Origin: a virus
Virus record (IMG/VR): IMGVR_UViG_3300008107_000123
Location: 1 to 41,603 of that record
DNA: 41,603 bases
Strand: one strand, 5' to 3'
Both the position numbers and the translations under genes were made by a program. Each line of letters begins with the position of its first letter. Position 1 is the stretch's first letter. This document shows positions 1 through 41,603 of this stretch, in pieces. The notes under the pieces were generated by a model that made no database searches, was not told the origin of the DNA, and saw only the letters and a program-made list of their open reading frames with translations.

Positions 1-729
1 TCGAACGCTCGTCTTGCGATTTCTGGGACCAACTACCGGTTTGGCGACTTGGCGGCTGCCGGTCCTTTCCGTCAGTCGTTTGTCATTACACCATCTGCCG
101 GGTCTGTTACCGTCGCTGTCGAGTTCTTTTCTGCCGGAGGCGCGACCATCAACGGGAGCGGCGGCACTTACGGCGCAGGTAGCGCCTTCCTCCGCGTTTC
201 CAAGATCGTGCAGGCGACCCAATGGCCCGCCGTCACGACCGGGACCATCATCTGCACCTCAACCACGCGGCCAGCGAGTCCGTTTGTCGGGCAGAAGATT
301 TATGAGACTGACACTAAGAAAGAACTGACATACGACGGTGCTTCGTGGACGCAGCCGTGGAACCAGCCGTGGGGGGTTGTTGGTATTGGCACGCATGACA
401 CAGGCTTGCAGGTTGCGGCAAACACATCATTCTGTTCCGTGACCTTTAACCCCGTGCTCAACCGTTATTACCAAGCGTTTTATACGGAGCGCACCATCTG
501 GGCAACAGCAGGCACTATTGGAATCTTTGACTCTGTTGCAAGTGGAAGGATTGCGGAGCAGTATGGAGCACCTGATCCTGTAACGCTTCAGCGCACTAAG
601 ACGTTCAGCACTACGGCTTCACGCACTCTTTCTATTCGCTCTGATGGAGTGCAAACCCCTATCAGTGGTGCGTATTCTGGTAATGAGCGCCCCGCTCAGT
701 TGGTTGTCATGGACGTTGGCCCGGCTTAA
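1..729 (+). CDS. Tail fibre protein, C-terminal part (5' truncated by window start)
   Basis: The frame is open from base 1 and ends in TAA at 727-729, giving 242 residues without an in-frame start that fits the domain. It is Gly/Ser/Thr-rich and beta-strand-like. A central segment of the type RPASPFVGQKIYETDTKK followed by YDGASW is a module I associate with tail-fibre and distal-tail proteins of environmental phages. The first residues (SNARLAISGT) read as the natural continuation of the protein that runs off the right end of the window (DYDVLIGCNFNGG), so the two are probably halves of one fibre of about 595 residues. Joining the ends directly puts the halves out of frame; one missing base would restore the frame. 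The family call is from motif recognition, and host-receptor binding is inferred. Confidence 0.7.
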   Translation, partial: SNARLAISGTNYRFGDLAAAGPFRQSFVITPSAGSVTVAVEFFSAGGATINGSGGTYGAGSAFLRVSKIVQATQWPAVTTGTIICTSTTRPASPFVGQKIYETDTKKELTYDGASWTQPWNQPWGVVGIGTHDTGLQVAANTSFCSVTFNPVLNRYYQAFYTERTIWATAGTIGIFDSVASGRIAEQYGAPDPVTLQRTKTFSTTASRTLSIRSDGVQTPISGAYSGNERPAQLVVMDVGPA

Positions 730-1263
730 GTGACGCTCCTCCTCCTCCTCACATCGAGTGGGGGTCCGAAGCCGGTAGAGGCAGCGGCGTCGGCCTCCAC
801 AACTCTGACAGCGGAACTACGTAGTCAGACCGTTCGCCCCGTTGCCGAGTGCAACGTGTTCTTCAACTCGTCTGCGGAACTGCGAAAGAGCATTGAAGTT
901 GCGGCAGCCGTCCTTGTTTCTTCTGCTTCTATAGCCGCAGAACTACGCAACGGAACAAAACTTTCTGCGTCAATCGTTCAAGCCAGCGCGTCACTATCTG
1001 CGTCGCTAACTAACGGAACAGAACTCGCTGCGTCACTCGTTGCTCTGTCGTCAGTTATCACCGCTGGGATTACTTCTGCCGGAAGTACGCCTTCTTCCGC
1101 TATCATAAATGCAGTCTCAACTGTTGCCGTAAGGCTTCCGGGTCGTGAGTACGGATCACCAGTAACGGCTGGTTCGTCACGCTCCGGTGCAGGGGGGACT
1201 CCCCCTGTTGGGTCTGGACGCTCTGGCGCAGGCGGAACTCCAACGCCCGGAAATGGGAGATAG
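730..1263 (+). CDS. Ala/Ser-rich repeat protein, probable minor tail or fibre component
   Basis: A GTG start directly follows the stop of the fibre gene, and the product is 177 residues. Repeats of roughly 25-30 residues are visible, each with an Ala/Ser-rich strand followed by AELR and then SQT or NGT (for example IAAELRNGTKL and LSASLTNGTEL). The C-terminus is Gly/Ser/Pro-rich with two copies of SGRSGAGGTP-like sequence. No cysteine cluster or catalytic motif is present. The placement between the fibre and portal genes suggests a structural role in the tail appendage. I do not recognise a named family. The last part of the gene contains a 7-bp hairpin (1190-1207, loop GACT) with no T-run. 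Confidence 0.6.
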   Translation: MTLLLLLTSSGGPKPVEAAASASTTLTAELRSQTVRPVAECNVFFNSSAELRKSIEVAAAVLVSSASIAAELRNGTKLSASIVQASASLSASLTNGTELAASLVALSSVITAGITSAGSTPSSAIINAVSTVAVRLPGREYGSPVTAGSSRSGAGGTPPVGSGRSGAGGTPTPGNGR

Positions 1264-1266
1264 TAA

Positions 1267-3498
1267 GTGGCTACCTCGTACAGCAATCTTTATCGCGGCA
1301 AGGGCGATGCTGCGTCCCGCCTTCAGCGTATGGTCGTTCAGGGCAAGGAGATCGCCAAGCAGGAGCGCACCCGCTGGCAGCAGAACCGCATGGTCTACCG
1401 TGGCGACCAGTGGTTCCGCCCCCGCCCCGGCGCTGGTTTTTCCTCTGGTCGGCTTGAAGTTCTTTCCGAGGGGGCTCGCGGACGTCGGCGGGATACGTTC
1501 AACCGACTGCGCCAAATGACGGATGGCCGCGTCTCTGTTCTTACCGCTTCCCGCCCGCCGTACGAAGTCATTCCCAAGACGCGGGATCAGGACGTTCTTG
1601 ACGCTGCTCGTCAGGCACAGAAGTTGATCGCCGCAAAGTGGGACGAGCAGGGGTGGAACGTCGGGGGGAACATCCGCGAACTCGTACTTACTGGCGAGAT
1701 TGACGGCGTTTCTTTCCTCAACGTGACGTTTGATCCGAACTGTGGGGAAGAGACGGTTATCTACGTTGCCCCAGACGGACAGCCGATCGCAACACGCGAG
1801 GCGTACGAAGCGGCGATCCAGCAAGACCCGGACGGTGGGACGCTTTGGATGGAGAAGCGTGTACGCATGGGGGAGATTATCTGGAGAGTTGTACGCCCCG
1901 GCGCGATTGCAACCGATCCATCCGCTACCCACTGGAAGGACACGAACTGGGTAATAGAGTCGAGAGTCCTCCCGAAGGCGAAGATCGAGTCAGATAACAA
2001 CATCCAGATCGACAAACTTCTCAACGATGAGAGGAGCAGGACCGGCGGGGCGAAGAACAACCCCGACCCAACCATCGGTCCTGTTGTAGCCGAGGATGAG
2101 GGGCAACTTACCGATCGGATAATCCCGGGCCGCGAGGAGTACATCGTCCACGAGATGTACATGAAGCCGAGCGCCGAGTGGCCTAAGGGTTGCCACTCTC
2201 GTTGGCTCGACCGCGCACCCGGGCAGCCTCTTCTTGTTGAGGAGTACCCGGACTATGACCTCCCGTATCGTCCGTTCAACCCGAAGCCTGACGGTGGCCA
2301 CTACATGCGCTGCCGCGGGACTGTCGATGAACTGCGCCCGATCCAGCAGCGCTTCAACAGAATCCTCTCGCTGCTCTCTGAATGGATGGAGAAGGTGGCT
2401 CGTCCGCCAGTTCTTGTTCCTGTTGGGGCGCTCCGTGGTCAGGAGTTGTACAACGAGAAGGGGTTTGCGGAAGTCCACCCCCTCGGCGACCCGCACTTCA
2501 TGCCGACTCCGAGCGAGCCTGTTGCGGTGCTGACCCAGCACCTCCAGTGGTGCGTTCAGCAGATGGCCGAGATTGCAAACCAGAGCGACGCTATCCGTGG
2601 AGTCCAGCCCGGAGGCGTGGAGTCTGCAATCGGTATTCAGGCACTAGCGCAGAACTCAGAAACTCAGTTGTCCGGAACAGCGTCTCAGGTCGCCTCGGTT
2701 ATCGAGTGGGGGCTTTCGCGCTCCCTCCGCCTCGTCCGTGACTACTACTCAATCCCCCGCCTTGTGCAGACTTCGGGAGTTGACAACTCGGAGGAACTGT
2801 CTGCGTTTGTCGGGGAGATGGTGCGGGACGCAGAGGATGTCCACATCACCGCGTCCATTCTCCCGAGAAGCCGTGCGCTCCAGTTCCAGACGCTTATGCA
2901 ACTTGCGCCGATCATCGGGAACGACATCCGACCGTATGTCGCTCGTTTCGTCGAGGGTTCTTACGACGAGTTCATTTCGTCTGAAACCGCACAGCGCGAC
3001 AAGCAGAAGCGCGAGAACCGTGCACTTGCTGCGCTTGGCAAGTTGGACGAGCGGGATCAGGTCTGGGCTGACTTCAGCCAGATTCAGGCCCAGTACATGC
3101 AGGCGTTCGCAATGGCATCGTCGCAGGGCGATCCGACCATCGCGCTTTCGATGGCCGGAATCCAGCCGCCCTCGGTTCTTCGCATGCTCCGAGACGCTGG
3201 GGTAAACATCCCAACTGTCGAGGATTACGACGACCACGCGATGCACCTTCGCGCCCTTGACCTGTGGCGGCTTAGCGACGGATACGACGCCATACATCCT
3301 CTTGTCAAGCAAGCCGCACGTGAGCACGCCACTGAACACAAGAAGATGCTTGAACAGCAACTTGTTTCGATGGGGAGCCAAACCCCACCGGATCAGGGTC
3401 CGCAGGGCGGTGGCTCTCCACCGGCACCTAAGGGCCAGCCCTCGCCGCCCAAGGAGAACAAGGGCGGACCACCAGCAACGATAGCGGGGACGATGTGA
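1267..3498 (+). CDS. Portal protein (P22-like, long podovirus type)
   Basis: GTG start 3 nt after the previous stop; 743 residues, the size expected for P22-type portals (about 725) rather than the roughly 400-500 of siphovirus portals. The portal forms the dodecameric ring at one capsid vertex through which terminase pumps DNA and through which DNA leaves. The N-terminus has a basic segment with RWQQNRMVYRGDQWF. The centre contains a conserved acidic/aromatic stretch (EEYPDYDLPYRPFNPKPDGG) followed by a helical stem-like region with IQQRFNRILSLLSEWMEK. The C-terminus is Pro/Gly-rich and polar. Downstream scaffold-like and capsid genes in canonical order support the call. The stop overlaps the next start by 4 nt, implying translational coupling. 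Confidence 0.88.
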   Translation: MATSYSNLYRGKGDAASRLQRMVVQGKEIAKQERTRWQQNRMVYRGDQWFRPRPGAGFSSGRLEVLSEGARGRRRDTFNRLRQMTDGRVSVLTASRPPYEVIPKTRDQDVLDAARQAQKLIAAKWDEQGWNVGGNIRELVLTGEIDGVSFLNVTFDPNCGEETVIYVAPDGQPIATREAYEAAIQQDPDGGTLWMEKRVRMGEIIWRVVRPGAIATDPSATHWKDTNWVIESRVLPKAKIESDNNIQIDKLLNDERSRTGGAKNNPDPTIGPVVAEDEGQLTDRIIPGREEYIVHEMYMKPSAEWPKGCHSRWLDRAPGQPLLVEEYPDYDLPYRPFNPKPDGGHYMRCRGTVDELRPIQQRFNRILSLLSEWMEKVARPPVLVPVGALRGQELYNEKGFAEVHPLGDPHFMPTPSEPVAVLTQHLQWCVQQMAEIANQSDAIRGVQPGGVESAIGIQALAQNSETQLSGTASQVASVIEWGLSRSLRLVRDYYSIPRLVQTSGVDNSEELSAFVGEMVRDAEDVHITASILPRSRALQFQTLMQLAPIIGNDIRPYVARFVEGSYDEFISSETAQRDKQKRENRALAALGKLDERDQVWADFSQIQAQYMQAFAMASSQGDPTIALSMAGIQPPSVLRMLRDAGVNIPTVEDYDDHAMHLRALDLWRLSDGYDAIHPLVKQAAREHATEHKKMLEQQLVSMGSQTPPDQGPQGGGSPPAPKGQPSPPKENKGGPPATIAGTM

Positions 3499-3743
3499 GC
3501 GAGACTGAGAGGGGCTTCGGCCCCGGCTTCGAGAAGGACGTGGCAGCGATTCTTGCAACCGCTGACCGGGGACTTCTGTACGCCCGTGAGGTGAGGGAGA
3601 ACCTCGCACGGGCGGGGATGATTATCTACGACTCGGTAGAGATGCCAGACGTGGAGCCACCGCAGTACAACGATGATGTGGACGAACTCCAACTCATCAA
3701 CGACAACTACCCTGCCGACGAGGAGGACGCAGAGGATGAGTGA
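3495..3743 (+). CDS. Small acidic protein of unknown function
   Basis: GTG start inside the portal stop (ATGTGA arrangement); 82 residues. It is strongly acidic, especially the last 30 residues (NDDVDELQLINDN and a run of E/D at the end), with an N-terminal helix (FEKDVAAILATADRGLLYAREVRENL shortened here to its ends). No known domain is recognised. Position between portal and scaffold suggests a capsid-assembly accessory or part of the scaffold system. It overlaps the next gene by 8 nt, so the three genes are probably translated as a coupled unit. Confidence 0.7.
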   Translation: MSETERGFGPGFEKDVAAILATADRGLLYAREVRENLARAGMIIYDSVEMPDVEPPQYNDDVDELQLINDNYPADEEDAEDE

Positions 3744-4497
3744 CGAGCAGCAGGAGCCTCAGGAGGCCCACAACCCGTGGGAGCCGTGGCAGGAGGTGGG
3801 GTTTGACCCCGAGCAGTTCGACCCCGAGGACGTGCGAAACGCCTACGAGGGTTGGAACGCTCTGGGTGACCGCGACCAGCGTCCGTACCTTGTGGAGAGG
3901 ATGCTTCAGGGAAATGAGATTCCCGAGGGCATGAGCCTCAACGAGATGATGGAGGCCGCTAACCTCTACTGGCAGGCGAAGAACGACCCGTTCGGGTCAG
4001 ACGACGACGAGATGTACTACTCAGAACCGGACGGTTCTCAGTATGGGCCGGTTGATCCGTCTGTCGATTACGGCAGCCCCGCGCTTGACCCGAACTACCT
4101 TCGGAATGTCTGGCAGGAGGACATTCAGTCGATCGTAGACACCCGGTTGGAGCAGATGGAACAGCAGTATCACGAGCGCCAGCAGTTCGATGAGTTCAGG
4201 TCTGAAATGGATCGACTTCGTGCCGACCACAACCTTTCCGATACTGATCTTCAGTTCCTTGCTCCCCGCGCTGTCGAGTATGTCCAGCCCGGTCGGCCGA
4301 TGGCAGAGGCGATCGGTCAGGCGTGGAGTGATTTCGACGAGTGGCGTCGTCACTCGCTCGCTAACTACGCTCAGCAGCAGGGTCGTGCGCCTCGCACTTC
4401 CCCGCCGAGCGGTCTTTCTGCCTCTCCCGAGCAGCCGCCTCGTAGCCTTGCAGAGGCGCAGCAGATGATGGAGAGTCGTTACGGCGGCGGATTCTAG
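3736..4497 (+). CDS. Putative scaffolding protein
   Basis: ATG 3736 is chosen because it lies 8 nt inside the upstream gene and begins MSDEQQEPQEAHNPWEPW; the frame is open further upstream, but those residues are the shadow of the preceding gene. The product is 253 residues, rich in Glu, Asp and Gln, with predicted helical/coiled segments (DTRLEQMEQQYHERQQFDEF) and a disordered Gln/Pro tail. Size, composition and location directly between portal and capsid match the scaffolding proteins that template procapsid assembly and are absent from mature heads. There is no sequence-specific motif; the call rests on synteny and composition. Confidence 0.65.
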   Translation: MSDEQQEPQEAHNPWEPWQEVGFDPEQFDPEDVRNAYEGWNALGDRDQRPYLVERMLQGNEIPEGMSLNEMMEAANLYWQAKNDPFGSDDDEMYYSEPDGSQYGPVDPSVDYGSPALDPNYLRNVWQEDIQSIVDTRLEQMEQQYHERQQFDEFRSEMDRLRADHNLSDTDLQFLAPRAVEYVQPGRPMAEAIGQAWSDFDEWRRHSLANYAQQQGRAPRTSPPSGLSASPEQPPRSLAEAQQMMESRYGGGF

Positions 4498-4501
4498 ACT
4501 G

Positions 4502-4544
4502 ACGCCGTGCTTCGTGTGTTAGTGTAACGCACGAAGCACGGCGT
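4502..4544 (+). other. Very stable stem-loop upstream of the capsid gene
   Basis: Bases 4502-4516 (ACGCCGTGCTTCGTG) pair perfectly with 4530-4544. The stem continues through a T-G pair and GTTA/TAAC (4518-4521 with 4525-4528) to a 3-nt loop, about 20 base pairs in all. A second hairpin follows (CGAGA 4554-4558 with TCTCG 4564-4568, flanked by CTCC/GGAG). No T-run follows either, so a simple intrinsic terminator is unlikely. It fills most of the 142-nt gap between scaffold and capsid genes. An mRNA 5' stabiliser or processing site, or a partial terminator that sets capsid dosage, are the likeliest roles. Confidence 0.6.
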
Positions 4545-4639
4545 TGGCTCCGGCGAGATGAAGTCTCGGGAGGACGGTGCGGAAATAGCGGGCCTGTCCC
4601 GTTCTACCCACTTTTCTCTAAAAGAAAGAGAGACTTCAC

Positions 4640-5944
4640 TTGTCCCTTTATTCCGCGTCCTCCGCTTTTGCGAAGGATGTCTGGCTCCCGGGGCTGAACT
4701 ACGAACTGCTTGCTGAGCCCGGCACCCTGCTGGGCTGGCTCGGTTCGTACGCTGACAGCCGCGTGACCGTTGACATCGAGGGTCGCCGTTCGTACATCAA
4801 GTTGCGGATCGGTGACTCGCTCGGTCAGGGAACCATCGCTCAGGGCGGTAACTACCCCAACCCGGGTGACCCGACCTACGACGAGGCTTCCCTGAACCTC
4901 GCGCACCTTGCGCACGCCATCGACTTCACGATGGAGGAGATGGCACTTCTTGAGTCCACCGAGGCCGCTGCGGTCCCGATCATGGCCGAGAAGATGACCG
5001 CTGCTAAGGAGGCTATGTCCTCCGACATCGAGCGTCAGGCTTGGAGCGACGGTAGTGGTGTTCTTGCGAACGTCGCTTCGTCGTCGGGTTCGACGATCAC
5101 CCTCGACGCCACGACCTCATCGCAGGTGGATCGTGACCGTTACCTGTGGATCGACGACGCTAACCGCGCTCGTTACGACGTTGTGCACGGTACGACTGGC
5201 GCCCAGCAGGTTACGGGCTTCACCGTGTCGGACATCAACGAGTCCACCAACGTGCTTACCTGCTCGGCCTCGATGACCTCGGCCACCTCGGCTGGCGTTG
5301 TTGTGCGCAGCGGCACGTGGGCTTCCGGTGGTGCCTACAACTCTCTGGAGTTCGGCGGCATCAAGGCTGCGGTTGACAACAACAACACCTACATGGGTAT
5401 CGACCGCACCGCTTCGGGCAAGGGCTACTGGCAGGCCGTGGTCGCTGACAACAGCGGCACCCTGCGCCCCCTTACCGAGGAACTGATCCACGGAGTGATG
5501 AACAAGATCGCTCGCCGCGCTGGCCGCCAGCCCACTGGTGACTACGCTGCGTTCGCTTCGTTCGGTACGTACACCGCGTACCACCAGATCATCACCCCGG
5601 GCCTCCGTTACACGCTGGAGTCCACCCCGGACATCGGCTTCGGTCGCCCGCTGGAGATGCTCGGCGTCCCCATGTACCGTGGTGCCCGTTGTCCCCGCAA
5701 CAGCATCTTCGTGCTGAAGAAGGACAGCCTGAAGTTCGTTCGTCCGAAGCACAACAAGCCGGGCGACCTGCTGAACTTCGTCAACCTCGGCGGCTCGGAG
5801 TTCTTCCTGAAGAACGCTTCGAGCGGTCAGGGGCACAGCGCGTCAGTGGTTGCGTACCTCGACGGCTTCCTCGGAATGATGACGACGCGCCCGCGTGACC
5901 ACGCGGTTCTCGGCGACATCTCCGAGGTGGCGAGTACGTACTAG
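4640..5944 (+). CDS. Major capsid protein (HK97-fold type)
   Basis: TTG start with a purine-rich GAAAGAGAGA sequence upstream; the frame gives 434 residues starting MSLYSASSAFAKDVW. Features typical of phage major capsid proteins are a helical N-terminal arm, repeated references to a beta-rich core, a helical region around residues 90-130 (EEMALLESTEAAAVPIMAEK), and an assembly-loop-like insertion rich in Ser/Thr/Gly around residues 140-240. The C-terminal half (FGRPLEMLGVPMYRGARC) resembles the strand-turn pattern of the P-domain in capsid proteins of environmental podoviruses. It follows the scaffold gene and precedes a small probable decoration protein. Codons are strongly biased to C/G third positions, as expected for the most expressed gene. 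Confidence 0.85.
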   Translation: MSLYSASSAFAKDVWLPGLNYELLAEPGTLLGWLGSYADSRVTVDIEGRRSYIKLRIGDSLGQGTIAQGGNYPNPGDPTYDEASLNLAHLAHAIDFTMEEMALLESTEAAAVPIMAEKMTAAKEAMSSDIERQAWSDGSGVLANVASSSGSTITLDATTSSQVDRDRYLWIDDANRARYDVVHGTTGAQQVTGFTVSDINESTNVLTCSASMTSATSAGVVVRSGTWASGGAYNSLEFGGIKAAVDNNNTYMGIDRTASGKGYWQAVVADNSGTLRPLTEELIHGVMNKIARRAGRQPTGDYAAFASFGTYTAYHQIITPGLRYTLESTPDIGFGRPLEMLGVPMYRGARCPRNSIFVLKKDSLKFVRPKHNKPGDLLNFVNLGGSEFFLKNASSGQGHSASVVAYLDGFLGMMTTRPRDHAVLGDISEVASTY

Positions 5945-5946
5945 CG

Positions 5947-6357
5947 ATGGCTCTTACCGTCACGATCAACAAGACCGACACCGTTGGTCGTTACCTGAAG
6001 GTCAAGACCGGAACGGTGACGTTCGACTCGTCTTACCCCACTGGGGGTGAGTCGCTGTCGGCCACCGACCTCGGCTTCTCGACCAAGGTAGAAACCTTCG
6101 TGGCGTCGCCTAACGGTGGCCTCATCTTCGAGTATGACTTCACTAACTCGAAGTTGGAGGCTTTCTACCCCAGCGGCGGTGCGGCTACCCCGGCGGCTCT
6201 TGCAGCCCCGGCGGTAACTGTTCCGGCAGGGGCGACCACCGTGACGTCAAGCGCGGCACAGCCGAATCTTACTGAGACGGCTGGAATCGCGGCAGAGGTT
6301 GGTAACACCACCGACCTCTCGACCATCGTTACCAACTTCGTCGCCTTCGGGTACTAG
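5947..6357 (+). CDS. Probable capsid decoration or minor head protein
   Basis: ATG two bases after the capsid stop; 136 residues, no cysteines or charged catalytic motif. The first 80 residues look like a beta-sandwich (alternating polar/hydrophobic strands such as YLKVKTGTVTFDSSY and GGLIFEYDF). An Ala/Pro/Val linker follows at about residues 78-105. Its size and its position directly after the capsid gene match decoration or cement proteins that sit on the outer shell. No named family is recognised. Confidence 0.6.
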   Translation: MALTVTINKTDTVGRYLKVKTGTVTFDSSYPTGGESLSATDLGFSTKVETFVASPNGGLIFEYDFTNSKLEAFYPSGGAATPAALAAPAVTVPAGATTVTSSAAQPNLTETAGIAAEVGNTTDLSTIVTNFVAFGY

Positions 6358-6364
6358 GAGTTAG

Positions 6365-6844
6365 ATGCAACTCGGCGAACCGATCGGCTCCGTTCTCTAC
6401 GATGATTGGCGTTTCGTAGAGGAGGACATGCATAACATCAGTGGGCGTGTCACGGAGTACGACAGCGAGGCCAAGTTGGCCCGTCAGGAAGAGACTGGTC
6501 ATCTTGGCCTCGCTCGCCGAATCAACGCGCCGTTTGACGGCGGCGGTCACATCTGGGTTATCGCACGTCGCCTCCATGATGAGGAGACTGGCGACCCGCT
6601 TACCGGTGAACCCGACAAGCGTGTTCTTGACGAGCAGCGGAGGGCAGATGCTTTCCGCATCGACAACCTAGACCGTTGGCGTAAGGCTCAGGAGCGGATG
6701 TGGGTTCTCGATCAGGAGGTCCGTCACGCACGCGAGATCGAGAGCCAGATGGCAAACGCCGAGGAGTTCGTGTGGACGTTCCGCAAGAAAGACCTCGGGC
6801 GTAAGGACTCAATCCTCGTTCCGTCATCAGTGACAGATGGCTAG
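6365..6844 (+). CDS. Hypothetical protein in head-tail connector region
   Basis: ATG with a GGAG sequence 5 nt upstream; 159 residues, highly charged. The C-terminal half is a long amphipathic helix (residues about 85-140, LDEQRRADAFRIDNLDRWRK and following) and the N-terminal half is mixed alpha/beta with a GGHIWVIARR strand. It overlaps the next gene (adaptor) by 8 nt. Position suggests a virion accessory or connector-assembly factor. I do not recognise the family. Confidence 0.6.
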   Translation: MQLGEPIGSVLYDDWRFVEEDMHNISGRVTEYDSEAKLARQEETGHLGLARRINAPFDGGGHIWVIARRLHDEETGDPLTGEPDKRVLDEQRRADAFRIDNLDRWRKAQERMWVLDQEVRHAREIESQMANAEEFVWTFRKKDLGRKDSILVPSSVTDG

Positions 6845-7544
6845 CGGGGACTTCCAAGACCTCTACTCAAAGGCGATCTACGGATCGCGGAGAGACACGA
6901 GCGACACATTCGATGTCGCTCGGGCGAAGGAGGCAATCAACGAGGCGTACCTGTACGTAGCGTCAACTGGTGACCCGTGGGACTGGCTTGAAAAGGAAGG
7001 CCAGTTCGATGTCCAGATCGGGCAGGGTGTCTATACCTACGACGCAATCGGCTCAGCCCTATCGACAAGCATCGAAGAAATCCACACACTCACTATGGAC
7101 TCCGGCGACGGAGGGTGGACTCTTGACTCGATGTCTTGGCCTGCGCTTGAACGAGTCGCGTACAGCACTCAGGACGACGAGCAGAACGGGGAACCGATTA
7201 TGTTCTCCAAGTGGGATAGGCGAATCCGCTTGTTCCCTGCCCCAGACGAGGCGTACACCATCGGAATGTTCTACAGGGTGCAGGCGTCGGAGTTGGTGAA
7301 CAACTCAGACGTTCCCCTTCTACCACTGGCGTGGCGCACGCGACTCCTCGTCCCCTTCGCGTGCGCCCGCCTCCTTCGTCAGGAGGGGGGGCAGGAGGCG
7401 GCTGCCGAAGCAGACAGGTACATGCGCGACTTCGAGCGGTCATTCATCGAGGCACGTACTGCAATGGCTACCGCCAAGTACCCGTCCTTCAGGCTCACCT
7501 CCCCCGGATGGGCCGAGAGGTCGTACTGGTACCCGGGGCCGTAG
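6837..7544 (+). CDS. Head-tail adaptor protein (gp4/gp11-like podovirus connector)
   Basis: ATG start overlapping the previous stop; 235 residues. N-terminal helices (residues about 25-45, ARAKEAINEAYLYVAST, then GDPWDWLEK) are followed by a beta region and a C-terminal helix with LLVPFACARLLRQEGG. The helix pair followed by a FDVQIGQGVYTYD strand is the pattern seen in phage adaptor proteins that bind under the portal ring and receive the tail nozzle. The location, immediately before the large nozzle-like gene, fits. The family is assigned by pattern and synteny, not by a search. Confidence 0.65.
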   Translation: MASGDFQDLYSKAIYGSRRDTSDTFDVARAKEAINEAYLYVASTGDPWDWLEKEGQFDVQIGQGVYTYDAIGSALSTSIEEIHTLTMDSGDGGWTLDSMSWPALERVAYSTQDDEQNGEPIMFSKWDRRIRLFPAPDEAYTIGMFYRVQASELVNNSDVPLLPLAWRTRLLVPFACARLLRQEGGQEAAAEADRYMRDFERSFIEARTAMATAKYPSFRLTSPGWAERSYWYPGP

Positions 7545-9737
7545 TTGCGGCGCTTTTCGATTGCAAACCCGTTTTCCTCTGGGTACGTAAGCGAAGTACC
7601 TGACTACGTTGTTCCCGTTGAGAAGGCGTCGTTCGCTCAGGACTCCTTCGCACCGAACGGTGTTGTAAGGCAGCGGAGAGGTCTTAGTTACGCAACGTCG
7701 GTTCTGTCTCCGACGACTATCAACATCTACTCAACCGCGAAAACGAAGTTCGCCCGAAACGGGAACACCCGGGTTGTGGGCGTGACTCAGGCAAACGACT
7801 TCTACGTTTGCAGCACACCAGATCAGGGGACGCTCAACTCGTTTATGACGACTCCGGGCATAACCGGTTCGTACCTCCCGCGTTGCGTGTATGAGGGGGA
7901 ACTCATCTTCTGCCACACCAGCGGACAAGTCCCGCTTCTTCGTTACGCCGGTGCTGTTCCCCGCGGCTTCTCTGCCGGTAGTTCCGCAGCGACGATCAGC
8001 ATGCCCGCTGGTTCGTTTCAGGTTTCCACTACGAGCATCGGCGGCGTTGGGACGAGGACCGGTGAGTACCTGCACTTCACTGCACCGGACGGCGCTGGCA
8101 ACTTTCAGTACCAGCCGCCGCTCTGTGACCTGATCGTTCAGGACACGAGCACCGCCAATGTCTACATCACTGAGGTGATGAGGAACACGAACGGCGGGTC
8201 AACTGCCACGACAAACTCGACAGTCTCTCAGGCCACGCTCGGGACAACTTGGCCCGCCGTTCCTGTCCACGAGGGATTCGTGTCAAGCATTAGCGGGCTC
8301 ACCGTTACACCGGCAGGCATCGCCCCGGCCACTGACGTGTTCACTGGAGGGGGAAGTTACAACTCGACCAAAGACGCGATTGCCATCGGCGGACCCAGCA
8401 CCACATTTCCCCACATTATTGCTGGAGTTACCGTGACGACATCGACAACCCTCGATACCCACTACGCGATTATTCCGGGTTACGCTGGGAACAAGTACTT
8501 CATTCTGAGAAGGTGCCCGTTTAGGGACGCGGAGGTTCACAAGGAATCACTGTGGGGTGTTGGCGTGAAGGAGTTCCCGAGCACCGTCTACGTCTGGCCC
8601 CAGACGAGCAACATAGGTATACCCCCCATGAGCGTTGCCCCATACGCAGCGACCAGCCGCGCTGGCTACTCAAACTCGACCGTCACCGGCTTTCTCACAG
8701 AGAACGACTACACCCTCTTCTCGCTTGACGTACCCAGCAAGTACGATACAACGCCGATTGAGGCGATCCTCTCTACCGATGGACCGCTTCTTGTTCTCAA
8801 GACCGACTCTGTTTACGGTATCTACGGGGCGTTCGACTCGACTTCCAGAGACACAGGCGGCGGTCTTGAAGTAAACAAGATCGCGGACTGGGGCGGGTGC
8901 CTTGACCTAAGGTCTGCGATCAGTGGGGAAAACGGCGTCTACTGGGCGGGCGGAGACGGCATCTACACGTGGAGGGGCGGTCAGGTCGTTGACCTTACTG
9001 CCGGTGTCGTGCAGCGGGAGTGGCGTGCTCTGATGCTCGGCTACCAGCGTGGGACATCAACCGTGTCGTGTGGTATCGCCGCGAACAGGTACCTTGTTGT
9101 CGCCGCCGCTGGGCTTGACAACACCAAGACATCTGGCGCAATGATCGGACCAGACACTTCTGCGCCTAGCAGCAGAACACTCGTCTACGACATCGCCACG
9201 TCATCTTGGCTTGGCCGCATGACGAACTTCTCGCCGACTCACATGTGGACATCAGCAGAAGAGGACGGCGGTGCCGCGTGTCTTGCTGCGAGTAACAACG
9301 ACAGCCGGATTATCGACTGCGGTGTTGCGTACGAGCCCGAGTCTGCGCTCGCCACTGACGCAACCAATGCGTCGTTTCCTTCGATGAAGTTGTGGAGCAC
9401 CGCGTCTTTGGCTCAGGCAGAAGGTATCGAGGGAGAGGCTCGGTTCTGCGACGCCGTTATCCACTCGAACCTCTACGACGTATCGACTCCGACTACATCC
9501 ATTACCGCAACCGTCGCATCTGGGGGGAGTCTTTACACCGACCCGACGTCTAGCAAGACCATCGGTTCGATTTCAGCCACGACAACCGACCGAGTTGACA
9601 GGGACAAGTTCAGCGTAAACCGATCCGGACGCCTCCACCAGATCAGGCTGGAAGTATCTGCCACCGATTCAAGCAACGCTAAGTCGGAAATCTCAGAGAT
9701 CGTTATGTCGTTCCGCGACTCGCGTAGGGGTACGTAA
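7545..9737 (+). CDS. Tail nozzle-like protein (gp10/tail tubular B-type)
   Basis: TTG start immediately after the adaptor stop; 730 residues beginning MRRFSIANPFSSGYV. The body is beta-rich with repeated WD/propeller-like segments, including GPLLVLKTDSVYGIYG and NGVYWAGGDGIYTWRGG, which I recognise from large nozzle or packaged-DNA-stabilising proteins of short-tailed phages. Such proteins form the hexameric tube below the adaptor and plug the DNA. Length agrees with T7 gp12 (about 790) and similar proteins. The C-terminus contains a domain with EISEIVMSFRDSRRGT. The stop overlaps the next ATG by one base. Confidence 0.68.
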   Translation: MRRFSIANPFSSGYVSEVPDYVVPVEKASFAQDSFAPNGVVRQRRGLSYATSVLSPTTINIYSTAKTKFARNGNTRVVGVTQANDFYVCSTPDQGTLNSFMTTPGITGSYLPRCVYEGELIFCHTSGQVPLLRYAGAVPRGFSAGSSAATISMPAGSFQVSTTSIGGVGTRTGEYLHFTAPDGAGNFQYQPPLCDLIVQDTSTANVYITEVMRNTNGGSTATTNSTVSQATLGTTWPAVPVHEGFVSSISGLTVTPAGIAPATDVFTGGGSYNSTKDAIAIGGPSTTFPHIIAGVTVTTSTTLDTHYAIIPGYAGNKYFILRRCPFRDAEVHKESLWGVGVKEFPSTVYVWPQTSNIGIPPMSVAPYAATSRAGYSNSTVTGFLTENDYTLFSLDVPSKYDTTPIEAILSTDGPLLVLKTDSVYGIYGAFDSTSRDTGGGLEVNKIADWGGCLDLRSAISGENGVYWAGGDGIYTWRGGQVVDLTAGVVQREWRALMLGYQRGTSTVSCGIAANRYLVVAAAGLDNTKTSGAMIGPDTSAPSSRTLVYDIATSSWLGRMTNFSPTHMWTSAEEDGGAACLAASNNDSRIIDCGVAYEPESALATDATNASFPSMKLWSTASLAQAEGIEGEARFCDAVIHSNLYDVSTPTTSITATVASGGSLYTDPTSSKTIGSISATTTDRVDRDKFSVNRSGRLHQIRLEVSATDSSNAKSEISEIVMSFRDSRRGT

Positions 9738-10291
9738 TGGACATCACTATGGACGACGTGCGGCGTGAGGTGGTCAACTACGTCAAGAGCGGCGAGTTCA
9801 AGAGCGTGGTCCAGAACCAATACCGTGATCTGCTCACTCCGACTATTCGTGGCTGCTCGATCTCGTACGACATGAGCGCGGTAAACACTGGTAAATCAAC
9901 CGCGTGGTCAAATGTTTACGTCACATACGACAACGGCGGCTATCGAGTAGCAGGCGACCAGAACTCGATCGTTATTCCCAACGGTCTTTCCGGTGTCTAC
10001 CTTGTGCTTGCTGACGTAACTATTACTCCTGCCGGTGCTTCACCAGCAACATCTATGGACATGAGCATAAACGGGTACTCCACCAACGAGATCACCGGGC
10101 TTGGGGGTTCGTCGATTGCGCTTGACTCCAACAAGAAGGCATTTCTGCAATGGTCGTCGAACAACTTCCTTCCCCTGAACGAAGGCGACGTCATCTATTT
10201 GAGCGGTGGCTCGTCCAGCACAACGGAACAGTGGACGTGCCCCGTCCTCCAGAACCACATCTCAGTTATCAAGTTCCCGTTCGGTTCATAG
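9737..10291 (+). CDS. Tail-associated jelly-roll-like protein, possible receptor-binding component
   Basis: ATG overlaps the preceding stop (TAATG). The product has 184 residues: a short N-terminal helix (DDVRREVVNYVKSGEFKS) that could dock to the nozzle, then about 150 residues of alternating Gly/Ser/Asn-rich strands without cysteines at the predicted surface. The pattern SGVYLVLADVTITPAG and EGDVIYLSGGSSST is like C1q/TNF-type fibre heads. A role in host-surface contact is inferred from fold impression and location. Confidence 0.5.
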   Translation: MDITMDDVRREVVNYVKSGEFKSVVQNQYRDLLTPTIRGCSISYDMSAVNTGKSTAWSNVYVTYDNGGYRVAGDQNSIVIPNGLSGVYLVLADVTITPAGASPATSMDMSINGYSTNEITGLGGSSIALDSNKKAFLQWSSNNFLPLNEGDVIYLSGGSSSTTEQWTCPVLQNHISVIKFPFGS

Positions 10292-10306
10292 GTAAGATAG
10301 GCATAC

Positions 10307-11170
10307 ATGAGCACTAACTACTTCAAGCCTCCGAAGTATTCGACACCGAGTGTCATCAGCAATCCCGCTGCGGACGTCCCAATGCCGTCGCTTCTTTCCG
10401 TTGACACCAGCAGCCCCGACTACCAGAAGTACGGCGCTCTCACTGGGGGGACTAACTACGCGGCCCGCCAGAACATCACCGACCAGTTGGCCAACGAGGG
10501 CGACAAGTCTCTTTACCAGACCTTCCTGAGGAACATGGGGGCAAAGAGGACTGACTACTCGGGGAGGCTCGCTGGGTATGGTGGTATCTCGTTCAAGTCC
10601 GACGACCCAACGACGACAAAGCGCGAGGACTTCGAGATTGAGCAGCGCACTGGTCAGACTGGGCAGCGAGAGGCCGCTGGTGTGCAGGGCGCCACTTCGG
10701 CCGCAGCGTCCCGCGGTATCCGTGGGCAGGCACGCAACCTTATGATCGGCGCTGCGCTACAGCGGGTCAGCGAGGAGGCCCGCACGATCATCAACCAGTA
10801 CGCGGCAGAGATCAGCCCCACGCAGCCGGGCGGTCTGGCGTACGAACTTCAGCAAGAGCAGCAACGTCTCGTCAATAGTTGGGGGGAGTTGTACGGCAAG
10901 GACGTAAACGAAGCCTTGACCGAGCAGTTGCGTCAGGAGGCAGTGAATACTGCCGCCGCTCAGGCTTCTGCCCGTCAGGCCGCTCAGGCTGCGTTTGACG
11001 CCGCCAACCCCATTGGGCGCGTGACGGGACAGTGGGCCAACAAGACCTTCGCCGAGAACGCGATCAAGAAGTTGCGTGCCGAGGGCAGGTACCCCGCCGA
11101 TAAGTTTGATCTGAAGATCGGTAAGCCGGGCGGGAAGAACTACTACGTTATTATGGCGAGCAAGAAGTAA
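10307..11170 (+). CDS. Probable internal virion (ejection) protein, small
   Basis: ATG with AGGT sequence upstream; 287 residues. The first 60 residues are polar and Tyr/Pro-rich (STNYFKPPKYSTPSVIS). The rest is helical and rich in Ala, Gln, Glu and Arg (residues about 100-240), ending in a small basic beta motif (KIGKPGGKNYYVIMASKK). The next two genes have the same general character, and the three follow the nozzle gene in the place occupied by ejected core proteins in T7- and P22-like phages. There is no signal peptide and no identified enzyme motif. Confidence 0.55.
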   Translation: MSTNYFKPPKYSTPSVISNPAADVPMPSLLSVDTSSPDYQKYGALTGGTNYAARQNITDQLANEGDKSLYQTFLRNMGAKRTDYSGRLAGYGGISFKSDDPTTTKREDFEIEQRTGQTGQREAAGVQGATSAAASRGIRGQARNLMIGAALQRVSEEARTIINQYAAEISPTQPGGLAYELQQEQQRLVNSWGELYGKDVNEALTEQLRQEAVNTAAAQASARQAAQAAFDAANPIGRVTGQWANKTFAENAIKKLRAEGRYPADKFDLKIGKPGGKNYYVIMASKK

Positions 11171-12708
11171 TGGCCGTCGATTACACCAACTACCGACCAG
11201 ACCTTTCGGGCATCTACCCGAACGCGGGGACTGGTGACGATGTAACTACCGGTCGTTATGGCGGGACGTCTCCGGACTACAACCGCCGCATTTCCCGAGT
11301 AAGGACGTACTTCAAGAAGCCGCGCAACTACTCCAAGTTGGCTGGCCTTGGTTACGTTCTCCCCAACATCGGTGGCCTGCGCCTGAAGGACATCAACACG
11401 GCGCAGGGAAGGCGCACCGCCATCATGGGCGGACCCGGGAACCTCGTCTATGGGCTCGCTGGCCCCAACGCCCGTAAGGGGATGATGATCGGGCGCGACG
11501 CGAAGGGGCGTATTGCGCTCGTTCGCAGAACGCCTAAGCCCCCCTCGCCGGGCGCTGGCGCACCCGGGGCTGGAACTCCGAGCGGCCCCCAGTTGCCAAA
11601 GACCGACGAGTACACCCAGTACGAGAAGGACTACCCGTGGGTTGCGAACTACCTCCGCAGCCTGAGGGACGAGGGCGCTGCCTTCGAGACGAAGTACAAG
11701 AACGATTTCCTCCCCAACGTAACCAACGCTCTAAACGCCTACGCAAACCTTGGCACCCAGACCTCCGATAGGTACGCGAGGGCGGCGGCTGCATCTGTCG
11801 CAGCAAATCAGGCAGCGGCAAACGTCGCTCCGACCGAGGCTGCTGGCGCAACCGGTGCGTTCGATCCGATCGCCCTTGCTGCGTCTCAGGCAGCGTCGCG
11901 GGCGATGGGAGAAGCATCCGCTGAGAACGCACGCTTCGCTGCTACCCAGTCCGCACTCGCGCCTGCCAGTGCTGCGCAAGGTCTGCTCGCTGGTATCCAG
12001 CGCGGCTACTCATCTATCTCGGCCGAGTACTCGCGCAAGCGCCTAGAGGATCAGATGAAGATCGAGCAGTGGATCGACGAGCAGAAGTCGTCCGCGCTGG
12101 ACCGTCAGGTGCAGCAGCAGTACAACCTCGGGATGCTCAACCTTCAGCAGGGCGAACTCGACCTTGACATTCTGAAGGAGAAGAACGACGCTGCACGTGC
12201 GGGCAAGTTCTCTGACTCCGAACTCTCCGACAAGGGTTTCGTGAGGGTTCCGACCGGTAAGAAGTTGGGTCCGAAGAGTATCGCTGCCGTCAACCGTACT
12301 GTGGTCACCTCTACCGAGGGGACACGTTGGTACAAGCCCGGCGACAGCGGAAGCGGCGGCAAGGGCGGCAGCGGTAACGGGCTCACCGCCAACCAGCAGC
12401 AGCAACTCGGCAAGCAACTCCTAGAGGTGTATCAGGGGACTACGAGGGACGTCGCCGGTAACGTCACTGGTCAGGGTCCGGGTTACCGCGACCTTCCGAT
12501 CCAGCAGCAGATCGCCAAGATTGAGACGTGGGTTCGGCAGGAGGTCGAGCGGGGCAACATCCCGCGTAACCGCGCCGCCATCGCGTCGTTTATCGCTGCC
12601 GCTATCCCGTTCCTTCAGACCAACAACGGCGGCATTTACAAGACTGCCCCGCAGGGAAACACGACTACGTGGGGCAACCGGATCGCAGCACGGATCGTCG
12701 GCGGGTAG
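11170..12708 (+). CDS. Probable internal virion (ejection) protein, Ala/Gln-rich
   Basis: TAATG overlap with the previous gene; 512 residues. An N-terminal polar Tyr/Arg-rich region is followed by a Pro/Gly/Ala linker (about residues 120-140). A long Ala-rich helical stretch spans about 180-280 (for example AAAASVAANQAAANVA). A Gln/Glu coiled coil lies at about 290-340 (DRQVQQQYNLGMLNLQQGE). A Gly/Ser linker sits near 390-405, and a small C-terminal domain follows. Composition resembles DNA-ejection proteins that form trans-envelope conduits. No catalytic motif is visible, and the assignment is by composition and synteny. Confidence 0.55.
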   Translation: MAVDYTNYRPDLSGIYPNAGTGDDVTTGRYGGTSPDYNRRISRVRTYFKKPRNYSKLAGLGYVLPNIGGLRLKDINTAQGRRTAIMGGPGNLVYGLAGPNARKGMMIGRDAKGRIALVRRTPKPPSPGAGAPGAGTPSGPQLPKTDEYTQYEKDYPWVANYLRSLRDEGAAFETKYKNDFLPNVTNALNAYANLGTQTSDRYARAAAASVAANQAAANVAPTEAAGATGAFDPIALAASQAASRAMGEASAENARFAATQSALAPASAAQGLLAGIQRGYSSISAEYSRKRLEDQMKIEQWIDEQKSSALDRQVQQQYNLGMLNLQQGELDLDILKEKNDAARAGKFSDSELSDKGFVRVPTGKKLGPKSIAAVNRTVVTSTEGTRWYKPGDSGSGGKGGSGNGLTANQQQQLGKQLLEVYQGTTRDVAGNVTGQGPGYRDLPIQQQIAKIETWVRQEVERGNIPRNRAAIASFIAAAIPFLQTNNGGIYKTAPQGNTTTWGNRIAARIVGG

Positions 12709-12711
12709 CCA

Positions 12712-15700
12712 GTGGCCCCGGAGACGTGGCTCGACAAGTACTTCCCCAAGGATAAGAAGCGGAAGCAGAGCGGAAGTAAGCGGCCAGCGCGGTTTGCCAA
12801 CGCCCCGGAACGCAGGGCGATGGACAAGCGGGTTCGGCGGGCGATCGAGTTGCGCCTGTCGCAGAAGGTCAAGGCCGCTATCGAGTCGGCGGAACCGAAG
12901 GAACCTGACCGCGGCGGTGTTCTCGGGGCAATAGGTGACTTCACTGGGGGTGCGCTTGGTCTAGGCGTGAACCTTCTGCGGGACGCCTCTCAGGTCATCC
13001 CGGGCCTATCGCGTCAGGTGTACGAGGGCGCTAAGGCGACAACGGGGATGGCGGCAGGATCGTCACCCAGCCTCCTTACCGAGGCGCTTGGTTATCGTCC
13101 TTCGTTTGTGAAGTCCGCACAGAAGCAGGGCGAACTCGTAACCGACGCCTTGATCTCCCCCTACGATCAGGCCAAGTATTTCGGTGGGCCTCTCCTTGAA
13201 GGCGACTTCGGGGAAACTGGTCGTCGTATCTACGACAACCCTCTCGGCGCTATCGGGGTTGCGTCCATCGTGTACCCGGGAGTCGGAGGTGCTGTCGGGG
13301 CAGGGTTGCGTGGTGTAGGTAGGGCGACACGGGGCACACGAGCCGGTGCTGCCGCCGAGAGGTTCGGGTCAAAGCAGACCGTACGACGTGAGGGTTCCCT
13401 GTTCCCAGAAGAGGGTCCGCGTCCTAGGCGTGAGCGGCCCGACGAAGTAATCACTGACCCCATAACTGGGGACTCCGTTGTTAGGCAGCGGCGCGAGCGG
13501 TCGGCGAACATCCTTACCCGCGAGTTCCAGAAGTACGTTGCGGACCCCGCAGTTGGCGGGATAAAGAAGGCTGTCGGGAAAATCCCCGGTAGCCGCAACC
13601 CTCTTTCCCCAGCCAAGCGAGCGCAGCGGGTGTCAAGGAAGGGCACCCGGGAACTCACGTACTCGATGGCGACGCAGTTGGATCAAAGCGTTCTTCTTGG
13701 CGCAGAGCCGTGGATGCGTTCAGTCCGCCAGATTCCCAAGACGCTCGGACGTGGGAAGAAGGCAAAGGTCGCGTACGCCACTGCCGCGATTCGGGCTATG
13801 GGTCTGAACAACACAAGCCGGACGCAGACCAACAGGAGGTGGGGGATTGACGGGCTTACCGAGCAGTGGACAGAGTGGCTCGGGAAGGTAGACGACTCAA
13901 CCCCGAAGGACGCAATCAAGGCCACGGAGGAGAACATCGAACTCCTTCGTCAGATTCCTGACGAGTGGCTCGATCCTGCGACTGCCCCTCGCCCGCTGAA
14001 CGAACTTGTCCGTGCGACAGAGCGCATACTTAGCGACGCAACTACTCTCAAGGTTTCAGCCGGTGCGGTCACCGCAAAGACTGCCGCCCTCTCCGGACGA
14101 AGGGCTCAGTACATCGCGGCTGGCGTCTACGGTAACTACCTGAAGGCTCGCAAGTCCAGCGAGAAGGCGGACAAGCGTGCGGCTCAACTCGTGACTATCG
14201 CTGGCGACATCGCAAATCTCCGCCAGTCAATCGCAACCTCTAAGGCCGCTGGGCGCAAGGCGACAAAGAAGCAGGAGCGCCTCGCCGAACTCCAGCGCAA
14301 GGAGAAGGAGGTGCGCCGTCAGGAGAACTCCAACCGCAAGAAGGCCGACGAAAATACTCGCGTCCTGAACTCTACGGTTGACCCAGAGATGAAGCCGGGT
14401 CAGTACTTCCCCATGAAGCCAGCCGCCAAGAAGTTGAAGGGCACCCGGCAGGGGCTCGGTATTACTGCGCAGTTGCGCGTTGCGAAGGAGAAGCAGAACA
14501 AGGGGAAGGTTCTCCGTTCGGGTAGTGCGTCGTTCGCCCCCGATGTTGTACTCAGTGCGCTGAAGGACGCAACCGACGTGAGGCTGCGTAGCGACACCCT
14601 CTCGATGATCTTCGCTCGTTATGCGGTGAAGGACGGAGACGGCATCCCGATCTCCGAGGACGCAGCGGTAAACCTTGTGAGGGCTCACCCCGAACTCTAC
14701 GTTGCCATGTCTAAGCGTGACCTTGTTGAACTGATCCCGTCGCAGGAGGGCCGCGTTGCCCAGAAGGGGCTCACCGAACTCGCTGACGACATCGACGGGA
14801 CGAGGTACCTGCTTCCGAAGAGTGTCGTCAACGAGTGGCAGGGGATACTCGGGGCGCGTAGCGGTGCAGGGAAGGCGATCGACGACATAAACGCCATGTG
14901 GAAGGCTGGCGTCCTCGCGCTTTCCCCACGCTGGTACACGCAGAACATCTTCGGTAACAGCCTCATGTTCGCTCTCGGGGCGGGCATAGACATACAGGCG
15001 ATCAGGATGGCGTTCAACCCGAAGTACCGCGACTCGGTGCTAGCCGACCTCGCCGCGCACGGGAACTCTTCTGACCTCGGTGAGTTGGCGAGGAAGTACG
15101 GTATGAAGCCGGATAGGAACCTGATAAAGCGCGTTGTTGTCGCTGGCTACCAGATAAACAACCGCTTCGAGTCCCTGTTCCGCCGTGCCATCTTCCACCA
15201 CGTTGCGAAGAAGAAGTTGAAGGAAGAGGGGATGGTGAAGAACTGGGGCAACAACTCCGCAGTTCTCGCAGACGCTTGGCTCACCGTCGCTACCGCAGCG
15301 AAGAACGGAGAGCCGTGGGCTATGAAACTCGCCGATCAGGTGCGCATCGAAAGCACGCGCTTCCTCGGCGAGTACGTCAGGTACAACAGTTTCGAGCGGG
15401 CAATCCTTCGTCGTGCGTACCCGTTCTATGGATGGATGCGGACTGTCATGCGCCTCGCGTTCGCGCTGCCTGTCAAGCACCCGAAGCGTGCTGGACTGAT
15501 CGTCGTCTCGTCTCAGATGGCGTACCACATGTACAACGACGAAGAGTCAGAGGCGCTCAACCCGTACTCCGGTCTGGTCGATGAGGACATGTTCATCCAG
15601 ACCAGCATCCTTATGCCGCAGGAGACGGCTACCCCCATTATCGGTGGACTTGGCAGGCTGCTCGGTATGGCTCAGCGTGGTGACTACGCTGCTATGCCTG

Positions 15701-16257
15701 TCGCCTTCGCTCAGGAAGCGTTGAAGCAGGCTGGCCCCCTCGTGTCCCTCCCGTCCGTCCTTCTAACTGGACGCTCTGCGCTGAACGTCGCCCCGCAGTT
15801 GAGCGGCGATCCCGAGTACGGGACCGACCCTGCATCTGGACGCACTTACGAGATGGACCCGATCAGTGGGCGACCAGTCGATGTTGTCCGTCCGCTTCCT
15901 CTAGACGCGATGGCAGAGAGTTACTTCCCGTTCCTTACGCCGCTAAAGAACCTTGCTGCTGGAACCAGAGGCAACGAGCGACTTGCTGCCGATGCGTCGT
16001 TCCTCGACATCGCTGCGAACCGTCTTGGCGGAGGCGACAGGGAGGACATCTTCCTGCCGAGGGGTCTTTACGGCCAGCCGATTGAGCGTTCGTGGGTCAC
16101 CGAACTAACCGGGTCGTTGTTGGGCGGGCCGGTCTATAAGTACAATCCTGAAAGCGCAGCAGCGCAGAAAATCCTCACGGACCAGAGGGCAGCGGACGCT
16201 TACGTTGCTTCGTTCAAGCGTCGCCTTCGTAACCGGGCTCTGCTGACAAGAGACTAA
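12712..16257 (+). CDS. Very large internal virion protein
   Basis: GTG start 3 nt after the previous stop; 1181 residues, the longest gene in the window. The N-terminus is very basic (DKYFPKDKKRKQSGSKRPAR). A Gly/Ala/Val hydrophobic segment lies at about 185-200 and a charged coiled coil at about 480-550. A hydrophobic pair lies near 903-935 (LAFALPVKHPKRAGLIVVSS), which could insert in membrane during ejection. The C-terminal third has repeated Gly/Pro motifs. Size and place fit the T7 gp16 / P22 gp16-20 class of proteins expelled before DNA. In T7 the equivalent carries a transglycosylase; here the muralytic domains are in the next gene instead. No protease or polymerase motif was found. 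Confidence 0.6.
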   Translation: MAPETWLDKYFPKDKKRKQSGSKRPARFANAPERRAMDKRVRRAIELRLSQKVKAAIESAEPKEPDRGGVLGAIGDFTGGALGLGVNLLRDASQVIPGLSRQVYEGAKATTGMAAGSSPSLLTEALGYRPSFVKSAQKQGELVTDALISPYDQAKYFGGPLLEGDFGETGRRIYDNPLGAIGVASIVYPGVGGAVGAGLRGVGRATRGTRAGAAAERFGSKQTVRREGSLFPEEGPRPRRERPDEVITDPITGDSVVRQRRERSANILTREFQKYVADPAVGGIKKAVGKIPGSRNPLSPAKRAQRVSRKGTRELTYSMATQLDQSVLLGAEPWMRSVRQIPKTLGRGKKAKVAYATAAIRAMGLNNTSRTQTNRRWGIDGLTEQWTEWLGKVDDSTPKDAIKATEENIELLRQIPDEWLDPATAPRPLNELVRATERILSDATTLKVSAGAVTAKTAALSGRRAQYIAAGVYGNYLKARKSSEKADKRAAQLVTIAGDIANLRQSIATSKAAGRKATKKQERLAELQRKEKEVRRQENSNRKKADENTRVLNSTVDPEMKPGQYFPMKPAAKKLKGTRQGLGITAQLRVAKEKQNKGKVLRSGSASFAPDVVLSALKDATDVRLRSDTLSMIFARYAVKDGDGIPISEDAAVNLVRAHPELYVAMSKRDLVELIPSQEGRVAQKGLTELADDIDGTRYLLPKSVVNEWQGILGARSGAGKAIDDINAMWKAGVLALSPRWYTQNIFGNSLMFALGAGIDIQAIRMAFNPKYRDSVLADLAAHGNSSDLGELARKYGMKPDRNLIKRVVVAGYQINNRFESLFRRAIFHHVAKKKLKEEGMVKNWGNNSAVLADAWLTVATAAKNGEPWAMKLADQVRIESTRFLGEYVRYNSFERAILRRAYPFYGWMRTVMRLAFALPVKHPKRAGLIVVSSQMAYHMYNDEESEALNPYSGLVDEDMFIQTSILMPQETATPIIGGLGRLLGMAQRGDYAAMPVAFAQEALKQAGPLVSLPSVLLTGRSALNVAPQLSGDPEYGTDPASGRTYEMDPISGRPVDVVRPLPLDAMAESYFPFLTPLKNLAAGTRGNERLAADASFLDIAANRLGGGDREDIFLPRGLYGQPIERSWVTELTGSLLGGPVYKYNPESAAAQKILTDQRAADAYVASFKRRLRNRALLTRD

Positions 16258-17432
16258 TGGCAACGGGCATCCCGACATACGAGCAGTTCCGCCGCTCACT
16301 CGCTGGCACACCGATGGTGGGCGAGGCGAAGGGCATCTACAACGCTGCGATCGGAAGCGGCATCAACCCCGCTTTCGTTGCCGGGCTTGCTTCAGCGGAG
16401 TCGAGTTACGGGACAAAGGGTTACGCGAGGGGGACGAACAACCCGTACGGTCTTGGCGTTCACCTCGGGTGGACTTTCAAGAACTACAGCGAGGCTACGA
16501 GGCGGCTCGGAAAGACTCTGAACTCGCTTGGGTATCCCGGCCTTTACCGCGACCGGGGTCTTGCCGGGATCATCAGTAGGTACACGCCTGCGTCAGACGG
16601 TAACGACGAGGGCGCCCACTTCAGGAACATCATGTCTGGCGGGCGGAGGACCGGCGGCAACCCCGGGCAGGTTTATGTGCGCGGCGGAGTTGTCCCATCC
16701 ACCTCTGGCGCAGAGCCGAGCGTTGGGTCACCCCCCCCGTCAATGGGGGTAACCCGGCCGATGGCCGGGCAGGGAGGCGGAGCGGGTAGCGCGACGTTGC
16801 TAAAGCAACTCGTGAACCAGTACGTTCTGTCTAAGGCGGGCACGCTCACTCCAGAAGTCGCTAGGAAAACGACGTTGCAGATGGCGCGTGCCGCGGGAAG
16901 CGCCTTCGGGAAGTCCATGATGCCGCAGGCGTCAATGCCGGGCATCACGCCTGATTATGGTGGCGGAGGGTCTATCGACGAACGCAGCCCGTCGCCCGCT
17001 GAGTCTACGTCTACGCCGATACTCCGTATCCCGGGGCAGCCGAGGCTTAGGGCTAGCGGAGGACCCGGTGGAGGAACCCACAGTTTCAAGGAACGTGGGT
17101 ACAGTTGGTTCGACGACATGGCGTACGATCTTTTCGCTGGCTCGGGGACGCCGATCACCACACCCCTGACGGGACGAGTGAAGAACATCAGCGGCCAGCC
17201 CGGGGGGGACGCGAGGTTCGCCGGGTATGGCGTGACCGTCGATTACGGCGGTGGAAGGCAAGCGTTCTTCAAGCATCTCGGCGCACTGGGGCCGAAGATC
17301 AAGATCGGCGCCACCATCCCGCGCGGGACTCTTATCGGCGGGCTCGACAGGGCGACGGCGGGTGGACCCCACCTCCACCTCGGAGCGACTAACCGTGGTT
17401 TTCTCGAACAGATTTTGAGTTACTACAAGTGA
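16257..17432 (+). CDS. Virion-associated peptidoglycan hydrolase: lysozyme-like N-terminus plus M23-type C-terminus
   Basis: TAATG overlap with the large internal protein gene; 391 residues. Residues 30-125 resemble lysozyme-superfamily glucosaminidase/transglycosylase domains: INPAFVAGLASAESSYGTKG places the likely catalytic Glu at 48, followed by NNPYGLGVH. A Gly/Pro/Ser linker spans about 130-280. The C-terminal 110 residues match M23/LytM peptidases: D291 in AYDLFAGSGTP, H340 in FFKHLG, and the closing HLH pair at 372-374. The first zinc-ligand His of the HxxxD motif is replaced by Asp287, so activity may be altered. It may act during entry or lysis; coupling to the internal virion genes favours entry. 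Confidence 0.75.
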   Translation: MATGIPTYEQFRRSLAGTPMVGEAKGIYNAAIGSGINPAFVAGLASAESSYGTKGYARGTNNPYGLGVHLGWTFKNYSEATRRLGKTLNSLGYPGLYRDRGLAGIISRYTPASDGNDEGAHFRNIMSGGRRTGGNPGQVYVRGGVVPSTSGAEPSVGSPPPSMGVTRPMAGQGGGAGSATLLKQLVNQYVLSKAGTLTPEVARKTTLQMARAAGSAFGKSMMPQASMPGITPDYGGGGSIDERSPSPAESTSTPILRIPGQPRLRASGGPGGGTHSFKERGYSWFDDMAYDLFAGSGTPITTPLTGRVKNISGQPGGDARFAGYGVTVDYGGGRQAFFKHLGALGPKIKIGATIPRGTLIGGLDRATAGGPHLHLGATNRGFLEQILSYYK

Positions 17433-17656
17433 GTCCGGAGAACATCATCGGGATCATGCGTCGCCTTGACGAGATCAAGGGGGACGTCGATGAGGTCAAG
17501 GCGCTCGCCAAGGAAACGAACGGGCGCATCAGGGAACTCGAACTCTGGCGGGCGAGGATGCAGGGGGCTGCGTCTAGCGCAAGGATTTTCTGGGTAGTCG
17601 TCGGTGGTGTCGTCACCGCCATTACGATAAGACTGTTTACTAACTTCACCTTTTAG
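17429..17656 (+). CDS. XhlA-like membrane protein of the lysis cassette (coiled coil plus one TM)
   Basis: GTG overlaps the previous stop by 4 nt; 75 residues. Residues 8-45 form a heptad-patterned helix (RRLDEIKGDVDEVKALAKET). It is followed by one hydrophobic segment at about 52-70 (RIFWVVVGGVVTAITIRLF). This is the layout of XhlA-type haemolysin/holin-associated proteins, which sit in the membrane and assist holin-endolysin lysis. It lies between two peptidoglycan hydrolase genes and just upstream of a two-TM holin candidate, supporting a lysis role. The name is by topology only. Confidence 0.6.
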   Translation: MSPENIIGIMRRLDEIKGDVDEVKALAKETNGRIRELELWRARMQGAASSARIFWVVVGGVVTAITIRLFTNFTF

Positions 17657-17665
17657 GGGGCGGCA

Positions 17666-18352
17666 ATGAAAGTGAACCCTGCATGGGTTGTGCGCAAGAA
17701 GCGCATGAAGGTGTGGGCAGAGGCTAACGGCGTCATCGTTCCGAGGGGGCTCCGCATGACCCCCTACTGCGGGACTGCCTGCCGCGACCTCATCCGGCGC
17801 ATCCAGATCAAGGGTGGCCTGACGTACAAGGATGGCAAGTGGCGGAACGACATCAAGCGTCTCGTCGCACCGCGCCCAACCATCCAGTCAAAGGCCGTCC
17901 GCATCGCCTTTACGCAGGAGGGGGTGAAGGAGCACCCGGCAGGTTCCAACTCTGGGCCGAGGGTCAGGGAGTATCAGGCTTCGACATCGCTCGGCGGGAC
18001 GGGGTGGCCGTGGTGCGCAGCATTTTGTTGCTGGGTGTATCGCGGTGCAGGAAAGCGGTTTGTCGGGTGGAACACGGCTTACGTGCCTGAGTACGTGAGC
18101 ACGGCTAAGTCTCGCAAGCACGGGCTTTCCGTGGTTAGCGCGGCGAACGTGATACCGGGTGACCTTGCCTGCTTCGATTGGCAGGGTGATGGAGAGTGCG
18201 ACCACATCGGCATCGTGGTTACGAAGGTACGCAGCGGTGGTTTCCAGTGCATCGAGGGCAACACCTCGTATAGCAATGACAGCAACGGCGGACAGGTGAT
18301 GCTGCGCGACCGGAACATCAACTCGGTCGGCTGCTTCATTCGCGTCAGTTAG
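17666..18352 (+). CDS. Endolysin: peptidoglycan-binding-like N-terminus and CHAP amidase/endopeptidase
   Basis: ATG with an AGGGGG sequence 6 nt upstream; 228 residues. Residues 15-70 resemble a peptidoglycan-binding repeat. Residues 75-228 are a CHAP-type NlpC/P60-like fold: catalytic Cys117 in GWPWCAAF, His180 in CDHIGIVV and Glu197 in CIEGNTS form the expected triad. CHAP enzymes cut peptide stems or the amide bond to the glycan. There is no signal peptide, so it needs the neighbouring holin to reach the wall. The downstream gene is a holin candidate and the upstream one an XhlA-like protein, giving a standard lysis cassette. Confidence 0.85.
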   Translation: MKVNPAWVVRKKRMKVWAEANGVIVPRGLRMTPYCGTACRDLIRRIQIKGGLTYKDGKWRNDIKRLVAPRPTIQSKAVRIAFTQEGVKEHPAGSNSGPRVREYQASTSLGGTGWPWCAAFCCWVYRGAGKRFVGWNTAYVPEYVSTAKSRKHGLSVVSAANVIPGDLACFDWQGDGECDHIGIVVTKVRSGGFQCIEGNTSYSNDSNGGQVMLRDRNINSVGCFIRVS

Positions 18353-18360
18353 GGGATGAC

Positions 18361-18588
18361 ATGAAGGTTTCTTTTGGCTGGGCGTCGTGGATCGGCGTCA
18401 TCAGCGCAGCGGTGGCAGCGGTGATCCCAATCATCGGTGAACTCTCCGACACGGTTGAGCCGCTCGGCGTATCGCCGTCAGTGTTCGTGTACGTGAGTAC
18501 GGTCCTCACTGCCGTCACTGTCATCGGGCGCATGGCGCAGGCTGCGGTTATCGCAGCGAAGGAAGCGTCTACTACAAGCGACCAGTAG
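18361..18588 (+). CDS. Holin candidate, two transmembrane segments
   Basis: ATG preceded by AGGGGATGAC; 75 residues. Two hydrophobic segments are visible at about 8-27 (ASWIGVISAAVAAVIPIIG) and 40-65 (VFVYVSTVLTAVTVIGRMAQ), joined by an acidic turn and ending in a polar, charged tail. Size and topology fit small class II-like holins that permeabilise the inner membrane for the endolysin encoded just upstream. The assignment rests on topology and gene order. Confidence 0.7.
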   Translation: MKVSFGWASWIGVISAAVAAVIPIIGELSDTVEPLGVSPSVFVYVSTVLTAVTVIGRMAQAAVIAAKEASTTSDQ

Positions 18589-19479
18589 ATGAGGGTCGTC
18601 CATGTAGAGGAGGAGTACTCGCCCGGTGACGAGTTCATCCTCGTGCCTACCGGTGACTGGCACCTCGGCGCTATGGACAGCGTTGAGCAGAAAATCCGTG
18701 ACGACGTAAAGTCGTGGGCGAAGAACCCCAAGACCCGGGTCATCCTGATGGGTGACCTGATGGAGTGCATCGACTACCGGGACAAGAGGTTCTTCCCTCA
18801 CGGTTTGCCAGAGCGATACGCAGACGCCATGCTCAACTCGGACGGAGGAATCCCAACCGAGTCTGTCGCGCACGCTCTAGAGATTCTCGACCCCCTCGTT
18901 GGTAAGCAGAAAATCTGGGGCATCGCAACGGGTAACCACGAAAGAAAGTTGGAGGTAACCCAGTCTCGTAACCTCACGGCGGAGGTTGCTCGCGGGCTGA
19001 ACATCTCCCACCGACAGTTGGGTTACTCGGGCTATATCCACGTTTCGTTCAGGGACCGAGAGACTCGCAAGACGAACGGTTCCGTGGTTATCTCCGTGCA
19101 TCACGGGTGGCAGACAGCAGGACGCGCCGGTTCCGGCAACCTGCTCAACGGGATGGAGCGCGAGTGCGGGTACTCGAACGCCGACATCATCCTGCGCGGT
19201 CACTCTCACGCGCCGCGTGTCGGTCAGGTAATCCCCAGTGTCGCTGTCACCAAGAGCATGGTGCGCGAGTGGCCCCGAGTGGTTGCTTCGACCGGTACCT
19301 ATAAGCGCGGTTCCGTAGAGCAGCGTGCAGGTGATCCTCCGCACGACACGTACGAGACATTCAAGGGCTTTCGCGGAAGGCTTGACGGATCGCTTGGTCC
19401 GCCGCGTATAGTCATCCGTCCTATGCGTACCGATGGCACGCGAGGACAGGCAAACTTTGAATACGAGGTAATCATCTAG
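18589..19479 (+). CDS. Calcineurin-like metallophosphoesterase
   Basis: ATG directly follows the holin stop; 296 residues. All five motifs of the superfamily are present: GDWHLG (D23, H25), GDLMEC (D56), GNHER (N116, H117), HHGW (H171) and GHSH (H205, H207). These coordinate two metal ions for hydrolysis of phosphomono- or diesters. In phages, members of this superfamily include DNA-repair exonucleases (SbcD/Mre11-like) and protein or nucleotide phosphatases. The absence of a recognisable capping domain and of an SbcC partner leaves the substrate undecided. Placement at the head of the DNA-metabolism block suggests nucleic-acid or nucleotide processing. Confidence 0.85.
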   Translation: MRVVHVEEEYSPGDEFILVPTGDWHLGAMDSVEQKIRDDVKSWAKNPKTRVILMGDLMECIDYRDKRFFPHGLPERYADAMLNSDGGIPTESVAHALEILDPLVGKQKIWGIATGNHERKLEVTQSRNLTAEVARGLNISHRQLGYSGYIHVSFRDRETRKTNGSVVISVHHGWQTAGRAGSGNLLNGMERECGYSNADIILRGHSHAPRVGQVIPSVAVTKSMVREWPRVVASTGTYKRGSVEQRAGDPPHDTYETFKGFRGRLDGSLGPPRIVIRPMRTDGTRGQANFEYEVII

Positions 19480-19751
19480 TGGATGCCAGAGTGAAAGACG
19501 ACCCGTGGCCCTTCATCCTCATGGAACTGGACGCGGCATGGCGGGAGATCAGGGCGGAGATGGAGACGCTTGCAGTCCGAGGGTTCCTCAACGCAGCAGA
19601 GGCGAGGTACCGCAACGGAGAGCGCCTTTACAACAAGGAGTGGCTCGACTGGCCGCTCGATCGCTTCGAGGACGAGGCGATGCAGGAACTCGTTGACCTC
19701 GTGCTGTACAAGGCCATGAGGCGCGTCAAGTTCCCGCTCCCGGTAGCCTGA
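19479..19751 (+). CDS. Hypothetical protein
   Basis: GTG overlaps the stop of the phosphoesterase gene (TAGTG). The product is 90 residues, mostly helical and charged, with Trp/Asp-rich patches (NKEWLDWPLDRFEDEA). The family is not recognised. It sits between the metallophosphoesterase and the nuclease genes, so a helper role in phage DNA metabolism is possible, but nothing in the sequence shows it. Confidence 0.6.
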   Translation: MDARVKDDPWPFILMELDAAWREIRAEMETLAVRGFLNAAEARYRNGERLYNKEWLDWPLDRFEDEAMQELVDLVLYKAMRRVKFPLPVA

Positions 19752-19756
19752 TCGCC

Positions 19757-20011
19757 GTGGACATACGAGACTTCATCGACGGGACGCCCGAGCAGAAGAA
19801 CCAGTTCGGTGCGATGGTTCTCCAAGCATCATTTGCTTTTTCGGCGCAACTCATTATGCTGTGCCACCACCACGCGGACGGGATGAGCGACGAGATGAAG
19901 AGCGACCTGACCCGGTTGCTCGACTCGTTCCACATGTACGTCAGTGAGTTCATCGACTTCGAGGAACTCCAGAACGCGATGGAAGCAGAAGCGGAGGAAA
20001 GGGACACATGA
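19757..20011 (+). CDS. Hypothetical small helical protein
   Basis: GTG start 5 nt after the previous stop; 84 residues, acidic and helical, with a His cluster (LCHHHADGM) around residues 35-43 and an acidic C-terminus. There is no membrane segment or recognised family. The gene ends in ATGA, where a 9-codon open frame begins that itself overlaps the nuclease start. Confidence 0.6.
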   Translation: MDIRDFIDGTPEQKNQFGAMVLQASFAFSAQLIMLCHHHADGMSDEMKSDLTRLLDSFHMYVSEFIDFEELQNAMEAEAEERDT

Positions 20012-20037
20012 CACTTTGTATGAGGGGTGACGGATGA
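20008..20037 (+). CDS. Possible 9-residue leader peptide coupling two genes
   Basis: ATG at 20008 overlaps the upstream TGA and lies 15 nt after GGAGGAAA. The frame reads MTLCMRGDG and stops at 20035-20037, where TGA overlaps the ATG of the nuclease gene. Such a minimal coupling frame would let ribosomes pass from the upstream gene to the nuclease start. It could be chance; there is no independent evidence that it is translated. Confidence 0.25.
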   Translation: MTLCMRGDG

Positions 20038-20864
20038 CACCGCCCCGTAACGCAGTCCAGCGCAGGGGAGGGGGCAGGTTCTACCCGTACCCACTCCATG
20101 CAAGCGAGGACGAGCAGAAGCAGTACCCGTCATCGACGTCGGCGACGAGCATGTGGCCGAAGCCGTGGGCTATGCCGTGGGCGTCCAAGATGGCAGCAGA
20201 ACGTGCCATTGAACTCCACAAGAGCGGTGGCCTTGAAGCCCTGCTTCAGCAGGACGACAAGGTTGCGCTTGACGCGATCAAGGGTGCGTTCCGCCACGCC
20301 CGTGACGACGCCGCAATACAGGGGTCGAAGGTTCACGAGGCGTGGGAGGAGTACCTGAAGGACCGGAGCGGGCTCGACGCCATCCGTAAGGGGCTTCCGG
20401 AACTGGCGCTTCTCATGTTCGACGGCATCATGGAACTGACGCTGAAGTACAACGTGGAGTGGGAGCGGTCGGAGCAGACCGCGTACAACCATGACCACGA
20501 GTACGCTGGCACGTTCGACGGCATCGTGACTATGGACACGCCGAACGGCAGGCGTCGCCTGCTCGTTGACATAAAGACTTCAAAGGGTGCAACGCGGGAC
20601 GAGTATGCCGCGCAGTTGTCGTCATACCGCCACGCGACGCACATCATCCATGACGACGGCACCGAAGAGCCTATGCCTTCGGTCGATGGATGCGTAATCT
20701 TTCACGTGCGACCGGACGAGGCGCACGTGATTCCCGTGAACACCGACGAAGAGGTGTTCGCTGGGTTCCTCGTCTGCTTGCAAATGCTCCGAGTGAGCAA
20801 GAGCGACAGGCAACTTTTCTGGCCTCCACTTCCGGAGCCAGAGGCAGAAACAGGAGACAGGTAG
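20034..20864 (+). CDS. PD-(D/E)XK nuclease, RecB/Cas4-like exonuclease
   Basis: ATG with GGGGTGACGG upstream; 276 residues. The RecB-family motifs are in order: motif I His in SKVHEAWEEY (H101), motif II Asp in GTFDGIV (D162), motif III D-x-K in LLVDIKTSKG (D179, K181), and motif IV QLSSYRHA (Q194, Y198). These enzymes degrade DNA ends with Mg2+ and are often lambda-exo or Cas4-like recombination nucleases in phages. No cysteine cluster for an Fe-S site is visible, so it is not a typical Cas4. It is followed at 1 nt by an SSB-like gene, a pairing expected for recombination or replication. Confidence 0.83.
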   Translation: MTPPRNAVQRRGGGRFYPYPLHASEDEQKQYPSSTSATSMWPKPWAMPWASKMAAERAIELHKSGGLEALLQQDDKVALDAIKGAFRHARDDAAIQGSKVHEAWEEYLKDRSGLDAIRKGLPELALLMFDGIMELTLKYNVEWERSEQTAYNHDHEYAGTFDGIVTMDTPNGRRRLLVDIKTSKGATRDEYAAQLSSYRHATHIIHDDGTEEPMPSVDGCVIFHVRPDEAHVIPVNTDEEVFAGFLVCLQMLRVSKSDRQLFWPPLPEPEAETGDR

Positions 20865-20865
20865 A

Positions 20866-21330
20866 ATGGGTATCAGTGATGAGCAGTTGGCCGCTATGCA
20901 GGCAGAGGCGCGTGCCTCGTCTGGCGGCGGCACCTACGTCATCCTTGACGATGAGGGTGACTTCGTGGCAGGCACCGTGACCGGCATCTTCGAGGAGGAG
21001 ACTTCCTTCGGAGAGGTGGAGGAGGTCGGGCTCACCGACATCCGCACCCGGTACGGTGCGCTTGACGGAGAGCGCAGGCTTCGCCTGTCCCGCTCCGTGC
21101 TGAAGCGCGAACTCGGTTCCGAGTGCGAGAACGGCGCAGTCAAGGCAGGGCAGTCGGTCTACGTGGAGTACCACGGAGAGGCCACGTCCAAGCAGGGGCG
21201 TCAGTTCCACCGGTACACGGTCAAGAGGTTCGACGCAATCCCCGAGGCAGCAAGCGTTCCCTCCCCGACGCCTGATGACGTCAAGGAGAAGATCAAGGCT
21301 GAACTCGGCGGAGAGGAAATCCCTTTCTAG
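20866..21330 (+). CDS. Single-stranded DNA-binding protein-like
   Basis: ATG 1 nt after the nuclease stop; 154 residues. Beta-strand-rich central part (residues about 22-125) compatible with an OB fold, followed by a Pro/Asp/Lys linker and a C-terminus ending GGEEIPF. An acidic tail closing in Ile-Pro-Phe is the hallmark of SSB proteins, used to recruit helicases, nucleases and polymerases. Gene order nuclease-SSB-RuvC-prim/pol-helicase supports the role. The OB fold is inferred from strand pattern only. Confidence 0.7.
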   Translation: MGISDEQLAAMQAEARASSGGGTYVILDDEGDFVAGTVTGIFEEETSFGEVEEVGLTDIRTRYGALDGERRLRLSRSVLKRELGSECENGAVKAGQSVYVEYHGEATSKQGRQFHRYTVKRFDAIPEAASVPSPTPDDVKEKIKAELGGEEIPF

Positions 21331-21331
21331 G

Positions 21332-21553
21332 GTGACCCCGTTCGGGTGGACACCCGAGGGGACGGCTACGTGGCAGGTAGCGAACCAAGCGCTGCGTGAC
21401 TACATAGCCAGTACTGCAAACCCCCCCTGTCCGTGGTGCTACGGGCAGGGGGGGTTCTTTCGTAGGAGCGAGATAACTTCCGGGCACCTGTTCGTACTGT
21501 GCGAGGGATGCTTCGGGAAGGGGACGTGGGTGAGCGGAGATGCCGCACCTTGA
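21332..21553 (+). CDS. Small zinc-ribbon protein with DnaJ-type CxxCxGxG repeats
   Basis: GTG 21332 is chosen because it is the first start after the SSB stop, with GGAGAGGAAA upstream; the frame remains open further left. The product is 73 residues. Two half-sites, CPWCYGQGG (C33, C36) and CEGCFGKG (C57, C60), resemble the zinc-binding repeats of DnaJ. It may bind a partner protein or nucleic acid. Oddly, the first half-site is encoded within a 16-bp hairpin (21419-21456) that looks like an intrinsic terminator. Confidence 0.6.
   Translation: MTPFGWTPEGTATWQVANQALRDYIASTANPPCPWCYGQGGFFRRSEITSGHLFVLCEGCFGKGTWVSGDAAP
21419..21456 (+). terminator. Terminator-like hairpin inside the zinc-ribbon gene
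   Basis: AACCCCCCCTG (21419-21429) pairs exactly with CAGGGGGGGTT (21446-21456). A T-G pair and CCGT/ACGG extend the stem inward to a 6-nt loop, and TTCTTTC follows. It would be called an intrinsic terminator if it lay outside a gene. Here it lies in a plausible coding frame, so it may attenuate transcription between the SSB and RuvC/primase genes, or be a coincidence of the Pro-Pro-Cys and Gln-Gly-Gly codons. Confidence 0.45.
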
Positions 21554-21773
21554 TGTAATCGACGAACTGAACCGTGTCAGAGACGCTCTTCTGAAGCAGA
21601 TCACGAGCCACGCCGGAAAGCGCGGCTCGTCTCTTCTTACAGACTTCGTGTCAAGAGAGTTCGCAGAACTCATCGCGCACGTTGACGAAGAGCGGCGCGA
21701 ATGGGAGAGTGTCCTGAACTTTCTCATGGAGCGTGAAAACGAGGAGGACGACAAGCGTGAACGACCAGCATGA
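21540..21773 (+). CDS. Hypothetical small coiled-coil protein
   Basis: ATG overlaps the previous gene by 14 nt; 77 residues. Helical throughout with an acidic/basic C-terminus (LNFLMERENEEDDKRERPA). It overlaps the RuvC-like gene start by 17 nt. There is no recognised domain. Its position in the replication block is the only hint to function. Confidence 0.6.
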   Translation: MPHLDVIDELNRVRDALLKQITSHAGKRGSSLLTDFVSREFAELIAHVDEERREWESVLNFLMERENEEDDKRERPA

Positions 21774-22221
21774 GACTTGGGGCATAGATGTATCGCCGAC
21801 GCGCATCGCAATCGCCGTCTATTCGGAGAGCGGTAAGCGTTGGGCCAAGACGTATCCGCTGAACAAGAGCGACGACCAGTACGGCGCGATACGCGACGCA
21901 CTACTTGACGCCCGCAACCACAACGAAGAGCCAACCGATGTGTGCATCGAGCAGCCAGCGCTTCCGTTCGTACGCGCTGCGTACATGGCCGGTGCTGTAT
22001 GCGCACGGACGCAGGACGCAGTGTTCGGTCGCTGGCCCCACGTGATTATCCGCTGGATGCAGCCGTCGGAGTGGCGCAAGATCGCGGGTATCGGAGGGCG
22101 TGCGACGAAGGACGAAGTGATGGCGTGGTCTTTCGACGAGGGGTTCACGCCAGACGACCAAGACCAAGCAGACGCATCGGCAATCGCATACGCGAGGCAC
22201 GTAGAGATACATGAGGTGTAG
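21757..22221 (+). CDS. RuvC-like Holliday-junction resolvase
   Basis: GTG 21757 is preferred because GAGGAGG lies 8 nt upstream and the domain starts at once; an ATG at 21733 is possible. The product is 154 residues. An RNase H-like fold is indicated by GIDVSPTRIAIA (D11), VCIEQP (E65) and an acidic C-terminal helix DDQDQADASAIAYA (D136, D139), matching the D-E-D-D catalytic set of RuvC family resolvases. In phages such enzymes resolve branched concatemers before packaging. The length agrees with RuvC (about 160-170). Confidence 0.82.
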   Translation: MNDQHETWGIDVSPTRIAIAVYSESGKRWAKTYPLNKSDDQYGAIRDALLDARNHNEEPTDVCIEQPALPFVRAAYMAGAVCARTQDAVFGRWPHVIIRWMQPSEWRKIAGIGGRATKDEVMAWSFDEGFTPDDQDQADASAIAYARHVEIHEV

Positions 22222-22223
22222 AG

Positions 22224-22700
22224 GTGGACGACGTAAGAGAATGGGCCTTGCGCTACGCAGGGCGGGGATGGAAGGTCATCCCGCTTCATGGGATAGATGA
22301 CGACAACAACTGCACGTGCAGGCTGAAGGGCGAGTGTGACAGCCCGGGTAAGCACCCGTACTGGCGCGACTGGCCGAACAAGGCGAGCGACGACCCAGAG
22401 CAGATTGCTATGTGGTTCGACGGGACTACGCCGAGGAACATCGGCATCGTGTGCGGAGCGTCGAACCTCGTGGTGATCGACATCGACGACGAGGGCGGCG
22501 AGGCGATGGTTCTCCCGCTTATGGAGGTCGGGATAATCCCCGCCTGCCCGCAGGTTCGTACTCGCAGGGGCGTTCACCTGTACCTGACAGGGAGCGTGCC
22601 CGCTGCGAAGTTGCGTGGCATCGACATCAAGAGCGGTAACGGTTTCGTGGTGGCACCGCCGTCACGACGTGTGGATGGCGGGTACTACGAATGGGTGTGA
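22224..22700 (+). CDS. Primase-polymerase (prim-pol) domain protein
   Basis: GTG with AGGTG context after the RuvC stop; 158 residues. It matches bifunctional prim-pol (archaeo-eukaryotic primase) domains: a GWKVIPLHG start, a Cys/His cluster (C30, C32, C38, H44) likely binding zinc, the metal-binding VIDIDDEGG (D86, D88), GVHLYL (H118) and KSGNGFVVAPPS. It initiates DNA synthesis. The protein stops exactly where a fused primase-helicase would continue (GGYYEWV), and the next gene, overlapping by 10 nt in another frame, carries the rest. Confidence 0.83.
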   Translation: MDDVREWALRYAGRGWKVIPLHGIDDDNNCTCRLKGECDSPGKHPYWRDWPNKASDDPEQIAMWFDGTTPRNIGIVCGASNLVVIDIDDEGGEAMVLPLMEVGIIPACPQVRTRRGVHLYLTGSVPAAKLRGIDIKSGNGFVVAPPSRRVDGGYYEWV

Positions 22701-24145
22701 CCGACCACGCTGTTCCGTGGGACAGCGGAACACCAGACGTGACAGACGAACTCGCCCGTTGGATTTGGGCAGAGTCGGGGACAGAGAGGCAGACACGCGA
22801 CCGCGTTGACGGGGCGACCATCACGTACCCCGGGAGGAACAACGCGCTCGCATCGCTCGGCGGCTCGATGCGTAGGCGTGGCATGAGCCAGCCGGAGATT
22901 GAGGCTGCGTTGATAACTGTCAACGCCACACGTGTTGAGCCGCCGCTTGACGAGTCAGACGTTCGGCGCATCGCAAAGTCGGTGTCCCGCTATCAGGCTG
23001 GCGATGACGTCCTGAAGATGGTTGAGCGTGGGCAACACGACCCCGTGTTCGACGACGGAGAGACGGGCGGAACGTCGCTCAGGACGGTGACGCTGAAGGA
23101 GATAGCGGACCTGCCCGACCCGGGATACAAGGAGATACTCGGGCCGCTTGTCTACCGTGGGCTACGCACGCTGGTCGGAGCAGCGACGGGAGAAGGAAAG
23201 ACAACGCTCGTCATGTGGATGATCCGCGCAATCGTGAAGGGCGAGGTTTTCCTTGACTGGCAAGGGCTCGGGCCTGACGAGGAGGGCAAGCCGCCAAGCA
23301 TCCTCATCGTCGATGCGGAGCAGTCGATACCTGACATCCAGCGCCTTGCCGACGAGACGGGGCTGGAGGACTGCGAGGACATCCACTACCTGCACGTGCC
23401 CGATGGGCTCCACCTCGGAGACTCGTCAGACGATGCTCTCCAACTGGAGCGCATCATTGAGCAGATGCGACCGGACGTTGTTGTCGTTGACCCCGCCTAT
23501 AAGGTCGCTTCGATCGACAGCAACAACGAGCGTGAGGTCGTGGACTTGATGCGCCTCTTCGACAGGTGGAGGGACGAGTACGGGTTCGCGTTCATCATGC
23601 CCGTGCATACGCGCAAGGGTGACAAGAAGAACCCGAGCGGACAGCCCACGCTTGACGACATCTTCGGGAGCGGCGCGTTCAGCCGTGGCGCGGAGGTTAT
23701 CCTCGGACTAAGGATGGGTGACCCCGGCTACTCGCGTATGTACGTATGGAAGCACAGGCCCGGCGGGTTGCAGAAGAACACGTTTGTGGACATGGCTTTC
23801 GACAGGGATGTGGGCTTCACTCGCATCATGCGAGAGGAAGCATCGACGACACTCGGTGTTGTCGAGGCGTTCCTTCAGCGGCAACACGGGCAGGGTCTAC
23901 CCGGAGTCACGTATCAGACTGTCGCCGACGCAACTGGCTACGCAATCGGGAACCTCCGCAAGGTTGTCTCGCAGAGCGGTGGCCGCGTAAGGGCAGACAA
24001 GGTTCCCGGTTTCGGGAACAAGAAGTTGGTGATGCTACGCGAGGACTTGCGCGTTGCGGACGACGAGTACGATAGGTACCAATCTCTCGTATTGGAGGTG
24101 AACGAGACAGATGCCACGGAAACGAACGAGCCCGAGCAAGACTGA
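22691..24145 (+). CDS. Primase C-terminal domain plus RepA/DnaB-type helicase ATPase
   Basis: ATG 22691 overlaps the prim-pol stop (ATGGGTGTGA); 484 residues. Residues 45-101 resemble a PriCT domain (RNNALASLGGSMRRRGMSQ). The RecA-type core has Walker A GAATGEGKTT (163-172) and Walker B VVVVDPAY (D267), followed by MPVHTRKGDKKN and FGSGAFSRGAEVILGLR typical of AAA_25/RepA helicases. A C-terminal winged helix (about 395-460) may bind DNA. With the upstream prim-pol it forms the replisome core. Weak SD before the ATG suggests reinitiation from the upstream gene. Confidence 0.82.
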   Translation: MGVTDHAVPWDSGTPDVTDELARWIWAESGTERQTRDRVDGATITYPGRNNALASLGGSMRRRGMSQPEIEAALITVNATRVEPPLDESDVRRIAKSVSRYQAGDDVLKMVERGQHDPVFDDGETGGTSLRTVTLKEIADLPDPGYKEILGPLVYRGLRTLVGAATGEGKTTLVMWMIRAIVKGEVFLDWQGLGPDEEGKPPSILIVDAEQSIPDIQRLADETGLEDCEDIHYLHVPDGLHLGDSSDDALQLERIIEQMRPDVVVVDPAYKVASIDSNNEREVVDLMRLFDRWRDEYGFAFIMPVHTRKGDKKNPSGQPTLDDIFGSGAFSRGAEVILGLRMGDPGYSRMYVWKHRPGGLQKNTFVDMAFDRDVGFTRIMREEASTTLGVVEAFLQRQHGQGLPGVTYQTVADATGYAIGNLRKVVSQSGGRVRADKVPGFGNKKLVMLREDLRVADDEYDRYQSLVLEVNETDATETNEPEQD

Positions 24146-24563
24146 CCTTCCCGCCGAGAGGGCGGTGAAGGCGATGACCGTGAGCGAGGCGTACCGGATG
24201 CGCTGCGAAGGTCAGGACTACGTTGAGATCGCAAAGGCGCTGAAGATACGCGGCGGCTGGGTCGAGGCTCATCGCCTTGTGATGGAGCATTACGGTGAAC
24301 TCGTCGCCAACACGGACAAGCAGGCGCTACGTGAGCGTGAGGCAGGTCGCATGATGGAGTTACGCGCAGCGATCGAGGCTGACGTTCGCAGGGGTGAGAA
24401 GTGGGCTATCGAGACTGACCTGAAACTGACCGAGCAGATAGGGAAGTTCATGGGGCTGTCAGAGGGAAGCGGCGGCGGCGGTGCCACTGCTGCGATACAG
24501 GTGAACATCACCCCGCCGTGGGGGCAGGAACCCCACGTTGACGTCGAGATAGACGAAACGTAA
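24111..24563 (+). CDS. Putative terminase small subunit (or HTH DNA-binding protein)
   Basis: ATG overlaps the helicase end by 35 nt; 150 residues. Residues 20-60 form a helix-turn-helix (EGQDYVEIAKALKIRGGWVE), followed by long helices (about 65-115) and IGKFMGLSEG, the layout seen in small terminases that recognise pac/cos DNA and in actinophage HTH proteins. The large terminase is far away, on the opposite strand (33581-35038), which is unusual. It could instead be a replication or transcription regulator. Last gene of the rightward arm. Confidence 0.5.
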   Translation: MPRKRTSPSKTDLPAERAVKAMTVSEAYRMRCEGQDYVEIAKALKIRGGWVEAHRLVMEHYGELVANTDKQALREREAGRMMELRAAIEADVRRGEKWAIETDLKLTEQIGKFMGLSEGSGGGGATAAIQVNITPPWGQEPHVDVEIDET

Positions 24564-24608
24564 CCCGCGTTCCCGCGTAGGGAAAAGGGCAAAAAAAGGG
24601 CAAAAAAA

Positions 24609-24641
24609 GGGGCGACGCCGGAGTGGTATCGGCGTCGCCCC
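24609..24641 (-). terminator. Intrinsic terminator of the leftward arm
   Basis: GGGGCGACGCCG (24609-24620) pairs perfectly with 24630-24641 around a 9-nt loop (12 bp). On the minus strand the stem is followed by seven T, GCCC and seven T, a textbook Rho-independent terminator. On the plus strand an A-tract precedes the stem and no T-run follows, so it works for leftward transcripts. It ends the transcript that contains the gene at 24799-25020 and the structured region beside it. Confidence 0.88.
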
Positions 24642-24798
24642 TATGTGTGTCAGGTCCGTCGATGCCCGGCCACCCTGACTGCGGCCGGAAGTACCGTATG
24701 TACCCGCCGGGCTATGTAACCGGCGGACGGCTAGGCGTTGGGAGTCGAACGGCTGCTCCCGGCACTCGGGGCACTACTGCCCGGTGCCAACTGCGAGG
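24642..24798 (-). ncRNA. Highly structured intergenic RNA candidate or structured 3' UTR at the convergent junction
   Basis: Between the leftward stop at 24799 and the terminator at 24609-24641, consecutive structures can be drawn. One is CCGGCC/GGCCGG (24666-24671 with 24683-24688). Another is CCGCCGG/CCGGCGG (24704-24710 with 24720-24726). The third is a compact three-way junction: GCGTT/AAC-GC (24735-24739 with 24789-24794), GGGAG/CTCCC (40-44 with 56-60 of 247xx) and GGCAC+CGGG/CCCG+GTGCC (61-70 with 80-88). No open frame is convincing. A loop on the minus strand contains GTTCGA, like a T-loop, but no tRNA fold is possible. It is either a leftward noncoding RNA or the 3' end of the leftward mRNA. 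Confidence 0.45.
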
Positions 24799-25020
24799 CT
24801 AGGTGGAACCGCCACCGTTGTCAAGCGACTGCCGTTCCTCCACGATGAAGGCGTCGTCCCTGCGCTCACGCCTCCACTCGGGCTCGGGGTTGTACACCTC
24901 GCGCCTGAACTTCGACCGCTCCTTCACGGTCATGGAAGCCCAGCACGGGTTGCAGAACTCGCCCCGGTTGAAGCGTGACATCGGGCCACGGCACCGCCAG
25001 CACTTACGACTTTCGCTCAC
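24799..25020 (-). CDS. Small zinc-ribbon protein of unknown function
   Basis: GTG start with GAGG 6 nt upstream; 73 residues, overlapping the upstream gene by 17 nt. CWRCRG near residue 8 and CNPCW near residue 23 give a CxxC-x(12-14)-CxxC zinc ribbon. The rest is basic and Arg/Glu-rich (ERSKFRREVYNPEPEWRRER). It may bind nucleic acid. It is the last gene of the leftward arm, followed by structured RNA and the terminator. Confidence 0.65.
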   Translation of the reverse strand: MSESRKCWRCRGPMSRFNRGEFCNPCWASMTVKERSKFRREVYNPEPEWRRERRDDAFIVEERQSLDNGGGST

Positions 25021-25201
25021 GTAGATCCTCTATGCGTACACGTGTAGTCCACGTCGGGAGGTCACCGCCCCCCGTCTCTACCGTTGCCCACTTCGCGGCA
25101 ACACCGATGAGGCGAGCATAACGCCAGCGTGAGTGCTTGTCACGCCAGCGAACGACGGGATCATCCGATCCCATCGCAGCGATAGCCTCATCACGGGTCA
25201 C
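25004..25201 (-). CDS. Hypothetical small protein
   Basis: A GTG at 25201 overlaps the stop of the upstream glycosylase gene (GTGA), implying coupling; an in-frame ATG at 25216 would add five residues. The product is 65 residues, basic, with a Trp-rich beta-like core (VRWRDKHSRWRYARL, ATVETGGGDL). The family is not recognised. Confidence 0.55.
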   Translation of the reverse strand: MTRDEAIAAMGSDDPVVRWRDKHSRWRYARLIGVAAKWATVETGGGDLPTWTTRVRIEDLRERKS

Positions 25202-25614
25202 GGCGATACCGGCCATACGTACGGGAGGTTGTCCGGTACGTCAGGAAACTTGGGTCCGTAATACGTGGGGTCTTTGCGGATGAGGTTCGACTGGTGCGAA
25301 CGGTGGAACTCGGGGTTGCCGATCCACGGGGGCACGACAGCCGGACCATCGGGCAAAGCCTCCACGAATCGGTCAAGCATCGTGTCGTTGTACCCACGCT
25401 GCATCCATGCCACGCAGCATGTGACCCCGTAAAGAATGAGCGCATGGTCGTACCCCCTCCACATGTTGACTGCCGGATGGTGCTGCCACCCGTAACTCGG
25501 GTCGCTTATCGCACGCATAATCTGGAAAGCCTCGACTCGCTGCTTGCCCAGTCGCTTGTTGTCCAGTGACGTAACGCTGCTAGTGAAGTCGTCGAACGGG
25601 AGAAACGTCTGCAT
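25198..25614 (-). CDS. Pyrimidine-dimer DNA glycosylase-like protein
   Basis: ATG 25614 is chosen: GGAGGAG sits right before it, and the conserved protein starts there with MQTFLPF. The product is 138 residues. DNKRLGKQRVEAFQIMRAI, then YGWQHHPAVNMWRGYDHALI, matches the pyrimidine-dimer DNA glycosylase (Pyr_excise, PF03013) proteins of actinobacteria and their phages, which cut at UV-induced dimers (base excision, AP-lyase). It is distant from T4 DenV. A phage from a sunlit environment would benefit; the ecological reading is inference. Confidence 0.8.
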   Translation of the reverse strand: MQTFLPFDDFTSSVTSLDNKRLGKQRVEAFQIMRAISDPSYGWQHHPAVNMWRGYDHALILYGVTCCVAWMQRGYNDTMLDRFVEALPDGPAVVPPWIGNPEFHRSHQSNLIRKDPTYYGPKFPDVPDNLPYVWPVSP

Positions 25615-25622
25615 CTCTCCTC

Positions 25623-26093
25623 CTAACCGTTGATGTAGCACGAGGCTGCGCCCCATGCGTGGATACCGTAACGAAGCCGAACTCTCTCCGCAACAAGGGT
25701 CTGCTCCTGCCACGTCATGCTCCCGGCGTCGCCCCCGTAGGGGTGGCCGACGCTCTGGTGCGTCGTGTAGTAGAGGCCGTACGCACCCTGCCACTTCCAT
25801 CCGCTCGGGGTGCTGAAGCGCACCCCCGCATACCCCCCGCCGTATCCTGCCTCGCACCTACCGAGGGCGAGGAACTTGCGGATGTTGACTCCACGCACAC
25901 GGAGGTCACGCGCTGTCGGGTTGGTCGGCCACGCCTGCGCGTCCCTCCTCCCCCTTTCTTTGTGCGCCCTTAGGCATTGCGCCTTAGACACTGACGTTGC
26001 CGATGTGTGGTTCTCGCACGGCTTCGCATCTGCGAATCCATACGACACGAAACCCGACGCGCATACCGCTGCGACTGCGATGAACTTCTTCAC
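25623..26093 (-). CDS. Secreted Rpf-like transglycosylase
   Basis: ATG overlaps the previous stop by 4 nt; 156 residues. Residues 1-23 (MKKFIAVAAVCASGFVSYGF, then ADA) form a signal peptide. From about residue 72 the sequence follows the resuscitation-promoting-factor fold: FLALGRCEAG places the catalytic Glu at 81, and QEQTLVAERVRLRYG followed by HAWGAASC (C152) matches the Rpf C-terminus. C80 and C152 would form the usual disulfide. Rpf proteins cleave glycan in actinobacterial walls. Located away from the lysis cassette and exported on its own, it may prepare the wall for release or affect dormancy of the host. Confidence 0.75.
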   Translation of the reverse strand: MKKFIAVAAVCASGFVSYGFADAKPCENHTSATSVSKAQCLRAHKERGRRDAQAWPTNPTARDLRVRGVNIRKFLALGRCEAGYGGGYAGVRFSTPSGWKWQGAYGLYYTTHQSVGHPYGGDAGSMTWQEQTLVAERVRLRYGIHAWGAASCYING

Positions 26094-26356
26094 GACTTGC
26101 CCTCCTCGCTCTTGACCGGGAACCCTGACAGCACCAGCACCCCTACGTAGGGAAGGCAGGCTTCGTGCGCCACCTGATCTGGCGTCATCCCGCTTTCGAT
26201 TGCGTCACGGACTGCACGAATCAACTCTCCTCTCGCCGACATAACCGCTCCGTGCACCACGTACGGGTCGCCCCCCTCGTGCGTGTTGGCCAGCGTGCCC
26301 CACATCTCGTTAGCCGCGCTCGCCTTACGGAGTCGCGCAATGTGCTCGTTGTTCAT
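26090..26356 (-). CDS. Hypothetical protein
   Basis: ATG 26356 has GGAG 6 nt upstream; a TTG four codons earlier is less likely. The product is 88 residues, helical, with no membrane segment (MNNEHIARLRKASAANEMWG; MTPDQVAHEACLPYVGVLVL). It overlaps the Rpf-like gene by 4 nt, so the two are probably co-translated. The family is not recognised. Confidence 0.6.
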   Translation of the reverse strand: MNNEHIARLRKASAANEMWGTLANTHEGGDPYVVHGAVMSARGELIRAVRDAIESGMTPDQVAHEACLPYVGVLVLSGFPVKSEEGKS

Positions 26357-26383
26357 CGTTATCTCCAATCGTTCGTCGATACC

Positions 26384-26411
26384 GGGGCTCGGGACGGGTG
26401 TCCCGAGCCCC
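26384..26411. terminator. GC-rich stem-loop between leftward genes, possible terminator
   Basis: GGGGCTCGGGA (26384-26394) pairs exactly with TCCCGAGCCCC (26401-26411) around a 6-nt loop. On the minus strand no T-run follows. On the plus strand GCTTTT follows, so it could stop antisense transcription or act as a leftward pause or processing site. It separates the AAA/VWA cassette from the Rpf-like/glycosylase block. Confidence 0.5.
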
Positions 26412-26429
26412 GCTTTTCCGTTGCTATCC

Positions 26430-28433
26430 CTAATGAGCCCGCATCATCGAGCGAATCAGGTCGCCGAGGACGCGCGGGATTGCGGCGAGGTCACGCGCCG
26501 TCGAGTAGAACTCGTGGTAGTCAGGGACGACGGGCTGAAGCCCGACCTTCCGTGAGATACCGATCCCGCCCGTGATGATGCCGTTCTTACGGGCGATGTC
26601 GATCTCCTCGGCCACCGTGTGCCTGTTGTTCGGGTGCCCGTCCGTGAGTACCACGATGAGAGGCTGCTCCGCACCACGGTTGAGCGATGCGTTGCGTGCC
26701 CAGATGATGCCGCTCGTCTCGTCCGTGCCACCCCCCGAACCCATCGACACGTGGTCGAGCAGCCGGTAGAAGGAACCGTGCTGACGCGCTGTCGCGTCGA
26801 ACGGGATAGCGGCGATCGGGCCGTGCCCCCCATACGCCGCAACCGCAACGTCCAGCCCGTGTATGCCCTCGCTCGCTCGCTTGATCGAAAGACCGGCGTT
26901 GGCAATCGCGTTACCGCATGCGCCACGTACGGAACTTGACGCATCGAGCAGAAGCACGAGAGAGAAGTCTCGTGCGCCACGTGGACCCTGCTTGGTGCGG
27001 AACACACGTGTGTCGCCGAGCGCAAGCCTGCTCGAACTCTTGACGTCGAACGAACCGCGCCGCCTGCGACCAGCGTACGAACCGTCTGCGTTGTGCTGAA
27101 GCACACGGTTCAGTTGCGATCGGACAACGCGAGACGTCGTTACGACAGCGTTCTCACGCCCGTTGACGTCGTATGACTGCCCCTCATGGCCGATGAAAGA
27201 ACCGTCCATGAAGGCGTCGTGCGTGTCGCGCGGTGCACGCTCGATGTCCTGCCGCTCCTTATCCCACTCACCACGTGGACGGTCGGGGCGCATGGGCTCG
27301 TCGTCATCGTCGTCCAACACGCCGTCGCCACCCTCAACGCCGCCGTGGCTGGTGCCGCTCTCCGTTGAGTCGCCGCCACCCTCGCCGCCGCCACCGTCGT
27401 CGCCACCGTTGCCACCCTCCTGCTCGCTGTCGCCTTCCTCCTGCTGCTCCTCTCCGTCCTCTCCGTCGCTCTCCTCGTCGTCGTTACCCTCCTGCTCGTC
27501 GCCGCCGACGCCAGCCTGCTCGTCGCCGTCGTCGTCCTGCTCCTGCTCACCCCCGTTACCGCCCTGCTCGCCACCCTCCTGCTCGCCACCCTCCTGCTCG
27601 CCACCCTCCTGCTCGTCGCCGTCCTCCTTGCGCTCGTCGTCATCCGGCTCGCCGCCACCGCCACCGCCGCCACCAACGGGCGGGAAGAGCGGCTGCATCG
27701 CTACGTAGACGGGCTCCAGCGCATCGAGCAACGCCTGAGTAGACGGCGTGTCGCACGCTGCGAGGAAGTGCGGGAGAGCGTCGTTGAAAGCGGCACGCTC
27801 CAGCCCCGAGAGGCGGGATACGAACTCGTTCGCACGGCTAGGGATGCAGCGTGTCGAGTAGAGAGCGAGCCCCACGTGACGGAGCGCATCCATCTGGTCG
27901 TACTGGTGGACGTTGCCCATAAGCAGGCGCTCGTTCTCAATCGAGCGCAGCGCAGCGAACACGGGAACCTCCTGCTCACCAGCGTCCTCGATACGAACGT
28001 CCTCCGTCATGTTGAGGATGCCGAAGAAGTCCTGCCAATGCGCACGTTCGCACCAGTCGGGGCGCTCAACCCACCCGGTGAAGAGAACGTGGAACAACTC
28101 GTGCAGCAACGTGGTAAGCGCCTCACCACGCATGATCGCTGACATCCCGCCGTGCGACGCCGAGACGGTAAGCGACGACCAATGCACGTGGTACACCTTC
28201 GTGCCCTGCGCACGCTCGATGTCAACGGCCCACGTTCCGCCGACGTTGTGGTGAAGGACGATCCTTGCGTGGTTGCCCAACACCGCGCTTGCGGTGGAGG
28301 CAATCTCACGCTCCGCTGCTGTACGTGCAGCGACAACGGAACCGTACGAGTGACCGAGAAGCGGCTCGCCCCACCGTGCGGGGTCGCTTGCGAGCGTACC
28401 GCCGATGGTCGGTGCCTGTGCCTGTGTAGTCAT
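26430..28433 (-). CDS. VWA protein with HExxH metallopeptidase-like domain (CobT / DUF2201-like)
   Basis: ATG 28433 has GAGG 5 nt upstream; the frame is open 53 codons further left but there the neighbouring gene is coded. The product is 667 residues. Residues 100-150 hold HELFH (H111-H115) and TEDVRIED (E144-D150), a zinc-peptidase-like pattern as in DUF2201/CobT-type proteins. A strongly acidic Gly/Glu/Gln linker covers about 250-380, with a run of eight Gly and repeats of EQEGG. Residues 490-667 are a VWA domain with an intact MIDAS: DASSS (D497, S499, S501), GTDE (about 569-572) and LTDGH (D598). Such proteins partner with MoxR-type ATPases, here two genes upstream, in chaperone or metal-insertion machines. 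Confidence 0.78.
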   Translation of the reverse strand: MTTQAQAPTIGGTLASDPARWGEPLLGHSYGSVVAARTAAEREIASTASAVLGNHARIVLHHNVGGTWAVDIERAQGTKVYHVHWSSLTVSASHGGMSAIMRGEALTTLLHELFHVLFTGWVERPDWCERAHWQDFFGILNMTEDVRIEDAGEQEVPVFAALRSIENERLLMGNVHQYDQMDALRHVGLALYSTRCIPSRANEFVSRLSGLERAAFNDALPHFLAACDTPSTQALLDALEPVYVAMQPLFPPVGGGGGGGGEPDDDERKEDGDEQEGGEQEGGEQEGGEQGGNGGEQEQDDDGDEQAGVGGDEQEGNDDEESDGEDGEEQQEEGDSEQEGGNGGDDGGGGEGGGDSTESGTSHGGVEGGDGVLDDDDDEPMRPDRPRGEWDKERQDIERAPRDTHDAFMDGSFIGHEGQSYDVNGRENAVVTTSRVVRSQLNRVLQHNADGSYAGRRRRGSFDVKSSSRLALGDTRVFRTKQGPRGARDFSLVLLLDASSSVRGACGNAIANAGLSIKRASEGIHGLDVAVAAYGGHGPIAAIPFDATARQHGSFYRLLDHVSMGSGGGTDETSGIIWARNASLNRGAEQPLIVVLTDGHPNNRHTVAEEIDIARKNGIITGGIGISRKVGLQPVVPDYHEFYSTARDLAAIPRVLGDLIRSMMRAH

Positions 28434-28455
28434 AACTACCTCGCTCTCTGCCTGT

Positions 28456-29307
28456 CTAGGCGTTGTCGTCGTCGTTAGACGGCTTGGTGTAGAGGAACTC
28501 CGTGAAGTCCGAAAGCCTGTAGCGCGTGCTCTTCCCGCACTTGCCGTTCTCGTGCAGGAAACCGGACTCATGGAGGCGTGCAACTGACGCACGAACCTGT
28601 GCCCGGGTGAGCGTCACGCCGAACTCCGACTGGATGAGTTCGACGATCCCCCACCCGGTCGTCCCGTAGTTACCGGCGTCGTGCATGGGGGTGTACTTAC
28701 GGACGTTCTCGATGGTGAACCCGATGTACATCTGCTCGCTGTCCGCGAGGTTGCGTGCCTCGGCGTCGGCGTGACCGGCCTCCGTCCTCGTCTTGTATAC
28801 GAAGTCGCGGGTAGCGGAGTGCTTCTTACGCACGGCTATCTGCACGGCGAGGTCAACGAGCCCGGGGTCGATACGAGGCGGGCGCTTGCGGTCGGGGTCT
28901 TGCGCCGCAGCGTCGGCTGCGACACGGTACTCATCGAGGTGCGACTGCAACTCGTTCGCCTGCTCATTCATGCGCAGTGCTGACACGTCACCGTAGATGC
29001 CGCCCTCCTGCGCCACGACCACCATGCTCACGGTCGGGATGTCCGTGCCCGTGTTGGGAACAGACGAGAACGAGCGGTCGGGGTCATGCTCACCGTCGCT
29101 AGGCGCAGGGTCGGGAGCATCGTCCTCCTGTGGCGCCGTGTACGGGGCCACGTACTCCTGCTCTGCCTCCTGCTCGGGCGCCTCCGCTACCTGCTGCGGC
29201 TGCTCCGCTGCTGCCTCTGCCGCCTTACGTGCGGCCTCGAACGCACCGATGATGGCCTGCGCGTCGGCGACGCTGACGCCATCGGGAATCTCGAACGTAA
29301 CTTCCAT
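28456..29307 (-). CDS. Middle protein of the AAA/VWA cassette, C-terminal winged-helix-like
   Basis: ATG with GCGAGGTACGG upstream; 283 residues. The N-terminal 75 residues start with a short strand and an Ala/Glu-rich helix and go into a disordered acidic Pro/Glu region (EQEAEQEYVAPYTAP). The middle contains a charged helical segment (RMNEQANELQSHLDEY). Residues about 225-272 have a winged-helix look (LIQSEFGVTLTRAQVRASVA; KSTRYRLSDF). No known family. Lying between the MoxR ATPase and the VWA protein, and likely transcribed with them from the 30.5-kb promoter, it is the best candidate for a substrate adaptor or DNA-binding specificity factor. Confidence 0.65.
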   Translation of the reverse strand: MEVTFEIPDGVSVADAQAIIGAFEAARKAAEAAAEQPQQVAEAPEQEAEQEYVAPYTAPQEDDAPDPAPSDGEHDPDRSFSSVPNTGTDIPTVSMVVVAQEGGIYGDVSALRMNEQANELQSHLDEYRVAADAAAQDPDRKRPPRIDPGLVDLAVQIAVRKKHSATRDFVYKTRTEAGHADAEARNLADSEQMYIGFTIENVRKYTPMHDAGNYGTTGWGIVELIQSEFGVTLTRAQVRASVARLHESGFLHENGKCGKSTRYRLSDFTEFLYTKPSNDDDNA

Positions 29308-29333
29308 GTCCGTACCTCGCTTTCTGTCGTTAT

Positions 29334-30455
29334 CTACGAGAGGGGCAGGCCGTCATCGCCGACGGCGAACATCGCCATCACGTTGCGGACGGGCTGCCGC
29401 TCGTCGGGAGGGAACTTGGCGATGAGCGCACGCTCGGCTGCCTCGCTCCACGTGTAGCAACCGGAGTCCATCGCCTCTGCCCACGTTGCGAGTGAGCGGA
29501 AGCCGATCGGGTGCATGATGTCCTGCGCATCGCGGATGCGCTTGGCGACCTCGCACATTGTCTTAGCAACGGACGGGTCGAGCGTGGGGATGAGCGACTG
29601 CAACGCAAGCGCCTCGTCGATCGGGTCCGGGTAGTCGATCGTCGGCGTCCACTGAAGCCGGTTCTCGAACGCCGGGTCCAACTCGTTCGTACCTACGTAC
29701 TCGTGCGGCGGGTTCGCCGTCGCCACCAGCACAAGGTCGCCACGGTCGATCGTCTCGCCCGTGGGCAGGGTGAGCCGTGCCGTGCCGTCAAGCAGCGGCA
29801 TGAGCGCGGCGTACTCGTTGACGTCACGGATACGGTTGATCTCGTCGATGAGCAGGACAGTCGGACGGTCGTGCGAGATACGCGCAGCCGTTGCGATCTG
29901 CCTGTCATGCCACTTGATCGTGGGCGCACCCGTCTGGTCGTGAGCAGCGGGCAACTGCGTGCCAACCATCGTGTCCTCGTTAGCGCCCGGGGTAACGGAC
30001 ACGATCACGAGGTTCCACCCGAGCATGGACGTAAGCCATTCGATGCTGGCCGTCTTGCCGCACCCCGTGGGGCCGAACACGATCGTGTTCGTGCGGCTAC
30101 GGAGGGCGTACATGATGTCGTAGAGGTACGAATCCTGCCCCACGAGGGGGCGTGCGCCCGGTGACGGGGACGCAGGCGTTCCCGGCTCCTTCGCAATGGT
30201 GATGCGGGGCTTGTTCGGGAGGTCGGAGTGGACGCTGGCGGCGTCGTCGCTGATACCCGAGCCCGTGCCCTGCTGCGGGGTTGCGCTGTCACGGGTGAAG
30301 TAGACGGGGGTGGTCGTGTTGCTCAACGTGCTGGGCAGGTCGATCAACACGTTGCCATTCACGCCGACCGTCACTGCGAGAACGTCACCCCCGTCCACGG
30401 ACAGCACCCCACGGTCGGGGTTGCTCGTGTCGGGCATGAGAGTGATGCTAGGCAT
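29334..30455 (-). CDS. MoxR-type AAA+ ATPase (CobS-like)
   Basis: ATG 30455 with AAGGAG 10 nt upstream; earlier starts are not conserved. The product is 373 residues. A short beta-rich N-terminus of about 105 residues precedes the AAA+ core: GPTGCGKT (Walker A, 128-135), VLLIDEINRI (Walker B, D204-E205), ATANPP (sensor 1, N248) and ENRLQWT (arginine finger R266). The set matches the dynein-like/MoxR/CobS group, which works with VWA proteins. It is the first gene after the 30.5-kb promoter. ATP hydrolysis would remodel a target for the VWA-metallopeptidase partner; the substrate is unknown. Confidence 0.82.
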   Translation of the reverse strand: MPSITLMPDTSNPDRGVLSVDGGDVLAVTVGVNGNVLIDLPSTLSNTTTPVYFTRDSATPQQGTGSGISDDAASVHSDLPNKPRITIAKEPGTPASPSPGARPLVGQDSYLYDIMYALRSRTNTIVFGPTGCGKTASIEWLTSMLGWNLVIVSVTPGANEDTMVGTQLPAAHDQTGAPTIKWHDRQIATAARISHDRPTVLLIDEINRIRDVNEYAALMPLLDGTARLTLPTGETIDRGDLVLVATANPPHEYVGTNELDPAFENRLQWTPTIDYPDPIDEALALQSLIPTLDPSVAKTMCEVAKRIRDAQDIMHPIGFRSLATWAEAMDSGCYTWSEAAERALIAKFPPDERQPVRNVMAMFAVGDDGLPLS

Positions 30456-30507
30456 AGTGGTGGTACTCCTTGCTCGTGGTTTCCCGGCTGGTTGCCGGAC
30501 TGAAAAC

Positions 30508-30538
30508 ACCGTAGCAGTCCAAGAATCCCCTGCTAATC
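30508..30538 (-). promoter_or_regulatory. Leftward promoter P3, upstream of the MoxR/VWA cassette
   Basis: On the minus strand, GATTAGCAGG (30538-30529) is followed after 15 nt by TACGGT (30513-30508). Read as sigma-70-like, TTAGCA is the -35, 17 nt is the spacer and TACGGT the -10. Transcription would begin near 30500, about 45 nt before the ATPase start. Two other copies with the same spacing lie at 32445-32475 and 33347-33377. Upstream bases AAAAGTGCC are also shared. Confidence 0.75.
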
Positions 30539-30560
30539 GGCACTTTTCCTGCCGCTCCCA

Positions 30561-30746
30561 CTAACGTGAGATACAGGCAGGCGATACCGCACGTGCGCCT
30601 TCCGTGCGGCACGGGTCAGTCATGTGGTCGAACGCACGCCCGATGATCCAGAGCGACACGGTGACGCACGCAACTGCGAACAGGATGGCGACCGCGTATG
30701 CGATGCGGTCGTTGCGACGCTGCTCCTCACGTGTGTAGGTACGCAT
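30561..30746 (-). CDS. Small single-TM membrane protein
   Basis: ATG with GGAGGAGG 9 nt upstream; 61 residues. A basic N-terminus (RTYTREEQRRNDR) is followed by one hydrophobic helix (about 15-35, AYAVAILFAVACVTVSLWII) and a C-terminal part with two Cys (C45, C57 approximately). It could be an inner-membrane protein acting on host functions such as superinfection exclusion; nothing specific is shown. It is the last gene of the cluster started at P2. Confidence 0.6.
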   Translation of the reverse strand: MRTYTREEQRRNDRIAYAVAILFAVACVTVSLWIIGRAFDHMTDPCRTEGARAVSPACISR

Positions 30747-30748
30747 GG

Positions 30749-31099
30749 TTAGACCTCCTCCGGGGTGTCGATCTTGCGCGATTCGACCACGTGCACGTCG
30801 TCCGTGCAGTCGATCATGTTCACCCACGACCACGTTTCGGGGGCGTCCTCGCCCGGGTAGACCGGGACATCCAGCACCACCCGGTAGTACGTAGGTGCGG
30901 TCACCGTAAAGAGCGCCTCCGCAATCTCGTCCTCGTACATGTAGACGGTACGCAGCACGCCGTCAGCGTCGTCCAGTATGCGCAGACGGTGGGCCTGCTC
31001 GGCGTCGCCGTCTGCAGCCGCCTCCTCACGTGCGGCGTAGTCGGTACGGATGGCATCACGCAGGGCGCGTGCCTCGCTGTCGGTGAGGGAGATTCCCAT
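30749..31099 (-). CDS. Hypothetical acidic protein
   Basis: ATG; 116 residues with Glu/Asp-rich helices at the N-terminus (EARALRDAIRTDYAAREEAA) and a beta region with Trp and Tyr (TYYRVVLDVPVYPGE; TWSWVN) at the C-terminus. There is no family I recognise. It is one of a run of small acidic genes (30.6-32.4 kb) that look like host-takeover or anti-defence proteins by size and location; this is inference only. Confidence 0.6.
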   Translation of the reverse strand: MGISLTDSEARALRDAIRTDYAAREEAAADGDAEQAHRLRILDDADGVLRTVYMYEDEIAEALFTVTAPTYYRVVLDVPVYPGEDAPETWSWVNMIDCTDDVHVVESRKIDTPEEV

Positions 31100-31101
31100 G
31101 C

Positions 31102-31335
31102 CTAAGCCTCCTTGCTCGTAATGGTGTCGATCAGTCCTGCGAGGGCGTGGAAGTCGCTAACGCCCCAGATGTCACCGCTCCACGTGTGCCCGGTGTCGTT
31201 GCCGTCCTCGTCGAGCACCGCGTAGCGGGTTTCGTCCTCGAACCTCACGAGGTAGATGCAATCGCTACCTCGTGTTACGCACACCTCCTCGCGGTGGATG
31301 GGATCGCTTACGTGGATTCCGGTGTCGCTACTCAT
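31102..31335 (-). CDS. Hypothetical small acidic protein
   Basis: ATG with AAGGAGG upstream, overlapping the previous gene by 4 nt (ATGA). The product is 77 residues, strand-rich, with SDCIYLVRFEDETRYAVLDE and a Trp-rich turn (HTWSGDIWGVSDF). No catalytic motif or known family. Spacing and overlap place it in the same leftward operon as its neighbours. Confidence 0.6.
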   Translation of the reverse strand: MSSDTGIHVSDPIHREEVCVTRGSDCIYLVRFEDETRYAVLDEDGNDTGHTWSGDIWGVSDFHALAGLIDTITSKEA

Positions 31336-31754
31336 GCGTGTGCCTCCTTCCTGCCCACGTGGATGCGGGCAAACTCGGACAACAGGTGGATGACTGCCTC
31401 CTCTGCGGGCAGCACGTCAGACGGGGGCCAGCACGGGGGCCGGTCGTCCATCCAACACGTGCGCAGGGCTCCGTACAGGTGAGCGGGGCCAGCCCACGCA
31501 TGTGCGGAGACGCACGAGCGGGCCTGATCGACGGTCCACTGGTACGGGCCAGCGGGGTAGTCCTGCTTGCGCTCGCGCGGTGCCTTGATCGGCCTCACGT
31601 CAAGCGGGAGAACCAACTGCCCGTTGGCGAGGGCGGGTATCGCCCTCACGGGTGCGGAGATGATGCGACCGAGGCGGATGTTCGTCATCCGGTCCAGCCC
31701 CCCCGGGCGGACGTTGGTGAAGCGGTCGCCTGCGTAGCCGAGGAACCGTGTCAC
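31332..31754 (-). CDS. Hypothetical protein
   Basis: GTG 31754 is chosen because it overlaps the upstream stop (GTGA); the frame continues left but that part shadows the neighbouring gene. The product is 140 residues with mixed character, a Pro/Arg-rich centre (IKAPRERKQDYPAGPYQWTV), two or three scattered Cys/Trp, and a helical C-terminus (EEAVIHLLSEFARIHVG). Family unknown. Confidence 0.58.
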   Translation of the reverse strand: MTRFLGYAGDRFTNVRPGGLDRMTNIRLGRIISAPVRAIPALANGQLVLPLDVRPIKAPRERKQDYPAGPYQWTVDQARSCVSAHAWAGPAHLYGALRTCWMDDRPPCWPPSDVLPAEEAVIHLLSEFARIHVGRKEAHA

Positions 31755-32179
31755 GCGGCCACCTCCGTGCCGTAGTCGGCGTCGTAACGGTCGTACACGT
31801 ACAGGTCGTCCGTGATGCAGTGGCAACGGAACGCATCGGGCGGTGCGGGCCACTGGTCGGCGGTGCCACGCGCCCAGTCGTAGTCGCGCAGCACCTTCAT
31901 CATCGCCGAGCCGAACATCTGCTCGTGCGTCCGGTAGGGGTCGTACACGACGACCTCGTGATCGCCGTCGTCGTCAACGTGCATGAACACGTCGTCGAAC
32001 CGGGAGATCAGTTCCGCGTACTGGCCCTCGTTGGCCTCGTCCTGACAGTCGGGGCAGAAGGCAACGTGGTCGCGGACACGTGCCAACTCCTGCGTGATGC
32101 GCCTTGCCATGTGCACGTTGCAGGCGACGGTGAGGAAGTCGCCCTCGCGCACTACGTACACGGGTGTAAGAGTGTCCAT
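31751..32179 (-). CDS. Hypothetical protein with CxxC motif
   Basis: ATG; 142 residues. CPDC (C42, C45) and CHC further on suggest metal binding. The C-terminal half is rich in Asp, Tyr and His (DDLYVYDRYDADYG). Overlaps on both sides with coupled genes. It is possibly a zinc-binding regulator, but no family is recognised. Confidence 0.6.
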   Translation of the reverse strand: MDTLTPVYVVREGDFLTVACNVHMARRITQELARVRDHVAFCPDCQDEANEGQYAELISRFDDVFMHVDDDGDHEVVVYDPYRTHEQMFGSAMMKVLRDYDWARGTADQWPAPPDAFRCHCITDDLYVYDRYDADYGTEVAA

Positions 32180-32388
32180 CAGTCCTCCTTCTCATCGAAC
32201 GAACGCATGAGCAGCGCGTCCTGCAACTCGTCGTACGACTCGATCGCCTCCAACTCGGCGACGCTCATGCGCTTGTACCGCTGCACGTCTGCGAGGAACG
32301 AGGCGAACCTCTCCTTACGTGCGAGCGCCTTCTTGGTGCGGTTCCGCCGCTCTGCGCGGGCGGGTACTTCCGGGTAATCGTGGGACAT
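32179..32388 (-). CDS. Hypothetical small basic/acidic helical protein
   Basis: ATG 32388 is chosen for its AGAGGAAGG site; the frame is open 8 codons further. The product is 69 residues: a basic first half (RAERRNRTKKALARKERF) and an acidic C-terminus (ELQDALLMRSFDEKED). It is the first gene after promoter P2, so it should be made early and strongly. Function unknown. Confidence 0.62.
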   Translation of the reverse strand: MSHDYPEVPARAERRNRTKKALARKERFASFLADVQRYKRMSVAELEAIESYDELQDALLMRSFDEKED

Positions 32389-32444
32389 TGCCTTCCTCTC
32401 TCGTGATCGCACGCCGGGCCAGTCCCGGCCTGCTGTCTACAAAC

Positions 32445-32475
32445 AGCATAAACATCGACGTTTTCCCTGCTAATC
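32445..32475 (-). promoter_or_regulatory. Leftward promoter P2
   Basis: GATTAGCAGG (32475-32466, minus), 15 nt, TATGCT (32450-32445). The start would be about 32438, roughly 50 nt before the ATG of the gene at 32179-32388. A 6-bp hairpin (GCCGGG/CCCGGC, 32413-32418 with 32424-32429) would lie at the 5' end of the transcript. Same element and spacing as P1 and P3. Confidence 0.77.
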
Positions 32476-32533
32476 AGCACCTTTCTGGCCCCTCCCGTGT
32501 TCTCGTACCGGGTAGCGTGTTCGTGTACCGGGT

Positions 32534-32596
32534 AGCGCGTAGTGCGTAGCGTGTAGCGCGTTGCGTGTAGCGCGTATCGGGTAGCGCGTTACGCGA
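32534..32596. repeat. Tandem 7-bp repeat array (nine units)
   Basis: In 7-nt register from 32534: AGCGCGT, AGTGCGT, AGCGTGT, AGCGCGT, TGCGTGT, AGCGCGT, ATCGGGT, AGCGCGT, TACGCGA. Two partial copies of ACCGGGTAGCG (32516-32538) precede it. This could be an iteron set for an initiator, a protein-binding array, or slipped-strand expansion. The units are too short and lack spacers for CRISPR. Confidence 0.75.
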
Positions 32597-32807
32597 CCAT
32601 TACGCTGCGCGTTACGGGTGGGAGACGTTACGCATACGCGTTACCCCCTATAGGGGAATAACGTGTAACGCACCCGTGCGTATGACCAATCCATTACCAA
32701 CACGTGACGCGCAAGGGCGTGAAGCGCCTGAGGTGGCGCTTACACGCCCTCGCGTTAGCCGTCACGCGCACCCTCGCGTAAGGATTCCTTACTCGGGCAC
32801 AAAAAAA

Positions 32808-32852
32808 GCCCCGACACGGGGGTGCGCGTTACGCGCGCCCGCGTATCGGGGC
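32808..32852 (-). terminator. Leftward intrinsic terminator, second of a tandem pair
   Basis: GCCCCG/CGGGGC (32808-32813 with 32847-32852) closes a stem with an inner GGGTGCGCGT/ACGCGCGCCC pairing. Seven T follow on the minus strand (A at 32801-32807). Together with the terminator at 32862-32893 it isolates the gene at 32915-33292 from the downstream transcription unit. Confidence 0.8.
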
Positions 32853-32861
32853 AAAAAAAAA

Positions 32862-32893
32862 GGGGGGACAGGCGCGTTATGCGCCTGCCCCCC
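32862..32893 (-). terminator. Leftward intrinsic terminator, first of a tandem pair
   Basis: GGGGGG-CAGGCGC pairs with GCGCCTG-CCCCCC (one unpaired A), with the small loop GTTAT. On the minus strand nine T follow (A at 32853-32861). It lies just after the stop of the 32915-33292 gene. Confidence 0.83.
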
Positions 32894-32914
32894 CGTGTTA
32901 CGTGCGCCTGCGTG

Positions 32915-33292
32915 TTAGCCGATCGTGATGGTCATCTCCTTCTTCGCGCCGCCGCGCTTACGCGAGGTGCGCTTCGGGGCCTCCTCGCCCGCCTCACGCG
33001 CCTCGCGCAGGGCCAGCGCCTTCGCCGACTGCTCGTCACCCGCCGCCGCAAGGAGCGCGAGGCGCTTGACGCGCCCGCCCTCGCCTGCGTACTCCTCGCG
33101 GGGCACGTTCGGGCACGTGGTGCCGATCCAGAACGTCCAGTTGCCCTTGCCCGCCTCACGCGCCTTCGCCTTACGCATGCCGCGTGAGAGCACGCCCGCG
33201 TCGCGGACGGCCTTCACCAGCGCCTTCATGTGCTTACGCCCGCCCGCGCTGTCGAGCGTGTCCCCCGTGAAAATGTCAATCTCCGTAGCCAT
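32915..33292 (-). CDS. Hypothetical basic protein, monocistronic leftward gene
   Basis: ATG 33292 is chosen: it lies about 50 nt after promoter P1, the frame before it has no good start. The product is 125 residues. N-terminus MATEIDIFTGDTL, then a basic helix (KALVKAVRDAGVLSRGMRKA), a short GNWTFWIGTTCPNV segment, an Ala/Glu/Arg-rich helix and a Lys/Arg-rich tail (KRTSRKRGGAKKEM). It looks nucleic-acid binding. Own promoter plus double terminator means a strongly and separately expressed gene, perhaps an early regulator. Family unknown. Confidence 0.62.
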   Translation of the reverse strand: MATEIDIFTGDTLDSAGGRKHMKALVKAVRDAGVLSRGMRKAKAREAGKGNWTFWIGTTCPNVPREEYAGEGGRVKRLALLAAAGDEQSAKALALREAREAGEEAPKRTSRKRGGAKKEMTITIG

Positions 33293-33346
33293 CGTGCGTA
33301 CTCCCGTGTGTGGGCCGCGGGCCGTGTGCCCTGCGGCATTGGAAAT

Positions 33347-33377
33347 ACAATAACAAGCCACGTTTTGCCTGCTAATC
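33347..33377 (-). promoter_or_regulatory. Leftward promoter P1
   Basis: GATTAGCAGG (33377-33368, minus), 15 nt, TATTGT (33352-33347). The predicted transcript starts near 33340 and reads into the 125-residue gene at 33292. Of the three copies it has the -10 nearest the consensus. P1 and P2 also share the spacer start AAAACGT. Confidence 0.77.
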
Positions 33378-33492
33378 GCCACCTTTTCGATTCGTGGTGC
33401 TGGGCCTCGCAGGGGCATGGGTAGGGGGGCAGGGGGGGGTGCGTACCCGCGTTTTCACGGGCACGCGCGTGTATGGATTCCCTTAGGCACAT

Positions 33493-33539
33493 AAACCCGG
33501 GCCGATTTTTGCGGTTATGCAAATAAAAAACCCGGGTTT
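33493..33539 (-). terminator. Inverted repeat downstream of the large terminase gene, possible weak terminator
   Basis: AAACCCGGG (33493-33501) and CCCGGGTTT (33531-33539) can pair across 29 nt. On the minus strand an alternative AAAAC/GTTTT hairpin is followed by TTATTTGC. It lies 41 nt past the terminase stop and before promoter P1. The T-tracts are suggestive but the stem is not a clean terminator. Confidence 0.4.
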
Positions 33540-33580
33540 TGCAGGGGAAACGCCTTCCAGACGCAAGACTTATTGCGTCG

Positions 33581-35038
33581 TTACGCCCTCATGCGCTGCA
33601 AATCCGCAGTTCCCGGTGCAACGAGCCCAGAATCCATGTATTCCCGCCACTTCCCGGTGTCCGCGTACTCCCGTGGCGGCGGAGAAACCATCAGCGCGTA
33701 CTCCAAAGCGTCGAGTCGGTGGTCGTCCTTCTTGATTCGCTCGTCCGGACGGTCACGATCGACCCTCGAAGCCGGTCGGTAACGCGCTGAAGTGATCGAG
33801 TCGATGAGTCCAGCGCACCTACGGCAGATAACGAGGGCAGGGTGCGCCCCGTCCCGCCTGATGAGACGCGAAGCGAGCAACTGCGCAAGCCGCTGGTCGC
33901 GGATTCCCTGCCTCTTGCCCTTATCGCACGGAGAGATGAAGATTCCCTGCCGCGCGTACTCCTCCATGTATGACCCTGACGCCCCTCGTGCGCGTCCCGC
34001 GGGGTCGCCGACCGCCATAATCTCCTTCAGGCCGTACCGAGCGCGTATCTGGCGGACATTCTTTGCGTGTTCCGATGGTTCCAACTCCGCGACGCCGTAA
34101 TCGGCGAACACAACGATGGGATCTTCGCCTTCTTCGTCCACCGCCATCCAGATGACCGCAGTTTCGACCGCGCGTCCGAAGTCCCACCCCTCGATAATCA
34201 ACTTCCCCTTCAGCGATTCGGGCGGAACATCGTCGATGATGTGGATGTTCTCGTCGAACTCGGTGAAAACCTGCCCCTCGAAGGCTCCCCAGTCGCCACG
34301 TACGTAGGCAGCGTGCCTTGCCCCCGTAAATCGCTTCTTGATTTCTTCCACATACTCCGGTGGAAGGTATGGATTTTCGTCGGTCCTCGCCGCGAACACC
34401 TCGAACCCCTCAGAGCGCTTACCACGAACACCCGGAGGAACGAAGTTCTTGCGGATGAAGTTGGAAGGGCCGGGGTTACACGTAACCCAGATGCGGAGGG
34501 GGCCGGAAACGCGGACTTCGACGGGCTTGCCGCCGATGATCTGCGTAGAGACGGTCTTGCCATTGGGATTCGGCGTGCCACGCAGACGGCCAGCGCCGAG
34601 CATCTCATAGACTTCATCAGAGATTTCGGAGCCCTCGTCTAGGTAAACCCAGTCAGGCTCGACACCGAGGAAGTTCTGCTCGCTTTTAGCGTTTCGGAAC
34701 ATAATCTCGGAACCGTTCCAAAACTTGACATGAGGCGGAGCAGATGCGGCCTTACCGCCCGTAACTTTCACGAGCCCAGCCTCGACGAGCCCGGTCATGT
34801 CCAACTCGCGGAGAAAAGTCCTCCACGTTGAGTCCATCAGCGGGCGGTATTCCTTACGCCCGATGATCCCCAGCGAGTTCGGGTACTCGATTGCGGTGCG
34901 GATGGCCTCACGCGAACCCGCCTTCGTCTTACCTGCGCCCACCGCGCCCGCGTACAGACGCCACTTACTCGTTGACTTGTGAAAAGCCTCCTGCGCTGGC
35001 AGCGGGTTATACCCGGACCAGATGTCTACTTCTGACAA
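33581..35038 (-). CDS. Terminase large subunit
   Basis: TTG start with GGAGGGGG 4 nt upstream; 485 residues. N-terminal ATPase: Walker A GAVGAGKT (31-38), Walker B VYLDEGSE (131-138), coupling WVTCNPGPSN (184-193). C-terminal RNase H-like nuclease: WDFGRA (D286), GDPAG (D345) and HRLDALEYAL (D443). It cuts concatemers and drives DNA through the portal. It is the first gene of the leftward arm, opposite to the other structural genes, and begins 59 nt from the rightward arm's first gene. It does not use the P1-P3 promoter element, fitting late expression. Confidence 0.92.
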   Translation of the reverse strand: MSEVDIWSGYNPLPAQEAFHKSTSKWRLYAGAVGAGKTKAGSREAIRTAIEYPNSLGIIGRKEYRPLMDSTWRTFLRELDMTGLVEAGLVKVTGGKAASAPPHVKFWNGSEIMFRNAKSEQNFLGVEPDWVYLDEGSEISDEVYEMLGAGRLRGTPNPNGKTVSTQIIGGKPVEVRVSGPLRIWVTCNPGPSNFIRKNFVPPGVRGKRSEGFEVFAARTDENPYLPPEYVEEIKKRFTGARHAAYVRGDWGAFEGQVFTEFDENIHIIDDVPPESLKGKLIIEGWDFGRAVETAVIWMAVDEEGEDPIVVFADYGVAELEPSEHAKNVRQIRARYGLKEIMAVGDPAGRARGASGSYMEEYARQGIFISPCDKGKRQGIRDQRLAQLLASRLIRRDGAHPALVICRRCAGLIDSITSARYRPASRVDRDRPDERIKKDDHRLDALEYALMVSPPPREYADTGKWREYMDSGLVAPGTADLQRMRA

Positions 35039-35055
35039 AGCGCCCCCTCCGGTTC

Positions 35056-35078
35056 TTGATGTACTCTACTTGCATCAA
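35056..35078. promoter_or_regulatory. Inverted repeat in the divergent control region
   Basis: TTGATG (35056-35061) and CATCAA (35073-35078) flank 11 nt in the 58-nt gap between the divergent starts of the large terminase and the first rightward gene. The symmetry fits an operator for a dimeric regulator controlling both late arms. No clear -35/-10 pair is seen, so the promoters here may need a phage factor. Confidence 0.4.
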
Positions 35079-35096
35079 CGACCGGAGGTAACTCCC

Positions 35097-35528
35097 TTGT
35101 CTGACCGCTGGGTTCATTCACCAACTCACATTCCTCGTAAGTGCCACCGAACTGGCAACTCTTCGGAGGAGGCTGGACCCTATTTCGAGAGTAACTGGTC
35201 GTACTACGACGCTGACCCGAACGCTGCTGCAACCGGGGAACTCCGTAGCAACGTCCTGTACGTCAGCCGCGAGTGGATGAAGCACATTCTTTCTCAGCCG
35301 GGATCGCCGTTCGCAGCGGTCACAGCCGACGAGTGGATGGATAACATCATGGAGCGACGTGAACTGGCGCAGAAGGTGGAGGAACTGGAGGAGAAGGTTG
35401 AATCCCTTCAGGCGGACCTACTCATCGCTCTGGAGCAGGAGCAGTTTGTACTCCGCAACGAGGACATCGAGCGTCTTGCAGATGCGCTGAAGCCGACTCC
35501 TAAGCCGAGGGCGAAGAAGGCCGCGTAG
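35097..35528 (+). CDS. Hypothetical coiled-coil protein, first rightward gene
   Basis: TTG 35097 is chosen because GGAGGT lies 8 nt upstream; frames further left overlap the terminase start. The product is 143 residues starting MSDRWVHSPTHIPRKCHRTG. A Cys/Trp/Tyr-containing N-terminus precedes a coiled coil at about 88-120 (QKVEELEEKVESLQADLLIA) and a Lys/Ala tail. Its place next to terminase and first in the virion arm suggests a structural or packaging accessory. Confidence 0.6.
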   Translation: MSDRWVHSPTHIPRKCHRTGNSSEEAGPYFESNWSYYDADPNAAATGELRSNVLYVSREWMKHILSQPGSPFAAVTADEWMDNIMERRELAQKVEELEEKVESLQADLLIALEQEQFVLRNEDIERLADALKPTPKPRAKKAA

Positions 35529-35923
35529 TGGCGTACACCAACCCCGGGCTTCGTAAGAGGCTCCTCGCCCGCATTAGGGCCGGGTCAAAGGGCGGTCGCC
35601 CCGGACAGTGGAGCGCACGCAAGGCCCAACTCCTGTCTCAGGCGTACGAGAAGGCAGGCGGCGGGTACTCGGGGGCAAAGACTAAGAGTCAGCAGTCACT
35701 CTCCAAGTGGACGAAAGAAGAGTGGGGAACAAAGTCCGGCAAGCCTTCGACTCAGGGGAAGAGCGCAACTGGTGAGCGTTACCTCCCGAAGAAGGCGATC
35801 CAGAATATGAGCGCCTCTGAGTACGCCGCGTCTACCGCAGCAAAGCGTAAGGGCACAAAGCAGGGCAAGCAGTTTGTACCTCAGCCTCCCAGCGCACGAA
35901 AGATTGCGTCGAGGTATAGGTAA
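35528..35923 (+). CDS. Small basic protein, DUF5872-like
   Basis: GTG overlaps the previous stop (TAGTG); 131 residues, strongly basic. RKRLLARIRAGSKGGRPGQW and SLSKWTKEEWGTKSGKPS with a later GERYLPKKA are, to my recollection, the signature of DUF5872-like proteins in marine viruses. Function is unknown; a DNA-bound or ejected virion protein is plausible. The family name should be taken as tentative. Confidence 0.62.
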   Translation: MAYTNPGLRKRLLARIRAGSKGGRPGQWSARKAQLLSQAYEKAGGGYSGAKTKSQQSLSKWTKEEWGTKSGKPSTQGKSATGERYLPKKAIQNMSASEYAASTAAKRKGTKQGKQFVPQPPSARKIASRYR

Positions 35924-35943
35924 GGTCTGTTAGACTTTCCGCC

Positions 35944-36156
35944 ATGCCTATTCTTATGCCTGACAAGTACAAGAACGGTCCTAAGAGTAAGTTCTCTAAG
36001 GACACTTACGCCGGGGGAAGCAAGAAGGAAGGCTCCCGCCGCATGCCCGACGATTCCAAAGAGGGTAATAAGGGCAAGAAGAAGGTAAAGGGCAAGAAGA
36101 TGTCACGCGCCGAGTTTCTCAAGATGGTGCGGGAGAAGAAGTACAAGAAGAAGTAG
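35944..36156 (+). CDS. Small Lys/Gly-rich basic protein
   Basis: ATG 35944; 70 residues, with about one third Lys (KEGNKGKKKVKGKKM; MVREKKYKKK). N-terminus MPILMPDKYKNGP. It is probably disordered and nucleic-acid associated, perhaps packaged with the genome. A short run of similar small basic genes surrounds it. Confidence 0.6.
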   Translation: MPILMPDKYKNGPKSKFSKDTYAGGSKKEGSRRMPDDSKEGNKGKKKVKGKKMSRAEFLKMVREKKYKKK

Positions 36157-36486
36157 ATGCCGATCCGTGACCCGAAGGGCGGTCTGACCGCCGCAGGACG
36201 TGCGCACTTCCAGCGGAAAGAGGGCGCAAACCTGAAGCCCGGAGTGAAGAGTTATTCATCTTCTTCACCGGCAGACAAGAAGCGTTGGATTAGTTGGGCG
36301 TCTCGCTTCTACGGTCAGAAGAACCTCCCCCCGATGAAGAAGCCGAACGGCCAGCCGACCCGTGCTGCTCTGACCGCTGCTGCGTGGGGCGAGCCTGTCC
36401 CGGCTAACGAAGCCGCTGCCCGTCGTATCTACGCAAAGGCGAAGGCTCGTCGGCGCCAGATGGAGGGTCAGGGCCACTATGGCTGA
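36157..36486 (+). CDS. Small basic protein, DUF6321-like
   Basis: ATG right after the previous stop; 109 residues. DPKGGLTAAGRAHFQRKEGA and NLKPGVKSY resemble the GGLTxxGR...NLKPxV signature I associate with DUF6321 proteins of marine phages and giant viruses. The C-terminus is helical and basic (AARRIYAKAKARRRQME). Function unknown; it overlaps the next gene by 8 nt. Confidence 0.6.
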   Translation: MPIRDPKGGLTAAGRAHFQRKEGANLKPGVKSYSSSSPADKKRWISWASRFYGQKNLPPMKKPNGQPTRAALTAAAWGEPVPANEAAARRIYAKAKARRRQMEGQGHYG

Positions 36487-38902
36487 GATCACGTGGTCAT
36501 CTCTTGGCGGCTGGATGGATACAGACGGAAACAAGTATCCGACCAAGAAGGCTGCCGAAGAGGCAACCGGGACTACGTACAGGACTCAGAAGCAAGAGCG
36601 TGCTTCTGCGGCATCTGGCAGCCGCAAGAAGGGCAAGAAGGGCACGAGTCCCAGAACCCCGAAGAAAAACCCGCAGAGCCGTCGTCAGACGCTTGCAAAG
36701 CAGGCAGGGTTTGACCTTACGCCCGAGATCGCAAACGAGCCGTGGCCCGACTTCCAAGAGCGTGTGAGGTCCGCTGGCGTCGATCCCGAGAAGCCGAAGC
36801 GTACCCCCCGCAAGAAAAGCGGAGGATCGACTAAGGCAGCGACCGTCACTATCGGACAGCCGGTTGTTCCACCGAACGTAACGCCGCCTTCTCCTAAGGA
36901 CGAGAAGAAGCCAAAGCGAACAAAGAAGAAGCCTAAGAGCGTCAAGCGCCTCACTGTCGTTGTTGACGCCCCTAAGCCGCCGCCTCCTCCTCCTGCACCG
37001 TCAACGGCTCCGCCTCCTCCACCTAAGCCGACTTCCGCTACTCCAAAGACCGCATCAAACCCATTCGCGGGTATCTTTGGAAGTGGCTCTGAGCCAAAGA
37101 AGAAGAAGGCCCCAAGCACGTACTTCGGGAAGAAGGCACCCAAGGGGCAGATGGGGGCAATGGTCGCTCAGCAGCGCCAGTCTCCGTACAATCTCGCTAC
37201 GACCAGCCGCGAGGTTTCCGGCTGGCTTGGCCGCGTTGGATCAAGGATCAAGCGCGAGGCAGCGGCAACCGTTGCCGACGTAAACCGTATTGCTGGTCCG
37301 CGAACTCGCGTTGTCACCGGTCGCCCGTCTGCTGCTGGTCCGCAGATGACAAACGCAAGGACTCCAAGCCGCGCCCCGTCAGCCGCACCTGCGCCTCCCT
37401 CGCCTAGTCGTCCACCGGCAGCGCGTGTTTCTGTTGGTCCGCAGATGACCAACGTCAGGGTCGGGCCTACCTTGCGGGCAGTCCCAAAGAGGCAGGTTCC
37501 GTTCTCTGTGCAGACTGCACCGCGTACGGATTACTTCGGTTCAACAAGGCCGCAGATGATCGGTCCACGCGGGTACCCGATGATGACTGGCGCGGAAAAC
37601 CGTTCCGCTGCACGCGCGGGGGTTGAGGTCGTTCGCAGAGGCCCGGCTCAGGGTGGCGCGGCATCTGCTGTGTCAACTGCAGACTCCCGCCCCCGTCGTC
37701 CTCGCGCCCCTGTCAACCGTGACATCAAGTCTGTAAAGAAGAACCCGATCCGCATTAGCGCTGCGCATGGGTGGTCGCCAAACTCTGCGCGGTTTGCGAG
37801 CGTAACTATGCCCGAGACTATCCCGGGTCTTGGCGACCGTAGGGGGACTTTTGGGTTCCTGCGGGAGAACAGGCGTCAGTTTCTCGGCGGCGGTGACTTC
37901 AAGGACAGGGCACCTGTTGTCCGCGACATCAGCCCCAAGACCACCACGCGGCGCGGCCTGCCGTCGATGTCTGGCTCTGGTATGGGTTCAGGGTCGCCCG
38001 CCCAGCCGACGACTCCGACTGGGCGCCCAAAGAAAACCAGTTACAAGCCACAGACACTTAGCCCCCCCATCAACCCGGAGAAGGCCAAGAGGGGAGCGCC
38101 CGAGCCCGGTGCCTCAAACCTGCGACCGGCCACTCCTCCGTCGTCTGTCCCGCCGTCGTCGGCCACCACCCCGACTCGTTCTTCGGACGCGGCTGGCAGG
38201 ACTAAGGGACCGGCAAAGGTCGTGTTCCGCAGCGACACTGGGAACTACGTAACTCGTTCGGGGCGTGAACTTTCCTTCTTCGGCCCCAACGACCGCACTC
38301 CGCGTATCATTACTCCCGTATCTCCAAAGGGCTCCAAGAGCCCTACGCGGCTTCCTAGCAAGAGCATCGACTGGACTAGCGTCGCAAGGGACATGCTTTC
38401 GGACATGGAGTCCGACTGGACGCCAGATGACCTGAAGAAGGCGGTCACCGATAGGCAGGTCGGCAAGGTCGCAAAGGCTGTTGGGATAAGCGAGCCAAAG
38501 GCCCGTGAGTACGTCGAGGGTAAGCAGATCGCCAAGATGCGTGCCAAGTACCCGAACCCCTTCCTTACTCGGTCGGGCTGGCTCGGTGACAACCGCCAAA
38601 ACGTGAACATGCCGCGAACGTCTCTCCTACCTGAGGGGGAGAGGAAAAAGACTGGATTTGTCAAGTTGCTCCAGAAGCGCGGACTTCTTGGCCTCGCTGG
38701 AGGCGCTGTCGGGACAGGTGTTGGCGTGGCCGTAGATGTTCTTGCAAGCCCCGACAAGGCGTACGCACCGATGTCACCGAAGGCAAGGGCGGAGCAGACT
38801 GTTTTCCTGAGGGAGCGTGCGGCGTCGAGGAAGCGTGCGCTCACCGCAACAAAGAAGGTTTTCCCCACGTTCACACAGCCCGGATACCGTAGGAGCAAGT
38901 AG
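36479..38902 (+). CDS. Large basic, proline-rich disordered protein, probable internal virion protein
   Basis: ATG overlaps the previous gene by 8 nt; 807 residues. Residues 1-160 are Lys/Arg/Thr-rich with a small folded start (ITWSSLGGWMDTDGNKYPTK). Poly-Pro runs lie at about 161-190. Residues 280-370 hold repeats around PQMTN/PQMIGP. The centre is Ser/Pro/Arg-rich and disordered. A more ordered part covers about 640-690, and a Gly/Ala/Val hydrophobic segment lies at about 733-755 (LLGLAGGAVGTGVGVAVDVL). The net positive charge and low complexity fit a DNA-bound or ejected protein. No homologue recognised. Confidence 0.6.
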   Translation: MAEITWSSLGGWMDTDGNKYPTKKAAEEATGTTYRTQKQERASAASGSRKKGKKGTSPRTPKKNPQSRRQTLAKQAGFDLTPEIANEPWPDFQERVRSAGVDPEKPKRTPRKKSGGSTKAATVTIGQPVVPPNVTPPSPKDEKKPKRTKKKPKSVKRLTVVVDAPKPPPPPPAPSTAPPPPPKPTSATPKTASNPFAGIFGSGSEPKKKKAPSTYFGKKAPKGQMGAMVAQQRQSPYNLATTSREVSGWLGRVGSRIKREAAATVADVNRIAGPRTRVVTGRPSAAGPQMTNARTPSRAPSAAPAPPSPSRPPAARVSVGPQMTNVRVGPTLRAVPKRQVPFSVQTAPRTDYFGSTRPQMIGPRGYPMMTGAENRSAARAGVEVVRRGPAQGGAASAVSTADSRPRRPRAPVNRDIKSVKKNPIRISAAHGWSPNSARFASVTMPETIPGLGDRRGTFGFLRENRRQFLGGGDFKDRAPVVRDISPKTTTRRGLPSMSGSGMGSGSPAQPTTPTGRPKKTSYKPQTLSPPINPEKAKRGAPEPGASNLRPATPPSSVPPSSATTPTRSSDAAGRTKGPAKVVFRSDTGNYVTRSGRELSFFGPNDRTPRIITPVSPKGSKSPTRLPSKSIDWTSVARDMLSDMESDWTPDDLKKAVTDRQVGKVAKAVGISEPKAREYVEGKQIAKMRAKYPNPFLTRSGWLGDNRQNVNMPRTSLLPEGERKKTGFVKLLQKRGLLGLAGGAVGTGVGVAVDVLASPDKAYAPMSPKARAEQTVFLRERAASRKRALTATKKVFPTFTQPGYRRSK

Positions 38903-39591
38903 TGGCACAGATGAACCCAATCGCGCGTTACGCTGTCCCGCAGGGGAACCCGCTTGACGACGTAATGGCTATAAAGAGGCGCGAAGCCACTAAGCGTACG
39001 CAGCAGACTGCACGCCGCGCAGTTGCGGACGCGCCTGCGCGTATCAGCGAAATGCTGAGAGGCGCTATCAGCGAGAGGTTGGGGTTTGGTCGTGGAAGCG
39101 GAGCGCCCGCTCCCCGTCGATCGGAAGTACCAGCAGGGCGCAACTACGGTGGTATGACCATGGTCGCCACAGAAGGCGTTCCGATGAACGAGCAGGATGT
39201 CATGCTCCGTGACCGTCAAGAGAAGATGCGCAGCGCGTTCCTACAGCGTCTCCGCGACGACCGTTCTCAGAACCCTGAGGCGTACGCTCTGGCAGAGCAG
39301 GAGTACGCTACACGTGCTTCGCGCCGCGGGAAGTTCCTGAAGCGTGCGTACGATGCCGTTGGTACCCCAGAGGGGTACAGCGACTTCGACGTTGGAATCA
39401 TGCGTGATCAGGGGCTGGTCAACCCGATGCTCGACGAGTACAACCCAGTGACTAGGGAACGAGTTGCAAAGGAGTTCCAGAGGACGCACAAGTGGGCGAG
39501 AAAGAAGGAGAACCTCGCAGACCTCGACATCGCTGTGAAGTACCTAATGTCTCGTCCCAACTTCGAGCAGTCGTTCTACTACAACCCATGA
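38902..39591 (+). CDS. Hypothetical charged helical protein
   Basis: GTG overlaps the previous stop (TAGTG); 229 residues. Arg/Ala-rich helices (TKRTQQTARRAVADAPARI) at the N-terminus, a Gly/Pro/Arg linker near 65-80, and a folded helical C-terminus containing YATRASRRGKFLKRAYDAVG. It ends 4 nt inside the next gene. Likely a structural or ejected protein by context only. Confidence 0.6.
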   Translation: MAQMNPIARYAVPQGNPLDDVMAIKRREATKRTQQTARRAVADAPARISEMLRGAISERLGFGRGSGAPAPRRSEVPAGRNYGGMTMVATEGVPMNEQDVMLRDRQEKMRSAFLQRLRDDRSQNPEAYALAEQEYATRASRRGKFLKRAYDAVGTPEGYSDFDVGIMRDQGLVNPMLDEYNPVTRERVAKEFQRTHKWARKKENLADLDIAVKYLMSRPNFEQSFYYNP

Positions 39592-39842
39592 TCGCTGCAA
39601 TCGTAATCCTCGGCGTCACTACCGTCGTCAACGGCGGGCTTGCCGCGTTCATCTTCTTTATGGGCCAGCGCGAGCGCGTCTCGCTGCTTGACCGTATTCA
39701 GGCGCCCGAGGCGGCGCGGATGGCGTCTGTCGTTCAGACGCTCGACTCTGTTCCGACCGCTGAGGAAGCGGAGACTCTGGTCGGAATCAACGTCCCGTGG
39801 GACGACGACCTCCGCATGATCCTGTCCGAGGAGGACAACTAA
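39588..39842 (+). CDS. Small membrane protein, N-terminal TM segment
   Basis: ATG 39588 overlaps the previous stop; the open frame extends left but there it shadows the neighbour. The product is 84 residues: hydrophobic helix at 1-24 (MIAAIVILGVTTVVNGGLAA), then an acidic helical soluble part (QTLDSVPTAEEAETLVG). It might anchor in the host membrane or be a small virion membrane protein. Confidence 0.58.
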   Translation: MIAAIVILGVTTVVNGGLAAFIFFMGQRERVSLLDRIQAPEAARMASVVQTLDSVPTAEEAETLVGINVPWDDDLRMILSEEDN

Positions 39843-40121
39843 ATGTCTGTCACCACATCCAACGTCACCGTTGGAACGACGGCGACGCTGCTTTGTGGGA
39901 CTGACCCGAAGCGTCGTCGCCTGTACATCAAGAATGTCCATTCCAGTAAGGCGTACATCGGACCCCTCGGAGTCACGACGGCCAACGGTTTCCACGTTGG
40001 CGTTGACGAAACCATCGTGATCGAGAACTCGCACCCCGCCGACGGATCTGCGAAGAACGCCTACTACGCCGTTCTCGGCTCTGGCTCCGGCACGGTATCG
40101 GTCATGGAGATCACTGACTGA
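39843..40121 (+). CDS. Small beta-rich virion protein
   Basis: ATG right after the previous stop; 92 residues with strand pattern (NVTVGTTATLLCGTDPKRRR; YAVLGSGSGTVSVMEITD). It resembles small beta-sandwich proteins found beside tail-fibre genes in environmental phages. A single Cys lies at about 18. The next gene begins at its stop. Confidence 0.6.
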   Translation: MSVTTSNVTVGTTATLLCGTDPKRRRLYIKNVHSSKAYIGPLGVTTANGFHVGVDETIVIENSHPADGSAKNAYYAVLGSGSGTVSVMEITD

Positions 40122-40534
40122 TGGCTTCCGGACTTAGCGACTACTTCGAGAACCAAGTTCTTGGAAAGATTTTCGGAAACCAGACGCTCACCGTTCCGGG
40201 CACGTACTACATCGGACTCTGGACGGCCACGCTCTCGGACTCGTCAACTGGATCGACCGCAGGCGAGCCATCTGGCGGTTCCTACGCTCGTGTCTCAGTT
40301 ACGAACAGCGGGTCAAACTGGGACGCTGTATCGGGTGGCGCGACCGCTAACACGAACCTGATCGCGTTCCCCCTTGCGACTACCTCGTGGGGCACGGTCA
40401 CTTATGTCGGAATCTGCGACGCGCTCACGGCGGGCAACATGATTGCTTACGCACAGTTGACTACCCCGGTCAGCGTTGCACAGTACGACACCGTGCTGTT
40501 CCAGCCCGGTGACCTTGACATCACGCTTACCTAA
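40121..40534 (+). CDS. Tail-associated protein upstream of the fibre gene
   Basis: TGATG overlap; 137 residues. GLSDYFENQVLGKIFGNQ, then TYYIGLWTATLSDSSTG, SYARVSVTN and WGTVTYVGICDALTAGNM, follow a pattern I recognise from small conserved tail or fibre-associated proteins of many tailed phages. Likely a beta-sandwich at the base of the fibre. The function is inferred from context. Confidence 0.68.
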   Translation: MASGLSDYFENQVLGKIFGNQTLTVPGTYYIGLWTATLSDSSTGSTAGEPSGGSYARVSVTNSGSNWDAVSGGATANTNLIAFPLATTSWGTVTYVGICDALTAGNMIAYAQLTTPVSVAQYDTVLFQPGDLDITLT

Positions 40535-40545
40535 GGCGGTCAGCG

Positions 40546-41603
40546 ATGGCAGATGACGTAACCCTCAACTCAATGAGCGGCGGCGCTGTCGTCGCCACCG
40601 ACGACTCGGGCACTGGTCACGTACAGATCGTCAAACTGGCGTACTCCGCTGACGGTGATCGCACGCACATCCCGGCTACTGCGGCCGGTCTTGCGGTCAT
40701 CGAGCGCGGAACAACGATTGACAGCACCTCCGCATCTGTGACCACGACCTCGGGCCAGATCGTCGCTTCGTCGGCCACTCGCCGCACCATCGTATCCCCG
40801 AACCCGGTCGGTTCGCTACAGGCATACGCAGGTGCGTCGGCCCCGTCTGGCTGGCTGCTGTGCGACGGAACCTCGTACTCAACCTCCGTGTACCCCGAGT
40901 TGTATTCGGTACTGGGCTACACCTACGGCGGGTCGGGCGCGAACTTCAACGTGCCCGACCTTCGTGGTCGCGCCCCGATTGGCGCGGGAACAGGAGCGCA
41001 GAACGGCGGCAGCGGGTCCGGCGCTATCAGCGGCGGGACCGCGCTTACCGCAAGGGCGCGAGGCGCGTTCGGTGGCGACGAGCGGCTTCAGTCGCACACC
41101 CATATTTCACCGGGGCAGAACCTTGCGACACTTTATAACTCGGGTGGTTCTCCACTACAGGGTTGGAACGCTCCCGGTGTAGACGGATTGTCTAACTCAA
41201 CTACCGACCATTCGCGCACTGGCAAGGGTTCCGGCGAGAATATGCCCCCCTTCCTCGTCACCAACTACATCATCAAGGCGATCCCCGACGCCCCGCGCTC
41301 CGGTCTTGCCTACGGGTCCACTCCCCCGATTGTCACGGCGCTGCCCGCGAACCCGCAGTTCGGTGATGTCGTCACTTACATCGCAGACGCCACGAACGGC
41401 GTTGCGTGGAACCTTCAGTACGACGCGAGCGGAACGTACCCGTGGAAGTTCATTGGGGGTGCGCCGCTGCTGAATACGGTCGCTGCCAGTGAGTCAACGG
41501 CCAATCCGAGTTACGTCGCACTTACAACTGCCGGTCCACAAATCACGGTACCTGTAGCGGGCGACTACGACGTTCTCATCGGCTGCAACTTCAACGGCGG
41601 CGC
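40546..41603 (+). CDS. Tail fibre protein with tail-collar domain, N-terminal part (3' truncated by window end)
   Basis: ATG with GGCGGTCAGCG upstream; open to the window end (352 codons plus 2 nt). Residues about 86-145 are a tail-collar domain: NPVGSLQAYAGASAPSGWLL, then DGTSYS, and PDLRGRAPIGAG. ENMPPFLVTNYIIKA at about 230-245 is the usual end of that region. After it, PWKFIGGAP (about 300) and AGDYDVLIGCNFNGG mark a C-terminal beta domain that continues in the first gene of the window. It is probably the receptor-binding fibre. Confidence 0.85.
   Translation, partial: MADDVTLNSMSGGAVVATDDSGTGHVQIVKLAYSADGDRTHIPATAAGLAVIERGTTIDSTSASVTTTSGQIVASSATRRTIVSPNPVGSLQAYAGASAPSGWLLCDGTSYSTSVYPELYSVLGYTYGGSGANFNVPDLRGRAPIGAGTGAQNGGSGSGAISGGTALTARARGAFGGDERLQSHTHISPGQNLATLYNSGGSPLQGWNAPGVDGLSNSTTDHSRTGKGSGENMPPFLVTNYIIKAIPDAPRSGLAYGSTPPIVTALPANPQFGDVVTYIADATNGVAWNLQYDASGTYPWKFIGGAPLLNTVAASESTANPSYVALTTAGPQITVPVAGDYDVLIGCNFNGG

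Follow-up and report, generated by a model that had tools for sequence, protein, structure and literature searches.

Pairs of genes coding for an AAA+ ATPase and a protein with a VWA domain are already known from viruses under two descriptions. Liu et al. 2021 (PMC8651126) found cobST genes to be widespread in tailed viruses, proposed a role connected with cobalamin and regarded the peptidase annotation as mistaken. In jumbo phages of group 2.2, Iyer et al. 2021 (PMC7824862) described a MoxR-vWA pair whose vWA member carries a metallopeptidase at its N-terminus, and proposed that it acts in virion assembly. Surveys of aquatic viruses count viral cobS and cobT as vitamin B12 auxiliary genes (e.g. 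PMC13390420). PHROGs labels one of these families 'peptidase'. The nearest solved relatives of the ATPase and VWA fold considered here are Midasin (Rea1/MDN1), which differs in being a single giant chain, and the NorQ-NorD and CbbQ-CbbO systems. To our knowledge, none of the three has been described with an HExxH domain like the one reported below.

The locus lies in a window of 41,603 nucleotides, the whole stretch of DNA analysed, which is part of a 68,267-bp uncultured virus record. Three leftward reading frames were confirmed, all on the minus strand. They code for an AAA+ ATPase of the MoxR/Midasin/CbbQ class ('CobS-like', 373 aa, 29334-30455), a middle protein (283 aa, 28456-29307) and a protein composed of a metallopeptidase-like domain, an acidic linker and a VWA domain ('CobT-like', 667 aa, 26430-28433). 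Two gene starts were corrected using sister alignments and ribosome-binding sites. The longer ATPase frame reaches GTG 30509, but the start is most likely ATG 30455, which has AAGGAG upstream and coincides with the point where the sister proteins begin. Similarly, the VWA protein most likely starts at ATG 28433 and not at GTG 28592 within the middle gene. This leaves intergenic gaps of 26 and 22 nt. A sequence-only reading of this DNA had already described the three genes as leftward and closely spaced, which agrees with these frames. It had also given them a promoter of their own (P3); this was not recovered, since a strict consensus scan upstream of the ATPase, covering the sigma-70 type only, returned no promoter. 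A hairpin with a 13-bp stem (26383-26412) is located directly 3' of the VWA stop codon. It carries no T run on the minus strand and is a possible transcript end or processing site.

The cassette resembles viral CobST in that an AAA+ gene lies near a gene for a VWA/MIDAS protein, and the HExxH and ED motifs also occur in the cyanophage and HCTV-2 proteins. It differs by the presence of a third, winged-helix gene and by a VWA protein without any CobT profile match. The published description of the jumbo-phage system, a MoxR AAA+ protein beside a vWA cochaperone that bears a metallopeptidase(-like) domain at its N-terminus, is closer to what is observed here. However, the window belongs to a lineage of 42-kb phages in which a winged-helix gene is co-inherited with the pair.

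The ATPase matches the Pfam AAA_5 domain (E 4e-16) and phrog_249 (E 1e-26). Its set of AAA+ motifs is complete: the Walker A motif GPTGCGKT (30051-30074, minus strand), the Walker B acidic pair DE (29841-29846, minus strand) and the sensor and arginine residues N266 and R284, each of them invariant among the sister phages. Of the solved structures Midasin is the nearest (E 6e-25), followed by CbbQ and NorQ.

The third protein matches the Pfam VWA profile (E 3e-7). Its MIDAS residues D497-S499-S501 (motif DASSS, 26931-26945), T570 (26724-26726) and D598 (26640-26642), all on the minus strand, are invariant across six homologues. It thus combines a VWA fold, a full MIDAS and a gene adjoining that of the ATPase, as expected of a VWA cochaperone of MoxR-type ATPases. 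Compared with the PDB, the model of this protein matches the VWA domains of Midasin-MIDAS and of NorD; both are partners of such ATPases, which supports the assignment as a cochaperone. In BFVD, phage CobT/VWFA proteins were matched over 600-800 columns. The VWA domain is preceded by a linker (27150-27674, minus strand) that is rich in Gly and Asp/Glu (49 G, 64 D/E and 10 K/R in 175 residues) and modelled with low confidence. The models of the VWA protein (pTM 0.38) and of the middle protein (pTM 0.49) rest on 6 and 4 sequences respectively, and therefore only their local folds were used.

The N-terminal domain of the VWA protein carries an HExxH motif (HELFH, residues 111-115, 28089-28103, minus strand). 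NMTEDVRIE (N141, E144, D145 and E149; 27987-28013, minus strand) would complete the putative metal site and is conserved as well. The corresponding domains of 14 divergent VWA-type proteins were aligned, sampled from mobile elements: phages of Actinobacteria, cyanobacteria, Vibrio and haloarchaea, ~110-kb enterobacterial plasmids and an integrative island. The sole invariant columns are H111, E112, H115, N141 and D145, while T119, E144 and E149 are nearly so. An HExxH motif conserved together with N, D and almost always E is the pattern expected of a metal site, and a conserved acidic residue downstream of HExxH is also expected of a zincin. The model suggests a zincin-like arrangement as well: HELFH falls on a helix that follows strands, and the helix after it bears NxxED. 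A fold search with the whole model matched mostly on the VWA domain. The best PDB profile match of the N-terminal domain is the DNA-protein crosslink protease Wss1, a weak one (E 0.057) extending over HExxH. Across phages, phage-plasmids and the island, this domain thus appears to keep little beyond HExxH...NxxED...E, an observation that is new here.

All but one of the 23 mobile-element proteins compared (22 of 23) retain an intact HExxH; the count is 20 of 21 if two homologues (L044 and L045) found via a pattern set containing HExxH are left out to avoid bias. The exception is a CobT-like protein of an Acinetobacter plasmid (L048:2888-4810), which has QEVAK instead and represents a natural loss of the site. 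In an Aeromonas plasmid (L061:2556-4825) the HExxH and VWA domains are encoded by two adjacent genes, a natural split. In contrast, six cellular CobT-type proteins (from Sphingomonas, Sinorhizobium, Cereibacter, Pandoraea, Paraburkholderia and Photobacterium) all lack the motif; three of them have HDxxxH. This difference between proteins of mobile elements and cellular CobT is also new here. The data favour the architecture described for the jumbo phages (PMC7824862) and disagree with the rejection of the peptidase annotation (PMC8651126). Counts of viral B12 auxiliary genes would describe another function, provided that a protease-like site absent from cellular CobT is retained in the mobile-element proteins.

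The middle protein gave no family match in Pfam and PHROGs-type searches. About half of its AlphaFold model, mostly in the N-terminal part, is of low confidence; the helices at residues 108-176 and a C-terminal winged helix (residues 214-265, 28513-28668, minus strand) are confident. The latter is predicted to comprise helices 221-229 and 235-248 and strands 251-257 and 260-265 (block pLDDT 66-87), in line with a winged helix-turn-helix fold. PDB matches of the model are mostly winged-helix DNA-binding proteins (TubR, RosR, LmrR), the best with E 0.05 and none significant alone. The protein may be a subunit of the machine, a substrate or DNA adaptor, or a regulator, and its DNA binding is putative. 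Two possible counterparts were rejected. The cyanophage 'DNA binding protein' encoded between peptidase and cobS (Syn33_146) has no similarity to it, and the N-terminal HTH-like helices of cyanophage CobS and of the HCTV-2 ATPase are not supported as a fused version of the middle domain (hhalign probability below 5%).

Most of this architecture had been anticipated by the sequence-only reading. The intact AAA+ core, the VWA domain with its MIDAS, the HELFH/TEDVRIED metallopeptidase-like domain, whose motifs prove to be the most conserved residues of the N-terminal region, and an unrecognised middle protein with a winged-helix-like end are all borne out. The components of the substrate-directed remodelling or proteolysis system that it proposed are supported in this way; the target it suggested, host proteins or defences, is not (see below).

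Relatives of the phage were reached through its capsid protein, which retrieved ten related viral contigs; one metagenome-assembled contig in the bacterial-genome search also carries a similar capsid protein. A DNA-level search of phage records with the window gave no match, single-protein pattern scans of viral contigs found no relatives, and the VWA protein had none in bacterial genomes. Scans based on alignments of the ATPase and of the VWA protein recovered three sisters already reached through the capsid protein, and two distant VWA loci besides. These sisters (G001, G003 and G004; 41-43 kb) have both genes at the same genome place, with 64-70% identity to the window for the ATPase and 36-43% for the VWA protein, indicating that the cassette is more than a chance assembly. 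The middle gene has a homologue in each sister, and thus accompanies the pair in all four carriers within this group. In G001 it lies between the other two genes, as in the window, while in G003 and G004 it is found directly behind the VWA gene, its start overlapping the VWA stop codon. The homology is chained via G001 (E 5e-9 with the window and 2e-13 with G004, in tiny databases), and a profile comparison between the two pairs of sisters gave a probability of 95%, again in a tiny database. A fourth relative, G008 (43.9 kb, completeness uncertain), has a capsid protein 84% identical to that of the window; searches found no cassette gene in it, and the corresponding stretch is without such frames. 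The cassette therefore looks accessory and, as far as four carriers show, inherited as a set. The co-inherited third gene beside an AAA-VWA pair appears to be new, and offers a handle on the target of the machine.

A small HTH-like gene (72-87 aa) lies behind the cassette in G001, G003 and G004. At the same place the window has a 92-aa frame (26090-26368, minus strand) with no detectable similarity to it. Genes for serine recombinases occur near the cassette locus in G003 (L025:18235-18963) and G008 (39755-40492), so that these phages may be temperate.

The preferred reading, to which we give a probability of about 0.5 in its full form, is a machine that remodels proteins at the expense of ATP, has a protease of the zincin type built in and is accompanied by a winged-helix accessory; it would likely operate at phage DNA. 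This reading builds on the observed gene content, intact motifs, conservation and co-inheritance of the third gene. The ATPase would assemble into a ring with the VWA protein for a cochaperone; the metal site of the MIDAS would grip either an acid of the substrate or the ring. The N-terminal domain, if it binds zinc and is catalytic, would clip the substrate once remodelled. The winged-helix protein would be an accessory subunit, perhaps contacting DNA or acting as a substrate adaptor. The most likely setting would be phage DNA replication or recombination, where the machine would clear or process DNA-bound proteins, and this link to DNA is the softest part of the reading. Against the reading as a whole weigh the weak zincin match, the indirect nature of the neighbourhood evidence and the possibility that the winged helix merely regulates the operon.

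In this last case the AAA-VWA machine would stand and the middle gene would code for a simple transcription regulator of the cassette. This is possible, if on the unlikely side: winged helices are typical of regulators, and the middle gene both shifts position among the sisters and diverges fast. However, it accompanies the pair in each of the four carriers, always within the same gene run, and was not found in G008, where the pair is lacking.

The setting was approached through the neighbours of AAA-VWA pairs elsewhere, in a survey picked by hand and made with no background count. The pair adjoins gp46, clamp and clamp-loader genes in cyanophages, dnaE in ~110-kb plasmids of Escherichia, Klebsiella, Cupriavidus and Aeromonas, and ssb and bet in a Salmonella integrative island. 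In Brevibacterium phage Cantare the distance to dnaE is a few kb, and in ICP2 the pair precedes primase and helicase genes. In the window phage, the cassette points away from the replication genes. Taken together, these neighbourhoods suggest a replication or recombination setting. This does not fit well with the idea that ATPase and VWA protein are chaperones helping to build the virion. Such a role has been proposed for the jumbo-phage pair, with processing by the peptidase (PMC7824862), and for the pair of Acidianus two-tailed virus (PMC7911831), and MoxR-VWA pairs are typically assembly chaperones. However, G008 shares the portal and tail genes as well as the capsid protein and has neither the ATPase nor the VWA gene, as far as its uncertain completeness allows. 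We consider the assembly role unlikely here.

A wider generalization of the preferred reading would be that most 'CobST' pairs of mobile elements are ATP-powered metalloproteases directed at DNA-bound proteins, the winged helix tethering the machine to DNA in this phage genus. Such machines would be counterparts of Wss1/SPRTN with Cdc48/p97 in plan and not in descent. The shared plan would consist of a zincin, an AAA+ motor and a DNA contact, and the weak profile match extends over HExxH. Yet the match reaches no further than the motif helix, the AAA+ proteins belong to another class, and the Wss1/SPRTN systems have no VWA protein. The generalization as a whole is doubtful.

A counter-defence or host-takeover protease, unfolding and cleaving host proteins, is improbable. 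An AAA+ protein joined to a protease is a sensible design against such targets, and the accessory distribution of the cassette among the sisters would suit it. However, no link with defence genes was found, the PADLOC matches being weak P-loop similarities only, and the pair is also kept by phages and plasmids unrelated to one another, which argues for a general task. The neighbourhoods elsewhere, too, point to DNA replication and recombination and not to the host or defence target that had been suggested.

The relationship with cobaltochelatase was assessed with CobT profiles. The window VWA protein matches neither PF06213 nor PF11775 (Pfam, E 1) nor TIGR01651 (NCBIfam, 0.01), and PF06213 has no match across the window's record even at E 10. 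For TIGR01651, with a cut-off of 759, a cellular CobT scores 839 and mobile-element proteins 74-107 or nothing. Nevertheless, the ICP2 protein matches CobT_C (E 8e-29), the island protein matches PF06213 barely above its cut-off, and this profile reaches 4 of the 14 N-terminal domains. The CobT N-terminus and the HExxH domain are therefore probably related, and the site may have been lost in the chelatase line. The published proposal (PMC8651126) that viral CobST joins host CobN and raises B12 production for DNA synthesis can draw on these scattered profile matches, but is very improbable for this cassette given its unmatched VWA protein, the HExxH contrast and searches that found neither CobN (PF02514), and hence no chelatase gene set, nor ribonucleotide reductase in the window phage and its four relatives.

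The 68-kb record consists of two related phage genomes arranged head to tail. Window positions 4 to ~24,000 correspond to positions 42,080-68,267 of the record (L002, L003), one unit measuring ~42.08 kb, and the recurrent genes (portal, capsid, exonuclease and others) share 65-86% DNA identity. This doubled unit could stem from prophages in tandem, from two genomes joined during assembly or from a hybrid concatemer. Next to the cassette, the window codes for a small secreted protein (25623-26093, minus strand) that resembles actinobacterial transglycosylases by a weak Pfam match and is conserved in the sisters. The second unit includes a gene of this type in reversed orientation (L003 ~6977-7390, plus strand). 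The portal protein (window 1267-3498) is 19-23% identical to portals of Cellulosimicrobium, Microbacterium and Arthrobacter phages, a likeness which suggests that the host is probably an actinobacterium.
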